In this document: in pieces, positions 1-57,998 of the stretch | How positions within the stretch are numbered: the first letter of the stretch is position 1 | Layout: each line of letters opens with the position of its first letter | NCBI RefSeq assembly: GCF_009936045.1 | Contig: NZ_QWEQ01000024.1 | Span: forward strand, 1 to 57,998 | Reading direction: 5' to 3' | Length of the DNA: 57,998 nucleotides | Source: Emergencia sp. 1XD21-10 | Lineage (GTDB): Bacteria; Bacillota; Clostridia; Peptostreptococcales; Anaerovoracaceae | Translations under genes and position numbers: made by a program | Notes under the pieces: generated by a model | The model's input: only the letters and a program-made list of their open reading frames with translations | Told to the model about the DNA's origin: nothing | The model's database searches: none

Positions 1-389
1 GGTACTGGCCACCCTGACAATACTGCATACTGATATATCAGCTTGTCCAGCCAAACGCACACTTCTGCATAATCCACCCCATATGTATAGACAACCGTAT
101 CTTGCTGTACAGCTTTGCTGTCTTTTGTAAAAAGGCAGTATTTTACTGCATCGATATATTTATCTGGCACAGTTGCAAATGCCTCATCCATTACAGCGAT
201 TTGCTTTTCAATATCCACTTTCTCATGTATTTTGTCGATAAAGCTTTGCCTATAGCCATATACATCTATCTCACAAAGGTTTACTTGCACTTTTTGCAAA
301 AACGGATAGCTTCTCAGGGCGTAGTAGCAAGAGTCAAATATGTCCGACTGCAAAACAGTCCCGTTAAATTTTGTTCTTTTTGTCCTCAT
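1..389 (-). CDS. Partial hypothetical protein, phage-like context
   Basis: An open frame runs on the minus strand from an ATG at 389 to the left edge of the window, giving at least 129 residues with no stop. A purine-rich GGGGAGG stretch lies upstream of the ATG. I do not recognise the family. The visible part is mostly helical, charged and rich in aromatic residues, with no membrane segment. It sits about 40 bp downstream of an HNH-like gene and a phage replisome organiser on the same strand, which is where phages often encode a late-gene transcription regulator, but that is position only. The C-terminus is missing from the window. Confidence 0.6.
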   Translation of the reverse strand, partial: MRTKRTKFNGTVLQSDIFDSCYYALRSYPFLQKVQVNLCEIDVYGYRQSFIDKIHEKVDIEKQIAVMDEAFATVPDKYIDAVKYCLFTKDSKAVQQDTVVYTYGVDYAEVCVWLDKLIYQYAVLSGWPV

Positions 390-426
390 TTTGCTTTCCT
401 GGCGACCTCCCCTCACATTTTATGTC

Positions 427-1164
427 TCACAAGTTTTCATCGGGTATCCAATTCTTTGGTTCCAATTGATGGCTACAATTTATCTCCATCGGACAGTCAT
501 CACAATCATGGGTTTTACAAAATGCAGAAATCGTATTCATTGCATCTAGTATAGAGCCCTTGGCAAAAGTCTGCTCCCTGGCCCGATGCTTTTCTTCTTC
601 AAACCAAAATTGTACACTCGGTTTGGGAACATCCTGAATCATGCCATATTGTTTCGCAATTCGATACGCACCGCTATCCCTGGTTAATATCTTCGGTATC
701 AACTCCAAGCTGGATCGAAATTGCTCTAATTTGCGATTTTTGCGATAGCGGTTGCATACCCTACAGCTCGGTAATAAATTTTCAATTTCAATCTTTCCGC
801 CATACTTAACCGGTAGTAAAAAGTCCATTTCCATTTCACTATATTTAATTTGCTTGCCACAATAAGCGCAATGTCCTTTAAACCTCTCATACGCATTTTC
901 CCGCATCTTCTTCGGTATAATCGGTCCATTCATTTTTTCTTTCCCCTCTCCTTCATACATTACTTTTTCCTTTGCGCATTCACCGCAGCGTTTTGTCCTG
1001 CCTGCAAGTAATTTATCTGCCCGGCGCAAATACAGCCGACCACAGCATTTGCATTTACACCAATAATAACTTTTATTATTACGGCATCCTTCGTAACTCA
1101 AGACTTCCCATCCATATATCGTCTTCCCCTCAAGCGGATGTCGTGCCATCTCTTTTCTACACAT
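427..1164 (-). CDS. Zinc-ribbon / HNH-like phage protein with altered HNH motif
   Basis: This 245-residue protein has three cysteine-rich parts. Residues 11-63 resemble the zinc-binding module often found at the N-terminus of phage HNH or AP2 homing-type proteins (Cys36, Cys38, Cys41, Cys60, Cys63). Residues 99-138 form an HNH-like fold: CAYC at 99-102, ENLLPSC at 128-134 and CRVCN at 134-138. The C-terminus carries a CKTHDCDDCPMEINC motif seen in phage proteins. The usual DH pair of the HNH active site reads DF here (Asp114-Phe115), so the first catalytic histidine is missing and nuclease activity is doubtful. It lies between the replisome organiser and the truncated gene at the window edge, all co-directional. 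The start at 1164 has AGAGGGA upstream; the internal Met6 is an alternative. Confidence 0.7.
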   Translation of the reverse strand: MCRKEMARHPLEGKTIYGWEVLSYEGCRNNKSYYWCKCKCCGRLYLRRADKLLAGRTKRCGECAKEKVMYEGEGKEKMNGPIIPKKMRENAYERFKGHCAYCGKQIKYSEMEMDFLLPVKYGGKIEIENLLPSCRVCNRYRKNRKLEQFRSSLELIPKILTRDSGAYRIAKQYGMIQDVPKPSVQFWFEEEKHRAREQTFAKGSILDAMNTISAFCKTHDCDDCPMEINCSHQLEPKNWIPDENL

Positions 1165-1181
1165 GTATTAATCCCTCTGTC

Positions 1182-1991
1182 TTATGATTTATCAAAGTTC
1201 TTCTCTGCGAGTTCGTTAAGTTCTTTCCACTGCATCTCCGTAAGGATATCCTTTATATCCTGTGGCGGCGGATAACCCAGCAAAGCCTCTCTTTTGTATC
1301 TCTCATAAGTAATCATTTGTTTTTCTTTTTCACTTTGCTTCAAAATACCGTCTGTTTCAGCAAAGCTCAATAAATAGGCATAATCATTCGCCGATGCAGA
1401 TTTATTACGCTTTGCTTTCCAAATAGAAAGCTTTTCAATAATCACTTTTGCATTTTCATACCGATTTGAAAATTTTCGGTATTCCTCATTCGTAAGAAAT
1501 ACATTCCTAAATTCCCCATAATCCTTTCCCTGCTTTTCGCTTTCCTTTGCAGGTTCAGGCAATGTAGTTGCTTCTGTCTTCTTCTGTCTCTCTATTCTCT
1601 TCCGATCTGCGTCCTTGCTGGATTGTCCAGTATTATATTTAACTTCCGGGAAGTGCAAATATGTCTGTTCCGTTTCCGGCTCAGATACCAATTTCATAAA
1701 TCCGTGATCAATAAAATATTCTATCGCACTTCCTACTGCCAGTACTTTATGCCGCAGGATTTCCGACAATAACGCTACATCCAAACCACCAGATGGCGTT
1801 GCTGGTAAGCTCAAGACACCTCCGTGTTCGGTTGAGAGAGCATATAGCTTAAGCAAGATCACAAGGTACTCATAACCACCAATCAAACTCTCCATTTTAA
1901 TAATACCGATATCATTAAAAAAGTTTTTGGAAAATCGAAAATACCAATACTTTGTTGCCGAACATCCTTCACACTGATCATTCATTTTCAT
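1182..1991 (-). CDS. Phage replisome organiser, N-terminal domain protein
   Basis: About 269 residues. The N-terminal part (KYWYFRFSKNFFNDIGIIK and the following leucine-rich helix) matches the winged-helix replisome organiser family of phages and integrated elements (Phage_rep_org_N type), which recognises the element's origin and recruits the replicative helicase. The middle is charged linker, and the C-terminus has a YERYKREALLGYPPP stretch. The start at 1991 is chosen because AAGGTGG lies about 8 nt upstream and because the family begins just before its conserved aromatic motif. It overlaps the end of the HTH gene by 14 nt, suggesting coupled translation. An upstream in-frame start at 2084 would add residues that look like read-through of the HTH gene. 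Confidence 0.72.
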   Translation of the reverse strand: MKMNDQCEGCSATKYWYFRFSKNFFNDIGIIKMESLIGGYEYLVILLKLYALSTEHGGVLSLPATPSGGLDVALLSEILRHKVLAVGSAIEYFIDHGFMKLVSEPETEQTYLHFPEVKYNTGQSSKDADRKRIERQKKTEATTLPEPAKESEKQGKDYGEFRNVFLTNEEYRKFSNRYENAKVIIEKLSIWKAKRNKSASANDYAYLLSFAETDGILKQSEKEKQMITYERYKREALLGYPPPQDIKDILTEMQWKELNELAEKNFDKS

Positions 1992-2229
1992 GTACAGATA
2001 CCACCTTTCCGCTCCTGCTTGCCCGCTCCTGCTGCCAAGCTCTCTCTGCTGTATATTTAGTAAAGCGTCTATCTGCATATTCATCTTCCGTGAGCGTCAT
2101 TCGCAGTTCGCTATAGATCGTTGCCGGAGAAATGCCAATCAGCTTTGATATTTTAGGGACCTGATAGCCCTCCTGCAACAGAAATTCCAGGTTTTCTCTA
2201 TTAGCATCTGTCCACAGCTTGCTTGCCAT
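1978..2229 (-). CDS. Small helix-turn-helix protein (IS30/phage type)
   Basis: This 83-residue protein contains one clear helix-turn-helix: QEGYQVPKISKLIGISPATI followed by YSEL, similar to the N-terminal DNA-binding part of IS30-type transposases and of small phage regulators. No catalytic domain follows, so it is not a transposase. A very strong ribosome binding site (AAAGGAGG) precedes the ATG at 2229. It is the first gene of the minus-strand phage-like group and overlaps the replisome organiser start. It may regulate the element's early genes or assist replication initiation; the exact role is not visible. Confidence 0.7.
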   Translation of the reverse strand: MASKLWTDANRENLEFLLQEGYQVPKISKLIGISPATIYSELRMTLTEDEYADRRFTKYTAERAWQQERASRSGKVVSVHENE

Positions 2230-2543
2230 TATTCTTCCTCCTTTCCAACATGAACAAATTTAACTATACAGTTTCTCATACTCTCTCCCTCTTTCTTTGA
2301 CTATTTCTATTTCTATTTCTATTTCTTTTATTATTACTATGTCGGACAAATGTCCATAGGCTCTAAAAATCCCAACGGATTTTAACCCGTATTTTTGCAT
2401 CGCCTCTATAAACCAAAGAAAATCAGGTTCATAAAACGTTGGAATTTCAATATAAAAAAAATAGGTCAGAAAAATTTTCTAACCTAATTATATATTCCAC
2501 CAGAGAGAAGTCGAGAGAAGTCACACTAATGCCGTATTTTATA
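2230..2543. other. Non-coding edge of the phage-like element
   Basis: This AT-rich stretch has no convincing gene. It holds a tandem run of the hexamer tatttc near 2304-2330, a short palindrome GGACAaaTGTCC near 2344-2355, the minus-strand terminator-like hairpin described separately, and a perfect tandem duplication of the 10-mer GAGAGAAGTC at 2503-2522. The change from phage-like genes to the housekeeping uracil permease occurs here, so an attachment site could lie in this stretch. No matching copy is visible in the window. Confidence 0.45.
2450..2485 (-). terminator. Hairpin with T-run, minus strand
   Basis: Positions 2463-2485 form a near-perfect palindrome (AGGTTAGAAAA / TTTTCTGACCT on the minus strand, one mismatch), followed in the minus direction by ATTTTTTTT. 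This is the layout of an intrinsic terminator for transcription entering from the right. No gene on the minus strand lies immediately upstream, so it may instead be an attenuator or an insulating terminator for the phage-like genes at 1-2230. Confidence 0.55.
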
Positions 2544-2572
2544 TTGACATCTTCCCAAAATTAAAGTAGTAT
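2544..2572 (+). promoter_or_regulatory. Sigma-A promoter of the uracil permease gene
   Basis: TTGACA at 2544-2549 and TAGTAT at 2567-2572 are separated by exactly 17 bp. This gives a leader of roughly 40 nt before the uraA start, too short for a purine or PyrR-type RNA aptamer, and none is visible. Confidence 0.7.
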
Positions 2573-2621
2573 GAATAGTTGAGTAATTATCCCTACCGTT
2601 TCAATAAAGGAGAATCAATAT

Positions 2622-3935
2622 ATGACTGAGAAAGAAACACTAGCTGACGGTATCTATGACGCTTCTTCCCTAGGCATGCCAAAAATGCTGATTCTAGGGT
2701 TGCAGCACACTTTCGCCATGTTTGGCGCGACCATACTGGTTCCGATTCTGACAGGTCTTGACGTATCTGTTACCCTGCTGATGGCAGGTCTTGGAACCCT
2801 TTTATTCCATTTACTGACCAAAGGCAAAGTTCCTGCCTTTCTAGGTTCGTCCTTTGCATTCCTTGGCGGTTATGCTGCTGTTGCACCGATGGTAGACGGC
2901 ACGCCTAACGAAGAGATGCTGCCTTACGCATGCGGCGGTGTCTTTGCTGCCGGCATCATCTACGTAATTATGGCGGCGCTAATTAAAGCTTTCGGCGCAA
3001 GAAGAGTTATGCGCTTCTTTCCGCCGGTTGTAACAGGTCCGATTATCATTTCCATCGGACTGATTCTGGCACCGACTGCTATCACTAACTGCCAGACCAA
3101 CTGGCCCCTTGCACTGATTGCCCTGCTTTCCATCATTATTTTTAACATCTGGGGAAAAGGCATGGTTAAAATCATTCCGATCATTCTTGGTGTAATCATT
3201 TCCTACATTGCAGCAATCTTCATGGGCGAAGTCGATTTGTCAGCAATCAGTGAAGAAGCCATCATCGGACTTCCTCACCTGACAGTGATGAAATTCGACA
3301 TTTCCGCCATTATCACTATTATGCCGATTGCTCTTGCAACCATGATGGAGCACATCGGAGATATTTCCGCTATCGGCGCTACCACAGGAAAGAATTATAT
3401 TTCTAATCCGGGACTGCACAGAACCCTTCTGGGCGATGGACTTGCTACTTGCCTTTCCTCAGCTTTCGGCGGTCCTGCAAACACTACCTATGGTGAGAAC
3501 ACCGGTGTTCTTGCTCTAACAAAGATTTATGATCCACGCGTTGTCAGAATCGCAGCCTGCTTCGCAATTCTGCTTTCCTTTATTCCAAAAATCAGCTTTG
3601 CAATTTCTTCTATTCCGGCGGCTGTCATCGGCGGTGTTTCCCTGATTCTCTACGGCATGATTTCCGCCATCGGAATCCGCAACGTAGTCGAAAATCAGGT
3701 TGATTTCACAAAATCAAGAAACACCATCATCGCAGCTTTGATTCTGGTCTGCGCACTGGGCTTTAACGCTGCAGGAGGTATTTCTTTCACCATCGCAGGT
3801 GCAACCATCACTTTATCCGGACTTGCTATTGCTGCAATCGTCGGCATCGTTGCTAACGCAATTCTGCCGGGCAACGACTACGAGTTCAGTGAGGAAGAGG
3901 GCACCGAGGAAAAGTTCCAGACCTTTAAGCTGTAG
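2622..3935 (+). CDS. uraA: Uracil permease (NCS2 family)
   Basis: This 437-residue polytopic membrane protein imports uracil with protons across the cytoplasmic membrane. It shows the UraA/PyrP hallmarks: MMEHIGDISAIG around residues 241-252 and GGPANTTYGENTGV around 283-296. The conserved acidic residues of the substrate site correspond to Glu243 and Glu292. Length and hydrophobic pattern (about 12-14 segments) are normal for NCS2 carriers. AAAGGAG lies 8-9 nt upstream of the ATG. The gene is monocistronic: its promoter is just upstream and its 3' end runs into the palindromic element at 3965. It is a different branch from the NCS2 permease of the catabolic island at 17247. Confidence 0.93.
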   Translation: MTEKETLADGIYDASSLGMPKMLILGLQHTFAMFGATILVPILTGLDVSVTLLMAGLGTLLFHLLTKGKVPAFLGSSFAFLGGYAAVAPMVDGTPNEEMLPYACGGVFAAGIIYVIMAALIKAFGARRVMRFFPPVVTGPIIISIGLILAPTAITNCQTNWPLALIALLSIIIFNIWGKGMVKIIPIILGVIISYIAAIFMGEVDLSAISEEAIIGLPHLTVMKFDISAIITIMPIALATMMEHIGDISAIGATTGKNYISNPGLHRTLLGDGLATCLSSAFGGPANTTYGENTGVLALTKIYDPRVVRIAACFAILLSFIPKISFAISSIPAAVIGGVSLILYGMISAIGIRNVVENQVDFTKSRNTIIAALILVCALGFNAAGGISFTIAGATITLSGLAIAAIVGIVANAILPGNDYEFSEEEGTEEKFQTFKL

Positions 3936-3964
3936 TGCGTGGCGATGTCATCAACTTCATGACC

Positions 3965-4187
3965 ATACATATTTCAACAAAAAACCTCAAAAATATGCAC
4001 ATTCTTCTCGAAAGGTGTGCATATTTTTTGGATTTTCCTTCAAAATATGTGAATCTCCAATAAAATAACTGCTAAACAGACGTAAAATTCGTGTCTAGCA
4101 GTTACAAACGTGCATATATTTTTGATTTTCTCTTGAAATATGTACGTCGCTGTACATATTTCGGGACTTTTTCTCCAAAATATGCAC
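3965..4187. repeat. Composite palindromic intergenic element, copy A
   Basis: Four 36-nt units lie at 3965-4000, 4017-4052, 4110-4145 and 4152-4187. The typical unit starts GTGCATATTT and ends AAAATATGCAC, so its ends are inverted repeats. Gaps between units are 16, 57 and 6 nt. Neighbouring unit ends also pair: 3988-4000 with 4016-4028 form a 13-bp stem, and 4135-4145 with 4152-4162 form a perfect 11-bp stem. The 57-nt gap contains a further palindrome, TAACTGCTA / TAGCAGTTA. A second copy with the same architecture is at 38916-39128. The element lies between the convergent uraA and HIT genes, and the first hairpin with its T-run could act as a terminator. No known element family is recognised. 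Confidence 0.85.
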
Positions 4188-4227
4188 ATGCGTCGATATT
4201 CGCTTTGTTCCGCACCGCAGCTTGCTA

Positions 4228-4569
4228 TCAGCCTGGTGGCCAGGTCAGCTTACGTTTTCCAAGGATATGGAAATGCAAATGCTTTACAGTCTGGAAAGCA
4301 TCTTCGCCGTTATTGCTGACAACTCTGTAGCCATTTTCCAGCTCCAAATCGGTCGCAATTTCGTGAATCTTGAACATGATGTGTCCCATCAGCTCCCGGT
4401 CCTCTTCCTTAACATCATCCAGAGACGCAATATGCTTTTTCGGAATCACCAGCACGTGAACTGGCGCCTGCGGATCCAAATCATGAAATGCAATAATCTG
4501 ATCATCTTCATATGCCACATTGGAAGGAATCTCGTGATTTGCAATCATGCAAAAAATACAATCAGCCAT
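4228..4569 (-). CDS. HIT-family nucleotide-binding protein (HINT type)
   Basis: A 113-residue protein with the histidine triad HLHFHI near the C-terminus and the HINT-type start CIFCMIANHEIPS, where CxxC can hold zinc. HINT proteins hydrolyse AMP-linked amides (nucleoside phosphoramidates) in the cytoplasm. The start at 4569 is preferred over the TTG six bases upstream because AAAGGAG sits about 9 nt before the ATG. It overlaps the end of mtaB by 8 nt and belongs to the prmA-rsmE-mtaB-HIT run found in many Clostridia. Confidence 0.92.
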   Translation of the reverse strand: MADCIFCMIANHEIPSNVAYEDDQIIAFHDLDPQAPVHVLVIPKKHIASLDDVKEEDRELMGHIMFKIHEIATDLELENGYRVVSNNGEDAFQTVKHLHFHILGKRKLTWPPG

Positions 4570-5851
4570 TTTCAATCTCTCCTTTCATGCCGTCTTGATA
4601 TGGTTCTAAAAGTTTTACCCAGTAAAACTGATTTAGCATTTCGGGCGTTCCCATAGCATAAACCTTAACATAATTATCCGAATATCCCGTCAGAAGTCCA
4701 TCTTCTGTCAATTCCTCGAACAAAACCCTGCGAACAGCGCCGGTACACTTTTCAAAAAACTGTTGACTGGCAGCGTCGGCTTTTTCTATAAGTCTCTGAC
4801 TGCGCGCATTCTTAACTGTTCCACCTACTTGTTCGGTCATGTCAGCAGCTTTGGTGCCTTTGCGCGGAGAGTATTTGAAGACGTGTACTTTTAAGAAACC
4901 GGCTTGATCCACTATGCGCAGACTGTCAGCAAACTCGTCCTCCGTTTCCCCGGGAAAACCTACAATAATATCCGTTGTAATGCCGTAAAGGGGATCAAAA
5001 CCCTGTAGAACTTTCACAATATCCAGATACTCCTCCCGACTGTAATGCCTGTTCATGCGGGAAAGTACGCTGTCAGCACCGCTTTGAATGGACAGGTGCA
5101 GATGCGGACACAACTTCTCGTAGCCTAAAAGTCCCTTTACATAATCTTTGTTGATAACCGTAGGCTCAAGAGAGCTGAGGCGTATGCGAAAATCACCGGC
5201 AAGAGCGCTCAGTCTTGCTATCAGCGGCTCTATTCCATCGTAGCCTAAATCCTCTCCGTAAAGGGCGGTATTAATGCCGGTCAAGATGATTTCTTTGAAC
5301 CCTTTCTCAATAAGCCCTTTGGCCTCCTCAACAATTTCCTCTAAAGTTCGGCTGCGAACTTTGCCTCTGGCATAGGGAATGATGCAGTAAGAACAAAACC
5401 TGTTACAGCCCTCCTGAATCTTGATATAAGCTCTCGTCCGAGATTCCATAGACGTAATAATCCCTGTAGACTGATATTCGGTCAGCTCCTCATAGGCAAG
5501 CACATGACAACTGGAAACACCAGCCTCAATATAGCTGAGCAAGTTCTGCTTTTCGCCAGTTCCTGCAACAATATCTACCTCTGCAATAGCCTGTACTTCC
5601 TGAGGACTGACCTGAGCGTAGCATCCCGTTACCGCTACAAGCGCCTTTGGGTTTACTTTTTTCATTCTGCGAATATACTGGCGTGACTTACGGTCTGCCA
5701 AATTCGTTACCGTACATGTATTGATAACATAGGCGTCAGCAAAGTCCTCTTCCCCTACAATCTGGTGCCCTGCAGCAGCAAACTGTTCCTTCATGGCTTC
5801 TGTTTCATACTGATTGACCTTGCAGCCCAATGTGTGAAATGCAATTCTCAT
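4562..5851 (-). CDS. mtaB: tRNA t6A37 methylthiotransferase MtaB
   Basis: This 429-residue radical-SAM enzyme converts N6-threonylcarbamoyladenosine-37 of tRNA to its 2-methylthio form. Cys10 (in TLGCKVNQYE), Cys46 (NTCTVTN) and Cys77 (VTGCYAQ) bind the auxiliary iron-sulfur cluster. Cys149, Cys153 and Cys156 (CNRFCSYC) bind the SAM cluster. A TRAM-type RNA-binding domain occupies the C-terminus. GCKVNQYE separates MtaB from MiaB and RimO. The start at 5851 has AAAGGAA upstream; a longer open frame to 5908 lacks a good ribosome binding site. It is co-transcribed with the HIT gene. Confidence 0.93.
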   Translation of the reverse strand: MRIAFHTLGCKVNQYETEAMKEQFAAAGHQIVGEEDFADAYVINTCTVTNLADRKSRQYIRRMKKVNPKALVAVTGCYAQVSPQEVQAIAEVDIVAGTGEKQNLLSYIEAGVSSCHVLAYEELTEYQSTGIITSMESRTRAYIKIQEGCNRFCSYCIIPYARGKVRSRTLEEIVEEAKGLIEKGFKEIILTGINTALYGEDLGYDGIEPLIARLSALAGDFRIRLSSLEPTVINKDYVKGLLGYEKLCPHLHLSIQSGADSVLSRMNRHYSREEYLDIVKVLQGFDPLYGITTDIIVGFPGETEDEFADSLRIVDQAGFLKVHVFKYSPRKGTKAADMTEQVGGTVKNARSQRLIEKADAASQQFFEKCTGAVRRVLFEELTEDGLLTGYSDNYVKVYAMGTPEMLNQFYWVKLLEPYQDGMKGEIENG

Positions 5852-5955
5852 AAAATTCCTTTCTGCTCTTTCTATATAAATAGTACAACCTTTTTCCCTT
5901 TTCTTCAAGAATAATCTTGTCTTTTCCCGATATATTATCTTGAAAGGATAGTATC

Positions 5956-7683
5956 ATGCTAAAAAAATTTTTTTCTGTTTTTCTTTTATGTCTGCTGGTT
6001 TTTGTAACGGTCGCAGAAAAATCCACACCGCCCGCCGAATCTTCTGCCACTGCCGTCTCTGCTGTCGCAAGTACAAGCAAACAGACAGACTATATCAAAT
6101 GGGTGGATTTTAATATCACTTACGAAGCTTTAAAAGACGCTATGGAACTGGATATTGAAACCTTTGAGCAGGATCTGCACCTGCCCTGGGTAGAAAGTCT
6201 GGCTTATCTGGCGGCTCAAAATGGCGGAAACTTTAAAAGTTATAAAAAAACGAATCTGCAACAGTTTGCAGAAGCCCGCCAGGCAGGCAGTTCCATGGAC
6301 GATTTGACCAAAAACTTAAAGGTCTACGATTATTATTACAACGCATACTCAGCTGTCATCGGCAACCTGCTGGGACTCCGCAAAGACGGCACCTACGGGC
6401 TTACCGCCTATTCTCCTGTCGCTGCCGGCTACTGGTACACCGAAAGCGATGACTTTGGCAACGGCCGCAGCTACGGTTTTGCAAGAAAACATCTGGGACA
6501 CGATATGTTTTGCTCTGTAGGCACACCGATTATCGCCGTAGAGGACGGAAAAGTCGAAGCGTTAGGTTGGAACCAATACGGCGGCTGGCGTATCGGCATT
6601 CGCTCCGGTGATGGACAGCGTTACTATTATTATGCGCACCTGCGAAAAGACACTCCTTACATCAAAAATCTAAAGATCGGAGACAGTGTAAAAGCAGGTC
6701 AAGTCATTGGCTACTCCGGTCAAACCGGTTACAGTATCAAAGAAAACGTCAATAATATCAATGTGCCGCATCTACATTTTGGCATGCAGCTCATCTTTGA
6801 CGAATCTCAAAAAGAATGTCTTTCGGAGATCTGGATTGACACATATCCGCTGATTCGTCTGCTCTCTGCAAACCGTTCACAGGCTCTTGCCCCTGCCGCC
6901 GCAGAAACAGAAATCCCAGCTGATCCTGCCGATACGAAAGAGGTTCCAATCTTGATGTACCATGGCTTAAGCGACGGCAGCATCGCTATGGGAGATTACT
7001 ATGTCAGTCAAGCAGCTTTTGAAAGTGACCTGAAATACCTGAAAGAAAACGGTTATACTACCATTACCATGAGCGAACTCATAGACTATGTCTATGATAA
7101 AACAGGAAAACTGACCCTTCCAGAAAAGCCTGTCATCCTCACCTTCGACGATGGATTTCTCAATAATCATACCTATGGTACGGATCTTCTGAAAAAATAT
7201 CAAATGAAAGCTGTCATCTCCGTCATCGGCAGCGCCACCGAAGAGATGTCAAATACGCTTTATAAGAATAAAAAGACCTGTGCTGTCACTTGGGAAGAAC
7301 TTTCAGAGATGCAAAAATCCGGTGTCTGGGAAGTTCAGAATCATACCTATGATCTGCACGATCTAAACAAAGGACGCAAAGGCGCCAGTCGCAAAGCCGG
7401 TGAAGCCGAAGAAGCGTACGAAAAGATGCTCAAAGAAGATTTGTCTTCTCTTCAGACAGAGCTAAAAAAAACATTGAATACTGTTCCCAACACATTCACC
7501 TGGCCCTATGGTGCTTACACGAAGGATTGCCGCAGTTTACTGAAAACTCTTGGCTTTGAGGCAAGTCTCAGCTGTAACGGCGGTGTCAACAAAATCCAAC
7601 AAGGCGATACAGAAGGATTATTCTTGTTAAAACGTAATATCAGAACTCCTCGTTCTAATATCGCAGAATGTCTTAACGACTAA
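5956..7683 (+). CDS. Secreted M23 peptidase - NodB polysaccharide deacetylase fusion
   Basis: This 575-residue exported protein has an N-terminal signal peptide (about residues 1-21, no lipobox cysteine). An M23 LytM-type metallopeptidase domain carries zinc ligands His179, Asp183 and His274 in HLGHD and PHLHFG. A second catalytic domain, of the NodB polysaccharide deacetylase type, starts near residue 330: TFDDG at 396-400 supplies the metal aspartate and NHTYDLH at 462-468 the histidine pair. The first domain would cut peptidoglycan cross-bridges and the second would remove N-acetyl groups from cell-wall glycan. The two activities are usually on separate proteins. The gene is monocistronic, opposite to its neighbours, and ends in a bidirectional terminator shared with rsmE. 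Confidence 0.9.
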   Translation: MLKKFFSVFLLCLLVFVTVAEKSTPPAESSATAVSAVASTSKQTDYIKWVDFNITYEALKDAMELDIETFEQDLHLPWVESLAYLAAQNGGNFKSYKKTNLQQFAEARQAGSSMDDLTKNLKVYDYYYNAYSAVIGNLLGLRKDGTYGLTAYSPVAAGYWYTESDDFGNGRSYGFARKHLGHDMFCSVGTPIIAVEDGKVEALGWNQYGGWRIGIRSGDGQRYYYYAHLRKDTPYIKNLKIGDSVKAGQVIGYSGQTGYSIKENVNNINVPHLHFGMQLIFDESQKECLSEIWIDTYPLIRLLSANRSQALAPAAAETEIPADPADTKEVPILMYHGLSDGSIAMGDYYVSQAAFESDLKYLKENGYTTITMSELIDYVYDKTGKLTLPEKPVILTFDDGFLNNHTYGTDLLKKYQMKAVISVIGSATEEMSNTLYKNKKTCAVTWEELSEMQKSGVWEVQNHTYDLHDLNKGRKGASRKAGEAEEAYEKMLKEDLSSLQTELKKTLNTVPNTFTWPYGAYTKDCRSLLKTLGFEASLSCNGGVNKIQQGDTEGLFLLKRNIRTPRSNIAECLND

Positions 7684-7710
7684 AAGGGACTGTTTTATAA
7701 CAGTCCTTTT
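7682..7710. terminator. Bidirectional terminator
   Basis: AAAAGGGACTGTT pairs with AACAGTCCTTTT around a 4-nt loop between the convergent M23-NodB and rsmE genes. A-runs and T-runs on both sides let it work in both directions. Confidence 0.85.
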
Positions 7711-7713
7711 CGG

Positions 7714-8448
7714 TTACAGTTCAAGTTCGTACATAGTCATGGCAAGAGCCGCCATACCGGCAGTCTCCGTACGTAAAATGGTTTTTCCCAAAGTCACGCA
7801 AGAGGTATTCCACTCTTTCATCAACGCTGCTTCCTTATCAGAAAAACCACCCTCCGGTCCAATGACAATAGCAACAGATTGCGGATTTTCGGAAAGTCCT
7901 CGCAGGCAATCCTTAATAGAGTAATTTTCCTCATTTTCGTATGGAAACAACACTAGATCAAATTCTGCCAACTGCTCACCGATCTCTGCAAATTTTATCT
8001 GCTGGCAAACACTTGGAATAACGCCGCGCTTACACTGTTTGACCGCCTCGTCTGCTACCTTCTGCCAGCGCTCCAATTTTTTTGCAAAATTCCCCTTTTC
8101 GACCACAACTGTTCTGTCCATAAAGACTGGAACCACAGAAGACACCCCCAGTTCTACGCACTTTTGAATAATGGTTTCCATCTTTCCCGCCTTTGGCACG
8201 CCTTGAAATAAAGTCACCTGAAGCCGCGGCTCTCTGGCAAATTTCTGCTTATCCAAAACAGACAGCAACACCAAATCTTCATCGATAGACAGAATCTCTG
8301 CCTGATATTCCCATTCTGTCGAATCAGAAACATCAAGCATATCGCCTTCTTTCATGCGCATGACCTTAATCATATGGCGAATGTCTCCTTTGTCGGTAAT
8401 ACGAATCAGACTTTCTTCTATATTAGCTGCATCTGTAAAAATCTTCAT
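7714..8448 (-). CDS. rsmE: 16S rRNA (uridine-1498-N3)-methyltransferase RsmE
   Basis: This 244-residue SPOUT-class methyltransferase modifies U1498 of 16S rRNA in the 30S subunit. Visible hallmarks are IGPEGGFSDKE, the SAM-binding knot loop, and LGKTILRTETA near the C-terminus, both diagnostic of RsmE. The N-terminal part is the PUA-like RNA-binding domain. The start at 8448 is chosen because the preceding gene ends in an ATGA overlap at that position and AGGAGG lies 6 nt upstream. A Met two codons earlier would sit directly on the ribosome binding site. Confidence 0.94.
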   Translation of the reverse strand: MKIFTDAANIEESLIRITDKGDIRHMIKVMRMKEGDMLDVSDSTEWEYQAEILSIDEDLVLLSVLDKQKFAREPRLQVTLFQGVPKAGKMETIIQKCVELGVSSVVPVFMDRTVVVEKGNFAKKLERWQKVADEAVKQCKRGVIPSVCQQIKFAEIGEQLAEFDLVLFPYENEENYSIKDCLRGLSENPQSVAIVIGPEGGFSDKEAALMKEWNTSCVTLGKTILRTETAGMAALAMTMYELEL

Positions 8449-9041
8449 ATCCATCCTCCTAAAATCCCTGACAGAACATGAAAATACACCAGTGCAAAAG
8501 TAAAGACAATGATAAACGGAAGCGCCATCAACTTCTGCATTTTACCCGGTGCCATGATGATATAAAGCACCACTGCGCACACGATATCAAAAGCCAGGGA
8601 AATAGAAAATCCCTTATATATATAGTAGCCTTCCGCCACCAGAAGAGAAATCGGCACCGCCGCACAGGCTGCCCCGAGCCATTCCTTTCCGCAGGCATGC
8701 CAGTCGATAAAGCCGACCAGCGCCCCGATTGCGCCAAATATCAGCCAATAAATCAGTGTCCGGAAAGATACGCTGCCGCCCATAACGACAAAATTCGTAA
8801 AATATGCAGCAATCACGCCGATAAAGTACAGCAGCACGTGAAGCGCCGCTTTAAAAGCCTCTGGAGTATACACAGCAAGAAGAGCCGAAACAAATACCCA
8901 AATTCCAATATTTTTTATAATTGCACCGGCAATGCCGATGCCCTCAAGGTCATAAGCTGCCCATCCCATGAACAGTCCCAAAACCAGCGCAAACAGCATA
9001 AATATAATATCGTTTCTTTGTTTTGCGTTACCCTTTTTCAA
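8445..9041 (-). CDS. Integral membrane protein, unknown function
   Basis: About 198 residues with six or seven hydrophobic segments, small loops and a conserved-looking FIDWHACGKEWLGA segment near residue 115. I do not recognise the family with confidence. The start is placed at a TTG (9041) because GGGAGG lies 7 nt upstream; the upstream ATG at 9056 would place the ribosome binding site inside the gene. It lies between prmA and rsmE and overlaps the rsmE start by 4 nt, so it is translated as part of that housekeeping operon. Confidence 0.7.
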   Translation of the reverse strand: MKKGNAKQRNDIIFMLFALVLGLFMGWAAYDLEGIGIAGAIIKNIGIWVFVSALLAVYTPEAFKAALHVLLYFIGVIAAYFTNFVVMGGSVSFRTLIYWLIFGAIGALVGFIDWHACGKEWLGAACAAVPISLLVAEGYYIYKGFSISLAFDIVCAVVLYIIMAPGKMQKLMALPFIIVFTFALVYFHVLSGILGGWI

Positions 9042-9059
9042 ATAGTTTCCTCCCATGTG

Positions 9060-10025
9060 CTATTTTCTGCAGACAATACAACACCAACCGCCGTCTTCTC
9101 TAACTTCTACAATACCAAAGCCTTGACTGCGCAGATGTTCTGTGACTTGCACTTCTTTTTCCAGCAGAATACCGGAGGAGATAAAAAGCCCACCTGGCTG
9201 CATATGCCTTGCCACATCTTCTGATAACATCATAACAAGGTCTGCCATCAAATTAGCGACCACAATGTCCGCCTTATAGTCGATTCCCTTGGTCAAATCT
9301 CCATACTGTGCCTTTGCCACATTGGCAACACCGTTTAATTCGATGTTTTCCGCCGCAACTTCCACAGCAACTGGGTCAATATCCACGCCCAATACGTCTT
9401 CTGCTCCAAGGAGCGCCGCCGCTATGGAAAGAATACCGCTTCCGCAGCCTACGTCCAGTACCTTATCGCTTTCTTTCTGATACTTTTCCAGCATTTTCAC
9501 GCAGAGGGAAGTCGTTTCATGGGTGCCTGTGCCGAAAGCCATACCCGGGTCAATTTCGATGACCTTTTCATCGCCTTGCCTTTCGTAGCTCTCCCAAGTC
9601 GGCTTTACGACAATGTTCTCTGCAATCCTTGCCGGCTTAAAGTACTCCTTCCACTTGTCCTTCCACTGCGTGTCGTCTTCTTGTTTCTTGCTTACACGCA
9701 GGCTTCCAAAATCGGCGCCTTCTCCAAAGATGCCTTCCCTTGCCTTCGAGCGTAATTCCTCCATAGCCGGCGCAATTTGCTCTGCCAGGGTTCTGTTTTC
9801 TTCGGTATCCTCCAAGTAGACCGTCACCTTTGGACTTTCCTTCATCTTTTCGATAATACTGTCGTCCAGATAATCCCAGTCATAGGTCTGCTTCTTGTCC
9901 ATCAGATCCTCGATATCTCTGGGATCCTCTACCACCGTATCCGTAATACCCAGGTTCAAAAGCGCACTGACTACCGGCTCGATTCCGGCGGCTGAAGTTT
10001 CTATGTTAATTTCCAAATATTTCAT
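9060..10025 (-). CDS. prmA: Ribosomal protein L11 methyltransferase
   Basis: This 321-residue enzyme trimethylates lysines of ribosomal protein L11. It has the PrmA N-terminal ferredoxin-like L11-binding domain (MKYLEINIET start), the FGTGTHETT motif before the catalytic domain, and the SAM-binding motif VLDVGCGSGILSIAAA. The start at 10025 has GGAGGACAGGAAC immediately upstream; an in-frame extension to 10076 is unlikely. It heads the prmA, membrane protein, rsmE, mtaB, HIT run. In many Clostridia it directly follows dnaJ, but here the catabolic island lies between them. Confidence 0.95.
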   Translation of the reverse strand: MKYLEINIETSAAGIEPVVSALLNLGITDTVVEDPRDIEDLMDKKQTYDWDYLDDSIIEKMKESPKVTVYLEDTEENRTLAEQIAPAMEELRSKAREGIFGEGADFGSLRVSKKQEDDTQWKDKWKEYFKPARIAENIVVKPTWESYERQGDEKVIEIDPGMAFGTGTHETTSLCVKMLEKYQKESDKVLDVGCGSGILSIAAALLGAEDVLGVDIDPVAVEVAAENIELNGVANVAKAQYGDLTKGIDYKADIVVANLMADLVMMLSEDVARHMQPGGLFISSGILLEKEVQVTEHLRSQGFGIVEVREDGGWCCIVCRK

Positions 10026-10096
10026 GTTCCTGTCCTCCTGCTCTACTATTCTACCGTAAAACCGCCGACTTGGCAATCATAGAAGAAAGAAAAAAG

Positions 10097-10135
10097 CGAA
10101 AACAGACAGCCCCATAGCGGTTCCGCCTGTTTTCG
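10097..10135 (-). terminator. Terminator after the AbfD-like gene
   Basis: CGAAAACAG (10097-10105) pairs with CTGTTTTCG (10127-10135). In the minus direction it is followed by CTTTTTTCTTTC. It ends the cyclase, dehydrogenase, dehydratase unit and separates the catabolic island from prmA. Confidence 0.75.
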
Positions 10136-10155
10136 TATTTTACTTAGAAGGTTCT

Positions 10156-11634
10156 TTATTTTTTTATGCCTGCAATGATCTTCGCCAAGTCTTTCTTTCC
10201 CTCAATGTTTCCCTGTCTTCCAATCATAATTCTCTGAGCCTGCGGAGATCCTGCGCCGTGAAGCGACTCTGTTCTGTAGCCTACCGCGGCGGAGCCCAAA
10301 CAGATATTTTCCAGGAAACGAAGGACGCGCATTCTGTCTTCCGTGCTTACATCACTTCTGCCTGCAAAATATTTCTGACAGATTTCACCGACGGTTTCTC
10401 CGTTTTTCCCTACTACCGTATCGGATTCAAAATCCGCCTGAGACGGCATGGTAACCATCAAGCCTCCCGCAATGTCTTCTGCCAGTCTGACGATTTCATA
10501 AGGATATCTGGTAATGTTCTGCTTACAGACATTTGCCAGTAAAAGGTCAATCTGATAATTTCCTGCTTTGGTCGCACATCCTTCGCAGGAACATGCAATG
10601 CCGCAGGAATACAGGGTTTCATTTAAGTGGGTCATTTCAATCAGCTTATCTTTTACATGAGAAGCCTTTTCTGCGCCGTTGTATTCCGCCGCCAATGCTG
10701 CTGCACCGATGACCACATCGCCAACGCCGACTTTGCATCCACCGTAGCTTTGTCTGTGGTAACCTGCGAACCGTTCTACCATCATGCCCGCAAAGTCATA
10801 TTCGCCTGCCATAAAGATGTATGCATTCGGAATAAAGACATCATCAAAGACAACCAGTGCTTCCTGCCCGCCAAACTTCCGGTTGCCCAGATCGATATCT
10901 GCTTTCTCTTCCAGTTTTCTGGTATCGCAGGACTGTCTGCCGTAAATCATATACAGACCTTCCGCATCGCTTGGACAAGCAAATGAAACGGCATAATCCG
11001 CATCGGCCTCCTTCATGGCCTGGGTCGGCATAATAATATGCCAATGGGAATTGATGGAGCCTGTCTGGTGTGCTTTTGCACCTCTGACTACGATGCCATC
11101 TTCTCTTCGCTCTACGATATGTAAAAAAAGATCCGGATCCTCCTGCTGGTGCGGCGCCTTACCACGGTCACCCTTCGGGTCAGTCATGGCTCCATCTACC
11201 GTTAAATCTTCCTCCTGCACCATTTCCAGGAATTTAACAAAGCGCTGATGGTAGTCAGTACCATACTTTTCGTCTAGCTCAAAGGTGGTAGAAAATACTG
11301 CATTAAATGCGTCCATTCCCACACATCTTTGGAAGCAACTTGCTGTTTTCTGCCCCAAAAGCCGCTGCATCTTTACCTTCTTCACTAAATCATCCGCACT
11401 CTGGTGCAGGTGCGTAAAACGATTGATAGTCTTACCTGTAATGCTGGATTTCGCTGTCATAATGTCTGCATATTCCGGCTGCTGCGCCAGTGCATAAGTC
11501 ATCGCCACACAGTTGATAGACGGGCGAATAATCGGATGATCCACCCAGTTATCAACCTTTTCTCCGAACATATATACTCTAGTTTTTAATTTACGCAGAC
11601 TCTCGATATATTCTGCTGCTGTCATCAATGCCAT
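10156..11634 (-). CDS. abfD: 4-Hydroxybutyryl-CoA dehydratase-type enzyme
   Basis: This 492-residue protein belongs to the flavin and [4Fe-4S] 4-hydroxybutyryl-CoA dehydratase / vinylacetyl-CoA isomerase family, radical enzymes that dehydrate an unactivated beta-carbon. The four cluster ligands known from the Clostridium aminobutyricum enzyme (Cys99, Cys103, His292, Cys299) occur here shifted by one: Cys100, Cys104, His293 and Cys300. This argues for a dehydratase rather than the related HpaB oxygenases. AGGAGG lies 8 nt before the start. It is last in the sigma-54-driven cyclase unit, 12 nt after a dehydrogenase gene. The usual partners, a 4-hydroxybutyrate CoA-transferase and a crotonase, are absent from the island, so the true substrate may be another 4-hydroxyacyl-CoA. 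Confidence 0.88.
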   Translation of the reverse strand: MALMTAAEYIESLRKLKTRVYMFGEKVDNWVDHPIIRPSINCVAMTYALAQQPEYADIMTAKSSITGKTINRFTHLHQSADDLVKKVKMQRLLGQKTASCFQRCVGMDAFNAVFSTTFELDEKYGTDYHQRFVKFLEMVQEEDLTVDGAMTDPKGDRGKAPHQQEDPDLFLHIVERREDGIVVRGAKAHQTGSINSHWHIIMPTQAMKEADADYAVSFACPSDAEGLYMIYGRQSCDTRKLEEKADIDLGNRKFGGQEALVVFDDVFIPNAYIFMAGEYDFAGMMVERFAGYHRQSYGGCKVGVGDVVIGAAALAAEYNGAEKASHVKDKLIEMTHLNETLYSCGIACSCEGCATKAGNYQIDLLLANVCKQNITRYPYEIVRLAEDIAGGLMVTMPSQADFESDTVVGKNGETVGEICQKYFAGRSDVSTEDRMRVLRFLENICLGSAAVGYRTESLHGAGSPQAQRIMIGRQGNIEGKKDLAKIIAGIKK

Positions 11635-11646
11635 CTGTTTTACCTC

Positions 11647-12591
11647 CTAAATACGATCCAGGGCTCTCGCCACTTTAATCAGACCTTCCAGCAAATCTTT
11701 CTGGGATTTTTCGATTTCTTCTTTGGACCACTTCATAAAGCCTTCGCCGCTCTTAAAGCCCAATTTTCCCTCCTCCATTTTCTGTTTCAGCAGCCGAGAC
11801 GGTTCCTTACTGTTTTCAATATGCGGAAACAGATATTCATGAATACTGTAGGTTAAATCGGTACCGCCTGCATCGATGACTTCCATCGGCGCTCTCACGC
11901 CAAGGCGCATGCCAAACCCATATTTAATCGCCTTGTCCACATCCTCTGCAGTCGCGATTTCGTTTTCCACGATGGAAATCGCTTCTCTAAACAAAGCATG
12001 CTGCATTCTATTGGCAAGAAATCCCGGAACATCCTTCTGTACGATAACCGGACATTTCCCAGCCTTTTCAAGGAGATCATAGGTTTCCTGCACGATATCC
12101 TCCGCCACATATCTGGTCTTAATGACTTCGACCAGCGGCACCAAATATGCCGGGTTCCAGAAGTGAGTCCCGATAATTCTTTCCTTATGTATTGATTTTT
12201 CCGCAATTTCCGTCACACTGATTGCTGATGTATTGGTAGCCAAAATCGTGCTCTCTTTGCACATCGCATCCAGCTTGGCAAAATAATCCTGCTTCACCGC
12301 CAAATTTTCTACGATACATTCAAAGATTACATCTGCAAATTCTGCTGCTTCTTCTAGGCTTTCTGTGCATCTGACTCTTCCTATAACTTCCGGTATTGCA
12401 GCTTCTTCAATGACGCCGTTTTCAGCCAGTATCTTCAAATTTTCAGTCATGGTTTCAATCGGTTTTGCCCGCAATTTGTCATCATAGACATAGATCATCA
12501 TGACCTCATGTCCTTTCATCGCAAAGGTCTGTCCGATTCCCGTGCCCATGACGCCGGCGCCCAAAACCGCAATCCTTTTCTTTTCGTTCAT
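11647..12591 (-). CDS. 3-Hydroxyacyl-CoA / 3-hydroxyacid dehydrogenase
   Basis: About 314 residues. The N-terminal Rossmann fold (AVLGAGVMGTGIG, residues 8-20) binds NAD, NTSAIS (120-125) is the substrate serine loop, and GTHFWNPAYLVPLVEV (141-156) holds catalytic His143. The classic 3-hydroxybutyryl-CoA enzymes read HFFNPxxxMxLVE there. The FWNP...LVPLVEV form is closer to family members acting on free 3-hydroxy acids, such as L-carnitine dehydrogenase; this is inference from motif memory. The start at 12591 has AAAGGA about 8 nt upstream; an ATG at 12612 is also possible. It lies between the cyclase and AbfD-like genes in one unit. Confidence 0.85.
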   Translation of the reverse strand: MNEKKRIAVLGAGVMGTGIGQTFAMKGHEVMMIYVYDDKLRAKPIETMTENLKILAENGVIEEAAIPEVIGRVRCTESLEEAAEFADVIFECIVENLAVKQDYFAKLDAMCKESTILATNTSAISVTEIAEKSIHKERIIGTHFWNPAYLVPLVEVIKTRYVAEDIVQETYDLLEKAGKCPVIVQKDVPGFLANRMQHALFREAISIVENEIATAEDVDKAIKYGFGMRLGVRAPMEVIDAGGTDLTYSIHEYLFPHIENSKEPSRLLKQKMEEGKLGFKSGEGFMKWSKEEIEKSQKDLLEGLIKVARALDRI

Positions 12592-12628
12592 GTCAGTTTT
12601 TCCTTTCTCCATCTTCTTTCCTATGAAT

Positions 12629-12659
12629 ATGGGAAACTCCTGCGTGCGGAATTTCCCAT
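12629..12659 (-). other. Intercistronic hairpin
   Basis: ATGGGAAA (12629-12636) and TTTCCCAT (12652-12659) form an 8-bp stem between the cyclase and dehydrogenase genes. No T-run follows, so it is more likely an mRNA processing or stability element than a terminator. Confidence 0.45.
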
Positions 12660-12666
12660 GAAGTTT

Positions 12667-13584
12667 TTAATATACGCCGTACGGATATTCTTTATCCGGA
12701 ACGTTTCTGTCAATTCTGTCAGACGGAACAAATGCAACGGCACGAACGATGGTACCATCACCCATGTACCAGCGAAGTGGGAACGCGCAGAACAGGAATC
12801 TCTGATTGGTTACTTTGTCCAAATCTCCGCCCAGATTTTCAATTCCCATGACGTTGTTTGCCATCAAAATATCGTGGCATGGCTCCCATTCCGGGAAATC
12901 TTCCAATGCAGGATGTCCAAACTGTTCCTCATACTCTTCTACGATACGCGGTACATATGGTCCAGGGCCATGATCTGCAGCATAGGTGTACAGAATATGG
13001 TCAATAGCCTGCATATCAAAGCCAACACCTCTTACATGGTGTTCTACAAACCACTTCGCGCCATCAATAGAAAGACCAGGACTATATGCGAAGTAGTCAT
13101 CGTTTTCACCCCAGCGTCTGTGTGTGCCGGTGTTCAGAAGCACCCAGTCACCCTCTTTGATACCGCCCGGAACCTTCTTTGCCGCCTCTTCAATGTCTTC
13201 AACAGTAATCAGTTCCCATTTTCCCTTTGGAATATCCAGACAAACTGCCTCGCCAAAATAGTTCTGAATTGGCAGCTCATGGGTAAACGGACTCTCCGGA
13301 ATGACATGGGACGGAGAATCCGCATGAGTAGAATTGTGCATATGAAAATCATTGAAAGTCTGTAGTAATCTGTAGTGCATCGGCATATGCTGTACTCTGT
13401 CAATATGAAAATCTCCGTTGGACGGCCAGAGCGGATTACCTCTGCCAAACGGGTTTGAAAGATCAATCAGCTCAAATGAGCCATCTCTAAACATATCAAA
13501 GATACTTCCATCATAAGGTTTTTTCCAATCATTTGTATGAGCGAAGCACTCTTCGCGCGTGTGTCTTACAGCGATTTCTGACAT
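12667..13584 (-). CDS. Cyclase-family metal-dependent hydrolase
   Basis: This 305-residue protein belongs to the cyclase / kynurenine-formamidase-like superfamily. HMHNSTHADSPSH at residues 81-93 matches the metal-binding HxGTHxDxPxH signature, with Ser in place of the usual Gly. Characterised relatives hydrolyse N-formylkynurenine, isatin or related cyclic amides, so opening an amide or lactone is a reasonable guess. It is longer than the roughly 210-residue formamidases, matching the larger cyclase branch. It is first in a unit behind a -24/-12 promoter about 95 bp upstream and is followed by the dehydrogenase and dehydratase. A good AGGAGAA lies before the start. Confidence 0.83.
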   Translation of the reverse strand: MSEIAVRHTREECFAHTNDWKKPYDGSIFDMFRDGSFELIDLSNPFGRGNPLWPSNGDFHIDRVQHMPMHYRLLQTFNDFHMHNSTHADSPSHVIPESPFTHELPIQNYFGEAVCLDIPKGKWELITVEDIEEAAKKVPGGIKEGDWVLLNTGTHRRWGENDDYFAYSPGLSIDGAKWFVEHHVRGVGFDMQAIDHILYTYAADHGPGPYVPRIVEEYEEQFGHPALEDFPEWEPCHDILMANNVMGIENLGGDLDKVTNQRFLFCAFPLRWYMGDGTIVRAVAFVPSDRIDRNVPDKEYPYGVY

Positions 13585-13677
13585 GATAAGTTCTCCTTTT
13601 CATCTTATATTTTTTGGTGTAGCAATTTTTCCTCCGACACCAAAAGAGAAATTTTAATTCTTGATGCTATATTGTAT

Positions 13678-13695
13678 CGCAAAGGTTGTGCCAAA
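13678..13695 (-). promoter_or_regulatory. Sigma-54 promoter of the cyclase unit
   Basis: Read on the minus strand, TTGGCACAACCTTTGCG contains the GG (-24) and GC (-12) doublets with exact 10-bp spacing and matches the consensus TTGGCACNNNNNTTGC. It lies about 95 bp upstream of the cyclase start. A CAGGGC / GCCCTG inverted repeat at 13704-13731 lies just upstream. Confidence 0.85.
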
Positions 13696-13792
13696 GTTTT
13701 AACCAGGGCTCAAAAAAACTCTCTTGCCCTGAAATTGCTCTTTTTCCATCAAAGGATGTCCCGCCCGCCTTTTCTCTATCACAGGCTTTTTC

Positions 13793-13829
13793 TGTTGCAA
13801 AGCGGCACCTCCGTTGCGAAAGGACAACA
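13793..13829. promoter_or_regulatory. Two degenerate activator (UAS) sites
   Basis: TGTTGC-N6-GCAcct at 13793-13810 and cGTTGC-N6-acAACA at 13812-13829 each resemble the palindrome TGTTGC-N6-GCAACA that is perfect at 15570 and 22980. They lie 100-135 bp upstream of the cyclase -24 element, a normal enhancer distance for a sigma-54 activator. Confidence 0.65.
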
Positions 13830-13844
13830 CAGACAATTTCTTAC

Positions 13845-14696
13845 TTATTTTCCAAGACCCAGAATTTCTCTGGCTTCATCTGGGGTTGCGACGAACTTGC
13901 CCATTTCCTCCGCAAGCCGTTTCACACGAGCCACAAACTGTTCATTGGATTCTGCCAACTGTCCCGCATTATAATAAACATTATCTTCAAGACCGACACG
14001 AATATTTCCGCCCATGGCAAGGGCAGAAAGCAGAATCTCGTTGGCGCCTCTACCGATGCCGAAAGCACTCCAGGTACAGTTTTCCGGCAAATGATTTACA
14101 AGATATACCAGATTCTCTGTGGTTGCTTCCATACCGCCCGGCGCACCAAGGCACAGCTGGAAATGGGCAGGTTCTTTGATCAAACCCTTTTTAATATAGT
14201 ATTTGGCGGTATTCAGCATGCCCATATCGAAAACCTCTATTTCGGGCTTTACGTTTGCCGCAATCATTTCCTTGCCGCATAGTTCCAGAAATCCCGGCTC
14301 ATTCATAAACACTACTGAATTGAGCCAGTTCATCGTTCCTGCATCGAAGGAAGCCATGTCCGGTTTCAATTCTTTAAACGGACGGATTCTTTCTTCCCAG
14401 GAAAAGCCCTGTCCTCCGGAAGATGTCAGATTGATGATAACCGGGCAGCCGGACTCGCGCAGCAACTTAACCGTTTCCTCAAACTTATCAAAGCGCATGC
14501 TGGCCTTATCTTCATCATCTCTGACGTGAATATGCGCTACCGCAGCACCCGCTTCATAGCAAGCAATCGCGGATTTTACGATTTCCGCTGGCTGCGTCGG
14601 TAAATTGGGATTATTCTCCTTTGTCGTAACGGCACCCGTCAAAGCTGCCGAAATAATCACTTTACTTTTGTGATTTAATCTTCTGGTTTCAAACAT
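13845..14696 (-). CDS. Beta-keto acid cleavage enzyme (BKACE, formerly DUF849)
   Basis: This 283-residue TIM-barrel enzyme belongs to the BKACE family, which condenses a beta-keto acid with acetyl-CoA and cleaves it to acetoacetate plus a new acyl-CoA. Zinc ligands His55 and His57 lie in AHIHVRD, Glu237 in VGLEDN corresponds to the conserved third ligand region, and NLTSSGGQG (89-97) is the substrate loop. BKACE members act on 3-keto-5-aminohexanoate, dehydrocarnitine and many other keto acids; the substrate here cannot be told. GGAG lies 8 nt before the start and the gene follows the LarC1-like gene after only 3 nt, so the two are one transcript. Confidence 0.9.
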   Translation of the reverse strand: MFETRRLNHKSKVIISAALTGAVTTKENNPNLPTQPAEIVKSAIACYEAGAAVAHIHVRDDEDKASMRFDKFEETVKLLRESGCPVIINLTSSGGQGFSWEERIRPFKELKPDMASFDAGTMNWLNSVVFMNEPGFLELCGKEMIAANVKPEIEVFDMGMLNTAKYYIKKGLIKEPAHFQLCLGAPGGMEATTENLVYLVNHLPENCTWSAFGIGRGANEILLSALAMGGNIRVGLEDNVYYNAGQLAESNEQFVARVKRLAEEMGKFVATPDEAREILGLGK

Positions 14697-14699
14697 ATT

Positions 14700-15455
14700 C
14701 TAACTCTCCTTTGCTTCTACTAATATCAGTTCCAGCGGCGCAAGACCGGTATCTCGTTTCCCCGTTCCGTAGCCTCTGGATAATATATCTTCTCGAATTT
14801 CGTCCCAGCCGAACGTATCGGTTAGACCTGCTAAAATTGACGCGCCGGTTGGCGTCAAAACTTCCTGGTGAATATCTGAACGATAATGCGGAATCTGTTC
14901 ATCGCTCAAAATCTGTCTGACTGCAGGAGCCGGAACCGGCAGTTCTCCACAGGCACATTGTACTGTGCCAAAACCAGTTGGAACTTCCTTTGCAATAATC
15001 TCACCGGCATCTAAATAGTCACAGCAGATGGCAATGCCTACAATATCCACGATAGAATCCACGGCACCCGCCTCATGAAACTGCACCTCATCTTCTGATA
15101 CACGGTGAACCTTCGCTTCTGCCTTCGCCTTGATATCGAAAATTCTGCGACTCAATGCCTTTGCGTTGTTGCTTAGATTGCTCCCCGCGATTATCTTCTT
15201 TATCTGACCATAATTCCTGTAGTTTCCACTGTAAGGCGCAGTAGTCAAATCGCTCGGCTGATTCAGCACTACATCTACATCGGTTGCGACCACACCGCCA
15301 GTTTCTTTCCTCTTTACAGCGAGCTGAAATTCATCAAGCTTCAGATGGGACAGATTTTCCGTCAAATATTCCTCCGGTACTCCTAAATTCAGCATTGCGC
15401 CCAGCATCATATCGCCGCTGACGCCTGACTGGCAATTGATATACAGTTTTTTCAC
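14700..15455 (-). CDS. LarC N-terminal-domain (LarC1-like) protein, stand-alone
   Basis: This 251-residue protein matches the N-terminal half of LarC, the nickel-insertion factor for the nickel-pincer cofactor of lactate racemase (formerly DUF111). Hallmarks are YINCQSGVSGDMMLGAMLNL at residues 4-23, VQFHEAGAVDSIVDIVG around 125-141 and EVLTPTGASILAGL near 200-213. The CTP and nickel-binding LarC2 half is absent: the reading frame stops and the BKACE start follows at once. No larA, larB or larE is in the window. It starts with GTG at 15455, with AGGAGG about 9 nt upstream. Its presence in a sigma-54 catabolic unit suggests a role with an island enzyme, but that is inference. Confidence 0.85.
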   Translation of the reverse strand: MKKLYINCQSGVSGDMMLGAMLNLGVPEEYLTENLSHLKLDEFQLAVKRKETGGVVATDVDVVLNQPSDLTTAPYSGNYRNYGQIKKIIAGSNLSNNAKALSRRIFDIKAKAEAKVHRVSEDEVQFHEAGAVDSIVDIVGIAICCDYLDAGEIIAKEVPTGFGTVQCACGELPVPAPAVRQILSDEQIPHYRSDIHQEVLTPTGASILAGLTDTFGWDEIREDILSRGYGTGKRDTGLAPLELILVEAKES

Positions 15456-15494
15456 GAAACGCCGCCTCCTTTTCTATCTGTTATCAATATTAAA

Positions 15495-15511
15495 AGCAAA
15501 TACCATGCCAA
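15495..15511 (-). promoter_or_regulatory. Sigma-54 promoter of the LarC1-like/BKACE unit
   Basis: The minus strand reads TTGGCATGGTATTTGCT, with GG and GC doublets 10 bp apart. It lies 40 bp upstream of the GTG start and about 60-75 bp downstream of the perfect activator palindrome at 15570-15587. Confidence 0.82.
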
Positions 15512-15569
15512 AGCATAATGATTGAAATTCAGCCAATTTTTCTGCTTTGCGTTGCATCAGTCAAATCAC

Positions 15570-15600
15570 TGTTGCGTCAAAGCAACAACTTTGTTATACT
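15570..15600 (+). promoter_or_regulatory. Activator palindrome overlapping the activator gene's own promoter
   Basis: TGTTGC-GTCAAA-GCAACA (15570-15587) is a perfect inverted repeat. A sigma-A promoter for the plus-strand activator gene reads TTGCGT (15572-15577), a 17-bp spacer and TATACT (15595-15600), so the palindrome covers the -35 region. Binding would serve as the upstream enhancer for the divergent sigma-54 promoter while blocking the activator's own transcription. Confidence 0.72.
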
Positions 15601-15629
15601 AATAGTAATTTCATAAAGGAGACAGTCGT

Positions 15630-17159
15630 ATGGATCAGGTTTTAGCAATTCAGAAGGTACAGGAAAAAATCAAACATTCACTAGAAGCAAACGACCATCA
15701 GAGTCCGGAGAAAAGCGCACACATCTTGCGGGAAATCTATCAGGATTTATCGGTATTCCTGGCACAGGGTGTCGATTTTAAGATTGTTGTCGATGCGCTG
15801 GATGACAGCATTTTTATCACCGACAAGGACGGCGTCTGCCTATACGTAAATCCCGCCCATCAGCGCAACACGACCATATTGCCGGAAGAAGTGATTGGGC
15901 ACAAAGTGTCTGACATTGTGGAAGATGGGCATTTGTTCACCGGTGGCGCCACACTAGACGTTCTCAGAACACAGAAAAAAGTGTTTCGTCTTTCCACCGT
16001 ACAGAAAACCAATCCGCCCAGCGTCGGCTATGCAGTAGGTGTACCGATTTTTAACCAAAATGGCACTCTGCACCAGGTGGTGGTCAGCAGCCGCCCCATT
16101 CTGTCTCTGCAATCCTTGCAGGAGGATTTCGGTAAATTTCTGGCAGAGGCCAATGCCTTGGACAAGAGCCGCGAAAATGTGCGCATTATCGAAAGCACAG
16201 AAAATTCCAAGCGACTGGTTGGATCCTCCTATTCTCTACAGAAGGTCTGGAACACCATCAGAATGGCCGCTCCTACCGATGCAACCGTTTTGATTACAGG
16301 AGAATCAGGAGTAGGCAAAGAAGTTGTTGCCGATGAAATACACCGGCTCAGCAAACTTTCCGACAAAACCTTTGTCAAAGTCAACTGTGCCTCTATCCCC
16401 GCGAATCTTCTGGAAAGTGAGCTCTTTGGCTACGAAAAGGGCGCATTTTCCGGTGCAAACGCAAGCGGCAAACAGGGATTGTTTGAAATGGCAAACGGCG
16501 GTACCCTGCTGCTGGATGAAATCGGCGATATGTCCATGGATCTGCAGGTCAAGCTCCTTCGCGCGATTCAAAACAAAGAAATCACCCGCGTAGGCGGAAC
16601 AAAACCAATTAAACTGGACATTCGATTTATCGCTGCAACGAACAGCAATCTGAAACTGAAGATTGCAGACGGCACATTCCGCCAGGATCTCTACTACCGT
16701 CTCAACGTCATCCCAATTTCCATTCCGCCCCTTCGAGAGCGGCTCAACGATTTGGACGAGCTTTGCAGACACTTTGTCAGATATTTTACCGAAAAGCACA
16801 ATCGTCCCTTTACGCTTACCGACGACCAGCTTACGATTATGAAACAGTATTCTTGGCCAGGTAACATCCGTGAGCTGGAAAATGTCATCGAATATCTGAC
16901 CATCTGCTCCTCCGGCACAAAAGAAGTCGCCGATGAAATGCTTTACGGTCTTTTAGATATCTCCCAAGGTGATGATATGCTCCCGTCTTCTGGCAGTTCC
17001 CTGTCTCAGTCGCTGGAAAACTACGAAAAGAGTCTGATAGAGTCTGCTCTGCAAAACTCCAGAAGTCTTCGGGACGCCGGTGCAAAGCTGGGTGTCAACG
17101 CCTCTACCATATCCCGCAAGATCAAGCAGTACGGCATCGACTATCCGGGAGCGAAATAA
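15630..17159 (+). CDS. Sigma-54-dependent PAS/AAA+/Fis transcriptional activator
   Basis: This 509-residue regulator has a PAS sensor domain (about residues 50-130), an AAA+ sigma-54 interaction domain with Walker A GESGVGKE starting at 224, the GAFSGA loop at 271-276 that contacts sigma-54, and Walker B LLLDEIGD, then a Fis-type helix-turn-helix at the C-terminus ([16 protein letters not shown]). Such proteins bind upstream palindromes and use ATP to open -24/-12 promoters when the PAS domain senses an inducer. It is divergent from the LarC1-like unit and has AAAGGAG upstream. All four -24/-12 promoters of the island are nearby, so it is the likely regulator. A convergent terminator follows at 17184. 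Confidence 0.93.
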
Positions 17160-17183
17160 TCGCATATAAAAAACACAAGAAGA

Positions 17184-17224
17184 AAAAGCTGTCTGCAGTT
17201 CATCCCTACCTGCAAACAGCTTTT
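17184..17224. terminator. Bidirectional terminator
   Basis: AAAAGCTGT (17184-17192) with GCAG pairs with CTGC and ACAGCTTTT (17216-17224). It lies between the convergent activator gene and the NCS2 permease gene. Confidence 0.85.
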
Positions 17225-17246
17225 CAAATTTTGAAACTATATAAAT

Positions 17247-18575
17247 CTATGATTTCTTCCGCATTACCACATGTTCTAGCAAAAACGCTGCTGCCATTCC
17301 TACAATCAGTCCATTAGACAAGAGGCAGGCTGCCGTAGCCGGAAGCTTGCTGAACGTGCCCGCCGGCAGAAACATGATGCCGCAGCCGATAATCATAGAC
17401 AATCCTACGATCAGGTTTTCTCTACTCTCAAATTCCACTTTACGAAATTCCCTGAGCGCCTGCCCGATGCACAGCGCGAAGATGATAATCAGCGCACCGT
17501 TTCCCACGCAGGCAGGAATAGTCGCAAAGAGCGCACCGAAGGGCGCGATTAATCCCATGACAATCATACCGCCCGCTGCCAGATACATGGGTCTCCTGGA
17601 TGCTACGCCGGTCATTTCCACCACCCCGATAGAAGAAACATACGGCATAAATGCAATCGAAGAAAATCCGCCGGTCATAAAGGTCGCCATCCCGTGAAAG
17701 AAGATAGAACGCTGCATTTTCTTCTCCGTAATCGTTTCTCCTACCATAGCGCCCATGCCGTTAATACTGGCAAACACCATAGAAATCAGTACAAAAGCGC
17801 TAATCATGCAGGTCAAAACGACACCACCGTCATAGGTCGGTTTTCCCCAGGCTAAAAGCGTAGGCATCGTCACGATCCCGTTCTGCAGAAAATTCACCTT
17901 TTCTGTAATCCCCAGCACCACCGCTAAAATCCATCCCGCCACCATGCCGATAAAGGTCGCAATACTGCGGATAAATCCCTTTGTAAACAGATTGATGAAA
18001 AGAATTACTACCATGGTAAAAACTGCTACGAGAAATGCTGTTCCGTCAATGCCCGGCGATTCCTCGCTGACGCCCAGCATGCCTTTCATGATGCTGGCGC
18101 TGATCTGCAGCACCATGAGAAGAATCAGAAGTCCATTGATGATTGGTGTAAACAGCTTTGCCATCCGACAAATCAAACCGCTTGCCGCCAGCGCCATGAC
18201 CAGAATTCCTGCAAGCAGCATGCCCATTTCCAGATCTGTCCGAAGGCTCTCCAAAGAAATGCCAAGGGCCGGTGCGGAGGAAACCATCAGCAGAAACAGT
18301 CCCGACCAGAGACCTGCCGGACCGTCCTGAATGGGAAAGCGATGACCCCATCTAACCTGCAGCAACGTCATCACACCGCAGAGGACAAAGGTTCTCTGCA
18401 GCATAGCCGCCACCGCCGCCGGCGCCAGTCCTAAGGCGTATCCCACGACAACCGGCATCACCACAGCCGACGCGACAAACAGGACAATCTGCTGAAAGCC
18501 GTACATCATATTTTCTCCAAAAGGCACCCTGTCGTCCAGCTGGTATTTCAGTCCATTTTCAACATTTTGTTCCAT
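17247..18575 (-). CDS. NCS2-family permease of the catabolic island
   Basis: This polytopic membrane protein of about 442 residues belongs to the nucleobase/ascorbate (NCS2) superfamily, with 12 or more hydrophobic segments, QDGPAGLWSG in the first half and FSSIAFMPYVSSIGVVEMTG in the second. It differs clearly from uraA at 2622 and lacks the YGENTG motif, so the substrate need not be a nucleobase. The start is uncertain. An ATG at 18668 overlaps the thiolase stop as TAATG, but the first 31 residues it would add look unlike a transporter N-terminus. The ATG at 18575 begins the conserved part and is preceded by the same ATGGTATA as the upstream one. It is the last gene of the DUF362 unit. Confidence 0.82.
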   Translation of the reverse strand: MEQNVENGLKYQLDDRVPFGENMMYGFQQIVLFVASAVVMPVVVGYALGLAPAAVAAMLQRTFVLCGVMTLLQVRWGHRFPIQDGPAGLWSGLFLLMVSSAPALGISLESLRTDLEMGMLLAGILVMALAASGLICRMAKLFTPIINGLLILLMVLQISASIMKGMLGVSEESPGIDGTAFLVAVFTMVVILFINLFTKGFIRSIATFIGMVAGWILAVVLGITEKVNFLQNGIVTMPTLLAWGKPTYDGGVVLTCMISAFVLISMVFASINGMGAMVGETITEKKMQRSIFFHGMATFMTGGFSSIAFMPYVSSIGVVEMTGVASRRPMYLAAGGMIVMGLIAPFGALFATIPACVGNGALIIIFALCIGQALREFRKVEFESRENLIVGLSMIIGCGIMFLPAGTFSKLPATAACLLSNGLIVGMAAAFLLEHVVMRKKS

Positions 18576-18667
18576 TATACCATGACGATTCCTTTGAATA
18601 TAGAATCGCAAGTCATGATTCAATGAACGCTTCCTTGCAGCAACGCTGATATGGTTATTTGCGTTCA

Positions 18668-19846
18668 TTATACCATCTCAATAATGACTGCAGTTCCCAT
18701 ACCGCCACCAGCACAAAGGGTTGCAAGTCCATACTTCTGCTTCCGCTTCATCAGTTCGTACATACAGGTAATGACAAGACGAGAACCGGTCGCACCTACC
18801 GGATGTCCCAGAGAAATTCCACTGCCATTGACGTTCAGCTTTTCATCAGGGATACCCAGCGTCTTCTGGCAGGCGAGACACTGCGCTGCAAAAGCTTCGT
18901 TGATTTCAAAGAGGTCGATGTCGTCCACTGCCAGACCTGCCTTTTCCAGCGCCTTCTGGGATGCGCTGATTGGACCGATTCCCATCACCTCAGGACGCAC
19001 GCCTGTGGTTGCCACTGCTTTGATGCGGGCAAGAATCGGAACACCCAGCTTCCTTGCCTTATCCTCCGCCATGAGAATCACGCCGGAAGCCGCGTCGTTC
19101 ATGCCGGAGGCATTGCCTGCCGTTACCCTGCCGTCCTCTTTGAAAGTCGGCTTCAGCTTTGCCAGCTTTTCGAGACTGGCATCACGACGCGGATACTCGT
19201 CTGTATTGATGACAGTATCGCCTTTTTTACCTTTTATAGTAATCGGAATGATTTCGTCCTGAAACTTGCCGGCGTCAATGGCAGCTACGGCTCTCTGCTG
19301 AGAACGCAGAGCATAGGCGTCCATCTGTTCTCTGGTCACGTCGTACTCGTCCGCCACATTTTCTGCCGTGATACCCATGGCAGGGCCTACGCCCAGATTA
19401 GTCAGAGAATCCCACATAGAATCCCGAAGCTCCATATGGCCGTATTTCTGCCCGTAGCGAGCGTTGAATACCATATGCGGCGCCGTACTCATGCTGTCCG
19501 CGCCTCCTGCCATGATGCAGTCCGCTTCACCAGCTTTAATCTGATAATAGCCGAACTGAATGGAAGACATGGATGAGGTGCAGTTTCTGTGAATGGTGAT
19601 ACCGGGAACGGTCACCGGCAGCCCCGCTTTGACTGCAGCTACTCTGGCTAGATTGTTTTCTTTATAGGTTCTTTGATAGTTGCATCCCCAAATTACGTCC
19701 TCGATGATAACCGGATCAATGCCTGCGCGCTCGATGAGGTTCTGCATGACCGGAATAGAAAGATCTAAGGATGTCAAAGTTTTAAACTGGCCGCCAAGCG
19801 CTCCAATCGGCGTTCTGCAGCCCGCTGTAATCACTACGTTTCTCAT
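18668..19846 (-). CDS. Acetyl-CoA acetyltransferase (thiolase)
   Basis: This 392-residue thiolase has the full catalytic set: nucleophile Cys89 (HRNCTSS), NEAFAAQ at 316-322, His348 (GHPVGATG) and Cys378 (CAGGGMG). It would cleave acetoacetyl-CoA, or another 3-ketoacyl-CoA, to acetyl-CoA in the cytoplasm. AAGGTGG lies 8 nt before the ATG at 19846; the upstream in-frame ATG at 19858 sits on the ribosome binding site. In the island it would consume the acetoacetate made by BKACE once converted to its CoA ester. It is fourth in the DUF362 unit, after a hairpin that separates it from the MFS gene. Confidence 0.93.
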   Translation of the reverse strand: MRNVVITAGCRTPIGALGGQFKTLTSLDLSIPVMQNLIERAGIDPVIIEDVIWGCNYQRTYKENNLARVAAVKAGLPVTVPGITIHRNCTSSMSSIQFGYYQIKAGEADCIMAGGADSMSTAPHMVFNARYGQKYGHMELRDSMWDSLTNLGVGPAMGITAENVADEYDVTREQMDAYALRSQQRAVAAIDAGKFQDEIIPITIKGKKGDTVINTDEYPRRDASLEKLAKLKPTFKEDGRVTAGNASGMNDAASGVILMAEDKARKLGVPILARIKAVATTGVRPEVMGIGPISASQKALEKAGLAVDDIDLFEINEAFAAQCLACQKTLGIPDEKLNVNGSGISLGHPVGATGSRLVITCMYELMKRKQKYGLATLCAGGGMGTAVIIEMV

Positions 19847-19876
19847 GTGAAATTCCACCTTTCCGTTTATATATAC

Positions 19877-19910
19877 GGGCAGGCCGCTTCACTACGGAAG
19901 CAGCCTGTCC
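19877..19910 (-). other. Strong intercistronic hairpin
   Basis: GGGCAGGC-GCTTC pairs with GAAGC-GCCTGTCC around a 6-nt loop between the MFS and thiolase genes. No T-run follows on the minus strand, so it may adjust downstream expression or protect the upstream mRNA. Confidence 0.55.
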
Positions 19911-19927
19911 AGATTTTCTAAAACTGT

Positions 19928-21247
19928 TTACGCACCCAGCTCTTCTTCTCTCTTGTAGTCCAGGTTGTACTTCTTCGTATCGAAGCAGTTGATCAGTACA
20001 ACATTGACAACTAAAAGACCGATGAATACCAGGTAAGCGCCTCTCAGGGATCCGGTCAATTCCAGAGCCTTCGCGTTGATGTAGTAGTTCATCATCAATA
20101 CGATCTGCATCACCGGGAAGTAGATGGAGTATACAACGTCAAAACTCTGTCTTCCGAATACGGATGCAGGAAGTGAAGTCATGAAGTTGGCGGCAGCGCC
20201 GATGGCTACGCCTACCATTGCCACGCAGATATATCCGCCTAACATACTGTTCAGGACGTAGTTTACAGCCAGAGCTGCACAATACCATACCAGGAACATG
20301 ATGACCGCCTTCTTAACACCCAGCTTCTGGTCAAGCCAGCCGAATCCGTAAGATCCGCAGACGCCGACAACGGCGCAGACTGTCATTAACCATACAGCCT
20401 TTTCAGGCGCAAAACCCAGTTCGATGTTTCTTGGAACCATCTGGCTCATTACGCCGGTGGTAACCAGCTGGTTGATGCCGATGATGATGGCAACGAACCA
20501 CATCTCTTTGGTCTTTAACAGCTTCGCGACGGTCCATCTTGGTTCGCCGTTTTCTGTCTCCTGCGCATATTCGGATTCATATGTTTCCTTTGATACATTA
20601 TCGGGATACATACCTCTTTCCTGCGGTGTGTTTCTTATGATGAAGTAAGCGATTACAGCGATAATAATCGCAGCGATACCAGGCATCATCATCCCTTTCG
20701 CAATGCCGAATGCACCGATCAATCCGCTAATCAGTGGTACATAAAATGCAGAGCCCAGATTGTGACCCATGGTGGTGTATCCGTTTGCCAGACCCTTTTT
20801 CTTCGGGAACCACTGCGTAACCAGGTTGCCGCCTCCGATGTAAGCAGCGCCGTTGATAAATACTGTAACCAGCGTTAAACCGATGAAATATCCTGTAGTT
20901 GTCGTTGAATGTCCGTAGTAGATGTAGGAAGCGCCTGCTAAAGCAAGACATGCTGCAGAGAGCGCTCTTCCTCCAACCTTGACCAGGATTCTACCGATGA
21001 CAAAGTAAGCAACTACGCCGATGAATCCGGCATACATGGCCAATTTCAGCAGTTGCGGTTTTAATTCGGTTGGATCAGCTCCGCCGCCGTTCGCATTGAT
21101 CCACTGATCGATTACGATATTCTGCCCATCGATAGAGAAGCCAATCAGAAAGAAAAACATAATCATTGAATAAAATATGATCAGCCAGCCTTTACCAAAG
21201 TTAGATTTGGTGTTTTCAGACTGGAGCTTTTGTTTGTTGTCAGCCAT
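19928..21247 (-). CDS. MFS transporter, oxalate/formate-antiporter-like (OFA) family
   Basis: This 439-residue protein has 12 predicted membrane segments and the OFA-type features YFVIGRILVKVGGRALSAAC after helix 2 and QWFPKKKGLANGYTTMGHNL before helix 5. OFA members exchange small carboxylates such as oxalate and formate, or take up other organic acids. GAGGAGATATAG precedes the start. It is third in the DUF362 unit, so it probably imports the acid substrate or exports a product of the island pathway. Confidence 0.88.
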   Translation of the reverse strand: MADNKQKLQSENTKSNFGKGWLIIFYSMIMFFFLIGFSIDGQNIVIDQWINANGGGADPTELKPQLLKLAMYAGFIGVVAYFVIGRILVKVGGRALSAACLALAGASYIYYGHSTTTTGYFIGLTLVTVFINGAAYIGGGNLVTQWFPKKKGLANGYTTMGHNLGSAFYVPLISGLIGAFGIAKGMMMPGIAAIIIAVIAYFIIRNTPQERGMYPDNVSKETYESEYAQETENGEPRWTVAKLLKTKEMWFVAIIIGINQLVTTGVMSQMVPRNIELGFAPEKAVWLMTVCAVVGVCGSYGFGWLDQKLGVKKAVIMFLVWYCAALAVNYVLNSMLGGYICVAMVGVAIGAAANFMTSLPASVFGRQSFDVVYSIYFPVMQIVLMMNYYINAKALELTGSLRGAYLVFIGLLVVNVVLINCFDTKKYNLDYKREEELGA

Positions 21248-21276
21248 ATCTATATCTCCTCTTTATCATTTTAGTT

Positions 21277-21549
21277 TTAGCTTATTTTCTTCTCAAATTT
21301 TTCGTCCGCCGCTTTCATGACCATCTCGTCCCAAGTCTTGAAAACAGTGCTTTCGATCACAAAATTATTGAAGACAGTTTCCGGATAAATCATATATTCC
21401 CCGCTCCAACTGCACATTACCGCGCTGGAATAACGGAAGTACTCAAAGTTCTCAAAGTTGGTATGTTTCTGCATGAATTCATCGGTAAAAATGAGATTCA
21501 GAATATCCCAAAATTCCTTCCCAGCTTTTACTCTGATATAACCATCCAT
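21277..21549 (-). CDS. Small protein of unknown function (90 aa)
   Basis: A 90-residue, aromatic-rich soluble protein. I recognise no motif or domain; its only cysteine lies in AVMCSWSG. Its ATG overlaps the DUF362 stop codon by one base (TAATG) and it is followed by the MFS gene, so it is firmly part of the unit and likely translated by coupling. Its length and composition would suit a small accessory subunit or a cupin-like or dimeric alpha-beta barrel-like binding protein, but nothing visible proves either. Confidence 0.75.
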   Translation of the reverse strand: MDGYIRVKAGKEFWDILNLIFTDEFMQKHTNFENFEYFRYSSAVMCSWSGEYMIYPETVFNNFVIESTVFKTWDEMVMKAADEKFEKKIS

Positions 21550-22841
21550 TATTTTGCCTCCGGATTTTCTTTTTTGTATTCTTCAAATTTAGCGAAAACG
21601 TAATCGTGCCATACCTGTGCATCTCTTGCCATGCACGGACGAATGATTTCATCCTCCTGATCACCTGTTCCATCAATTGTTTCATGCCGCTGAATGGTCA
21701 AATACAGCGCCGGTTCATTCGGAGGACATCCCAGGATATGATATGCGCCAGGATGCTGTTTCAGATATTTCTTGGTGCAGTTTCCATGAAGTACAATCTT
21801 TTCATCTGGAATGTCTTCCGGAATTTCGTTGAGTCCGCCGATTACAACAGTCATTCCGGCATTCTCATCGTAAGCGTTTACCGCCTTGAGTTCTTCCATA
21901 TTAATGGCAAGCAGCGCCTGACAGCTGGAGCATCCGCCTTTGCATCTTACATCGTATTCCGGCCATCTGGTGCTCATATCTCCGATATACGGAATCCACA
22001 TCTTCATGAAGGACTCTTCGATGGTATTGCCCACGACTTCAATCTGATCCATGGCATAGTTTCCTAAACCGGTTTCTTCTGCTACTTTGAAATAATCTAC
22101 GGCTGTCGTATCGATACCGGTCACTTCACAAGCAACACGGTCGATGGCAACCGGATCTTTAGAGCCCAAAATCATATGAGATTCAATTGGAACCGGCATA
22201 TGCGGGCTGTACCCAGACGCTGCACGGTGCGCATCCATAATATTGATATCGGCGCGGCATACGGACCACACGTCCATCATCGCCATCGTCAAGTTCTGCT
22301 TGTGCATATCCATATGTACTTTGTCCTGTACCACTCCCTTGATATTCTTCAGCGCGCCGGAGAATACCATGGAAGCATGTGCCTTCAGAATCGGCAGGTT
22401 GATTAGATGATCCGCTTCCAGCAGGAATCTAGGCAGCTTTACGGAATCGATATTAGAGCGGAATCCGCGAACTGCGACCTTTACCAAATCCTTGTCGCGT
22501 TTGATATCCATCAGTTCAACGCCTTCCTCTTCAGCAACAGCCTGAATGCCGCTGACCTTAAAGCATTCCATCGTATCACATCCAATTGCAGCAGCTTCCG
22601 CTACGATAATTCTCTTCGGTTCTGCCTTTTTTACCTCGCGAATAACCGCCCTTACTACCTCCGGATTGGTACATACAGAAGTTTCTGGTGGTTCCGCATG
22701 TCCTGCGTTTGGTTTTAGAACCACAGTAGTCCCTTTGCGAATGACATTGGTAACACCGCCCATCAGGTCAAATACCTTTGTTACATTTGCCTGAATATCA
22801 TCGCCTTTTGCAAGAGCAACCAGTGATTTCGCTTTACTCAT
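21549..22841 (-). CDS. DUF362 family protein
   Basis: This 430-residue protein matches the DUF362 family: TVVLKPNAG near residue 40, INLPILKAHASMVFSGALKN near 150 and the DPVAIDRVACEVTGID segment near 230. Cysteines in the C-terminal half (CKGGCSSCQ near 315, plus single cysteines further on) could hold an iron-sulfur cluster, though not in a standard ferredoxin spacing. The family's biochemical role is unknown to me; members often sit near anaerobic catabolic genes. The start at 22841 has AAGGAGG upstream; a longer open frame to 22868 is not supported. It heads a five-gene unit behind a near-consensus sigma-54 promoter. Confidence 0.87.
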   Translation of the reverse strand: MSKAKSLVALAKGDDIQANVTKVFDLMGGVTNVIRKGTTVVLKPNAGHAEPPETSVCTNPEVVRAVIREVKKAEPKRIIVAEAAAIGCDTMECFKVSGIQAVAEEEGVELMDIKRDKDLVKVAVRGFRSNIDSVKLPRFLLEADHLINLPILKAHASMVFSGALKNIKGVVQDKVHMDMHKQNLTMAMMDVWSVCRADINIMDAHRAASGYSPHMPVPIESHMILGSKDPVAIDRVACEVTGIDTTAVDYFKVAEETGLGNYAMDQIEVVGNTIEESFMKMWIPYIGDMSTRWPEYDVRCKGGCSSCQALLAINMEELKAVNAYDENAGMTVVIGGLNEIPEDIPDEKIVLHGNCTKKYLKQHPGAYHILGCPPNEPALYLTIQRHETIDGTGDQEDEIIRPCMARDAQVWHDYVFAKFEEYKKENPEAK

Positions 22842-22893
22842 TTTTCTCCTCCTTAAAAATTCCGACATAATTTATAATTACATTTCTAACTAG

Positions 22894-22910
22894 AGCAAAA
22901 ACTGTGCCAA
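22894..22910 (-). promoter_or_regulatory. Sigma-54 promoter of the DUF362 unit
   Basis: The minus strand reads TTGGCACAGTTTTTGCT, a near-perfect match to TTGGCACNNNNNTTGCT with GG and GC doublets exactly 10 bp apart. It lies about 55 bp upstream of the DUF362 start. Confidence 0.9.
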
Positions 22911-22935
22911 AGAAAAAATGTGATTTTTGCAAGGA

Positions 22936-22997
22936 ATTGTTATGAAAATAACAAATCTTGTTGCGTGTACTCGCAAACCTGTTGCGCTTATGCAACA
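22936..22997. promoter_or_regulatory. Activator (UAS) sites upstream of the DUF362 unit
   Basis: TGTTGC-GCTTAT-GCAACA (22980-22997) is a perfect copy of the island palindrome. A second TGTTGC at 22959 begins TTGCG-N6-CGCAA (22961-22976). A different palindrome, ATTGTTAT-gaaa-ATAACAAA (about 22937-22955), lies between these and the promoter. The perfect site overlaps the stop codon of the iron alcohol dehydrogenase gene. Confidence 0.78.
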
Positions 22998-24151
22998 CAT
23001 ACCAGGCATTTTCTATAAATTTTTTCTATATCTGCGGCAGAAAGCCCTGCCAGGCCCCATCCGATAAACGGTCTTCCATTCAGCGTCTGTTCAGCCAACT
23101 TAGCAAAATCTCTTTCCTCTATTTCCAGTCTTTGAGAAAGACCAATCTCCGCAATAAAACGCTCTAAGGCAGCAATTCCATTTTGGATAATCTCTTGTTC
23201 GCAGGTTCCCTCAGCGCCAAAGATTTCCCGGAAAAATTCACAAAAGCGTTGTGGCGCGCGATGATTGACAGATTCGCACCAAGCCGGAATTAGTATGGCC
23301 AGAGCAGCGCCATGCGCCACGCCGAAGGTCTCTGTGATCTGGTGACTCATTTCATGGCAGGCAAAATCACCGCCCGGGCCAAGCATGTCATTATGCGCTG
23401 CTGTCGCCGCCAGCATGAGTTCTGCGCGCAGCCCTTCGTCTTCCGGATTTTTGAGCACTTTAGGCAAAGTTTCCACCACTTCTTTTATGAGCGCAAGTGT
23501 CATACGATCCAAGAGACTACTCTTTCTGTTTAAGTCAAAATACCGCTCAAAGGCGTGCGCAAAGATGTCGAAACCTCCGCTGGCAGTCTGAAAACAGCTG
23601 ATGCTAAGGGTCAGCGCCGGATTAAGTAACGCGAACTTAGGCTTTGACTGGGCAAATGCCCGGGCAATTTTCTTTCCCGATATACTGTCACTGATTACCG
23701 ACATTTCATTGGATTCACTGGCTGTAGCCGGCATCGTCACCACTGCACCCACAGGCAAGAATCGACTCGGCTCAGCCTGTGGATCCGAATACAATTCCAC
23801 GATGTCTCCCTCAAAATAAGCGCCTGCGGAAATGGCTTTCGCTGAATCCATGACGCTGCCGCCGCCAATGGCCAAAATGCCGTCAATCTGTTTCCTGCGA
23901 ACCAGCTCTATCGCGCTGCGAATATAGTCTGTGCTCGCATTAGGCTTCACTCCGCCTAATCGAAATACAGTGCAGCCCGCTTCTTCCAGCCATGAGACCA
24001 GTTTTTCACCCAGCCCCATCTGAAAAATCCGCTCGCTTCCATACATCATCAGTACCCGGCTGGCATATTGGCTCATGAGAGCGCCAGCCCGCTCTTCACA
24101 TCCCTTTCCGAAATAGATTTCCGTCGGTATACTAAAATGAAAATCAAACAT
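22988..24151 (-). CDS. Iron-containing alcohol dehydrogenase
   Basis: This 387-residue group III alcohol dehydrogenase has the GGGS nucleotide motif at 96-99 and the metal ligands Asp195, His199, His266 and His280 (GGFDIFAHAF and CHEMSHQITETFGVAHG). Relatives include butanol, 1,3-propanediol and 4-hydroxybutyrate dehydrogenases. The last is a known partner of AbfD enzymes in GABA fermentation, which would suit this island but is not proven. GGAGG lies before the ATG. It has its own -24/-12 element upstream and is followed by the DUF362 unit promoter. Confidence 0.9.
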   Translation of the reverse strand: MFDFHFSIPTEIYFGKGCEERAGALMSQYASRVLMMYGSERIFQMGLGEKLVSWLEEAGCTVFRLGGVKPNASTDYIRSAIELVRRKQIDGILAIGGGSVMDSAKAISAGAYFEGDIVELYSDPQAEPSRFLPVGAVVTMPATASESNEMSVISDSISGKKIARAFAQSKPKFALLNPALTLSISCFQTASGGFDIFAHAFERYFDLNRKSSLLDRMTLALIKEVVETLPKVLKNPEDEGLRAELMLAATAAHNDMLGPGGDFACHEMSHQITETFGVAHGAALAILIPAWCESVNHRAPQRFCEFFREIFGAEGTCEQEIIQNGIAALERFIAEIGLSQRLEIEERDFAKLAEQTLNGRPFIGWGLAGLSAADIEKIYRKCLVCVA

Positions 24152-24185
24152 ATCTGTACCTCCATTTGTTTCTGATCAATAAAAA

Positions 24186-24202
24186 AGCAAGAAATATGCC
24201 AG
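24186..24202 (-). promoter_or_regulatory. Probable sigma-54 promoter of the iron alcohol dehydrogenase
   Basis: The minus strand reads CTGGCATATTTCTTGCT, with GG and GC doublets 10 bp apart, 35 bp upstream of the start codon. No copy of the activator palindrome is visible upstream, where the dnaJ terminator begins, so it is weaker than the other three. Confidence 0.65.
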
Positions 24203-24220
24203 CTTAACTTTCTTATCTAC

Positions 24221-24254
24221 AAAAAAACGTGCATATGCTTTTAGCATATACACG
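24221..24254 (-). terminator. Terminator after dnaJ
   Basis: CGTGCATATGCT (24228-24239) pairs with AGCATATACACG (24243-24254) with one mismatch, followed on the minus strand by TTTTTTT. The GTGCATAT arm resembles the ends of the 36-nt units at 3965 and 38916 but lacks their spacing. Confidence 0.85.
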
Positions 24255-24276
24255 CTTATTTTTCTCTCGAAAATTG

Positions 24277-25428
24277 CTATTTAAACAGTTCCTTCATCTT
24301 CTCCGCAAAGCTGGATTTTTTCTGATAGCACTTATGGTCTACTGCTTTTCCCATATCCTCAATGACCTTTTTCTGCTTTGCGTTCAGCTTGGTTGGAACT
24401 TCCAGCACTGCTTTCACATAGAGGTCACCCATGCGGCCGCTGCGTACATTCTTCATCCCTTTGCCTTTTAACCGGAATACTGTGTTGGGCTGTGTTCCGG
24501 CAGGCACTTTGTAGGAAACCTTGCCGTCCAGAGTTGGCACGGTGATTTCATCGCCTAGCGCCGCCTGATTAAATGTGATTGGAATATCTAAGTATAAATT
24601 GTCACGTTCACGTCTGAAAACCTTGTGCGGTTTTACAGTAATTACAACGTAGAGGTCTCCGTTTGGTCCGCCGTTTTCTCCCGGTTCACCCTGCCCTCTG
24701 ATTGGAATTACGCTGTCGTTGTCCACGCCGGCAGGAATATCCACGTTGATTTTAATGGTCTTGCGAACTCTACCGCTACCGCTGCAGTCAGGACACGGTG
24801 TCTCAATCACAGTACCTTTACCGCCGCACTCAGGACACGGACCTGTGCTCTGAAACTGCCCAAACGGCGTTCTCTGCACGGTATGAACCTGACCTGTTCC
24901 GCCGCAGTTTGCACAAGTTTTCTTCTCGGTTCCGGGCGCATTTCCTTCGCCGTTGCAGGTGCTGCACTTTACATATTTATTAATACTAATCTCTTTCTTT
25001 GTTCCGAAAGCAGCTTCTTCAAATTCAATCGTAATCGCCTTTTGCAGATCCCGACCTTTTTTCGGTCCGTTCCTTCTGGCACTGCCGCCGCCAAAGCCGC
25101 CTCCGCCACCGAACATATTGCCGAAAATATCAAAGATATCATCAAAGCCACCACTTCCGCCGAAGCCGCCAAAGCCACCTCCGCCAAAACCGGCATTTGG
25201 ATCCACACCGGCATGACCGAAGCGATCATATTTACTCTTCTTATCAGCATCCGATAATACACCATACGCCTCATTGACTTCTTTGAATTTTTCTTCGGCC
25301 TCCTTATCACCCGGATTTCTGTCAGGATGATACTTCATCGCCATCTTTCGGAAGGCCTTCTTTATTTCATCGTCACTGGCACCCTTTTGTAGCCCCAGAA
25401 CCTCATAATAATCTCGTTTTTCTGCCAT
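24277..25428 (-). CDS. dnaJ: Chaperone protein DnaJ
   Basis: This 383-residue type I J-protein stimulates DnaK ATPase and delivers substrates. It has the J domain with YHPDRNPGD, a Gly/Phe-rich linker (about 75-125), four zinc-finger repeats ([32 protein letters not shown]) and the C-terminal substrate-binding domains. The start at 25428 has AAGGTGA upstream. It is the last gene of the hrcA-grpE-dnaK-dnaJ operon, about 210 bp after dnaK with hairpins between them, and is followed by a terminator and then the catabolic island instead of prmA. Confidence 0.97.
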
Positions 25429-25465
25429 TACTTTCACCTTCCATTACTTAATTTACAATAACGCA

Positions 25466-25597
25466 GAAATTTGCCCGCGACGGAGTCCCTCCGCCGTGAG
25501 CAAATTCATAAATTTCATTTAGCAGCTAGTTGTTTTCACGTCGAAAAATTTTCGTAGTGCACAGGTTTGCCAACCATCGATTTGCTCATGCAAATCG
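25466..25597 (-). other. Hairpins between dnaK and dnaJ
   Basis: A long imperfect hairpin spans 25466-25508 (GAAATTTGC...CGGAG pairing with CTCCG...GCAAATTC) and a perfect 8-bp hairpin CGATTTGC-tcat-GCAAATCG spans 25578-25597. Neither has a long T-run on the minus strand. They may process the operon mRNA or reduce dnaJ expression relative to dnaK. I see no gene in this gap of about 210 bp. Confidence 0.6.
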
Positions 25598-25640
25598 GGC
25601 TAGGGCTTCAACAACGCCACAAGCGATTTTAGCAAGCATT

Positions 25641-27524
25641 TTATTTGTCGTCGTCCACAACCTCGTAATCTGCATCCACAACATTATCCCCTGCAGGACC
25701 TGCTGCGCTATCTGCGCCTGCATTCGGATTAAATCCGCCAGCCATATTCGGATCAAAACCTGCTCCGCCTGCCGCCTGCTGTGCCTGCGCAGCCTGCTCG
25801 TAAAGCTTGGTGGAAATTGCATGGAACTTTTCAGTTAAAGCTTCAGTCTTTGCCTTAATATCATCCGGATTGTTTGCTTCTAATGCTTTCTTCAGGTCTT
25901 CCTTTGCGTCTTCTACAGATTTCTTTTCATCATCAGAAATCTTGCCTTCTAATTCACCCAGCGCCTTTTCTGTTTCGTATACCAGATTTTCAGCCTTGTT
26001 TCTTTCTTCGATTTCAGCTTTTCTCTTCTTGTCCTCTTCTGCGTACTGTTCTGCTTCTTTTACCTTCTGGTTGATTTCATCTTCAGACAGATTGGTGGAA
26101 GAAGTGATAGTAATGTTCTGCATTTTACCGGTACCCAAGTCTTTTGCGCTAACGTTTACAATACCGTTTGCGTCGATGTCGAAAGTAACCTCAATCTGCG
26201 GAATGCCGCGAGGAGCCGGTGCAATACCGGTCAGCTGGAAACGACCCAGTGTAATGTTGCCGGAAGCCATTTCGCGTTCACCCTGCATTACGTGAATATC
26301 TACAGCAGTCTGATTGTCAGCAGCTGTGGAAAAAATCTGACTCTTCTTAGTTGGAATCGTTGTATTTCTTTCGATTAGCTTGGTAGCTACGCCGCCTAGT
26401 GTTTCAATGGACAGAGACAGCGGTGTAACATCCAGAAGCAGTACATCGTTAACTTCGCCGGTTAATACGCCAGCCTGAATAGCAGCACCGATAGATACAC
26501 ATTCGTCAGGATTGATACCCTTAAACGGATCTTTTCCGGTTACATTCTTAACAGCTTCCTGTACTGCCGGAATTCTGGTGGAACCGCCGACTAAGATAAC
26601 CTTTGCCAGGTCAGCATTGGTAACACCTGCGTCTGCCATAGCTTTCTTCATTGGCTCGATTGATTTCTTTACTAAATCAGCAGTCAGCTGGTCAAATTTC
26701 GCTCTGGTCAGATCCATATTCATGTGCAGCGGACCGTCTGCGGTTACTGTAATAAACGGCAGATTGATGTTAGTGGTCTGTGCACTGGATAATTCTTTCT
26801 TTGCTTTTTCAGCTGCCTCTTTCAGTCTCTGCAGTGCCATCTTGTCTGCACGAAGATCTACACCGTTTTCCTTCGCAAAGCTGTCAGCCAGGAAGTTCAT
26901 CACTGCATTGTCAAAGTCGTCACCGCCCAGGTGGGTATCACCGTTGGTTGCCAGTACTTCAAATACGCCGTCGCCCAGTTCCAGAATGGATACGTCGAAA
27001 GTACCACCGCCCAGGTCATATACCAGAATCTTGTGAGACCCTTCTTCCTTGTCAAGACCATATGCCAAAGATGCGGCAGTCGGCTCGTTGATGATTCTCT
27101 TTACTTCCAGACCTGCAATTTTACCTGCATCCTTAGTTGCCTGCTTCTGGGCATCGGAGAAGTAAGCAGGAACAGTGATAACTGCCTCTGTTACTTTTTC
27201 ACCTAAATAAGCCTCTGCATCCGCCTTCAGCTTGGAAAGGATCATTGCAGAAATATCCTGCGGCGTATATTTCTTGCCGTCGATTTCTACAGTGTAGTCT
27301 TCACCCATGTGTCTCTTGATGGACGCAATGGTTCTGTCCGGGTTGGTTACTGCCTGTCTCTTTGCAGTTTCACCTACCAGTCTTTCACCATTCTTTGCAA
27401 AACCCACTACAGATGGTGTAGTTCTGTTACCCTCTGCATTTGCGATTACGACAGGATCGCCACCTTCCAGCACGGATACGCAACTGTTTGTTGTTCCTAA
27501 ATCTATACCGATTACTTTAGCCAT
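25641..27524 (-). CDS. dnaK: Chaperone protein DnaK (Hsp70)
   Basis: This 627-residue Hsp70 begins [16 protein letters not shown] (phosphate loop 1). It also has [30 protein letters not shown] and [13 protein letters not shown] in the ATPase domain, the substrate-binding beta domain with [14 protein letters not shown], and an acidic C-terminus ending in [21 protein letters not shown] precedes the start. It lies between grpE and dnaJ in the CIRCE-controlled heat-shock operon. The adjacent gaps on both sides carry unusual palindromes. Confidence 0.98.
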
Positions 27525-27608
27525 TTAAAATTCCTCCTTTTGGATTATAATAAATTTTCTTTTTTTACATTAGTTTCGTTAAAGCCGTTCCTTTTAATTA
27601 ACGCCGTA

Positions 27609-27709
27609 AAATTGTTTCACAGCTAGGCGCCGAAGATGTTAAGCCTCGGAGCGTACTCCTGGTACGTGAGAAGCGAAACATCAAGAGCAACAACGCTGTG
27701 GGACAATTT
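27609..27709. repeat. Nested palindromic element between grpE and dnaK
   Basis: About 100 bp bounded by the inverted repeat AATTGT-TT-CACAGC (27610-27623) and GCTGTG-GG-ACAATT (27695-27708). Inside it GATGTT (27635-27640) pairs with AACATC, and CGTAC-TCCTG-GTACG forms the central hairpin near 27652-27666. Three nested stems make one long folded structure on either strand. It lies in the 190-bp gap between grpE and dnaK. It could be a small non-autonomous repeat or an mRNA processing element. Confidence 0.65.
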
Positions 27710-27715
27710 GACAAG

Positions 27716-28264
27716 TTAATTATTGACTTTAACCATCGAAGGTCTAATAACCTTCTTATTAAGCAAATATCCCTTTTGAAGCACTTCTGTCACTTTGCCG
27801 CTTTCATACTCTGCATTGTCTTCAGTCATGACAGCATTGTGGAAGTTCGGATCGAAATCCTCGCCCTGTGCCTTGATCTCTTCCAGACCGGCTTTTTCTA
27901 ATACGTCAGTCAGCTGTTTGAAAATCATTCGCATGCCTTCTGCAAAGCTTTCGTCTGCGGATTCGTGCTGCAACGCTCTTTCAAAATTATCCATGACGGT
28001 CAAAAGTTCTACAATAATTTTCTCATTGGCATAGGCATAAATATCGCCTTTCTCTTTTTCTGCCCGTCTCTTATAGTTCTGAAAGTCTGCCATCAATCTA
28101 AGATATTTGGTATTCAACGCTTCGTCTTCCTCAGATGTCTCTTCTTTGGTTTCTGTCTGCTCTTCGCAGGATTCCTCAGCATTATCATCTGCCGGCATTT
28201 CATTTTCTTCCATTTCTGATGCTTCTTCTTGGTTCAATTCTTCTTTTAATTCTTCCTGGTTCAC
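27716..28264 (-). CDS. grpE: Nucleotide exchange factor GrpE
   Basis: About 182 residues. A long acidic N-terminus is followed by the coiled-coil and DnaK-binding part with YLRLMADFQNYKRRAEKEKG and the C-terminal signature near KVTEVLQKGYLLNKKVIRPS. GrpE releases ADP from DnaK. The start is placed at a GTG (28264) with GAGGAG 6 nt upstream. Another GTG at 28282, overlapping the hrcA stop as GTGA, would add six residues. It is second in the heat-shock operon. Confidence 0.95.
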   Translation of the reverse strand: MNQEELKEELNQEEASEMEENEMPADDNAEESCEEQTETKEETSEEDEALNTKYLRLMADFQNYKRRAEKEKGDIYAYANEKIIVELLTVMDNFERALQHESADESFAEGMRMIFKQLTDVLEKAGLEEIKAQGEDFDPNFHNAVMTEDNAEYESGKVTEVLQKGYLLNKKVIRPSMVKVNN

Positions 28265-28278
28265 CTTAGTCTCCTCAC

Positions 28279-29322
28279 TCACTCTTCGTCTTCACCGCCT
28301 TCTAGTTGAAATGTGCTGCTGAGATTGTCAGTCAGATACTCGATGATAGAAGTAATTTCTCCATACTTCATACGAGTCGGACCAATAACGCCAATCTTGC
28401 CGACCATCTTGCCGTCTACATGATAGGTTGCCGTAATCATGGAACAATCATTCATCAAATCATCAGCATTTTCATCTCCAATGGTAACGATGATACCATC
28501 TTCTCTCTCCATTAACTTCTTCGCAAAGTCTTCTTTCTTATCCAGAAGCGAAAGAAAGCTCTTTGCCTTTTCCAGATCGTTATATTCCGGAATGTCGAAT
28601 ATATTAGTAAGTCCATCCATATAGAGATTCACATTGAGCATATCTTCCAATGTCTTCATAAAGTTTGGCATGATATTCTCAGCCAGCTTGCTCATCGCCT
28701 CTATGTCAGACTCAAAACTTGCGATAATGTGTTCTTTCAGAACATCTGTAATCTTCTTGCCGTTAAAATTATAGGTCATATTCTTTGCCAGAATCTGCAG
28801 TCCTTCTTCGGTATAGGGTACCCGCATTCTTAGGGCTGTGTTGGAAATCTTTCCACTCTCTGACACGATCATCAAAACCACTGTATTCTCATCCACCGGC
28901 AATAGGTTGATGAACTTCAGAGTATCCTCATTTTTGGTCGGCGTCATCGCAAAAGAAGTCAGATTGGTAATCTCTGAAAGGATTCTGGCAGCGTGCTTGA
29001 TGGTCTCATCAAATTCGCTGACATCTGCCCTGAGTTTTTCTGCAATGAGATTTTTCTCAATCGGGCTCAGCTCACGTTTCTCCATCAGCTTATTCACATA
29101 TAATCTGTACGCCTTATCAGAAGGAACTCTTCCAGCCGAAGTATGCGGATGGGTCAGATATCCCATCTCCTCTAGGTCACTCATTTCATTTCTGATTGTG
29201 GCCGGACTGATGCCCAGATCAAATCTCTTCGAGAGGGTTCTGGAACCCACAGGCTCTGCTGATCTGACATAGTCACTGATAATGGCCTGTAAAATCTTCA
29301 ATTTTCTATCTGTTAATTCCAT
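28279..29322 (-). CDS. hrcA: Heat-inducible transcription repressor HrcA
   Basis: This 347-residue repressor binds CIRCE operators and is kept active by GroEL. The N-terminal winged helix (LTDRKLKILQAIISDYVRSA; SPATIRNEMSDLEEMGYL) and the later IGVIGPTRMKYGEI segment are typical. AAGGAGAAGC precedes the ATG at 29322; a longer open frame to 29343 would run into the CIRCE element. It is first in the operon, and the operator directly upstream implies autoregulation. Confidence 0.96.
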   Translation of the reverse strand: MELTDRKLKILQAIISDYVRSAEPVGSRTLSKRFDLGISPATIRNEMSDLEEMGYLTHPHTSAGRVPSDKAYRLYVNKLMEKRELSPIEKNLIAEKLRADVSEFDETIKHAARILSEITNLTSFAMTPTKNEDTLKFINLLPVDENTVVLMIVSESGKISNTALRMRVPYTEEGLQILAKNMTYNFNGKKITDVLKEHIIASFESDIEAMSKLAENIMPNFMKTLEDMLNVNLYMDGLTNIFDIPEYNDLEKAKSFLSLLDKKEDFAKKLMEREDGIIVTIGDENADDLMNDCSMITATYHVDGKMVGKIGVIGPTRMKYGEITSIIEYLTDNLSSTFQLEGGEDEE

Positions 29323-29336
29323 AACGCTTCTCCTTA

Positions 29337-29363
29337 TTAGCACTCACTTCTTTTGAGTGCTAA
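29337..29363. promoter_or_regulatory. CIRCE operator (HrcA-binding)
   Basis: TTAGCACTC-N9-GAGTGCTAA is a perfect 9-9-9 CIRCE palindrome between the hrcA promoter and start codon, showing HrcA control of hrcA-grpE-dnaK-dnaJ. Confidence 0.97.
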
Positions 29364-29374
29364 TCACTATATAT

Positions 29375-29403
29375 AATATAGTCCTATTCTGCCCTAATGT
29401 CAA
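29375..29403 (-). promoter_or_regulatory. Sigma-A promoter of the heat-shock operon
   Basis: On the minus strand TTGACA (29403-29398), a 17-bp spacer and TATATT (29380-29375) precede the CIRCE operator. Confidence 0.85.
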
Positions 29404-29545
29404 CAGGATTTTCACATTTTTTTATGATGTTTTTGTGTATTTTTGGTGAATGCATGCACTGTTCCACTGTACAGAGAAACAGCGTTTCATGTTTATAAAC
29501 CACAATATATATGAATATTTTTTGTTCAAGTATAACAATTATACC

Positions 29546-29574
29546 TTGCATTGTCAAAAAAACTGTGCTATTCT
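29546..29574 (+). promoter_or_regulatory. Probable promoter of the nitroreductase-family gene
   Basis: TTGCAT (29546-29551), a 17-bp spacer and TATTCT (29569-29574) lie about 32 bp before the start. The rest of the 29404-29606 gap is AT-rich and shows no gene. Confidence 0.5.
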
Positions 29575-29606
29575 TTTCTTAGTTATTTTACAGGAGGTAT
29601 TTTTTC

Positions 29607-30218
29607 ATGAAAGAGAAATCAAAAAAACTTTTGGAAGAATCCCGCAAGCGCCGCACTTACAGAGAATTCCTGCCAGATCCCATTGACATGGAAGTGATCA
29701 AAAACTGTGTTTTAACTGCGGGAACTGCCCCTAACGGTGCAGACAAGCAGCCTTGGCATTTTAGTATCGTAACCGATCCGGCTATGAAAGCAAAAATTCG
29801 AGAAGAAGCCGAAAAAGTCGAAAAGAAATTTTACGAAAGCAAAATTACTGCCGAATGGCAAGCTGACCTTGACAAGCTGGACGTCAACTGGGAAAAGCCT
29901 TTCCTTACACAAGCACCTTGTCTCATCGTTATCTTCAAGGAATGGTACAAAACATTGGAAGACGGTACCAAAGATCAGAATTATTATGTCAACGAATCCA
30001 TCGGTATTTCCATCGGTTTTCTGATCAATGCACTGCGAAACGCCGGTCTTGCCAGTCTGACCTATACACCGGCACCGCCAACCTTCCTTCGCACCCTTCT
30101 CGGGCGTCCGGAAGAGGAAACTCCGGTTATGGTTCTTGTCGTGGGTAAACCTGATCCTAACTACAAACTTCCTATACTAAAGAAAAAGAGTTTTGAAGAA
30201 ATCGCAGAGATTATCTAG
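29607..30218 (+). CDS. Nitroreductase-fold flavoprotein, iodotyrosine deiodinase-like
   Basis: This 203-residue FMN enzyme of the nitroreductase superfamily looks closest to the iodotyrosine deiodinase (IYD) branch. RRTYREF and APNGADKQPWHF are the FMN-binding parts. The segment 72-100 aligns from memory with the IYD substrate lid, conserving the zwitterion-binding residues as Glu72, Tyr76 and Lys97 (NWEKPFL), and TPAPPTFLRTLLGRP follows near residue 152. IYD enzymes reductively dehalogenate halotyrosines. In an anaerobe the real substrate may be a halogenated phenol or another tyrosine derivative. It is monocistronic, with AGGAGGTA before the ATG and a strong terminator after it. Confidence 0.82.
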   Translation: MKEKSKKLLEESRKRRTYREFLPDPIDMEVIKNCVLTAGTAPNGADKQPWHFSIVTDPAMKAKIREEAEKVEKKFYESKITAEWQADLDKLDVNWEKPFLTQAPCLIVIFKEWYKTLEDGTKDQNYYVNESIGISIGFLINALRNAGLASLTYTPAPPTFLRTLLGRPEEETPVMVLVVGKPDPNYKLPILKKKSFEEIAEII

Positions 30219-30228
30219 TACCAATATC

Positions 30229-30264
30229 AAAGGACGGTGCATCAATTTGGCGCACCGTCCTTTT
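30229..30264. terminator. Bidirectional terminator
   Basis: AAAGGACGGTGC (30229-30240) pairs with GCACCGTCCTTT (30252-30263) between the convergent deiodinase-like gene and the feo operon. Confidence 0.9.
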
Positions 30265-30278
30265 CTTTCATACTCTCT

Positions 30279-30437
30279 TCAATTTCCCTTTTCAACATTG
30301 CAGTGACTGCAGCCACCGCCGCAGCCATCGCAGCCCGCACAGCCGCCGCCATTTTTCTTGCTCTTGATAATCGACCAAAGCGCAAGCCCTGCCAGTATTA
30401 CTACAATGAGTAATACGCCAATCGTCGCTGCATTCAT
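30279..30437 (-). CDS. FeoB-associated cysteine-rich membrane protein
   Basis: This 52-residue protein has one N-terminal membrane helix (about residues 5-24) and a Gly/Cys-rich tail with Cys33, Cys36, Cys39, Cys43 and Cys46. It matches the small FeoB-associated proteins, suggested to help FeoB at the membrane in the manner of FeoC. GGAGGGGTGATAGC precedes the ATG. It follows feoB by 21 bp in the same direction. Confidence 0.88.
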   Translation of the reverse strand: MNAATIGVLLIVVILAGLALWSIIKSKKNGGGCAGCDGCGGGCSHCNVEKGN

Positions 30438-30458
30438 GCTATCACCCCTCCATATTTT

Positions 30459-32630
30459 TTATGCCGCTTTATTATTCTTATACGCAACTTTTTTAATACT
30501 TTCAGTGCTCTGAGAAGCCGGACGAACCAACATATAAATGATGAACGCTGCCGCTACAATTGCTGCGACTGTTCCGATTCCGAATCCGCCGCCGGCGAAA
30601 GCTGTCCAGAACTGATATACACACATAGATACCAGATAAGCAAGGATGGTCTGATAACCGATTGCAAACCAGAACCACTTGGTGTTGTTCATTTCTCTCT
30701 TAATTGCACCCATTGCCGCAAAGCATGGAGCGCAGAGCAGATTGAATACTAAGAATGCGTAAGCTGCTGCTGCGGTAAAGTCTGCGGACAATGCACTCCA
30801 GTATTCTGCACCATCTTCAGCAACTTCTGCAAATCCATAAAGTACGCCGAATGTACCAACTACGTTTTCCTTCGCTACAAGACCGGTAATAGCCGCAACG
30901 GTCGCTTTCCAGCTTCCGAATCCCAGTGGAACGAAAATCCATGCAAGAAGTGTCCCCAGATTTGCAAGCAGTGTCGTATCCTGTTCCAATACGTCGGAAA
31001 TCATATGGAATCCGCCCTGTACACTGAAGTTGGACAGGAACCAGATTACGATTGTGGATAATAAGATAATTGTACCAGCTCTTTTAATAAAAGACCAGCC
31101 TCTTTCCCACATTCTTCTAAGAAGTGTACCGATGGTCGGCATATGATATGCCGGAAGTTCCATAACAAACGGTGCAGGTTCTCCCGCAAACATCTTTGTC
31201 TTCTTCAGGATGATTCCTGAAATTACGATAGCTGCAACACCTACAAAGTATGCACTGGTCGCTACCCATGCATCTCCGTCAAAGAGCGCGCCTGCGATGA
31301 GCGCTACAATCGGCATCTTTGCGCCGCACGGAATAAAAGTTGTCGTCATAACAGTCATTTTTCTGTCGCGGTCGCTTTCGATGGTTCTTGAAGCCATAAC
31401 GCCTGGCACACCACAGCCAACGCCGACCAGCATCGGAATAAAGGATTTTCCGGAAAGTCCGAACCTGCGGAAGATTCTATCCATGATGAAAGCAATTCTT
31501 GCCATGTAGCCGCAGCTTTCCAGGAACGCCAGCAAAATGAACAGTACTAACATCTGCGGTACAAATCCGAGCACTGCACCTACACCGGCAACCACACCAT
31601 CTACAATTAAGCCAACCAGCCAGTCTGCACAGCCAATGCCTTCTAAGAATCCGGAAACTGCAGGCGGTACAATATCTCCAAAGAGCACATCGTTGGTCCA
31701 ATCTGTTGCCATTGCACCCACTGTAGACATGGCGATATAGTATACCAGCCACATAACCACGATAAAAATTGGAAGTGCTAGAATTCTATTGGTAACAATC
31801 CTGTCAATTTTATCAGAAATAGTCAGATTTTCGCGTCTTTCTTTCTTCACGACTGCACTGCCGACAATTTTACTGATATATGCGTATCTCTGGTTTGTGA
31901 TGATGCTTTCCGCTTCATCGTCCAGTTCCGTTTCGCAGTCTTTGATATGTTCTTCCAAATGTTCTAATAAATCGGCATCTATTTTCAGCGTATCTAAAAC
32001 ATCTTCATCTCTCTCAAAGATTTTAATTGCATACCAGCGCAGGAAATTTTGATCGACCATCAGTGAGATGGATTCTTCAATATGCGCAATGGCATGTTCC
32101 ACGCTTCCAGTAAATACGTGAGGCATATCTACTGTCTTATGTTTCTCTGCGATTTTCAGCGCTTTTTCTGCTGCCTCGATGCAGCCTTCCCCTTTCAAGG
32201 CGCTGATTGGAAGAACCTGGCAGCCCAGTTCTTTGCTAAGCTTGTCAAGGTCAACCTTATCTCCGTTCTTTCTGACAAGATCCATCATGTTGACGCACAC
32301 CAGCACAGGAATCCCCAGCTCGATGAGCTGTGTGGTTAAGTACAGATTTCTTTCGATGTTGGTGCCATCGATAATATTTAAAATTGCGTCCGGTTTTTCA
32401 GTGACAAGATATCTTCTGGATACAACTTCTTCTAAGGTGTATGGGGACAGGGAATAAATGCCCGGCAAGTCCTGAATAATAACATCGTTATGTCCTTTCA
32501 GTTTTCCGTCTTTCTTTTCTACGGTTACGCCAGGCCAGTTGCCCACATACTGGGCGCTTCCTGTCAAGGCGTTAAATAAAGTCGTCTTACCGCTGTTTGG
32601 GTTTCCGGCAAGGGCTATTTTGTACTGCAT
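30459..32630 (-). CDS. feoB: Ferrous iron transporter FeoB
   Basis: This 723-residue inner-membrane Fe(II) transporter has a cytosolic GTPase domain with G1 GNPNSGKT (9-16), DLPG (54-57) and the NMMD motif near 115, then a linker and a polytopic domain with duplicated Gate-like regions (GVGCGVPGVMASR and the CAPCFAA segment near the C-terminus). It imports ferrous iron under anoxic conditions. It follows two feoA genes by 14 bp and precedes the FeoB-associated protein, forming a complete feo operon under DtxR-type operators. Confidence 0.97.
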   Translation of the reverse strand: MQYKIALAGNPNSGKTTLFNALTGSAQYVGNWPGVTVEKKDGKLKGHNDVIIQDLPGIYSLSPYTLEEVVSRRYLVTEKPDAILNIIDGTNIERNLYLTTQLIELGIPVLVCVNMMDLVRKNGDKVDLDKLSKELGCQVLPISALKGEGCIEAAEKALKIAEKHKTVDMPHVFTGSVEHAIAHIEESISLMVDQNFLRWYAIKIFERDEDVLDTLKIDADLLEHLEEHIKDCETELDDEAESIITNQRYAYISKIVGSAVVKKERRENLTISDKIDRIVTNRILALPIFIVVMWLVYYIAMSTVGAMATDWTNDVLFGDIVPPAVSGFLEGIGCADWLVGLIVDGVVAGVGAVLGFVPQMLVLFILLAFLESCGYMARIAFIMDRIFRRFGLSGKSFIPMLVGVGCGVPGVMASRTIESDRDRKMTVMTTTFIPCGAKMPIVALIAGALFDGDAWVATSAYFVGVAAIVISGIILKKTKMFAGEPAPFVMELPAYHMPTIGTLLRRMWERGWSFIKRAGTIILLSTIVIWFLSNFSVQGGFHMISDVLEQDTTLLANLGTLLAWIFVPLGFGSWKATVAAITGLVAKENVVGTFGVLYGFAEVAEDGAEYWSALSADFTAAAAYAFLVFNLLCAPCFAAMGAIKREMNNTKWFWFAIGYQTILAYLVSMCVYQFWTAFAGGGFGIGTVAAIVAAAFIIYMLVRPASQSTESIKKVAYKNNKAA

Positions 32631-32644
32631 TCTTTCTTCCTCCC

Positions 32645-32866
32645 TTATTTAACATCTATCATTTCAGCATCCGCTTTTCTGATACTGAGTTCATATCCTC
32701 TGACAGTCAATTCAATAGGGTCACCCAGCGGAGCAACTTTTCTGATATAAACAGTCGTTCCTTTTGTCAACCCCATGTCCATAATTCTTCTTTTTACTGC
32801 GCCTGCTCCGTTAATTTTCTCCACTGAAACAGTTTCTCCTACGTTTACTTCCTTTAAAGTACGCAT
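32645..32866 (-). CDS. feoA: FeoA-domain protein (first upstream of feoB)
   Basis: This protein of about 73 residues has the SH3-like FeoA fold: LKEVNVGETVSVEKI, KRRIMDMGLTKGTTV and the C-terminal RGYELSIRKADAEMI. FeoA supports FeoB transport, probably by binding its cytosolic part. GGAGG lies 5 nt before the second of two adjacent ATGs, which is used here. It lies between another feoA gene and feoB. Confidence 0.94.
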   Translation of the reverse strand: MRTLKEVNVGETVSVEKINGAGAVKRRIMDMGLTKGTTVYIRKVAPLGDPIELTVRGYELSIRKADAEMIDVK

Positions 32867-32880
32867 CATTACCTCCCAAT

Positions 32881-33093
32881 TTAAAACATAATTTTTCCGG
32901 CCATATCTTTGCCCAAAGCAATTCTGCTATCTTTTACCTGCAGAATCATATTTCCACCGACTTCGCTGACAACGGTTACCGTCTCATCTACCACAAACCC
33001 GAGTTCTGCCATATGCTGACGGACTTCAGGCTTACCGCCGATTTTCTTTATTGTTACGGTTTCACCCGGTTTTGCCATGGATAAAGGCATCAT
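32881..33093 (-). CDS. feoA: FeoA-domain protein (second copy)
   Basis: A 70-residue FeoA-fold protein (MAKPGETVTIKKIGG, MAELGFVVDETVTVV, DSRIALGKDMAGKIM). It is distinct in sequence from the copy 14 bp downstream; paired feoA genes are common in Clostridia. AAGGAGGAATT precedes the start. An operator palindrome at 33125-33142 lies 32 bp upstream, so it may be the first gene of an internal iron-regulated transcript. Confidence 0.93.
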   Translation of the reverse strand: MMPLSMAKPGETVTIKKIGGKPEVRQHMAELGFVVDETVTVVSEVGGNMILQVKDSRIALGKDMAGKIMF

Positions 33094-33124
33094 AATTCCT
33101 CCTTACATGTGTTCTTGCTGCAAT

Positions 33125-33142
33125 AGTTAGCACTACCTAACT
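33125..33142. promoter_or_regulatory. DtxR-type operator before feoA
   Basis: AGTTAG-CACTAC-CTAACT is a perfect inverted repeat with 6-nt spacer, the same form as the two sites at 33457 and 33488. On the minus strand it overlaps an extended -10-like TGCTAACTA preceded by TTGAAT 18 bp upstream, suggesting an internal iron-controlled promoter for feoA-feoA-feoB. Confidence 0.75.
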
Positions 33143-33438
33143 CACGGATTCAAAGACGCAGGTATCTGCTGCTTCAGCACTTCTGCCAAAGCGTAGCCGC
33201 TGCTGCTGTGACAATGTGCAATCGGAAAGCCGCCTCGCTTTGCCTCTTGAGACGCCGCATGTACCATTTTATGCGATACTGTAGTAGTAAAACAAATCAA
33301 TAAATCCGGTGAGCCGATTTTTTTCTTCATGGCGCCCTTTTCCTTGGTGTAAACTTTGGCAGTACACCCGTATTCCTCACATATTTTCTGATACCTGCGC
33401 TCCATTCGCTCGTGTCCTCCAATAATTACCACACTCAT
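33142..33438 (-). CDS. DUF2325 family protein
   Basis: A 98-residue protein beginning MSVVIIGGHERMERRYQKIC, typical of the DUF2325 family, whose biochemical role is unknown. A TTTVSHKMVHAAS segment and a C-terminal HCHSSSGYAL with His and Cys could bind a metal. GAGGAGGATAGG precedes the ATG. It is first in the feo operon, directly behind two iron-type operators, so an iron-linked role is likely by context. Its stop codon touches a third operator. Confidence 0.88.
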   Translation of the reverse strand: MSVVIIGGHERMERRYQKICEEYGCTAKVYTKEKGAMKKKIGSPDLLICFTTTVSHKMVHAASQEAKRGGFPIAHCHSSSGYALAEVLKQQIPASLNP

Positions 33439-33456
33439 CGACCTATCCTCCTCTCC

Positions 33457-33505
33457 AGTTAGTTTATTCTAACTCATTGCTTTTATAGGTTAGCACACCC
33501 TAACC
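33457..33505. promoter_or_regulatory. Two DtxR-type operators in the divergent feo / regulator promoter
   Basis: AGTTAG-TTTATT-CTAACT (33457-33474) and GGTTAG-CACACC-CTAACC (33488-33505) are both perfect palindromes with 6-nt spacers. On the minus strand TTGACA (33515-33510) lies just upstream of the second site, so repressor binding would cover the feo promoter. Confidence 0.85.
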
Positions 33506-33508
33506 TTC

Positions 33509-33537
33509 TTGTCAATACTTTTTTTTTATGATAGAAT
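33509..33537 (+). promoter_or_regulatory. Promoter of the DtxR-type regulator gene
   Basis: TTGTCA (33509-33514), a 17-bp spacer and TAGAAT (33532-33537). The -35 element overlaps that of the divergent feo promoter and lies 3 bp from the operator at 33488-33505, so the regulator gene is probably autoregulated. Confidence 0.72.
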
Positions 33538-33563
33538 AGGAAAAAATGAAATGAGGACATGTT

Positions 33564-33929
33564 ATGAAAATCCAACAATCTGCAGAAGATTATTTTGAAA
33601 CCATATATATTTTAAAGAAGAGAAACGGTTCGGTCCGTTCCATCGATATCGTCAATGAAATGGGTTTTTCTAAGCCTACCGTCAGTGTCGCCATGAAAAA
33701 GTTTCGCGAAAACGGTTTTGTGACAATGGACAGTGATGGACAGATTGAGTTGACAAAACAGGGACTATTTATCGCTGAAAAGACCTATGAGAAGCACAAT
33801 GTGCTGGCAAAAGCACTGATACTTCTGGGTGTAGAGGAATCCCTTGCTTACGAAGACGCCTGCCGCATGGAACACTGCATCAGCGACACCAGCTTTGAAG
33901 CGATTAAAAAACATATCGAAAAGCTGTAA
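33564..33929 (+). CDS. DtxR/MntR-type iron-dependent regulator
   Basis: This 121-residue regulator has the DtxR-type winged helix (QQSAEDYFETIYILKKRNGS; DIVNEMGFSKPTVSVAMKKF) and a short dimerisation domain with ACRMEHCISDTSFEAI that carries the Glu, His and Cys residues used for metal in short MntR/IdeR-like proteins. It lacks the SH3 third domain. It is divergent from the feo operon across three identical-format operators and is almost certainly its repressor, sensing Fe(II) or Mn(II). Confidence 0.9.
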   Translation: MKIQQSAEDYFETIYILKKRNGSVRSIDIVNEMGFSKPTVSVAMKKFRENGFVTMDSDGQIELTKQGLFIAEKTYEKHNVLAKALILLGVEESLAYEDACRMEHCISDTSFEAIKKHIEKL

Positions 33930-33949
33930 CGTTTCTGTTAGGATTTGTT

Positions 33950-34432
33950 ATGAGAAATTCAAATTATACATTCTTTGAAGAATTCAAACGACTGGACAAG
34001 CTGTGCGGCGACCTCTATGGTGAAAACCACGGTGTGACGCTTTATATTGATGAAATGCAAAAAAACTACGCGCGGGAATGTCAGGGCATTCCAAACTGGT
34101 ACTCTGATTTGAAACAGCTGAAACACCTTCGCCACATACGTAACTATCTGGCCCACGAAGAGGACGCATTTTCTGAAGACCTATGTGATCAGGAAGACAT
34201 AGACTGGGTTCGTTCATTTTATCGACGGATTTTAAATCAAACTGATCCGCTGGCATTGCTTTATAAACAGCAGCAGAGCAAGAGATGCATGAAGCCAAAG
34301 CAAGAGCCTCTTCAAAAAAAGCCATCTTATTCATCGCAGTCATCTTACAGAAATCAAGAGTCCCATTACGGCTGTTTAGCTTTTGCTTTCATTGTAATTT
34401 TTGTTTTCATTTATTTTATGAAAACCATGTAA
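33950..34432 (+). CDS. HEPN-like protein with C-terminal membrane anchor
   Basis: This 160-residue protein has an N-terminal helical part ending in LKHLRHIRNYLAHEED, where RNYLAH fits the HEPN ribonuclease signature RxxxxH. A basic, Gln/Ser-rich linker follows, and one C-terminal membrane helix (CLAFAFIVIFVFIYFM) ends the protein. HEPN domains with this motif are often RNA-cutting toxins or RNA-binding modules, but single-motif family members can be inactive. It follows the DtxR-type gene by 20 bp, possibly in one transcript. No antitoxin-like MNT gene is beside it. The ribosome binding site is weak. Confidence 0.65.
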   Translation: MRNSNYTFFEEFKRLDKLCGDLYGENHGVTLYIDEMQKNYARECQGIPNWYSDLKQLKHLRHIRNYLAHEEDAFSEDLCDQEDIDWVRSFYRRILNQTDPLALLYKQQQSKRCMKPKQEPLQKKPSYSSQSSYRNQESHYGCLAFAFIVIFVFIYFMKTM

Positions 34433-34660
34433 GGATTTCTGTTCGGTATGACTTCAGTCAAAAAAGACGTATCGCCGACCCTCATGCTCTTTCTGAAAGT
34501 CAGCGTATGCGGCGGTTTTACAACCTTTTCCACTTTTTCACTGGAAACGCTAACCCTGTTTGAAGAAGGAAAATTTCCATCGGAATCATTTTCGCTGTGC
34601 TCAGCGTTTTTTGCTGTATTTTAGGCGTTTATGCCGGTCAGCTTGCTGCACTTAGCCGAC
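34433..34660 (+). pseudogene. crcB: Remnant of a crcB/fluC fluoride channel gene
   Basis: Immediately after the HEPN-like gene's stop, the next codons read GFLFGM, then SPTLMLFLKVSVCGGFTTFS and TFSLETLTLFEEGKF, which matches the C-terminal half of CrcB fluoride channels (the GxxTTFSTF core). The frame stops at 34622, but a second frame from about 34579 continues with IGIIFAVLSVFCCILGVYAG as expected for the last helix. The gene thus has a frameshift near 34575 and lacks its first 40-50 codons and any start. It appears to be a dead fragment. Confidence 0.65.
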
Positions 34661-34689
34661 CGACAATGCATAAGTCTAGCGCTCCCAGA

Positions 34690-35157
34690 CTACTTCAGCC
34701 GCAATTCATAATATCGCAGAAAATATCCCGTGAACAGGAACAGACCAATCAGTAAGATTAATAGGCCGATGCCTGTTCCATTATTTTGCGGATAATAATA
34801 ATTAATCATAAAATGAACAGGTGCCAGCAATACGGCAGCGATAGTCCAAATCAATTCCACCCTGTTTAGGGCCTTTCTTGCTTTTTCTTTTTTCTCCTGC
34901 AGTTCAATTAAATTTTTTTCTGCTTTTTTCTGATAATGCTCCATGGAAATCCTTTCTCCGCTCAAAAGCTCATTGACCGTAATACCCAAAATGCCGCATA
35001 GTTCAACCATGATGGATACGTCCGGCATACTCTTTCCGGTTTCCCACTTTGACACTGCTCTGTTGGTAATGTTCAATTTCTCCGCAAGCTGTGCCTGGGT
35101 AATGTGTTTCTCCTTGCGGCAGTCTGCTATGAATCTGCCGATTTTTACTTGATTCAA
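34690..35157 (-). CDS. XRE-family regulator with two membrane helices
   Basis: This 155-residue protein has an N-terminal lambda-repressor-type HTH (residues 6-63; ITQAQLAEKLNITNRAVSKW), a charged coiled stretch (about 75-100) and two hydrophobic helices at the C-terminus. Such membrane-linked XRE proteins are common in Clostridia and probably sense membrane state or a small partner. It starts with TTG at 35157, supported by GGAGGAAGG upstream. No clear operon partner lies next to it. Confidence 0.85.
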   Translation of the reverse strand: MNQVKIGRFIADCRKEKHITQAQLAEKLNITNRAVSKWETGKSMPDVSIMVELCGILGITVNELLSGERISMEHYQKKAEKNLIELQEKKEKARKALNRVELIWTIAAVLLAPVHFMINYYYPQNNGTGIGLLILLIGLFLFTGYFLRYYELRLK

Positions 35158-35597
35158 AATTCCTTCCTCCTTACCCTTTTATTATAGGGAAATACGTTTT
35201 TTTGAACAGGAACCGTCGGTTGATTTGCTGTTTTTTAGTACCTCGTTTAACCCATTTTCTATTTTTACCTGAAAAATGTATAAAACTTTCGCCTTCCATC
35301 ACTGCATGGCTTGCATTTTCTGCAAGATACTTCTCAACATCTCGATATTCTTGCATAATCTATAAGGATTTAAGGAAAATTCACGATGTACCGCAATACA
35401 CCTTACCCTGACTTATACACTTTTTCAATGCTTTCTGTTTTTCGGTTAAAAATTGCCCACCTTCTTATACACTTTTTTAGAAAAATAGCGATTTAGGTTA
35501 AAGTGCCTCTTCCTACTTGCGTATTATCTTCCGCGCTTTCTTCACATACTTGCAAGCAGCAGCAAACCCCCGGACATACTGCCGAGGGCTTTCTCAT
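35158..35597. other. Gap without a supported gene
   Basis: About 440 bp of AT-rich sequence. A 61-codon open frame on the minus strand (35171-35356) lacks a ribosome binding site and is not called. Near 35565-35595 on the minus strand GCCCTCGG followed by CCGGGGG can form a GC-rich hairpin, which may end the lipoprotein transcript. Nothing else is recognised. Confidence 0.4.
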
Positions 35598-36578
35598 CTA
35601 TTTCTCATATTCATACAAATAATAGTTTCCGCCTGTATACAGATAAAGACTGCACTTGCCATCTCCTGCAGCTTTTGGAATGCTTGCCACGCCGTAAGTC
35701 CCGCGGTTTTTTCCCTTCCCGATATCCTCGTAAGAGGTGATGTTGGCTTTGTTTTCATCGTCAGCCACCACGTTGCCGATATAGTTCTCCCCATCCTCCG
35801 TCACGATACGAACACCATAAAAACTGTCAGCGTCTTTCTTCTCGCTGGAAAGATTCTTCACCTTCACATAAAGAACAAGAAGTTTCTCGTCCTTGTTGCT
35901 GGCTTTAAAATAGTTGTAGAAATAGCCAGGGTTTTCCGGCTCAATCTTTGTGGTAAAGCGCAGCTTACCTGGGGTCAACTCACAAAGCCCCTCAACAATA
36001 ACCTTCTCTTTCAATTCCAGTTTCTGATATACTGCTACTGGCTCTGATGTATCAATTGGAAGTCTGTAGTTATATGAAGCTTTATCTTTATCGGTATCGA
36101 AAGCAAATGCTGCTATCATGTTGCCTGCACTAGCCTCTGATTCTTCCAGCTTTGTGACAAAATACACCGTGCTTTCTTCCCCAGCTTTGATAGTCGGGTA
36201 GGATGTCAGCGTCTTGCCTCCTTCATCAACGGCTGCCGTCATCTGTTCTGTAAAGGTTTCTTCGTCTCTTTCCAGCCTGAAAGCGCAGATATCTGCAAGA
36301 GTCATATCCTCTGCTGCCAGATTTCTTACAGTAGCTTCTACCACAACAAAGCTCTCATCTTTACCAGCTTCCCAGCCCATACTGAAGTTCTGAGTAAGAG
36401 GCGCATAAACCTGCGGCGTTACCAGCACATTCTTGGGCGTAATCTCAGCCTTTTCAGAAATGACGGAAGTCTCTCCCATCTGAAGAGTCACTTCTGCATC
36501 TCCACAGGCACAAAAAACGAAAACACCAGCCAGAATCACCAGATATAGCAACAACTTTTTTATAAGACTTTTCTTCAT
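35598..36578 (-). CDS. Lipoprotein, DUF4352-like tandem domains
   Basis: A 326-residue exported lipoprotein with signal peptide KKLLLYLVILAGVFVF and lipobox FCAC. The mature part appears to hold two related beta-sandwich domains (about residues 30-175 and 185-326). Both have the ...VVVEATVRNLA... or ...LVLYVKVKNLSS... strand typical of DUF4352-type telokin-like domains. The function is unknown; it is probably surface-exposed and ligand-binding. The ATG at 36578 is preferred over a GTG three codons upstream because AAAGG then has normal spacing. It is 12 bp after the Mrp gene but functionally unconnected on present evidence. Confidence 0.78.
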   Translation of the reverse strand: MKKSLIKKLLLYLVILAGVFVFCACGDAEVTLQMGETSVISEKAEITPKNVLVTPQVYAPLTQNFSMGWEAGKDESFVVVEATVRNLAAEDMTLADICAFRLERDEETFTEQMTAAVDEGGKTLTSYPTIKAGEESTVYFVTKLEESEASAGNMIAAFAFDTDKDKASYNYRLPIDTSEPVAVYQKLELKEKVIVEGLCELTPGKLRFTTKIEPENPGYFYNYFKASNKDEKLLVLYVKVKNLSSEKKDADSFYGVRIVTEDGENYIGNVVADDENKANITSYEDIGKGKNRGTYGVASIPKAAGDGKCSLYLYTGGNYYLYEYEK

Positions 36579-36590
36579 TTTGTTCACCTT

Positions 36591-37409
36591 TTACAGCTGT
36601 GCTGCCAGCCGCTCCATTTCCTCGCTCACATAATCTTCAATGCGGCCGCTGTCGCATGCCTTTGCAACCTCCATATCCATCGGCAGCTTGGCAACGTTTG
36701 GAATGCCGTGCTTTGCAGCTACTTCTTCAATGTGGCTTTCACCGAAAATCATGTGCTTTTCATTGCAGCTTGGACATTTGAAATAGGACATGTTTTCTAC
36801 GATTCCAAGAACAGGAATATCCATCAGTTCCGCCATCTTCACAGCTTTTTCCACAATCATGCCTACCAGTTCCTGCGGAGAAGTTACGATAATAATGCCG
36901 TCTACAGGCAGGCTCTGATATACAGTCAACGCCACATCACCGGTTCCCGGCGGCATGTCGACAAACATCACATCTACATCACCCCAGCATATATCGCTCC
37001 AGAACTGCTCGATCACGCCGCCCAGAATCGGACCTCTCCAAACAACCGGATCGGTTTCATTTTCGAGAAGCAGGTTGATAGACATCGCCTTAATGCCGCT
37101 GCCAGTTACCGACGGCAGAATCATCTGGTCGTTACCTTGCGCTTTTTCAGTAAGACCGAAAGCCTTTGGAATGGACGGGCCAGTAATGTCCGCATCTAAA
37201 ATGGCAACATTCTTGCCCTGTCTCTTTGCAGCGACTGCCAGCATGGAAGTTACGGAGGATTTACCTACGCCGCCCTTACCGCTGACAACACCGATTACTT
37301 TTCTCACATCAGACAAATCGTTCATCGGGGCTTTCTTGATGCCCGGATCTTCTTGTCTTTCTCCGCAGGTTGCACTGCAGGATCCACAATCATGATTACA
37401 ATCACTCAT
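36591..37409 (-). CDS. Mrp/NBP35-family iron-sulfur carrier ATPase
   Basis: A 272-residue P-loop ATPase that assembles or carries [4Fe-4S] clusters in the cytoplasm. An N-terminal cysteine cluster CNHDCGSCSATC (4-15) precedes the deviant Walker A GKGGVGKSS (about 44-52), FVDMPPGTGD follows near 150, and the CPSC pair near 213 is the dimer-interface cluster site. AAAGGAG lies upstream of the start. It lies between an AEC transporter and a lipoprotein. Confidence 0.93.
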   Translation of the reverse strand: MSDCNHDCGSCSATCGERQEDPGIKKAPMNDLSDVRKVIGVVSGKGGVGKSSVTSMLAVAAKRQGKNVAILDADITGPSIPKAFGLTEKAQGNDQMILPSVTGSGIKAMSINLLLENETDPVVWRGPILGGVIEQFWSDICWGDVDVMFVDMPPGTGDVALTVYQSLPVDGIIIVTSPQELVGMIVEKAVKMAELMDIPVLGIVENMSYFKCPSCNEKHMIFGESHIEEVAAKHGIPNVAKLPMDMEVAKACDSGRIEDYVSEEMERLAAQL

Positions 37410-37441
37410 CGCTTTTTTCTCCTTTATCTCTCATTCATATT

Positions 37442-38383
37442 TTAAAACATTCCCAAGTTTTTAAACAGGAATATCCATAAAAACATGGTAAAACTTGCAA
37501 ATGCCGTGGTAAAAATTACAATTTCTCCCGCCAACTGTCCGTCGCTGTCCATGGACTGCGCCATCGTAAAAGAGGATACCGCCGCAGGGGATGCGAACAT
37601 AGCGAGCAGCGTCACAAACTCAATACCGCGAAATCCGCAAAGCGCCGCTGCGCAAAGCCCAACTGCCGGAATCACCACCAGCCTTCCGATGACGCAGATA
37701 AAGAGATTCTTGCCCCTGTTTCCCATCTCCTTAAAATCAATGGAAGAGCCCAAAATGACAAGTGCAAGAGGTGTTGTCACAGCCGCCATATCGCTGATGA
37801 CATCTTCCAGCATCTCTGGAAGTCGAATCTTAAAAATCACTGTTGCAAGTCCCGCCATTGCACCCAAAATCAATGGATTGGTCAACACTTTTCTGACAAT
37901 CTCGCTGGGGCTGGGGTTTCCTCCCCGAAACAGTTCCAGGGTAATCACCGCCATCACATTGTACATAGGTACTATCACCGCTACCATCATAGCAGTTACA
38001 CCTAAGTTTTCTCTGCCAAGAAGATTCACCGCAATGGGAAGCCCCATGATGACAAAATTGCTCCGGTAGAGTCCCTGAATCATAGCACCCCTGCTCTTTG
38101 GATTCTTCTCTACGGCAAAAGTCACCGCCATAGCTACTGCATAGATTACCAGCACTGCAATGACACCAAAGGCAAGCAGCTTTCCGTTAAAGGCTTCCCC
38201 AAGGTCTTTTCCGTAAAGGCTGTGAAACATCATGGCTGGAAAAAATACCACAAAGACCATATGGTTCATCTTCTTGATTTCAGGAGGCTCCATCAGCTTT
38301 GTTTCTTTGACCGCTACGCCAATTGCCATGAGAATGAACATGGGAAGCACCGCTTCCAAGGCTATGATAAAATTACTAAGCAT
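37442..38383 (-). CDS. AEC-family (auxin efflux carrier) transporter
   Basis: A 313-residue membrane protein with about ten helices in two repeats and the AEC motifs MAIGVAVKETKLM near the start and GLPIAVNLLGREN around residue 115. Bacterial members carry malate, malonate or other small organic anions. Its start overlaps the stop of the ferredoxin-like gene as TAATG, so the two are co-translated. Confidence 0.9.
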   Translation of the reverse strand: MLSNFIIALEAVLPMFILMAIGVAVKETKLMEPPEIKKMNHMVFVVFFPAMMFHSLYGKDLGEAFNGKLLAFGVIAVLVIYAVAMAVTFAVEKNPKSRGAMIQGLYRSNFVIMGLPIAVNLLGRENLGVTAMMVAVIVPMYNVMAVITLELFRGGNPSPSEIVRKVLTNPLILGAMAGLATVIFKIRLPEMLEDVISDMAAVTTPLALVILGSSIDFKEMGNRGKNLFICVIGRLVVIPAVGLCAAALCGFRGIEFVTLLAMFASPAAVSSFTMAQSMDSDGQLAGEIVIFTTAFASFTMFLWIFLFKNLGMF

Positions 38384-38820
38384 TACTTATAAAAAGGACA
38401 TGCCGCGCACTCCGGTCTTCTCGGATTTTCCGGGTCACAGTGAAGCGGAAAAATCCGAAGGTCGTGGCTCAGCTTATCTCCCATCAGGGATTTCAGAGCA
38501 GCAATCTGACACAGAGTTCCTACAAACTCCGTAGTAGTGCCCGCCTTTAGCTGGCGCATGGTTTCTCTATAAACCTTTGCCATATCCCTTTCATAATAAT
38601 CATCTTTATACTCGTAAAAATTCTCAAACTCCGGCAAATCCACCGGGTTGAAGACCGGACAGTAAAGAACACAGTTGTTGCACTTGGAACAGCCGTCCTC
38701 GTTGATGACCGGTTTCTTATTGCCGTTTTCGTCTCTTTCCATTTTGATGCAGGCATACTTGCAGCCGACGGTGCAGGCCTCACATCCGTTACAATTTTTT
38801 ACTCTATCTATAATTTGCAT
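38383..38820 (-). CDS. Ferredoxin / FrhB-N-like iron-sulfur protein
   Basis: A 145-residue protein with two [4Fe-4S] sites, CNGCEACTVGC at 10-20 and CSKCNNCVLYC at 44-54. The C-terminal half, with EFVGTLCQIAALKSLMG and a final CAACPFY, resembles the start of coenzyme F420 hydrogenase beta-subunit (FrhB) proteins. Full FrhB-like proteins are over 350 residues, so this is a short form or a truncated relative. AGGAG precedes the start. It is translationally coupled to the AEC transporter, suggesting a redox step linked to an organic acid. Confidence 0.78.
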   Translation of the reverse strand: MQIIDRVKNCNGCEACTVGCKYACIKMERDENGNKKPVINEDGCSKCNNCVLYCPVFNPVDLPEFENFYEYKDDYYERDMAKVYRETMRQLKAGTTTEFVGTLCQIAALKSLMGDKLSHDLRIFPLHCDPENPRRPECAACPFYK

Positions 38821-38915
38821 TGCTCAAACTCCTTTTCTTTCTTATTTATTATTCTATCATAAATACGGCGCAATGAAAAGCCCGCCCGTTCACTTCTTCA
38901 TAGCAAAGACTTCAC

Positions 38916-39128
38916 GTGCATATAATCCAAATTTTCCATCAAAATATGCACATTTTCTCAGAAATCCATGCAGATTTTCGAGTAAATCACAAAAAATATG
39001 CACAAATCCACTCAATACTGGCTAGTTACGCGCTGAAAGGTGCCCCATATGTGCATATTTTTAATGATTCTTTTAAATTTACGCACAGCTATGTGCATAT
39101 TTTTACGATTTTTCCCAAATCTATGCAC
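38916..39128. repeat. Composite palindromic intergenic element, copy B
   Basis: Four 36-nt units lie at 38916-38951, 38968-39003, 39051-39086 and 39093-39128, with gaps of 16, 47 and 6 nt. This is the same orientation and layout as copy A at 3965-4187. Units start GTGCATATTT (one starts ATGCAGATTT) and end ATGCAC. Between units two and three lies unrelated sequence, so the palindromes are conserved better than the middle gap. The copy lies in a 374-bp gap between DUF1848 and the ferredoxin-like gene, both minus strand. The rest of the gap shows no gene. Confidence 0.85.
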
Positions 39129-39194
39129 TAGAGCGGCAGATGGGGTAGGGATCCCTTTGCCAGCTGACCAAAGAGGTAACTTCCTGAAATAAAA

Positions 39195-40130
39195 TTACAG
39201 CAGTTCATCCAAAGACATCTGCCAGCGAATCCAGCTTTCCTGCTCGCAGGATTTTATAATATCCCCATCCATAAAATCCCCGATTAAAAAAGGTGAAAAA
39301 GGATCGTGCTGTTTCATATTGTACTCCACAGTCTCCCTGTCGTAGTTAGCATAGCAATAAAGACAGCCGTGTCCGCAGGTATTGTACGCACCGATATCGC
39401 TGCCCAAAATACAGCTGCAACCATCTCTTGTCATGGCAGATTTTGGAACCGATAAGGGCAGTCCTATGGCCTTTTCGAGCACTTTCTGGCTCTGACAACC
39501 GCTGCAGTCAGCGCCAAACTGCGCAAGCTCATCACCTTCACCGCAAGGGTACAGTTTCATGCCTTCTTTTTCCGCAATCGTTACAAAGGCTTCACCAAGG
39601 CGCAGCCGGTCTTCTCTTGACACGCTCTTCCCTTCCGGAAAGTTTCGCTTGGTCTTATCATAAAGATCTAGAAAGCTGATGACACAATGCTCTGTGTAAC
39701 CGGAAAGCTTTTTTGCCATATTCTCAAAGGCTTCCAAATGAAAATCTACTGAATACTTTTCCGTAATAAAAATCGGATCGTACCGCCAGCTGATACAGCT
39801 TTTTCCTACCTTTTCAGAAAGAGCGCAAAAGCTTTCCATTACAACATCAGCAGGCGGTACATATGGTTCAATATCCGTTCCATAAGGCGTAATCGTCACC
39901 GACCAAAATTGGCGAAAAGGTGCTAGCTGCTCCAAATTTTCCAGCATAGGCGCAGGATTCTTTGTGCAGAAGGTAATGCAGTCAATGACGGTCGGATCCA
40001 GGAGATAACGGGTCACCTGCTGAGACTGATATGGGTTTCTTGCAAAGACAAAGCCTTCTTTGAGGCGGCGGTAAAACCACTTGCTGTAGAAGGCCGGTAT
40101 GTCTGTTCTGTTTCCTGTATTTAAAATCAT
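39195..40130 (-). CDS. DUF1848 family protein
   Basis: A 311-residue cytoplasmic protein of the DUF1848 family, with the N-terminal MILNTGNRTDIPAFYSKWF and the C-terminal CGHGCLYCYAN, an iron-sulfur-type CxxxCxxC motif placed at the end rather than at the start as in classic radical-SAM enzymes. Further cysteines (CSGCQ, DGCSC) could hold another cluster. The function is unknown. It follows the nucleoid-associated protein gene with no gap (TAAATG), so they share a transcript. Confidence 0.85.
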   Translation of the reverse strand: MILNTGNRTDIPAFYSKWFYRRLKEGFVFARNPYQSQQVTRYLLDPTVIDCITFCTKNPAPMLENLEQLAPFRQFWSVTITPYGTDIEPYVPPADVVMESFCALSEKVGKSCISWRYDPIFITEKYSVDFHLEAFENMAKKLSGYTEHCVISFLDLYDKTKRNFPEGKSVSREDRLRLGEAFVTIAEKEGMKLYPCGEGDELAQFGADCSGCQSQKVLEKAIGLPLSVPKSAMTRDGCSCILGSDIGAYNTCGHGCLYCYANYDRETVEYNMKQHDPFSPFLIGDFMDGDIIKSCEQESWIRWQMSLDELL

Positions 40131-41129
40131 TTATCTGTTCACAATCTTTCCGATATTTTTCAGAGCAATAGAAATGGTTCCGTCCGGATTATTGGTAAAC
40201 TCTACATATCTACTGTTTTCCAGATATTCCGTCGGAATTTTGATTTCAATGCCCGTGTCGGTCTTTATCTTGTGGCTGCGAATACTCTTGACAACTTTCG
40301 GGTTTTCTACAGAAATTTTCGGCGGCATATCCGCCTCCATTGCTTTCTGCCTGAAAGTCTTTTTCATCACCTCGTTGTCGTGAAATACCTCTTCACAAAG
40401 ATCCGATGGCGTAAAAGGTACGTTCTGCTCCGCACGCTCAATGATGCAGCTTTTCGCTCGGCTCACAGCCACAGCCGAATTGCTGCCGTATTCCTCTGCC
40501 ACTTCACTGGTGATTTTTTTAATCATGCGCACAGTTTCTCTTGCCGACTGACCATAAGTACACTGCAAAACCTTATCAGGCAGCACCATAACTTCATCTC
40601 CGTTAATAGCACGTTTTTTATCACAAACCACCACCGACAAATCCTCTGTGTCGATAATAGCATAACAGGAAATCTTCTGGTTGGTACCTGGCAGCATAGT
40701 GAAATAACGGATAATTTTGTTGGCAACACCTTCCTGACCGTTTTCTACCTGGTGCGTGTAAGCAGTCTTGTTGGGAAGCAGCAGAAGTCCGATATATTCC
40801 CTGCTTTCTTCAGTAAACTGGCATACCAGAAAATCCATGGATTCCGGCTCATCAGCCTGAGAAATCTGGTCATGAAGCAGATTACCCGCCGCCGTAGAAA
40901 ACTCCGCAAAATCGATATTTCCAGAAAGATACCGGTCCAAGGTCTGTTTTAAAATACTATACTCTAAAAACTCACCTTTTTTCTTTGACGAATCTTCCAT
41001 AATGCGCAGCAAATGTTTTTCTATAAACTCACCCGTTCCATAATCGCCAATTTCCAGCTCTTTCTGAGAAAAGATACAAATATCCGAGTTAAAGTCCATA
41101 ATATGTAAAATTGCTTTTTTAATAATCAT
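40131..41129 (-). CDS. Nucleoid-associated protein, NdpA/YejK (NA37) family
   Basis: A 332-residue protein matching the 37-kDa nucleoid-associated family: N-terminal IIKKAILHIMDFNSD, the middle HDQISQADEPESMDFLVCQF segment and C-terminal EIKIPTEYLENSRYVEF. In E. coli the relative is bound to the nucleoid; the mechanism is not known. It starts 3 nt after the MetA-aspartokinase fusion and runs into DUF1848 without a gap. Confidence 0.85.
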   Translation of the reverse strand: MIIKKAILHIMDFNSDICIFSQKELEIGDYGTGEFIEKHLLRIMEDSSKKKGEFLEYSILKQTLDRYLSGNIDFAEFSTAAGNLLHDQISQADEPESMDFLVCQFTEESREYIGLLLLPNKTAYTHQVENGQEGVANKIIRYFTMLPGTNQKISCYAIIDTEDLSVVVCDKKRAINGDEVMVLPDKVLQCTYGQSARETVRMIKKITSEVAEEYGSNSAVAVSRAKSCIIERAEQNVPFTPSDLCEEVFHDNEVMKKTFRQKAMEADMPPKISVENPKVVKSIRSHKIKTDTGIEIKIPTEYLENSRYVEFTNNPDGTISIALKNIGKIVNR

Positions 41130-41132
41130 TGT

Positions 41133-43400
41133 TTACTGTTCCACCCTCGCAAATTCTGTATAAATCGCCTGAATTGCAGCCATATAGTCTGCGCTGTTCA
41201 CACCGACCATCATGTTGATTTTCTGTGCGCCGTGGTCTATAAGCTTCACATTAATTTTGCGGTTTGCCAGAGCACCAAGCACCTTTACGGCAACAGCTGG
41301 CGAAGTGCCAAGCTCCCGTCCGACGATGGCAATTAAAGCCACATCGCTGGTAACCGTCACTGTTCCCTGTGGCACTTTGTCCCAGATTTCTTCGGTAAGC
41401 ACAGAAATGCAGTCTCTCACGTCAAACTCATGGACGATGATATTGAGAGAGTCGATACTGGACAGGATATTCTTGACAGCGATTTTTCTCTCATCAAAGA
41501 TTTCCAAAATCTCTGCACGAAGCTGCGGTTCCTCGCTCATCTTTCCCTTTTCGATTAGGATTGCAGTATAGCCTGTCTTTCCGGAAATGCCGGAGATTTC
41601 CAGACTGCTCTGGTAATAGTCCGCATTCTTTACAATCAGCGTGCCGTGCTCCTGCGGCTTATTGGTATTTCTAATGTTGATTGGAATTTCCAGCTTTACT
41701 ACAGGAAAAACCGTATCCTCATGAAGAACGGCGGCGCCCATATAAGAAAGCTCCCTCAGCTCTTTATAAGTAATCACCGGTACACTGCGCGGGTTATCTA
41801 CAATCCTAGGATCTGCCATAAGAAGTCCCGATACATCAGTCCAGTTTTCATAGAGGTCTGCACCTGCTACCGCAGCCACGATAGCACCTGTAATATCAGA
41901 ACCGCCTCTTGCAAAGGTCTTAGCCTCTCCGCTCGGAAGCGTCCCGTAAAAACCCGGAATTACTGCACGATTAGTTTCTGCCAGCGCTTTACCCAGAACC
42001 TTTTTGGTTTTTTCTTCATCGAAAGTCCCATCTTCCTTTAAGAAAATATGGTCTTTTGCATCGATAAAGTCCGCCCCGATATATGCTGCCATAATCTTAG
42101 CGTTAAGATATTCACCTCGGCTGATGATATAGTCAGATTTGGTATTATCTGACAACGCATTTCTAATCTGGTTAAACTCCTGATCAATATCGAGTTTCAC
42201 ACCAAGTCCTCTGACCAAAACCTTGTATCTGGACTGGATTTTGTCAAGAATTTCTTCTGCCTGCTCGCCTTTCTTTTCGATGCAGGCGATGAGCAAATCA
42301 GTCACTTTTACGTCATCTGCAGACCGCTTTCCCGGTGCAGACACAACAATATACTTTCTTGCCGTATCCTCTTCAATAATAGCGGCGCACTTTTTGAACT
42401 GCCCGCTGTCAGCAAGCGAGGTGCCTCCAAACTTGGCAACTTTGCAGTCAGCCTTCTGCGTAAATGCATCGGACAAGGTCGCATCGTTAATCTGATTCAC
42501 ATCATACTGGGTTGTCTGGTATACAAAATAGTTCAGCCAGTTGCAGTAAAGCAGATTGGCCGATGAGCGCCACTTTACGATAGGTTCTTTGGTGTCGTCA
42601 TCTTCAGGAAAATAGTTGCACGGCACATCAGGATTAAGACCTGCATTCTTGTCACGCAAATATTCCTTCAGCAGAGTATCGCCGTCATATTCCGAATGCC
42701 CCATGATAAAAATCTGCTTATCATTTCTGGATTTGATAGCATAGATTCCCGCTTCGTCGGAAGTGGAAATGATTTCCAGTTCCGAAATTCTCTCCACATC
42801 TTCCCTGTCCACCGTAGTGTTTCTGGAATGAGGCACAAAAAACTCATCGTCGAAGCCGCGGAACAGCATGCCTTTTTTGTAATCCAGAGTATGCTTATAC
42901 ACGCCGGAAAGCTTCTTCGGCAGCTTTCTCTTTTCAATGCCATAGTGGTAGTAAAGTCCTGCCTGCGCTCCCCAGCAAATGTGAAATGTGCTATGAACGT
43001 GACGCTTGGACCACTCCATGATTTCGCAAAGCTCATCCCAGTAGTCCACTTCCTCAAAGGGCAGCAGTTCCACCGGTGCGCCTGTGATAATCATTCCGTC
43101 ATAATTTTTATGTTTTATCTGATCAAAAGTCTTGTAAAAAGCAATCATATGCTCCTGCGACGCATTGGACGCCTTGTGAGTACTGGTCTGCAAAAGTTCC
43201 AGTTCCACCTGCAACGGTGTATTTCCAAGGAGTCTTGTCAGCTGCGTTTCCGTATCTATTTTGGTCGGCATCAGGTTGAGAATCAAAATCTGCAGCGGTC
43301 TGATATCCTGTGTCATGGCACGGGTATCGGTCATGACGAAGATATTCTCCGAAGTCAAGGTCTCAATTGCCGGTAAATTATTTGGTACTTTAATTGGCAT
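41133..43400 (-). CDS. Bifunctional homoserine O-acyltransferase (MetA) - aspartokinase fusion
   Basis: A single 755-residue frame fuses two enzymes. Residues 1-302 are MetA: catalytic Cys142 (HICWGAQAG), His235 and Glu237 (MGHSEYD), plus Glu111 (GAPVE), the residue that in characterised enzymes favours acetyl-CoA over succinyl-CoA. So the product is probably O-acetylhomoserine. Residues 320-755 are an aspartokinase with KFGGTS at 323-328, the [10 protein letters not shown] motif and C-terminal ACT regulatory domains. It joins the first step of the aspartate pathway to the committing step of methionine synthesis in one chain. Start 43400 has AGGAGG 9 nt upstream. The leader carries a promoter and terminator-like hairpin. 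Confidence 0.93.
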
Positions 43401-43420
43401 AAACAAACGCCTCCTCTACT

Positions 43421-43467
43421 AAAAAAATGGACTGTCCGTCTCCTTCTATCCTTGGGACAAACAGTCC
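43421..43467 (-). terminator. Terminator-like hairpin in the metA-aspartokinase leader
   Basis: On the minus strand GGACTGT..GTCC (43467-43455) pairs with GGACAGTCC (43437-43429) and is followed by ATTTTTTT (43428-43421). Only about 20 nt separate it from the start codon, and a good promoter lies directly upstream. It could attenuate the fusion gene as well as end the upstream cluster. Confidence 0.75.
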
Positions 43468-43477
43468 TATCATTTCT

Positions 43478-43506
43478 ATTATGCGACAAATCCGCCCGAC
43501 TTTCAA
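43478..43506 (-). promoter_or_regulatory. Promoter of the metA-aspartokinase gene
   Basis: On the minus strand TTGAAA (43506-43501), a 17-bp spacer and CATAAT (43483-43478). Transcription would begin about 10 nt before the hairpin at 43429-43467. Confidence 0.7.
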
Positions 43507-43521
43507 GAGGAAGTTTTCTTT

Positions 43522-44670
43522 TTACGAAAGAATCATTCCCCCTGCTGAAAGCGCTGACAAGTTCCTGTCGTTTATCATATTTTCCATACTGTAGAGCGTC
43601 AGCACCTCGGTAATGCCCTGTTCCGCTGCGTATTCTGCCAGATTGCCACTGAAATAGCGCAAATCCACCATATATACGTTGTCGTAATGGTATGCCGCCA
43701 AAGGTGCAAAACAGTTAGCAAAGGAGTCCTTGATAATCAGCAGATTCTGCCCGGTTTCCTTCTTTCCTGTTTCAATGGCAAGTCTGCCGTAATTTCCGCC
43801 GAAAAACACAGCGTACTTATCCTTTTTCTCAAGGAACTGCCTTTGGTACATGCCTCCCGGCAGCGCCTTGCCGTCTGCAGTCACTTTGTAGCCATCCTGC
43901 TCCAGCGCTGTAAACGCACTGATGGTATCCCGATGACCATCGTCCCAGAGGACTTTAGAATACAGCGTGCCCTGAAAATCCTCAGTCAGCACGTTTTCTT
44001 CCGTTCCCAAAAAATCCAGCCACGGCTTCCACACACCAAAGGCAATAGCCGCCCCGTCTGTGGTCCAGTGGTGATCTTTCCTATAGTAAAGCTGGGTATT
44101 TCCGCGGCCTGCAATGAAGCTAAAGGTCTCGTAAAGATCCACATAACCGCAGTTTGTCAGCTGCTGCGCTGCTTCTTTTGCGTAAGCCGCCTCATCAAAG
44201 CAAGCAGCCCCGCCAGGCAGCTTATCTCCCATCACCGCGCCAGTAGTCGGCACCAACATAACGGATTTTTCCATGTCAGAAGGCAACTCCTCATAAAAGG
44301 ATTTTATCCCCTGCAGATTCTTTAAAAACTGTTGGTGATCCATCTGTTCTTCGGTGAGTTTTTCTATAAACCAGCCATCCTTACCCAGATAAACGCCGCC
44401 GATATCTTTTTTCAATAACAGCCGCTGTAAGGCAGTCTTTGCAGAAATCCACTGGTTGCGAAGCGGTACCTGATCGTCCATATACCGCTGAAAATCCTCC
44501 TCAAACGCTCCTGAGAGCACACGTTCTGCGGTAAATTTCGGCGCTTGCTGCAGCATCCGGTTTTCGTTGTCAGAAAAAACCTTATCCTTCAGGAAGATTC
44601 CTCCCAGGAGAAGAATCAGCAGAAATCCAGCAAACAGCACAGTCATGATAATGTCATCTTTCTTTCTCAT
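43522..44670 (-). CDS. DHHW-family (AlgX/AlgJ-like) membrane-anchored protein
   Basis: A 382-residue protein with one N-terminal membrane anchor (about residues 7-27) and an extracellular SGNH-like domain with the Asp199-His200-His201-Trp202 motif and a later LLIIKDSFANCF segment that would supply the serine. It resembles AlgX/AlgJ O-acetylation partners of MBOAT enzymes, so it probably transfers acyl groups to a surface polymer. The ATG at 44670 has AGGAGG 10 nt upstream. It follows the MBOAT gene by 17 bp. Confidence 0.88.
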   Translation of the reverse strand: MRKKDDIIMTVLFAGFLLILLLGGIFLKDKVFSDNENRMLQQAPKFTAERVLSGAFEEDFQRYMDDQVPLRNQWISAKTALQRLLLKKDIGGVYLGKDGWFIEKLTEEQMDHQQFLKNLQGIKSFYEELPSDMEKSVMLVPTTGAVMGDKLPGGAACFDEAAYAKEAAQQLTNCGYVDLYETFSFIAGRGNTQLYYRKDHHWTTDGAAIAFGVWKPWLDFLGTEENVLTEDFQGTLYSKVLWDDGHRDTISAFTALEQDGYKVTADGKALPGGMYQRQFLEKKDKYAVFFGGNYGRLAIETGKKETGQNLLIIKDSFANCFAPLAAYHYDNVYMVDLRYFSGNLAEYAAEQGITEVLTLYSMENMINDRNLSALSAGGMILS

Positions 44671-44687
44671 CTTCCACACGCCTCCTA

Positions 44688-46085
44688 TCAGAACCTGAAA
44701 TACAGAAACGGATTATATGTATCGCTGACTAAAAACGCCATAGATGCTGTTAAAATCAGCAAATATGTGACATTCTTTACAGTCAGATAAACTGCTGGCT
44801 TTCTCTGAAGCTTTCCAAGCAGCGCTCTTGCACATTTTGATGGAAACTGCGTAGACGCAAAAGCCATGATGACAAGTAGCATCCCAGACGTTGCAAGGAA
44901 GTACCCGCTTCGCCCGTTCCAAAGACCACTGCAAAAAGCCATGGCCTTCAAATAGGTGAAAAACGTTGTACCATCGGTCAGAGCAAAAATGACCCAGCCC
45001 AGCACGATAAAAAACAGCGCGTACGCATGCTGCACAAAACACGGCAGCTTTTCCAAAACCCGCAGCAAAAATACTTTTTCTAAAATCAGCAGAATACCGA
45101 AATACACACCCCACCACAGAAAATTCCAGCTGGCGCCATGCCAAAATCCGGTCAGCGCCCAAACAATAAAAATATTTACCACCTGACGGCTCATTCCTTT
45201 GCGATTTCCACCCAGCGGAATGTACACATACTCTTTAAACCATGTACTCAGCGAAATATGCCATCTTCTCCAAAAGTCGGTAATGTTCTTTGCAGTGTAC
45301 GGATAATTGAAATTCTCTTCAAAATGAAAACCGAACATTCGTCCAAGACCGATTGCCATATCCGAGTAACCGCCAAAATCAAAATAAATCTGAAAGGTAA
45401 AGGCAATTGCGCCCAGCCACGCCGTCGCTGCCGGCATCTGATCGATATTCATAGACGAGATTTCGTCCCATATAAGCCCCGCCTGATTGGCAAGAAGGAC
45501 TTTTTTCCCAAGACCCATGACAAAACGTCGTGCGCCCTCCGCAAAATTTTCCAGATTGCTCTCTCTTTCAGCAAGCTGCATCTGGATGGTTACATAACGC
45601 ACGATAGGCCCCGCAATGAGCTGCGGAAATAAAGTAATATAAAGTGCAAATCGAAGCAGATTCTTCTGTGATGCTGCCTTTTCCCTGTACACATCTATCA
45701 CATAGGACATAGCCTGAAATGTGTAAAATGATATGCCGATAGGCAGTACCACCTCCGGAAATCCCAGACGTCCAAAGAAGAAACCTGCATATTTAAAATA
45801 CCCCAATATAATCAAATTTCCAAGAGCAGCGAAACAGAGCATAAGCCTCGCTGGCCTATGCTCGTTATTTCCGAAATTTTTACAACACGGTATTGCCAGC
45901 CCGCATCCGTAGTTAAATAGAATGGACACCAGCATAATCAGTAAATATCTGGGCTCTCCAAAGCCGTAGAATAAGAGGCTTCCTAAGAGCAGTACACCGT
46001 TTCGCATACCCTTGGGCACAAGATAATACAAGATTATCACAGTTGGCAAAAATGCCAGCAGAAAAACTGTACTACTGAAGACCAT
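44688..46085 (-). CDS. MBOAT-family O-acyltransferase (AlgI/DltB-like)
   Basis: A 465-residue polytopic membrane enzyme with the MBOAT core: FPQLIAGPIVRY near 153-164, YFDFGGYSDMAIGLGRMFGF at 234-253, NITDFWRRWHISLSTWFKEY at 267-286 and catalytic His316 in LTGFWHGASW. It moves acyl groups across the membrane for surface glycan or teichoic acid modification. AGGAG precedes the start. It overlaps the end of the transglutaminase-like gene by 14 nt and is followed by its DHHW partner. Confidence 0.94.
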   Translation of the reverse strand: MVFSSTVFLLAFLPTVIILYYLVPKGMRNGVLLLGSLLFYGFGEPRYLLIMLVSILFNYGCGLAIPCCKNFGNNEHRPARLMLCFAALGNLIILGYFKYAGFFFGRLGFPEVVLPIGISFYTFQAMSYVIDVYREKAASQKNLLRFALYITLFPQLIAGPIVRYVTIQMQLAERESNLENFAEGARRFVMGLGKKVLLANQAGLIWDEISSMNIDQMPAATAWLGAIAFTFQIYFDFGGYSDMAIGLGRMFGFHFEENFNYPYTAKNITDFWRRWHISLSTWFKEYVYIPLGGNRKGMSRQVVNIFIVWALTGFWHGASWNFLWWGVYFGILLILEKVFLLRVLEKLPCFVQHAYALFFIVLGWVIFALTDGTTFFTYLKAMAFCSGLWNGRSGYFLATSGMLLVIMAFASTQFPSKCARALLGKLQRKPAVYLTVKNVTYLLILTASMAFLVSDTYNPFLYFRF

Positions 46086-47067
46086 CGATGATCTCCTGCA
46101 GCTTCTCTAAAATTTCCGGATCAAGCTGTCCACCCATTCCGTCATCTGCCTGATATGCTTCTATCGTGTAAATAGTTTTATCCCCAATCTGCATAGTTGT
46201 ACCCTGGCACAATTCAGTCATACCGTCATTAAACGCACTGGTAATATAGCTTGCAACATCTTCATTATAGTTTTCAGCATTCTTTAAAGTAAAAGCAATT
46301 CTACGGCTGCCTTCGTCCATCTGTGTTTTCACGTATTCCGGTATATCGTAGATATCCTTTAAATCACCGGCATTTTCTGCAAGGTAACAGTACTTGGTAC
46401 CGTCAGCAGCCGGAATTTCCTCGTGATTCCATGGATAACTTCCATCATCTTTAACACTGTCAGGCACATTAAAATATGTATATCCCGGTTTTTCGCCGGT
46501 GCCTCCATCAAAAGTTACATCGCAGTGATACCATTCGTCATCCAGCTTAACTAAATCCCATGCATGCTCGCCTTCCTCTGTAGAATGAATAATCTGACAC
46601 TCAATATCCAGCATATCCATCAGTAGTTTAAAGGTAGTCGCATGACCCACGCAAATTGCCTGATGATACTTGAAAACTCCGTATGGAAGATGGCTGTATT
46701 GTCCGCCGCTTGCAATTGGAGCCAGAGAATTATCATTATATGCCGTATATGCCATCTGCCAGTCGTAGATTGCCTTTTCCTTTTCGTAGTCGCTCATGCC
46801 ATCTGTTATATTCTCGTCGATGACTTTCTTTGCCTGCTCCAGCACATATTTATCCTGTTCATTGAGTCCTTCTGTCGTTCCTGACTTGTAGGCTTCTACC
46901 ACTGCCGTATCATCGTAAATCTCGTGAATTTCACCTTTTGAAGCAACATATTCCTTTAGCATATCTGCCAGAGCATTGTTTTGCAAAAAAACACCCGCAA
47001 CAGAAATAAGCAAAATCGCCTGCATTCCGATTAAAATCCCTGTTAAAATTTTTGTCTTCTTTGTCAT
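46072..47067 (-). CDS. Transglutaminase-like exported protein
   Basis: A 331-residue protein with an N-terminal membrane segment (about residues 8-29) and an extracellular transglutaminase-like fold with the triad Cys139 (AICVGHATTF), His168 (GEHAWDLV) and Asp183 (HCDVTFD). Bacterial members are usually proteases or crosslinking enzymes at the cell surface. The ATG at 47067 is preferred because GGAG has normal spacing to it. It lies between the DUF4358 lipoprotein and MBOAT genes, so it probably works in the same surface pathway. Confidence 0.88.
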   Translation of the reverse strand: MTKKTKILTGILIGMQAILLISVAGVFLQNNALADMLKEYVASKGEIHEIYDDTAVVEAYKSGTTEGLNEQDKYVLEQAKKVIDENITDGMSDYEKEKAIYDWQMAYTAYNDNSLAPIASGGQYSHLPYGVFKYHQAICVGHATTFKLLMDMLDIECQIIHSTEEGEHAWDLVKLDDEWYHCDVTFDGGTGEKPGYTYFNVPDSVKDDGSYPWNHEEIPAADGTKYCYLAENAGDLKDIYDIPEYVKTQMDEGSRRIAFTLKNAENYNEDVASYITSAFNDGMTELCQGTTMQIGDKTIYTIEAYQADDGMGGQLDPEILEKLQEIIDGLQ

Positions 47068-47082
47068 TTTCTGCATCTCCTA

Positions 47083-47583
47083 TTAATCCTGATTTAATAC
47101 ACCCTGAATTACTGTAATCATCTCTTCCGGCTGATCTGAAATTACCAGAAATACGTAATTCTTTAACACTGTAACCCTTGCATTTTCTAGCTTATAAACC
47201 TCATCCGGCTTGTAGTTCTCAAAATCATGGAGCCGTTTTGCGAGCCTTGCTTCCATGTATTTTTTGATTTCGCTAACGTCTGCATTTTCGCCTGCTCTAA
47301 CGATGGAAATCTCATCTGCATTACCACCATCTGCTGCATAGGCAATAGTTCCTCCGTCAATCTTCTTTATGGAGAAATTGTACAGCCTTTCAAAATTATC
47401 AGCATATACATCTTCCCCTAAGCTGACGGTTGTATCCATCGGCGTGGTGTCAAACTGTTCCAGTACAGTTTTCACCGCCTCATTACATCGCCCTTCGTCC
47501 TTGTCCTCACTACAGCTGCAAAGCACACTTACAGTAAGTAGAATACAAGTTACTAACGTCATAGTTTTTATTATTTTCTTCAT
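47083..47583 (-). CDS. DUF4358-family lipoprotein
   Basis: A 166-residue lipoprotein with signal peptide KKIIKTMTLVTCILLTVSV and lipobox VLCSC. The mature part resembles DUF4358 (YNFSIKKIDGG and the AEISI-type strand followed by a KKYMEARLAKRLHDFENY helix). The function is unknown, but DUF4358 proteins are often next to DHHW and MBOAT genes. AAAGGGG precedes the ATG at 47583. It heads the four-gene acylation cluster. Confidence 0.82.
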   Translation of the reverse strand: MKKIIKTMTLVTCILLTVSVLCSCSEDKDEGRCNEAVKTVLEQFDTTPMDTTVSLGEDVYADNFERLYNFSIKKIDGGTIAYAADGGNADEISIVRAGENADVSEIKKYMEARLAKRLHDFENYKPDEVYKLENARVTVLKNYVFLVISDQPEEMITVIQGVLNQD

Positions 47584-47689
47584 GTTTTTCCCCTTTCCCA
47601 AAGTTTTCTCTGTAAAATTCATTCTACAACTTTCTAAGGGAAAAATATATAGGATTTCTGAGATTTAAGAATTATTAAGAATACCCTCG

Positions 47690-48295
47690 CTACTTCCTGC
47701 TGCTGATAAAAAGCTGCACCGAAGCTGCACCATACTCGTATCCTCTGCTGCCAGTCATGTCATAAGCGATAGCAGTAGCCACAGTGTCATACCTGGATTC
47801 CAGCATATTTTTGCGGTGAGCCGATGATTTCTTCCACTGCTGAAACATTCCCTTTGCTGCGGCTTCCGGCGAAGTCTGATAAGCTCTCCATGCTAAGTTT
47901 TCTCCAGTGCCCCGATAAGAGATACGCAATTTCAAATCTGTATACACGCTGGAAAAACTTCGAAGTTCTCCTTTTTTATTATAGCGCCTGTGGCTTAGTT
48001 GTGGATATTGCAACGCCTCCGTCGCTCTCAAATCTGCTGCTTTCTGCAGCTTCTTATTGAGAGAAAGAGGTTTTACTCCGTGAGCCCTGCGATACGCATT
48101 AAGTAGCTTCAAAGCTTCTCTTTGATAACGTTTTGCATAAGCCTCCAATGTCAATGTTTCCGTCATATCAGCTGTTTCCAGCACTGGTGCGGCTTCTGCA
48201 TATGCTGCATTTGCTGTGGCGTGCAGCTGCACGAGCAAAACCATTGCAAAAATCATCCACACTATGAATCTCATCTGCATCTTATTTTTTATCAC
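47690..48295 (-). CDS. Secreted CAP (SCP/PR1)-domain protein
   Basis: A 201-residue exported protein with a signal peptide (FIVWMIFAMVLLVQLHATANA) and a CAP domain: ALKLLNAYRRAHGVKPL, the LSHRRYNKKG stretch and the GTGENLAW and SSAHRKNMLESRYD motifs with the conserved His and Glu. CAP proteins are surface or spore-associated and their biochemical role in bacteria is unclear. The start is set at a GTG (48295) with GGAGG 7 nt upstream; a much longer open frame to 48559 has no secretion-like N-terminus. Confidence 0.85.
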   Translation of the reverse strand: MIKNKMQMRFIVWMIFAMVLLVQLHATANAAYAEAAPVLETADMTETLTLEAYAKRYQREALKLLNAYRRAHGVKPLSLNKKLQKAADLRATEALQYPQLSHRRYNKKGELRSFSSVYTDLKLRISYRGTGENLAWRAYQTSPEAAAKGMFQQWKKSSAHRKNMLESRYDTVATAIAYDMTGSRGYEYGAASVQLFISSRK

Positions 48296-48595
48296 ACTTA
48301 TTCCTCCCCTGCTCTTTTCTTTGCCGTTATTGTATCCGACTTTTTCCCAAAAAGAAAGGGAAAAAAGCTGACATTTCCCCATAGTCGTTGGAATGTAAGG
48401 GAAAAAAGTTTTAAAATAAATTATCTTGATACGTCTGCTGCCGCTTTTTTCTCTCTCGAAATTGAACTTTTTTCCAGTTTCGGAAGCGCTGGAAAGAATA
48501 TTTCCTTTATTCGAAAAGAATGGAAAAAACAGTATGGAGCTTCCTCCTTCATATCGCAAGCCTTCTAAGGTTTAAGCCCTGTCATCGCAAGCAAC
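48296..48595. promoter_or_regulatory. Upstream region of the CAP gene with palindrome
   Basis: On the minus strand a TACAAT -10 element (48334-48329) lies just downstream of the inverted repeat CTTTTTTCCC / GGGAAAAAG (48340-48367), which would cover the -35 region and may be an operator. A further GGGAAAAAAG copy on the plus strand lies near 48401-48410. No gene is supported in this 300-bp gap. Confidence 0.45.
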
Positions 48596-48630
48596 AAAAA
48601 AACACCATTCATCAGAAAGGTGTTTTCTTT
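48596..48630. terminator. Terminator of the tRNA cluster
   Basis: AAAACACC pairs with GGTGTTTT (arms near 48599-48606 and 48619-48626), with A-run and T-run flanks. It follows the tRNA-fMet gene on the minus strand. Confidence 0.85.
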
Positions 48631-48635
48631 TTCTA

Positions 48636-48711
<76 letters not shown>

Positions 48712-48736
48712 ATATTAAGTTGTACAGATAAGAAAT

Positions 48737-48825
48737 TGGTGCCGGAAACCGGGGTCGAACCGGTACGATCGGTAAGGATCGCAGGATTTTAAGTCCTGTG
48801 CGTCTGCCAATTCCGCCATTCCGGC
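48737..48825 (-). tRNA. tRNA-Leu (TAA)
   Basis: An 89-nt tRNA with a long variable arm, as expected for leucine. The anticodon is TAA, the acceptor GCCGGAA pairs with TTCCGGC, and the CCA end is encoded. Confidence 0.96.
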
Positions 48826-48851
48826 ACATCAATACAAATCTGTCAAAAAAA

Positions 48852-48926
48852 TGGCTCCGAGAGTGGGGCTCGAACCCACAGCCTACCGGTTAACAGCCGG
48901 TTGCTCCACCATTGAGCTATCTCGGA
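48852..48926 (-). tRNA. tRNA-Asn (GTT)
   Basis: A 75-nt tRNA with anticodon GTT, acceptor TCCGAGA pairing with TCTCGGA, and encoded CCA. It is first of the three tRNAs, behind a consensus promoter. Confidence 0.96.
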
Positions 48927-48958
48927 ACAATGTTCCGTCATTCCTGACGGCAGATATT

Positions 48959-48988
48959 ATTATACACCAGTATCACAGTTATTGTCAA
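48959..48988 (-). promoter_or_regulatory. Promoter of the tRNA cluster
   Basis: On the minus strand TTGACA (48988-48983), an 18-bp spacer and TATAAT (48964-48959) are both perfect consensus hexamers, about 33 bp before tRNA-Asn. Confidence 0.9.
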
Positions 48989-49147
48989 TATCTTTTTCTA
49001 CTTTTTTTATATTTTCAGATTCAATTCGAATTTAGGCTTCCGCTCACCATCTACAGTCTATTATAACAATAAATTCCGGTTTTATTCCTGCTTTTTACTG
49101 ATTTCCAAAAAAATTATCAGAAGATCTCGGGGTCATAGATTTCCTAC

Positions 49148-49274
49148 ATTGACAAATTCTCGATTTTTCGCTACTTTTGTCAATCTTTCCTTAAAAATTC
49201 AGCAAAAGACAACTGAAATTCGGATATTTTTTGACAAAATTGACAAATTTCAGCTTTCTTGTCAATTTTGTCAA
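49148..49274. repeat. Cluster of TTGACAA inverted repeats
   Basis: Six copies of TTGACAA or its complement TTGTCAA lie within 127 bp. The right-hand group is a perfect 16-bp inverted repeat (49231-49246 with 49259-49274, 12-nt loop). The left-hand pair is ATTGACAAA (49148-49156) with TTTGTCAAT (49176-49184). CTGAAATT (49213-49220) can instead pair with AATTTCAG (49246-49253), which overlaps the loop of the larger hairpin, so alternative folds are possible. Downstream, 49275-49400 is GC-rich and gene-free. Confidence 0.7.
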
Positions 49275-49399
49275 CGCAGGAGGGGATGTGGGCGACTGCT
49301 TGACAGACTCAATGCCCGCAAACAGCTGCCAGCCGCTGACCGCAACTCATTAAACCAGGCAACCAGCCGCCGACTGGCGCACAAGCCGGCAGCCTATCC

Positions 49400-50422
49400 T
49401 TAGGACAGGCTGCTGCTTTTCTCTGCTTTATCCAGCTGCGCGTTATGTTTAACTACTGCAATTTTCTTAGTATATTTTTCCGCTTTTTCTATCTCTCCGG
49501 AGGCCGTATAGTAGGCGGCCAGGCTTTCCATCGCTTCTACATTGCTTGGTGAAAGCTGCAGAACTCGAAGATAACAGCTTTCGGCATCTTTCAGTTGTTC
49601 TTCTGCTTCGTAGGCAACGCCCAGATAGTACCACAGAGGCCACCAGGTATTGAAACGTTCGTCCTCCTTGTAGCCAGCCAGAATGGTGATTCCTTCTGCA
49701 AAGCGGCCTGCCAGCACATGATTATAGCCCTCTTCGATTTTTACAGGCTCAGCCAGTTTTTCCAGCCAGCCGCTGACTTCTTCTTTCTGCTCCTTGTTAT
49801 CCGAAAGTTCCATAAAGGTATCAAAGGTCAGCTTCGCTTTTACGTAAAGTCCCATATTCAGATAACCATAACCCAAGAAGTAAAATCCCATGTCGAAGTC
49901 CGGTTTCATCAGGGTCAGTTTTTCAAAGGCTTCCAGGGACTCTGCCTTATAGCGTCCGACATACTCTTCCCCTTCTCCGATTTCATAGGAGTCCTTGCAG
50001 GCTCTGCCGTAGCAGTACAGCGCGTCAGCGGACTCAGGATCAATTAAGAGAGCGCTACGAAAGCAGATACAGGCATAGTCAAAATCATTTTTAGCAGCAG
50101 ATTCCACACCTTCGTTAATCAAAGGCTTTACAAACTCTTTGGTAAAGGTTCTGGTAATATATGCCACATAATGATCTCTATATTTGAAGTTGATGTCACA
50201 GCCGATAATAAATGCCATATTCTTAGCAATTACCAAGGTCGAAAGTCCTGTCATGGCAGTTTTGCGAATTGGCACCGGAACACCGGTCAGAATATCTGCA
50301 ATGCCTGCTTTTTCAAGGTAGCTGTCCGACAGTTCATCAAAGATAAACTGGTCTGCATGGGGCAGCAGATATTCACCGATACGGTCCTGCAAAATTTGCG
50401 GTTCTTTATGTTCAAAATCCAT
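49400..50422 (-). CDS. Tetratricopeptide-repeat protein
   Basis: A 340-residue soluble protein with several TPR units, clearest at about residues 105-150 (FDYACICFRSALLIDPESAD), near 180 and at 265-310 (QLKDAESCYLRVLQLSPSNV). TPR proteins serve as interaction scaffolds; the partner is unknown. The ATG at 50422 overlaps the stop of the B12-binding radical-SAM gene (TAATG). Its last codons lie in an AGCCT / AGGCT palindrome (49389-49413) that may act as a terminator on the plus strand. Confidence 0.88.
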   Translation of the reverse strand: MDFEHKEPQILQDRIGEYLLPHADQFIFDELSDSYLEKAGIADILTGVPVPIRKTAMTGLSTLVIAKNMAFIIGCDINFKYRDHYVAYITRTFTKEFVKPLINEGVESAAKNDFDYACICFRSALLIDPESADALYCYGRACKDSYEIGEGEEYVGRYKAESLEAFEKLTLMKPDFDMGFYFLGYGYLNMGLYVKAKLTFDTFMELSDNKEQKEEVSGWLEKLAEPVKIEEGYNHVLAGRFAEGITILAGYKEDERFNTWWPLWYYLGVAYEAEEQLKDAESCYLRVLQLSPSNVEAMESLAAYYTASGEIEKAEKYTKKIAVVKHNAQLDKAEKSSSLS

Positions 50423-51948
50423 TAAAATTCCCATCCTTTTTTATGAAATTTCTTTACTGCGTCAAAATTCATGGTCTGCTCTAAATCGGCAGAAAGCAGC
50501 CTTTTTGTCTTTTCGGAAATGCCCGGAAAATCTTCTTCCAGATGCAAAGCAAAGCGAAACAAAATACGGTACAAATCTTCTTTTTTGTGCGATCTGTGCT
50601 GGTAGCCTTCCTCATAGAAGAATGCCGACAATTTCTCATAAAACCGAAAAGCCGTCGCAGAAGAAGCTTTGCAAAGGTAGTGCAAACTCTGTGAAAATCC
50701 GCCCTTGTTTGCATACAGGTCCAGTACGTGCTCAATCATCTTCAGCCTCACCAGTTCGCCAGCAGATATAAAATCATTTGCAATCACCTCGTAAGGCGCT
50801 TCACTACGGTACACATAGCCATAGCTTTCCGCCTTACTGCGTGCCTTTGTGCCTTTCAAAAGCTTCAAAAATCCCAGCTGCAGGTTGTCCGCACCCAAGG
50901 CATAGACTGCATTGAAGGAATGTCCAAAGGAAGTATATCCCTCAAAGGGAAGCCCTGCGATTAAATCCACATGGATATGACTGTTTCCAAGAGCAATCAG
51001 TTGCTCCACATTGGAAAGCAGTTTCGGTATGTTGCTGCTTCGCTCGATGGCGGTAAGCGTTTTCTCATTGGTCGTCTGAATGCCGATTTCAAACTGAAAC
51101 AGACCGTCCCTCGCCATCCCAAGCAGCGCAAAAGTTTCCTCGTCCAAAAGTTCCGCACAGATTTCAAAGTGAAAGTTGGTCACTCCGTTATCCTGCTCAA
51201 TGAGATGTTTCCAGATTTCCCTCGCCCGATTTCTATCATAATTAAAGGTTCTGTCGATAAACTTAACCTGCTTGACCTTCTCAGCAAGAAAAAAATCCAG
51301 TTCCTTAAAAGTTCTCTCAAGGGGCAGGGCTCTGATAGTCTTTTCTAAGGACGACAGGCAGTAGCTGCACCGATATGGACATCCTCTTGCCGATTCGTAG
51401 TAGACCACTTTGTCCGTCTCCATCTCCAAAATCTCATAAGGAAAAGGGAGTTTCTCCATAGCGAGCACAGGACCGTCTGCAGTCTCCCGCACCTCTTTGT
51501 CCTTGCGATAGGTAAGCCCGCAGACCTTTTCCGGATTGAGTCCAGAAAGCACGCTGCCGCCAAGAACCAGTTCTTTGCAGAACTGGAAAAATCCCAGTTC
51601 TCCCTCGCCGCGTAGAATATAGTCTGACCAAGGGTTCTCTTCCATAAAGGATGCCGCCTCATAACTAGCCTCAGGTCCACCCAGCATAATTCGAATTGAT
51701 GGATTTGCCTGTTTCAGCTGCCTGCCCAGCTGGCAGATTTTCTCCACATTCCAAATGTAAGTAGAAAAACACACTAAATCATAGCCGCCTCGCAAAATTT
51801 CACCGTAGATGTAGCCCATCTCGTTGTTGATGGTAAACTCCTTAAGGGCAATGTCAAGCCCGGAGCCAACCGCCACACTGTAGAGATATTTCAGCGCCAG
51901 ATTAGAATGGACATATTTTGAATTCAGCGTCGTCAGTAAAATTTTCAT
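50422..51948 (-). CDS. B12-binding radical-SAM protein (DUF4080 type)
   Basis: A 508-residue protein with an N-terminal cobalamin-binding-like Rossmann domain (residues 1-140), a radical-SAM domain with the cluster motif CPYRCSYC near residue 190, and a C-terminal DUF4080-type region ending near the stop. The substrate is unknown; many such proteins are B12-dependent methyltransferases or have lost B12 chemistry. It overlaps both neighbours by one base (TAATG), forming a tight unit with another radical-SAM gene and the TPR gene. Confidence 0.88.
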   Translation of the reverse strand: MKILLTTLNSKYVHSNLALKYLYSVAVGSGLDIALKEFTINNEMGYIYGEILRGGYDLVCFSTYIWNVEKICQLGRQLKQANPSIRIMLGGPEASYEAASFMEENPWSDYILRGEGELGFFQFCKELVLGGSVLSGLNPEKVCGLTYRKDKEVRETADGPVLAMEKLPFPYEILEMETDKVVYYESARGCPYRCSYCLSSLEKTIRALPLERTFKELDFFLAEKVKQVKFIDRTFNYDRNRAREIWKHLIEQDNGVTNFHFEICAELLDEETFALLGMARDGLFQFEIGIQTTNEKTLTAIERSSNIPKLLSNVEQLIALGNSHIHVDLIAGLPFEGYTSFGHSFNAVYALGADNLQLGFLKLLKGTKARSKAESYGYVYRSEAPYEVIANDFISAGELVRLKMIEHVLDLYANKGGFSQSLHYLCKASSATAFRFYEKLSAFFYEEGYQHRSHKKEDLYRILFRFALHLEEDFPGISEKTKRLLSADLEQTMNFDAVKKFHKKGWEF

Positions 51949-52820
51949 TACAGCATCCTGAATCTTTCGTCTTTGAGAAGTCCGGTATCTGCCATGGCTC
52001 GCTCCAGCTGTTCCATCAATCTCGGTTTATCAGCCGGCAAATTACCTCTAAGGGACACATAGTTGGAGGCGTGATTGCTTCTAAATACGCAAGGTTTTGT
52101 CGGATTTGCGTGCTTTAAGAGAAGATAAGCCTCCGCCACCACTTCCTCCGCAGAAAGCAGAGTAAGCTCACCTCTATTGATCTGTCCCACAATAGGCGCA
52201 CGATTATCTAACATCAGTGTCAGAAGACTCACATAGGAAGCGTTCATCTCGCTGATCATCTTGCCTGTCTCGACTGCGTGCTCTTCCCAGGCCTCTTTTC
52301 CTGCAAGACCGGAAATAAAGGTTACCGATGCTGGGATTCCCGCATCCTCAATTTTGCAGACAGCCTCAATCATTTCCTCGCGGCTGACGCCTTTGCAGAT
52401 CATATCCAGCACCTTCTGGCTGCCCGACTCCGCACCCAGATAAATCATGCCCATGCCGTGGTCACGAAGAGTTTTAAGTTCAGCAGGCGTCTTGCGCAGT
52501 ACGTCTTTGGCAGAGCCGTATACGCTGACTCTTTTGCACTCCGGAAACAGCTCTCTGATTCTGTCCAAAATAACTAACAGCTTATCGTTTGACAGACAAA
52601 GGGCATCCCCGTCGCAGAGAAAAATTCTTTCCACCTTGCGATAGGTCTTTCTCGCCGTTTCCAGATCCTCCATGACTTCTGAAACCTCCCGCACGCGAAA
52701 CATTTTGTCCTTGAACATGCTGCAGAAGGTACATTTGTTGTGAGAACAGCCTATCGTCACCTGAATCAGCAAACTATAGGCTTCACTTGGCGGTCTGTAA
52801 ATATCCCCTTCATATCTCAT
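51948..52820 (-). CDS. Radical-SAM protein (HemN/Elp3-like architecture)
   Basis: A 290-residue radical-SAM enzyme with the cluster motif CSHNKCTFC at about residues 25-33 and an IYLGAESGSQKVLD segment typical of the HemN/Elp3-type barrel. The specific reaction is unknown. AAAGGAAAAG lies upstream of the start. It is 33 bp downstream of argS and overlaps the next radical-SAM gene. Confidence 0.87.
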   Translation of the reverse strand: MRYEGDIYRPPSEAYSLLIQVTIGCSHNKCTFCSMFKDKMFRVREVSEVMEDLETARKTYRKVERIFLCDGDALCLSNDKLLVILDRIRELFPECKRVSVYGSAKDVLRKTPAELKTLRDHGMGMIYLGAESGSQKVLDMICKGVSREEMIEAVCKIEDAGIPASVTFISGLAGKEAWEEHAVETGKMISEMNASYVSLLTLMLDNRAPIVGQINRGELTLLSAEEVVAEAYLLLKHANPTKPCVFRSNHASNYVSLRGNLPADKPRLMEQLERAMADTGLLKDERFRML

Positions 52821-52853
52821 AGTTTCTATCTTTTCCTTTCCGTCTTTTCAAAA

Positions 52854-54578
52854 TTACATACGTTCAGGCGCTTTCATGCCAAGAAGCGCAAGACCGTTTC
52901 TGATTGCATTTTTCGCAGCCAGTACCAGCGCTACCTTGGCAGTCTTTTCGGCTTCGTTGTCAGTGAGAATATGCTCATCGTGATAGAAGCGGTTGAAACT
53001 CTGCGCAATATCTACAATATGTCTGGTTACGATAGACGGTTCATATTTTTCACCTGCGTCAGCAACAACTTCTGGGAATTTGTATAACAGCTTAGCAAGT
53101 TCATATGCGCTTTCACTGCACAGATATTTGCAGTCGATGTCTTCAAGAGCGGCTGCCTTTTCTGTAACTTCATCACCGGCTTTGCGCAGTACAGAAGCAC
53201 ATCTTGCGTGAGTGTACTGTACGTAAGGACCAGTTTCACCGTCGAAGTTAAGGACCTTATCCCACTTGAAAACATAGTCTTTGATTCTGTTGTTCGACAG
53301 TTCCTGGAAAATAACAGCGCCGATACCGACAGTCTTTGCAATTTCGTCGATATCCTCCTCGGAAGCGTTCGGGTTCTTCTCTGCGATGATTTCCCTGGTC
53401 TTTTCGACAGCCTTGTTCAGCACGTCTTCCAGGAATACCACTCTGCCGTGTCTTGTGGACATGGTACCTTCTTCTAGACTGACAAGACCGAACGGAACAT
53501 GAACGCAATCCTTAGCACATGCATAGCCCATCTTGCCTAAAATAGTGAACCACTGCTGGAAGTGGAGATTCTGCTGAGACGCAACAACATAAATGTTTTT
53601 ATAAAAATCGTAGGTTTCTTTTCTATAAACGGCAGCCGCAATATCTCGGGTAATGTAAAGGGTGGAACCATCCGACTTTGTAATCAGCGCAACGCCCAGA
53701 CCTTCTTCTTCCAGATTTACAATGTGAGCGCCCTGAGATTCTTCCAAAAGACCTTTTTCTTCTAATTCCTTTACAAAACGCGGCATCTTATCGGAGTAAA
53801 AACTTTCGCCGGCGTAGGAGTCGAAGGTAATGCCCAGCATGTCGTATACGCGGCTGAATTCCTTCAGTGATTCGTCTCTGAACCACTGCCATAGCTCGGT
53901 TTCTTCCTTTTCACCGTGTTCCAGCTTTGTAAAGATTTCTCTGGCTTCATCGTCCAGTTCCGGGTGTTCCTCTACTTCTACGTGGAACTTCGTGTAGTAG
54001 CTGAGCAGAGTCTTAATCGGCTCTTTGATGACATCTTCTTTGTTGCCCCAATGTCTATAAGCACAGATCATCTTGCCGAACTGGGTGCCATAGTCGCCCA
54101 GGTGGTTGATTCTGACTACATCGTAGCCGAGGGCATCATAAATTTTGTAGATGGAGTTACCGATTACGGTACTTCTGATGTGACCGATATGGAACGGCTT
54201 TGCAATGTTCGGGGAAGAGTATTCCACGATGACTTTCTTGCCTTCGCCCACGTTGGATTTTCCAAAATCTTCGCCAGTTGTCAAAACTTCATCCAACACA
54301 TCTTTCACAAATTCTTCTTTGGAAATGAACATGTTCACATAGGCGTTAACCTGCTCAACCTTTTCAAAGAGAGGCTCTGCACTGATTCCCTCAGCGATTC
54401 CTTTTGCAATGAGCGGCGGCGCCTTTCTGAGCACCTTGGCCAGTTTAAAACAAGGAAACGCATAGTCACCCATTTTGGTATCCTGCGGCACCTCGACCAT
54501 ATCCATAATTTCTGCAAGTTCCAGACCATCTACGTGTTTCGCAATGATCTTTGCAATTTCTTCTTTAAAATTTACCAT
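52854..54578 (-). CDS. argS: Arginyl-tRNA synthetase
   Basis: A 574-residue class Ia synthetase charging tRNA-Arg. It has the N-terminal tRNA-binding domain, HIGHIRST near residue 125 (the HIGH motif), GTMSTRHGRVV as the KMSKS-equivalent loop, and the DALR anticodon-binding domain at the C-terminus with a final Met. The ATG at 54578 has AAAGGAG 10 nt upstream; the open frame to 54644 is longer but has no support. It overlaps the DUF523 gene end by 14 nt. Confidence 0.96.
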   Translation of the reverse strand: MVNFKEEIAKIIAKHVDGLELAEIMDMVEVPQDTKMGDYAFPCFKLAKVLRKAPPLIAKGIAEGISAEPLFEKVEQVNAYVNMFISKEEFVKDVLDEVLTTGEDFGKSNVGEGKKVIVEYSSPNIAKPFHIGHIRSTVIGNSIYKIYDALGYDVVRINHLGDYGTQFGKMICAYRHWGNKEDVIKEPIKTLLSYYTKFHVEVEEHPELDDEAREIFTKLEHGEKEETELWQWFRDESLKEFSRVYDMLGITFDSYAGESFYSDKMPRFVKELEEKGLLEESQGAHIVNLEEEGLGVALITKSDGSTLYITRDIAAAVYRKETYDFYKNIYVVASQQNLHFQQWFTILGKMGYACAKDCVHVPFGLVSLEEGTMSTRHGRVVFLEDVLNKAVEKTREIIAEKNPNASEEDIDEIAKTVGIGAVIFQELSNNRIKDYVFKWDKVLNFDGETGPYVQYTHARCASVLRKAGDEVTEKAAALEDIDCKYLCSESAYELAKLLYKFPEVVADAGEKYEPSIVTRHIVDIAQSFNRFYHDEHILTDNEAEKTAKVALVLAAKNAIRNGLALLGMKAPERM

Positions 54579-55011
54579 CCATAATCTCCTTTTCTGAAAT
54601 GACTTTGATTCCTCTGTCCCGAAGCTTTCCTGCAAAGCAGCCATAGCCTGCTGTTAATGTTCCTGTAAAGGTGCCGTCATAAATCTGCCCGCTGCCGCAG
54701 GAAGGACTGTTGGCCTTCAGGATTGCTCCATCTATTGGTTCGCCGAGCTTTTCGGCTTCTTTTATGGCTTTCTCAAGGGAGATTTGCGCCCCTTTCTCAA
54801 AAGCCTTCGTAACATCACTGCCTTCTTTGTCTACAATATGGCCGCCTATATACTCTGCAGGCGGTCTCGGCACGGGAAGCCCGCTTAAAGCTTCCGGGCA
54901 GACAACACAGAAACTGCGTCCTTTACAAAACTCAATGACCGCTTCATTTCGGTTATTGCCACCGTTATATTTGCAATTGTGTCCAAGAAGACATCCGCTG
55001 ATTACATACAT
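54565..55011 (-). CDS. DUF523 family protein (TudS-like)
   Basis: A 148-residue protein of the DUF523/YbbK family, which includes the thiouracil desulfidase TudS. Conserved cysteines appear in SGCLLGHNCKYNGG (7 and 13), VVCPEALSGLPVPRP (38) and ANSPSCGSG (104), consistent with a [4Fe-4S] site held by three cysteines. It may remove sulfur from thiolated pyrimidines or protect tRNA-derived thiouracil, but the activity is inferred from the family only. It lies between mutS2 and argS and overlaps argS. Confidence 0.85.
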   Translation of the reverse strand: MYVISGCLLGHNCKYNGGNNRNEAVIEFCKGRSFCVVCPEALSGLPVPRPPAEYIGGHIVDKEGSDVTKAFEKGAQISLEKAIKEAEKLGEPIDGAILKANSPSCGSGQIYDGTFTGTLTAGYGCFAGKLRDRGIKVISEKEIMDGKF

Positions 55012-55016
55012 ATTCT

Positions 55017-57398
55017 TTACTCCGTTTTTAACCTGACAATGGTCACGCCCTCGCCGCCTTCATTATAGTTTCCTTTGCGGAAGCTGACCACATGTTTGTG
55101 TCGTTTCATCATGTCTCGCAGACCTTTTTGTAAAACACCTTCGCCTCTGCCGTGAATAACGGTCACCTCGGAAAGTCCTGCTACATAAGCGTCGTCCAGG
55201 TATTTGTCCACCTCCACAATGGCATCGTCCAGATACTTTCCTTGTACATTGATAGTGATGGAAATATTCTGGGCTTTCTTCTTATAAAGACTGCCGTAGC
55301 CGGTGGCTTTCGGTTTCTTTTTCTTCTTGGTGCCATCATTGATCAGCATTAAATCATCCACATTCAGGTTTGCTTTCATGATACCGATTTTTACCTGTAA
55401 ATCTCCCTTCTCATCCGGCAGAGATAAAACCTCGCCGTTCTGATCGAGAGACACCACTTTGACCCTGTCGCCTACTTTGATTTCTGCAGCACTGACCGGG
55501 TTGCTGTTGACCTTGGCAACAATTCGCTCTGCATATTTATCTTCTTTTTCCCGCAAACGCTTCCTGCTCTTATCGTAGCGCTTATTGCGCTCACCCATAC
55601 TCTCAAGCTTAGCAAGCTCTTTCAGCTCTTTCTGTACCTCGCTTGCCGTTTCTCTGGCATCTTTGAGCATCTCCCTTGCCTCTTGCCTTGCGTCTGCAAT
55701 AATTTTGTCTTTTTTTCTATTGATTTCATCAAGCTTTGCTTTCGCCTCTTCCTGCTGTTTTTGCATTGTAATGCGAATGGCAATAGCTTCGTCACGCTCA
55801 GCTTCAGCTTTTTTCTTATCTGCTTCAATGGCGCCGATGACGTCTTCAAACTCGATATCGCCTCGCTCAATCAGCTTAGAGGCTCTTTCTATGAGACTGT
55901 CCGAAAGCCCCAGCTTCTTTGAAATTTCAAAAGCGTTGGACTTACCGGGAATGCCGATGGATAGCCTGTAAGTCGGACTTAAGGTTTCCACATCAAATTC
56001 CATAGAAGCGTTCTCTACTCCCTCTGTAGAAAGGGCATATTTTTTAATTTCGTTGTAATGGGTCGTGGCAACCGTTACCGCTCCCTGCCTGTACAGGGTT
56101 TCCAAAATCGCAATAGCAAGGGCTGCGCCCTCTGTCGGATCCGTACCCGCGCCCAGTTCGTCTACCAACACCAAGGAATGCCGGTCTGCCTTACCCACAA
56201 TTTTTACGATGTTCTTCATGTGAGAAGAAAAGGTGGACAGGCTCTGCTCGATGCTCTGCTCGTCGCCGATATCCGCAAAAATTTCTGTAAAAATTGGGAT
56301 TCTGCTCTGACTGCTTGCCGGAATGTGCAGACCGCTTTGCGCCATCATGGAAAGAAGTCCGATAGTTTTCAGAGTGACAGTTTTGCCACCGGTATTGGGA
56401 CCTGTCACCACCAAGGTCCTGTATCCATCTCCCACCGATACGTTGATTGGAACTACCTTCTTGCTGTCAATCAGCGGATGTCTGCCCCTTCTGATATCAA
56501 GCACGCCTTTCGAATCAATGAGGGGTTCCTCTCCCTCCATCTTACGAGAAAGTTTTCCCTTTGCCATAATAAAGTCCAGCTGCAAGAGCAGCTTTTGATT
56601 ATTTTTAATATCGTGGTAGTGTTCTGCCACTGCTTCAGACAGTTCTTTGAGAATCTTTGCGATTTCACCTTCCTCGGCAAGCTCCAGTTCTCTGAGCTCA
56701 TTGTTCAGGTTGACAATGACCTGCGGCTCAATAAAGAGGGTTGCCCCTGCCTTGGACTGATCGTGGATAATCCCCGGAAATCTGCTTCGATGCTCCTGCT
56801 TAACCGGAATCACATATCTGCCGTCGCGCATGGTAACCAGCGCATCCTGCAAATAGGTTCTGTTATCTGCTGTATTCAAAATATGGTTTAACTTGTTTTT
56901 AATTGCGTCATTTTGCCTTGCAATGCTGCGCCTGATATCCCTAAGCGCAGGTGACGCATTGTCGCTCATCTCATCTTCAGACAGAATGCAGCGGTCAATT
57001 CTCTCAGAAAGTCTGGGCATTGCCACAAGCAGCTCCGTCATGGAGGAAATTAGCGGCATAGGAGGCAAATCGCTCCCCTTAGTAAAGGAAATAACCCGCT
57101 CAGCAATGCGCAGATTGAAAAGAATCTGCAAAAGCTGTTTCATGGTCAATGTGCCGCCTTTTCTTGAAAATTCAACGCTTGAGACGATATCATAGATACC
57201 GCCTGTAGGCAGCGCTCCTTTATGCACAATAAGGTCAACCGCTTCCGTGGTTGACCTTAGCTCTTCTGAAATTACCCGTTCATCGGTATAGGGAGAAAGT
57301 TCAGAGATGATTTCCCGGGTCATCTCTGAACCTGCCTCGCATTTCAGAAGCTCAATAATTTTGTGATATTCTAACACATCCAGTGCTTTTTTGTTCAT
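55017..57398 (-). CDS. mutS2: DNA mismatch-family ATPase MutS2
   Basis: A 793-residue MutS2 with the MutS core and lever domains, Walker A GPNTGGKTVTLKT near residue 332, LVLVDELGAGTDPTEGAAL near 410, a long coiled coil (about 520-620) and a C-terminal Smr nuclease domain (LDDAYVAGLSEVTVIHGRGE near 720). MutS2 clears collided ribosomes and affects recombination. AGAGGATAT precedes the start. It follows zapA by 10 bp. Confidence 0.96.
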   Translation of the reverse strand: MNKKALDVLEYHKIIELLKCEAGSEMTREIISELSPYTDERVISEELRSTTEAVDLIVHKGALPTGGIYDIVSSVEFSRKGGTLTMKQLLQILFNLRIAERVISFTKGSDLPPMPLISSMTELLVAMPRLSERIDRCILSEDEMSDNASPALRDIRRSIARQNDAIKNKLNHILNTADNRTYLQDALVTMRDGRYVIPVKQEHRSRFPGIIHDQSKAGATLFIEPQVIVNLNNELRELELAEEGEIAKILKELSEAVAEHYHDIKNNQKLLLQLDFIMAKGKLSRKMEGEEPLIDSKGVLDIRRGRHPLIDSKKVVPINVSVGDGYRTLVVTGPNTGGKTVTLKTIGLLSMMAQSGLHIPASSQSRIPIFTEIFADIGDEQSIEQSLSTFSSHMKNIVKIVGKADRHSLVLVDELGAGTDPTEGAALAIAILETLYRQGAVTVATTHYNEIKKYALSTEGVENASMEFDVETLSPTYRLSIGIPGKSNAFEISKKLGLSDSLIERASKLIERGDIEFEDVIGAIEADKKKAEAERDEAIAIRITMQKQQEEAKAKLDEINRKKDKIIADARQEAREMLKDARETASEVQKELKELAKLESMGERNKRYDKSRKRLREKEDKYAERIVAKVNSNPVSAAEIKVGDRVKVVSLDQNGEVLSLPDEKGDLQVKIGIMKANLNVDDLMLINDGTKKKKKPKATGYGSLYKKKAQNISITINVQGKYLDDAIVEVDKYLDDAYVAGLSEVTVIHGRGEGVLQKGLRDMMKRHKHVVSFRKGNYNEGGEGVTIVRLKTE

Positions 57399-57408
57399 AA
57401 TATATCCT

Positions 57409-57873
57409 CTATCGATTATTTTTCAGTTTTTCAAGTTCACTCTTGAGCTGAATGTTCTCCATCTGTAAATCGAAAAAGGAATTCTCGAACTCCGTGCATT
57501 TGGATTGCAGTTCTTTGAAGCGTTCGTCGCTTTCCTGCTTCTGGTTTTTCATCTCCGCCATATTATCCTTATATTGGGCAAAGTTTTTCTTTGCGTCCTC
57601 CCACATCTTCAGATAATACTTGGAGTCGTTTTCCATCTGCTGTTTGGCAGTGCGAAGCAGTTCCACCTCACGCAGTGCCTCAAAGTACTCCTCTGCAATA
57701 TTTATGGCAGAAAGGATACTGATATTGCCCTGCATTGCGTCTCCGCAAGCTCTGCTGATGAGACGCATTTTGTTATCGACATACTCGGCAATTCTCGTAA
57801 TTTCTTCTTCGGATTTATCTCCTGCGATTGTGTATTCCTGTCCGTAAATTTTTACAGTTACTTTGCTATCCAT
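57409..57873 (-). CDS. zapA: Cell division protein ZapA
   Basis: A 154-residue protein with the ZapA N-terminal fold (KVTVKIYGQEYTIAGDKSEE; the IAEYVDNKMRLI helix; ILSAINIAEEYF) and a long C-terminal coiled coil (about residues 80-152). ZapA bundles FtsZ at mid-cell. In many Firmicutes it sits next to mutS2. AAAAGGTGAAC precedes the ATG. Confidence 0.93.
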   Translation of the reverse strand: MDSKVTVKIYGQEYTIAGDKSEEEITRIAEYVDNKMRLISRACGDAMQGNISILSAINIAEEYFEALREVELLRTAKQQMENDSKYYLKMWEDAKKNFAQYKDNMAEMKNQKQESDERFKELQSKCTEFENSFFDLQMENIQLKSELEKLKNNR

Positions 57874-57998
57874 ATGTTCACCTTTTCTGTATCTTGTGTA
57901 TTGCTAAAATCAGTTAGAACTCTCTTCGCCGTCATTCTTCCGGCCCTCCCGCCGGACCTCGGACTCTCGCCGTAGAGTGCCACGCACCATTTCTTGGT
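57874..57998 (-). other. Right edge, unresolved
   Basis: The final 125 bp upstream of zapA are GC-rich near the edge, with a CCGGC / GCCGG hairpin around 57940-57956. Open minus-strand frames run off the edge but none resembles a known C-terminus, such as that of pheT, which often precedes zapA. It could be the end of a gene or a structured leader; too little is visible. Confidence 0.35.

Follow-up and report, generated by a model that had tools for sequence, protein, structure and literature searches.

What are the two composite palindromic elements in this stretch of Emergencia sp. 1XD21-10 DNA (57,998 nucleotides, hereafter the window), and what keeps them? The initial annotation had described two copies of four 36-nt units each and proposed a mobile palindrome family, a structured RNA or a paired protein-binding array. 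A scan for the unit re-found both copies with the gaps first described, and counted eight units in the window, whereas five letter-shuffled versions gave 0 on average. The two arrays, which we assign to family F1, and their neighbouring genes are:

2622..3935, plus strand: xanthine/uracil permease, neighbour of array A, stop codon 29 bp before the array
3965..4187, no strand: F1 array A, four 36-bp dyads with gaps of 16, 57 and 6
3965..4000, no strand: dyad A1, half-sites ATACATATTT / AAATATGCAC
4017..4052, no strand: dyad A2
4053..4109, no strand: middle gap of array A, 57 nt, hairpin fold of -13.3 and -18.5 kcal/mol (one per strand)
4110..4145, no strand: dyad A3
4152..4187, no strand: dyad A4
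4228..4575, minus strand: HIT-domain protein, neighbour of array A, convergent, 3' end 40 bp past the array
38383..38820, minus strand: 4Fe-4S protein, neighbour of array B
38916..39128, no strand: F1 array B, four 36-bp dyads with gaps of 16, 47 and 6
38916..38951, no strand: dyad B1
38968..39003, no strand: dyad B2
39051..39086, no strand: dyad B3
39093..39128, no strand: dyad B4
39195..40130, minus strand: DUF1848 protein, neighbour of array B, 3' end 66 bp past the array

Across 74 units, the F1 unit is 36 bp long with half-sites RTGCATATTT...AAATATGCAY, in which TGCATA is near invariant. The source genome assembly (G000; 3.39 Mb, 116 contigs, 3.72% contaminated) contains 33 places that match copy A by blastn, and a sequence-only model of a unit-6-unit pair gave at least 127 matches at E <= 0.1, both strands counted, when the best 150 of 2841 first-look candidates were scored. 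Clustering of matches yielded at least 27 arrays of at least four units: 12 with gaps of 16/57/6 (in either direction), six with 16/46-47/6, six with 6/66-68/6, one with 16/47/16, one with 6/68/16 and one five-unit array with 6/16/36/6. Two pairs and three single F1 units lie outside full arrays. The similarity of the two copies had been left open to chance or a single recent duplication, should no further copies exist and spacing vary freely; instead, more copies were found and their spacing is quantised. The middle gap, first described as differing freely, does so in sequence but not in length, which is 46-47, 57 or 66-68 nt in the 26 four-unit arrays of G000. One half array at C26:10316-10401 (L002, L101) adjoins a second copy of the permease 3' end, and reflects either duplication or contamination.

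Among 61 genomes, the pair model at E <= 0.001 returned at least 77 matches in G000 and at least 78 in Emergencia sp. isolate SUG182 (G008), two in G007 (one half array), one weak match in G003, and none in the other 57. SUG182 carries at least 21 arrays of at least four units, among 26 loci fetched; at one of them (L112, at the start of a dnaX-like ORF) a short tandem repeat adjoins the F1 array and is seen as a repeated peptide in an over-long ORF translation. In 84,980 named species genomes, a set that may leave out G000, ATATGCAC-N6-GTGCATATTT occurs in 29 stretches, of which seven are from SUG182; in the other 22, no array was found by a de novo scan (one 7-mer at least five times on both strands in 300 bp).

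The stems had been said to differ between copies while keeping their pairing, and this did not hold across the family. Within units, pairs with changes on both sides numbered 1 against a mean of 4.2 in shuffles, and pairing of the two centre bases occurs in 2 of the 74 units, where 28.8 would be expected; with pairing below the level of shuffles, an RNA hairpin was rejected for the units. Pairing across the 6-nt gap was modestly above shuffles (11 pairs with changes on both sides against 6.7), an excess that comes in part from one paralogous subfamily. Units separated by the 16-nt gap have complementary centre bases, one in 16/16 and the other in 15/16 pairs where about 8 were expected, and neighbouring dyads therefore face opposite ways.

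We then considered the spacing of units in 24 F1 arrays, with three paralogous copies and incomplete arrays left out. The 73 unit-to-unit distances were 42 bp (30), 52 (19), 72 (1), 82 (1), 83 (6), 93 (9) and 102-104 (7), and gave a phase vector of 0.987 at a period of 10.2 bp and of 0.956 at 10.4 bp, at phase zero. F1 units are thus spaced by whole helical turns. These observations bear on the proposal that the arrays are a structured RNA or a transcription terminator conserved for its fold, which we consider highly improbable. Pairing across the 6-nt gap would agree with it, as would terminator-like hairpins in about half of the F1 middle gaps, which follow sequence subfamily and are kept in several ortholog pairs; that of array A (4053-4109) is also present in its SUG182 ortholog. 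However, the units show no within-unit covariation, they are spaced in step with the DNA helix, a stable hairpin is missing from some middle gaps, and an Rfam search of the window found three tRNAs only, with no match at the arrays. Owing to their phasing, their conserved half-sites with freer interiors and their sub-shuffle within-unit pairing, the F1 arrays look like candidate double-stranded protein-binding sites rather than RNA stems, and the paired protein-binding array is the best supported of the three original suggestions.

The freer interiors were evident when arrays were compared between G000 and SUG182. At least 18 array sites have common flanks in the two genomes, and we compared the 13 with at least four units in both, leaving out five pairs (L078/L116, L080/L126, L083/L120, L103/L115 and L104/L110) because of fewer units on one side or partial synteny. 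Half-sites were identical at 983/1059 positions (92.8%), a figure that carries some ascertainment because the set of sites came from a model of the same half-sites; unit interiors were identical at 595/848 (70.2%), gaps at 648/1001 (64.7%) and the 120-bp flanks at 1915/2813. Half-site identity was 0.90-0.96 for every pair, with no intermediate values. All gap lengths were equal in 9 of 13 sites, and the remaining four differ by +1, +1, +11 and +11. SUG182 lacks an array at G000 site L089, has a deleted remnant at the L085 site, and could be matched on one side only at L096. We propose that the F1 arrays are now kept in place by selection on half-sites and spacing, as these alignments suggest.

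F1 arrays avoid promoters. The 32 array-bearing gaps of G000 comprise 13 convergent, 19 codirectional and no divergent gaps, against 12, 39 and 24, respectively, among 75 control gaps; with a looser ORF caller, one of 32 arrays falls in a divergent gap. A regulon was rejected, as the 35 proteins neighbouring arrays that we scanned have no common function. Genes of PF12784 (Rpn-type) follow the array-bearing genomes G000 (5), G004 (2), G005 (11), G007 (2) and G008 (4), but also occur in G009 (2); the seven remaining genus genomes have none. One such gene sits 278 bp from array L079. As ten PF12784 loci (L306-L315) held no array at threshold 4, this family was set aside as a partner. Phage cargo was also rejected: a scan of viral contigs gave no confirmed relative, and three unannotated fecal 'Bacteriophage sp.' records match weakly.

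Arrays with a similar phased layout but unrelated half-sites occur elsewhere in the genus, and the window itself holds a further one:

49149..49274, no strand: third window array, TTGACAA family, dyad 49149-49183 plus nested dyads 49231-49274

This array, with a single extra copy at 48982, lies between a tRNA cluster and a minus-strand gene, and its family is also found in G007 and SUG182. At the L097 site, G004 has 39-bp units of the form GTTGTGCA-N23-TGCACAAC, which with up to two mismatches number 100 in G004, 51 in G000, 4 in G008 and 1 each in G003, G005 and G007 (control 0-1). From G007 (386 kb) the de novo scan returned 13 scan windows, from G005 (400 kb) 6 and from our 58-kb window 3, against 0 in 786 kb of shuffled sequence. 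Samples of 60-100 kb from G009, G010, G011 and G023 gave none, and a 60-kb sample of G037 gave two weak ones; such samples are too small to show absence, because G009 has an array adjoining a homologue of the protein described below. Across 17 families, represented by one array each, 90 same-strand distances gave a phase vector of 0.87 at 10.4-10.6 bp with phase near zero, whilst family medians alone phase less sharply (0.59-0.64, no peak standing out). Three families depart from this phase: CACCACG (86), GGCTAAA (51) and, in part, GCCGAAC (50). G005 also contains two 90-bp tandem repeats (L237:488-708 and L248:16388-16611) of similar skeleton and with different 7-bp inverted-repeat ends (TGGTTCT/AGAACCA and TGAACAC/GTGTTCA), neither adjoining any homologue gene examined.

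Arrays of four families (F1, F2, AGCCCAA and GCCGAAC) were found to neighbour members of a single ~260-aa protein family, 38-47% identical between array families. The F1 gene lies on the minus strand of G000 contig C104 (8383-9162), with an F1 array 26 nt beyond the matched protein end; it is syntenic in G000 and SUG182 and under purifying selection (dN 0.100, dS 1.386). Homologue genes likewise adjoin arrays of the TTGACAA family, at G000 C8:16663 and G008 C11:8481. Profile matches at E <= 1e-10 were obtained in 32 of 99 relatives (13/13 in the genus, 19/47 in the rest of the family and 0/39 in the rest of the order), with up to 10 homologue copies per genome (G000 9, G008 8, G007 9, G005 7).

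Two members searched against Pfam and NCBIfam had no match up to E 10, and 65 members compared with Pfam gave scattered weak matches only, the best being Phage_endo_I at 8.7e-5 in one. E158 and E203 are invariant in the 65 homologues, and P187, D188, F189 (PDF 187-189) and H204 are conserved in at least 90%; from the alignment, these putative catalytic residues fit the E...PD...(D/E)xK type, the K position being H204 or unclear. All 65 match the nuclease-bearing PADLOC model PDC-S68 (best 4.2e-38) over the C-terminal end of its 1221 positions. The matching residues, ~135-256, correspond to the nuclease end at the C terminus of large proteins (PDC-S68 and plasmid AAA/helicase proteins), from which the present protein differs in its length of ~260 aa, another N-terminal part, the lack of a helicase and the adjoining arrays. 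The structure predicted for 260 residues (pLDDT 93.9, pTM 0.72) had no Foldseek match in the PDB at E <= 0.001 (best 0.08); the leading rows, all above that threshold, included Can2, DrdV, a restriction-endonuclease-like protein, Bax1 and R2, several of them PD-(D/E)XK nucleases, with prefoldins for the N-terminal part. The protein has an N-terminal helix/beta-hairpin/long-helix part followed by a putative C-terminal domain that bears a PD-(D/E)XK nuclease-type signature.

To quantify the association, we counted repeated words around homologue genes. An exact 7-mer in at least five copies within 700 bp was present at 28 of 75 homologue loci (25/70 distinct) and at 24 of 387 control ORFs from G005 and G007 (Fisher p 1e-9, computed with 24/70 loci). 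By a tolerant score with one mismatch allowed and 360-bp flanks, 37/70 homologues and 6/140 controls reached 7 or more (Fisher p 8e-16); 33/70 homologues score below 7, and about nine of the 37 above it rest on AT-rich words. Ten genes have the array on their 3' side, where it starts 4-38 nt after the end of the matched protein, and other genes have it 5', which speaks against simple autoregulation.

The words also matched individual paralogues. Eight of 12 tested (F1, F2, AGCCCAA, GCCGAAC, GAGCAAA, TGACAAA, GCGTAAC and ATGGTGC) occur 3-9 times next to a single paralogue or its orthologue, with a median of 0 around the remaining genes, although only the last four are independent, because the first four led to the protein. 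Among 4000 random 7-mers, 145 occurred at least four times next to one or other of the 70 genes by chance. AATTTGC was ambiguous (three copies near L369, five copies 435 bp from L374), and the tandem-repeat words AGAACCA and GTGTTCA and the control CTGCAGC had no copies beside homologue genes. On the protein tree, orthologues keep their motif (the F1 pair is 80% identical, the TGACAAA pair 63%) and paralogues differ. For the ATGGTGC arrays dispersed in G000, the matched gene lies in SUG182 instead. No cognate gene was found for the F1 half array in G007, for the F2 array in SUG182, for F2 in G004 (assembly 73% complete) or for TGACAAA in G007, where a partial homologue (C81) lies outside the loci examined. 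The association of arrays with the protein, together with their phased double-stranded architecture, is well supported.

This association allows two further readings to be weighed. The arrays could serve the host at gene 3' ends as sites of chromosome architecture or insulation, much as BIMEs bind gyrase and IHF, with the protein a non-cutting binder and mobility past or incidental. Half-sites and spacing conserved in place, the avoidance of divergent gaps, the heterogeneity of the 35 scanned neighbours and helical phasing are all consistent with such a role. We nevertheless regard it as unlikely, given that catalytic-type E158 and E203 are invariant in the homologues, and that a general role needs no several families per genome with private motifs.

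The other reading turns on mobility. Four G000 arrays (C104b, C8, C71a and C28) share 74-82% identity along their full length (222-225 aligned bp), and their flanks are unrelated, except for a common tt at the right. The copied unit is exactly the 223-bp array, with sharp ends, and C104b (L075) is the gene-adjacent array. In addition, a tyrosine recombinase gene directly adjoins an F1 array at L097 (G000) and L105 (G007). Such sharp-ended copies, and the recombinase, would be expected if an ordinary transposase or recombinase moved the arrays as miniature elements, the nuclease gene being a bystander that shares their insertion sites. Yet arrays match paralogues motif by motif, and the recombinase has no match at E <= 1e-15 in G004 or in SUG182, with its 21 or more arrays, and was discarded as the mover; its relatives in G006 and G010 had no array in the adjoining stretches inspected. 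MITEs are likewise short, non-autonomous and copied as units with sharp ends; in contrast to these, no target-site duplication was seen in array flanks or at two SUG182 sites, no autonomous parent element or transposase with matching ends was found, and selection acts in place on every half-site and gap length. A bystander nuclease is accordingly a very doubtful reading, whereas the mobile palindrome family first suggested is borne out in part, by the four copies in unrelated flanks.

The RAYT-type transposase guessed at the outset fared worse, as Y1_Tnp (PF01797) matches do not track arrays: the domain is absent from array-bearing G005 and present in G001 and G012, and the G000 copy has an internal stop. 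Dispersed extragenic palindromes in several families per genome would suit REP/REPIN elements moved by RAYT, a Y1 HUH transposase. However, a GTAG-type tetranucleotide is typical at the REP 5' end in the RAYT table of PMC2817692, and it is absent from the ends of the F1 consensus, which also forms no covarying hairpins; we give this reading next to no credence.

We favour a two-part system as the probable explanation, in which phased arrays and a stationary PD-(D/E)XK-type gene work in a REPIN/RAYT-like manner while standing outside that group. Its binding, oligomer state, nuclease activity, cutting, copying mechanism and host benefit are inferred. Dimers of the ~260-aa protein would bind each 36-bp dyad through its two RTGCATATTT half-sites, and dyads on one face of the helix, by virtue of their whole-turn spacing, would let bound dimers pair into one complex or loop. 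Nuclease activity, present or past, may have copied whole 213-244-bp arrays into further intergenic positions at the 3' ends of genes; selection on half-sites and spacing would since have maintained them there. Further paralogues in this and related genomes would act likewise, each with an array family of its own.

Several known systems share parts of this arrangement. As far as PMC3116915 and PMC2817692 describe them, REP/REPIN-RAYT repeats are also dispersed and extragenic, form several private families per genome, and are long kept, each family being tied to, and often beside, a stationary gene. A repeat family beside its own stationary gene is what we observe, with a PD-(D/E)XK-type gene instead of RAYT. 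In the accounts of those two papers the enzyme is a Y1 HUH transposase and the repeat a short GTAG hairpin; here the repeat is a 36-bp double-stranded dyad with a free interior, and dyads stand four or five to an array in phase with the helix. The BIMEs of E. coli, which bind gyrase, IHF and Pol I (PMC2817692), are likewise composite, extragenic palindrome arrays with set spacers at the 3' sides of genes, but their palindromes are REP hairpins in that account; here whole-turn spacing extends across unrelated families and the cognate gene is not RAYT. Searches of open-licence PubMed Central papers yielded no description of such arrays or of the present protein together with arrays, in agreement with the initial remark that no element of this layout had been described, and this points to the pairing of nuclease-like proteins with their own genome-wide DNA sites being undescribed.

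The case for a new class of nuclease-repeat system seems to us evenly balanced. Such a class would consist of multi-copy PD-(D/E)XK-type proteins, each with a private phased dyad array that spread and was then selected, protein and array specificity changing together and several pairs coexisting per cell; the arrays may serve as a mobile element, as chromosome anchors, or as DNA by which self is marked or shielded against its own nuclease. If true, the REPIN/RAYT idea of a captive enzyme with dispersed DNA sites would have arisen again with an unrelated nuclease class, and with a site that is double-stranded and helically phased. These genomes would then offer many natural protein-site pairs in which change of DNA specificity could be studied, and Clostridia a candidate system of genome-wide architecture or self-marking; a protein family without a Pfam or NCBIfam entry would gain a testable function.
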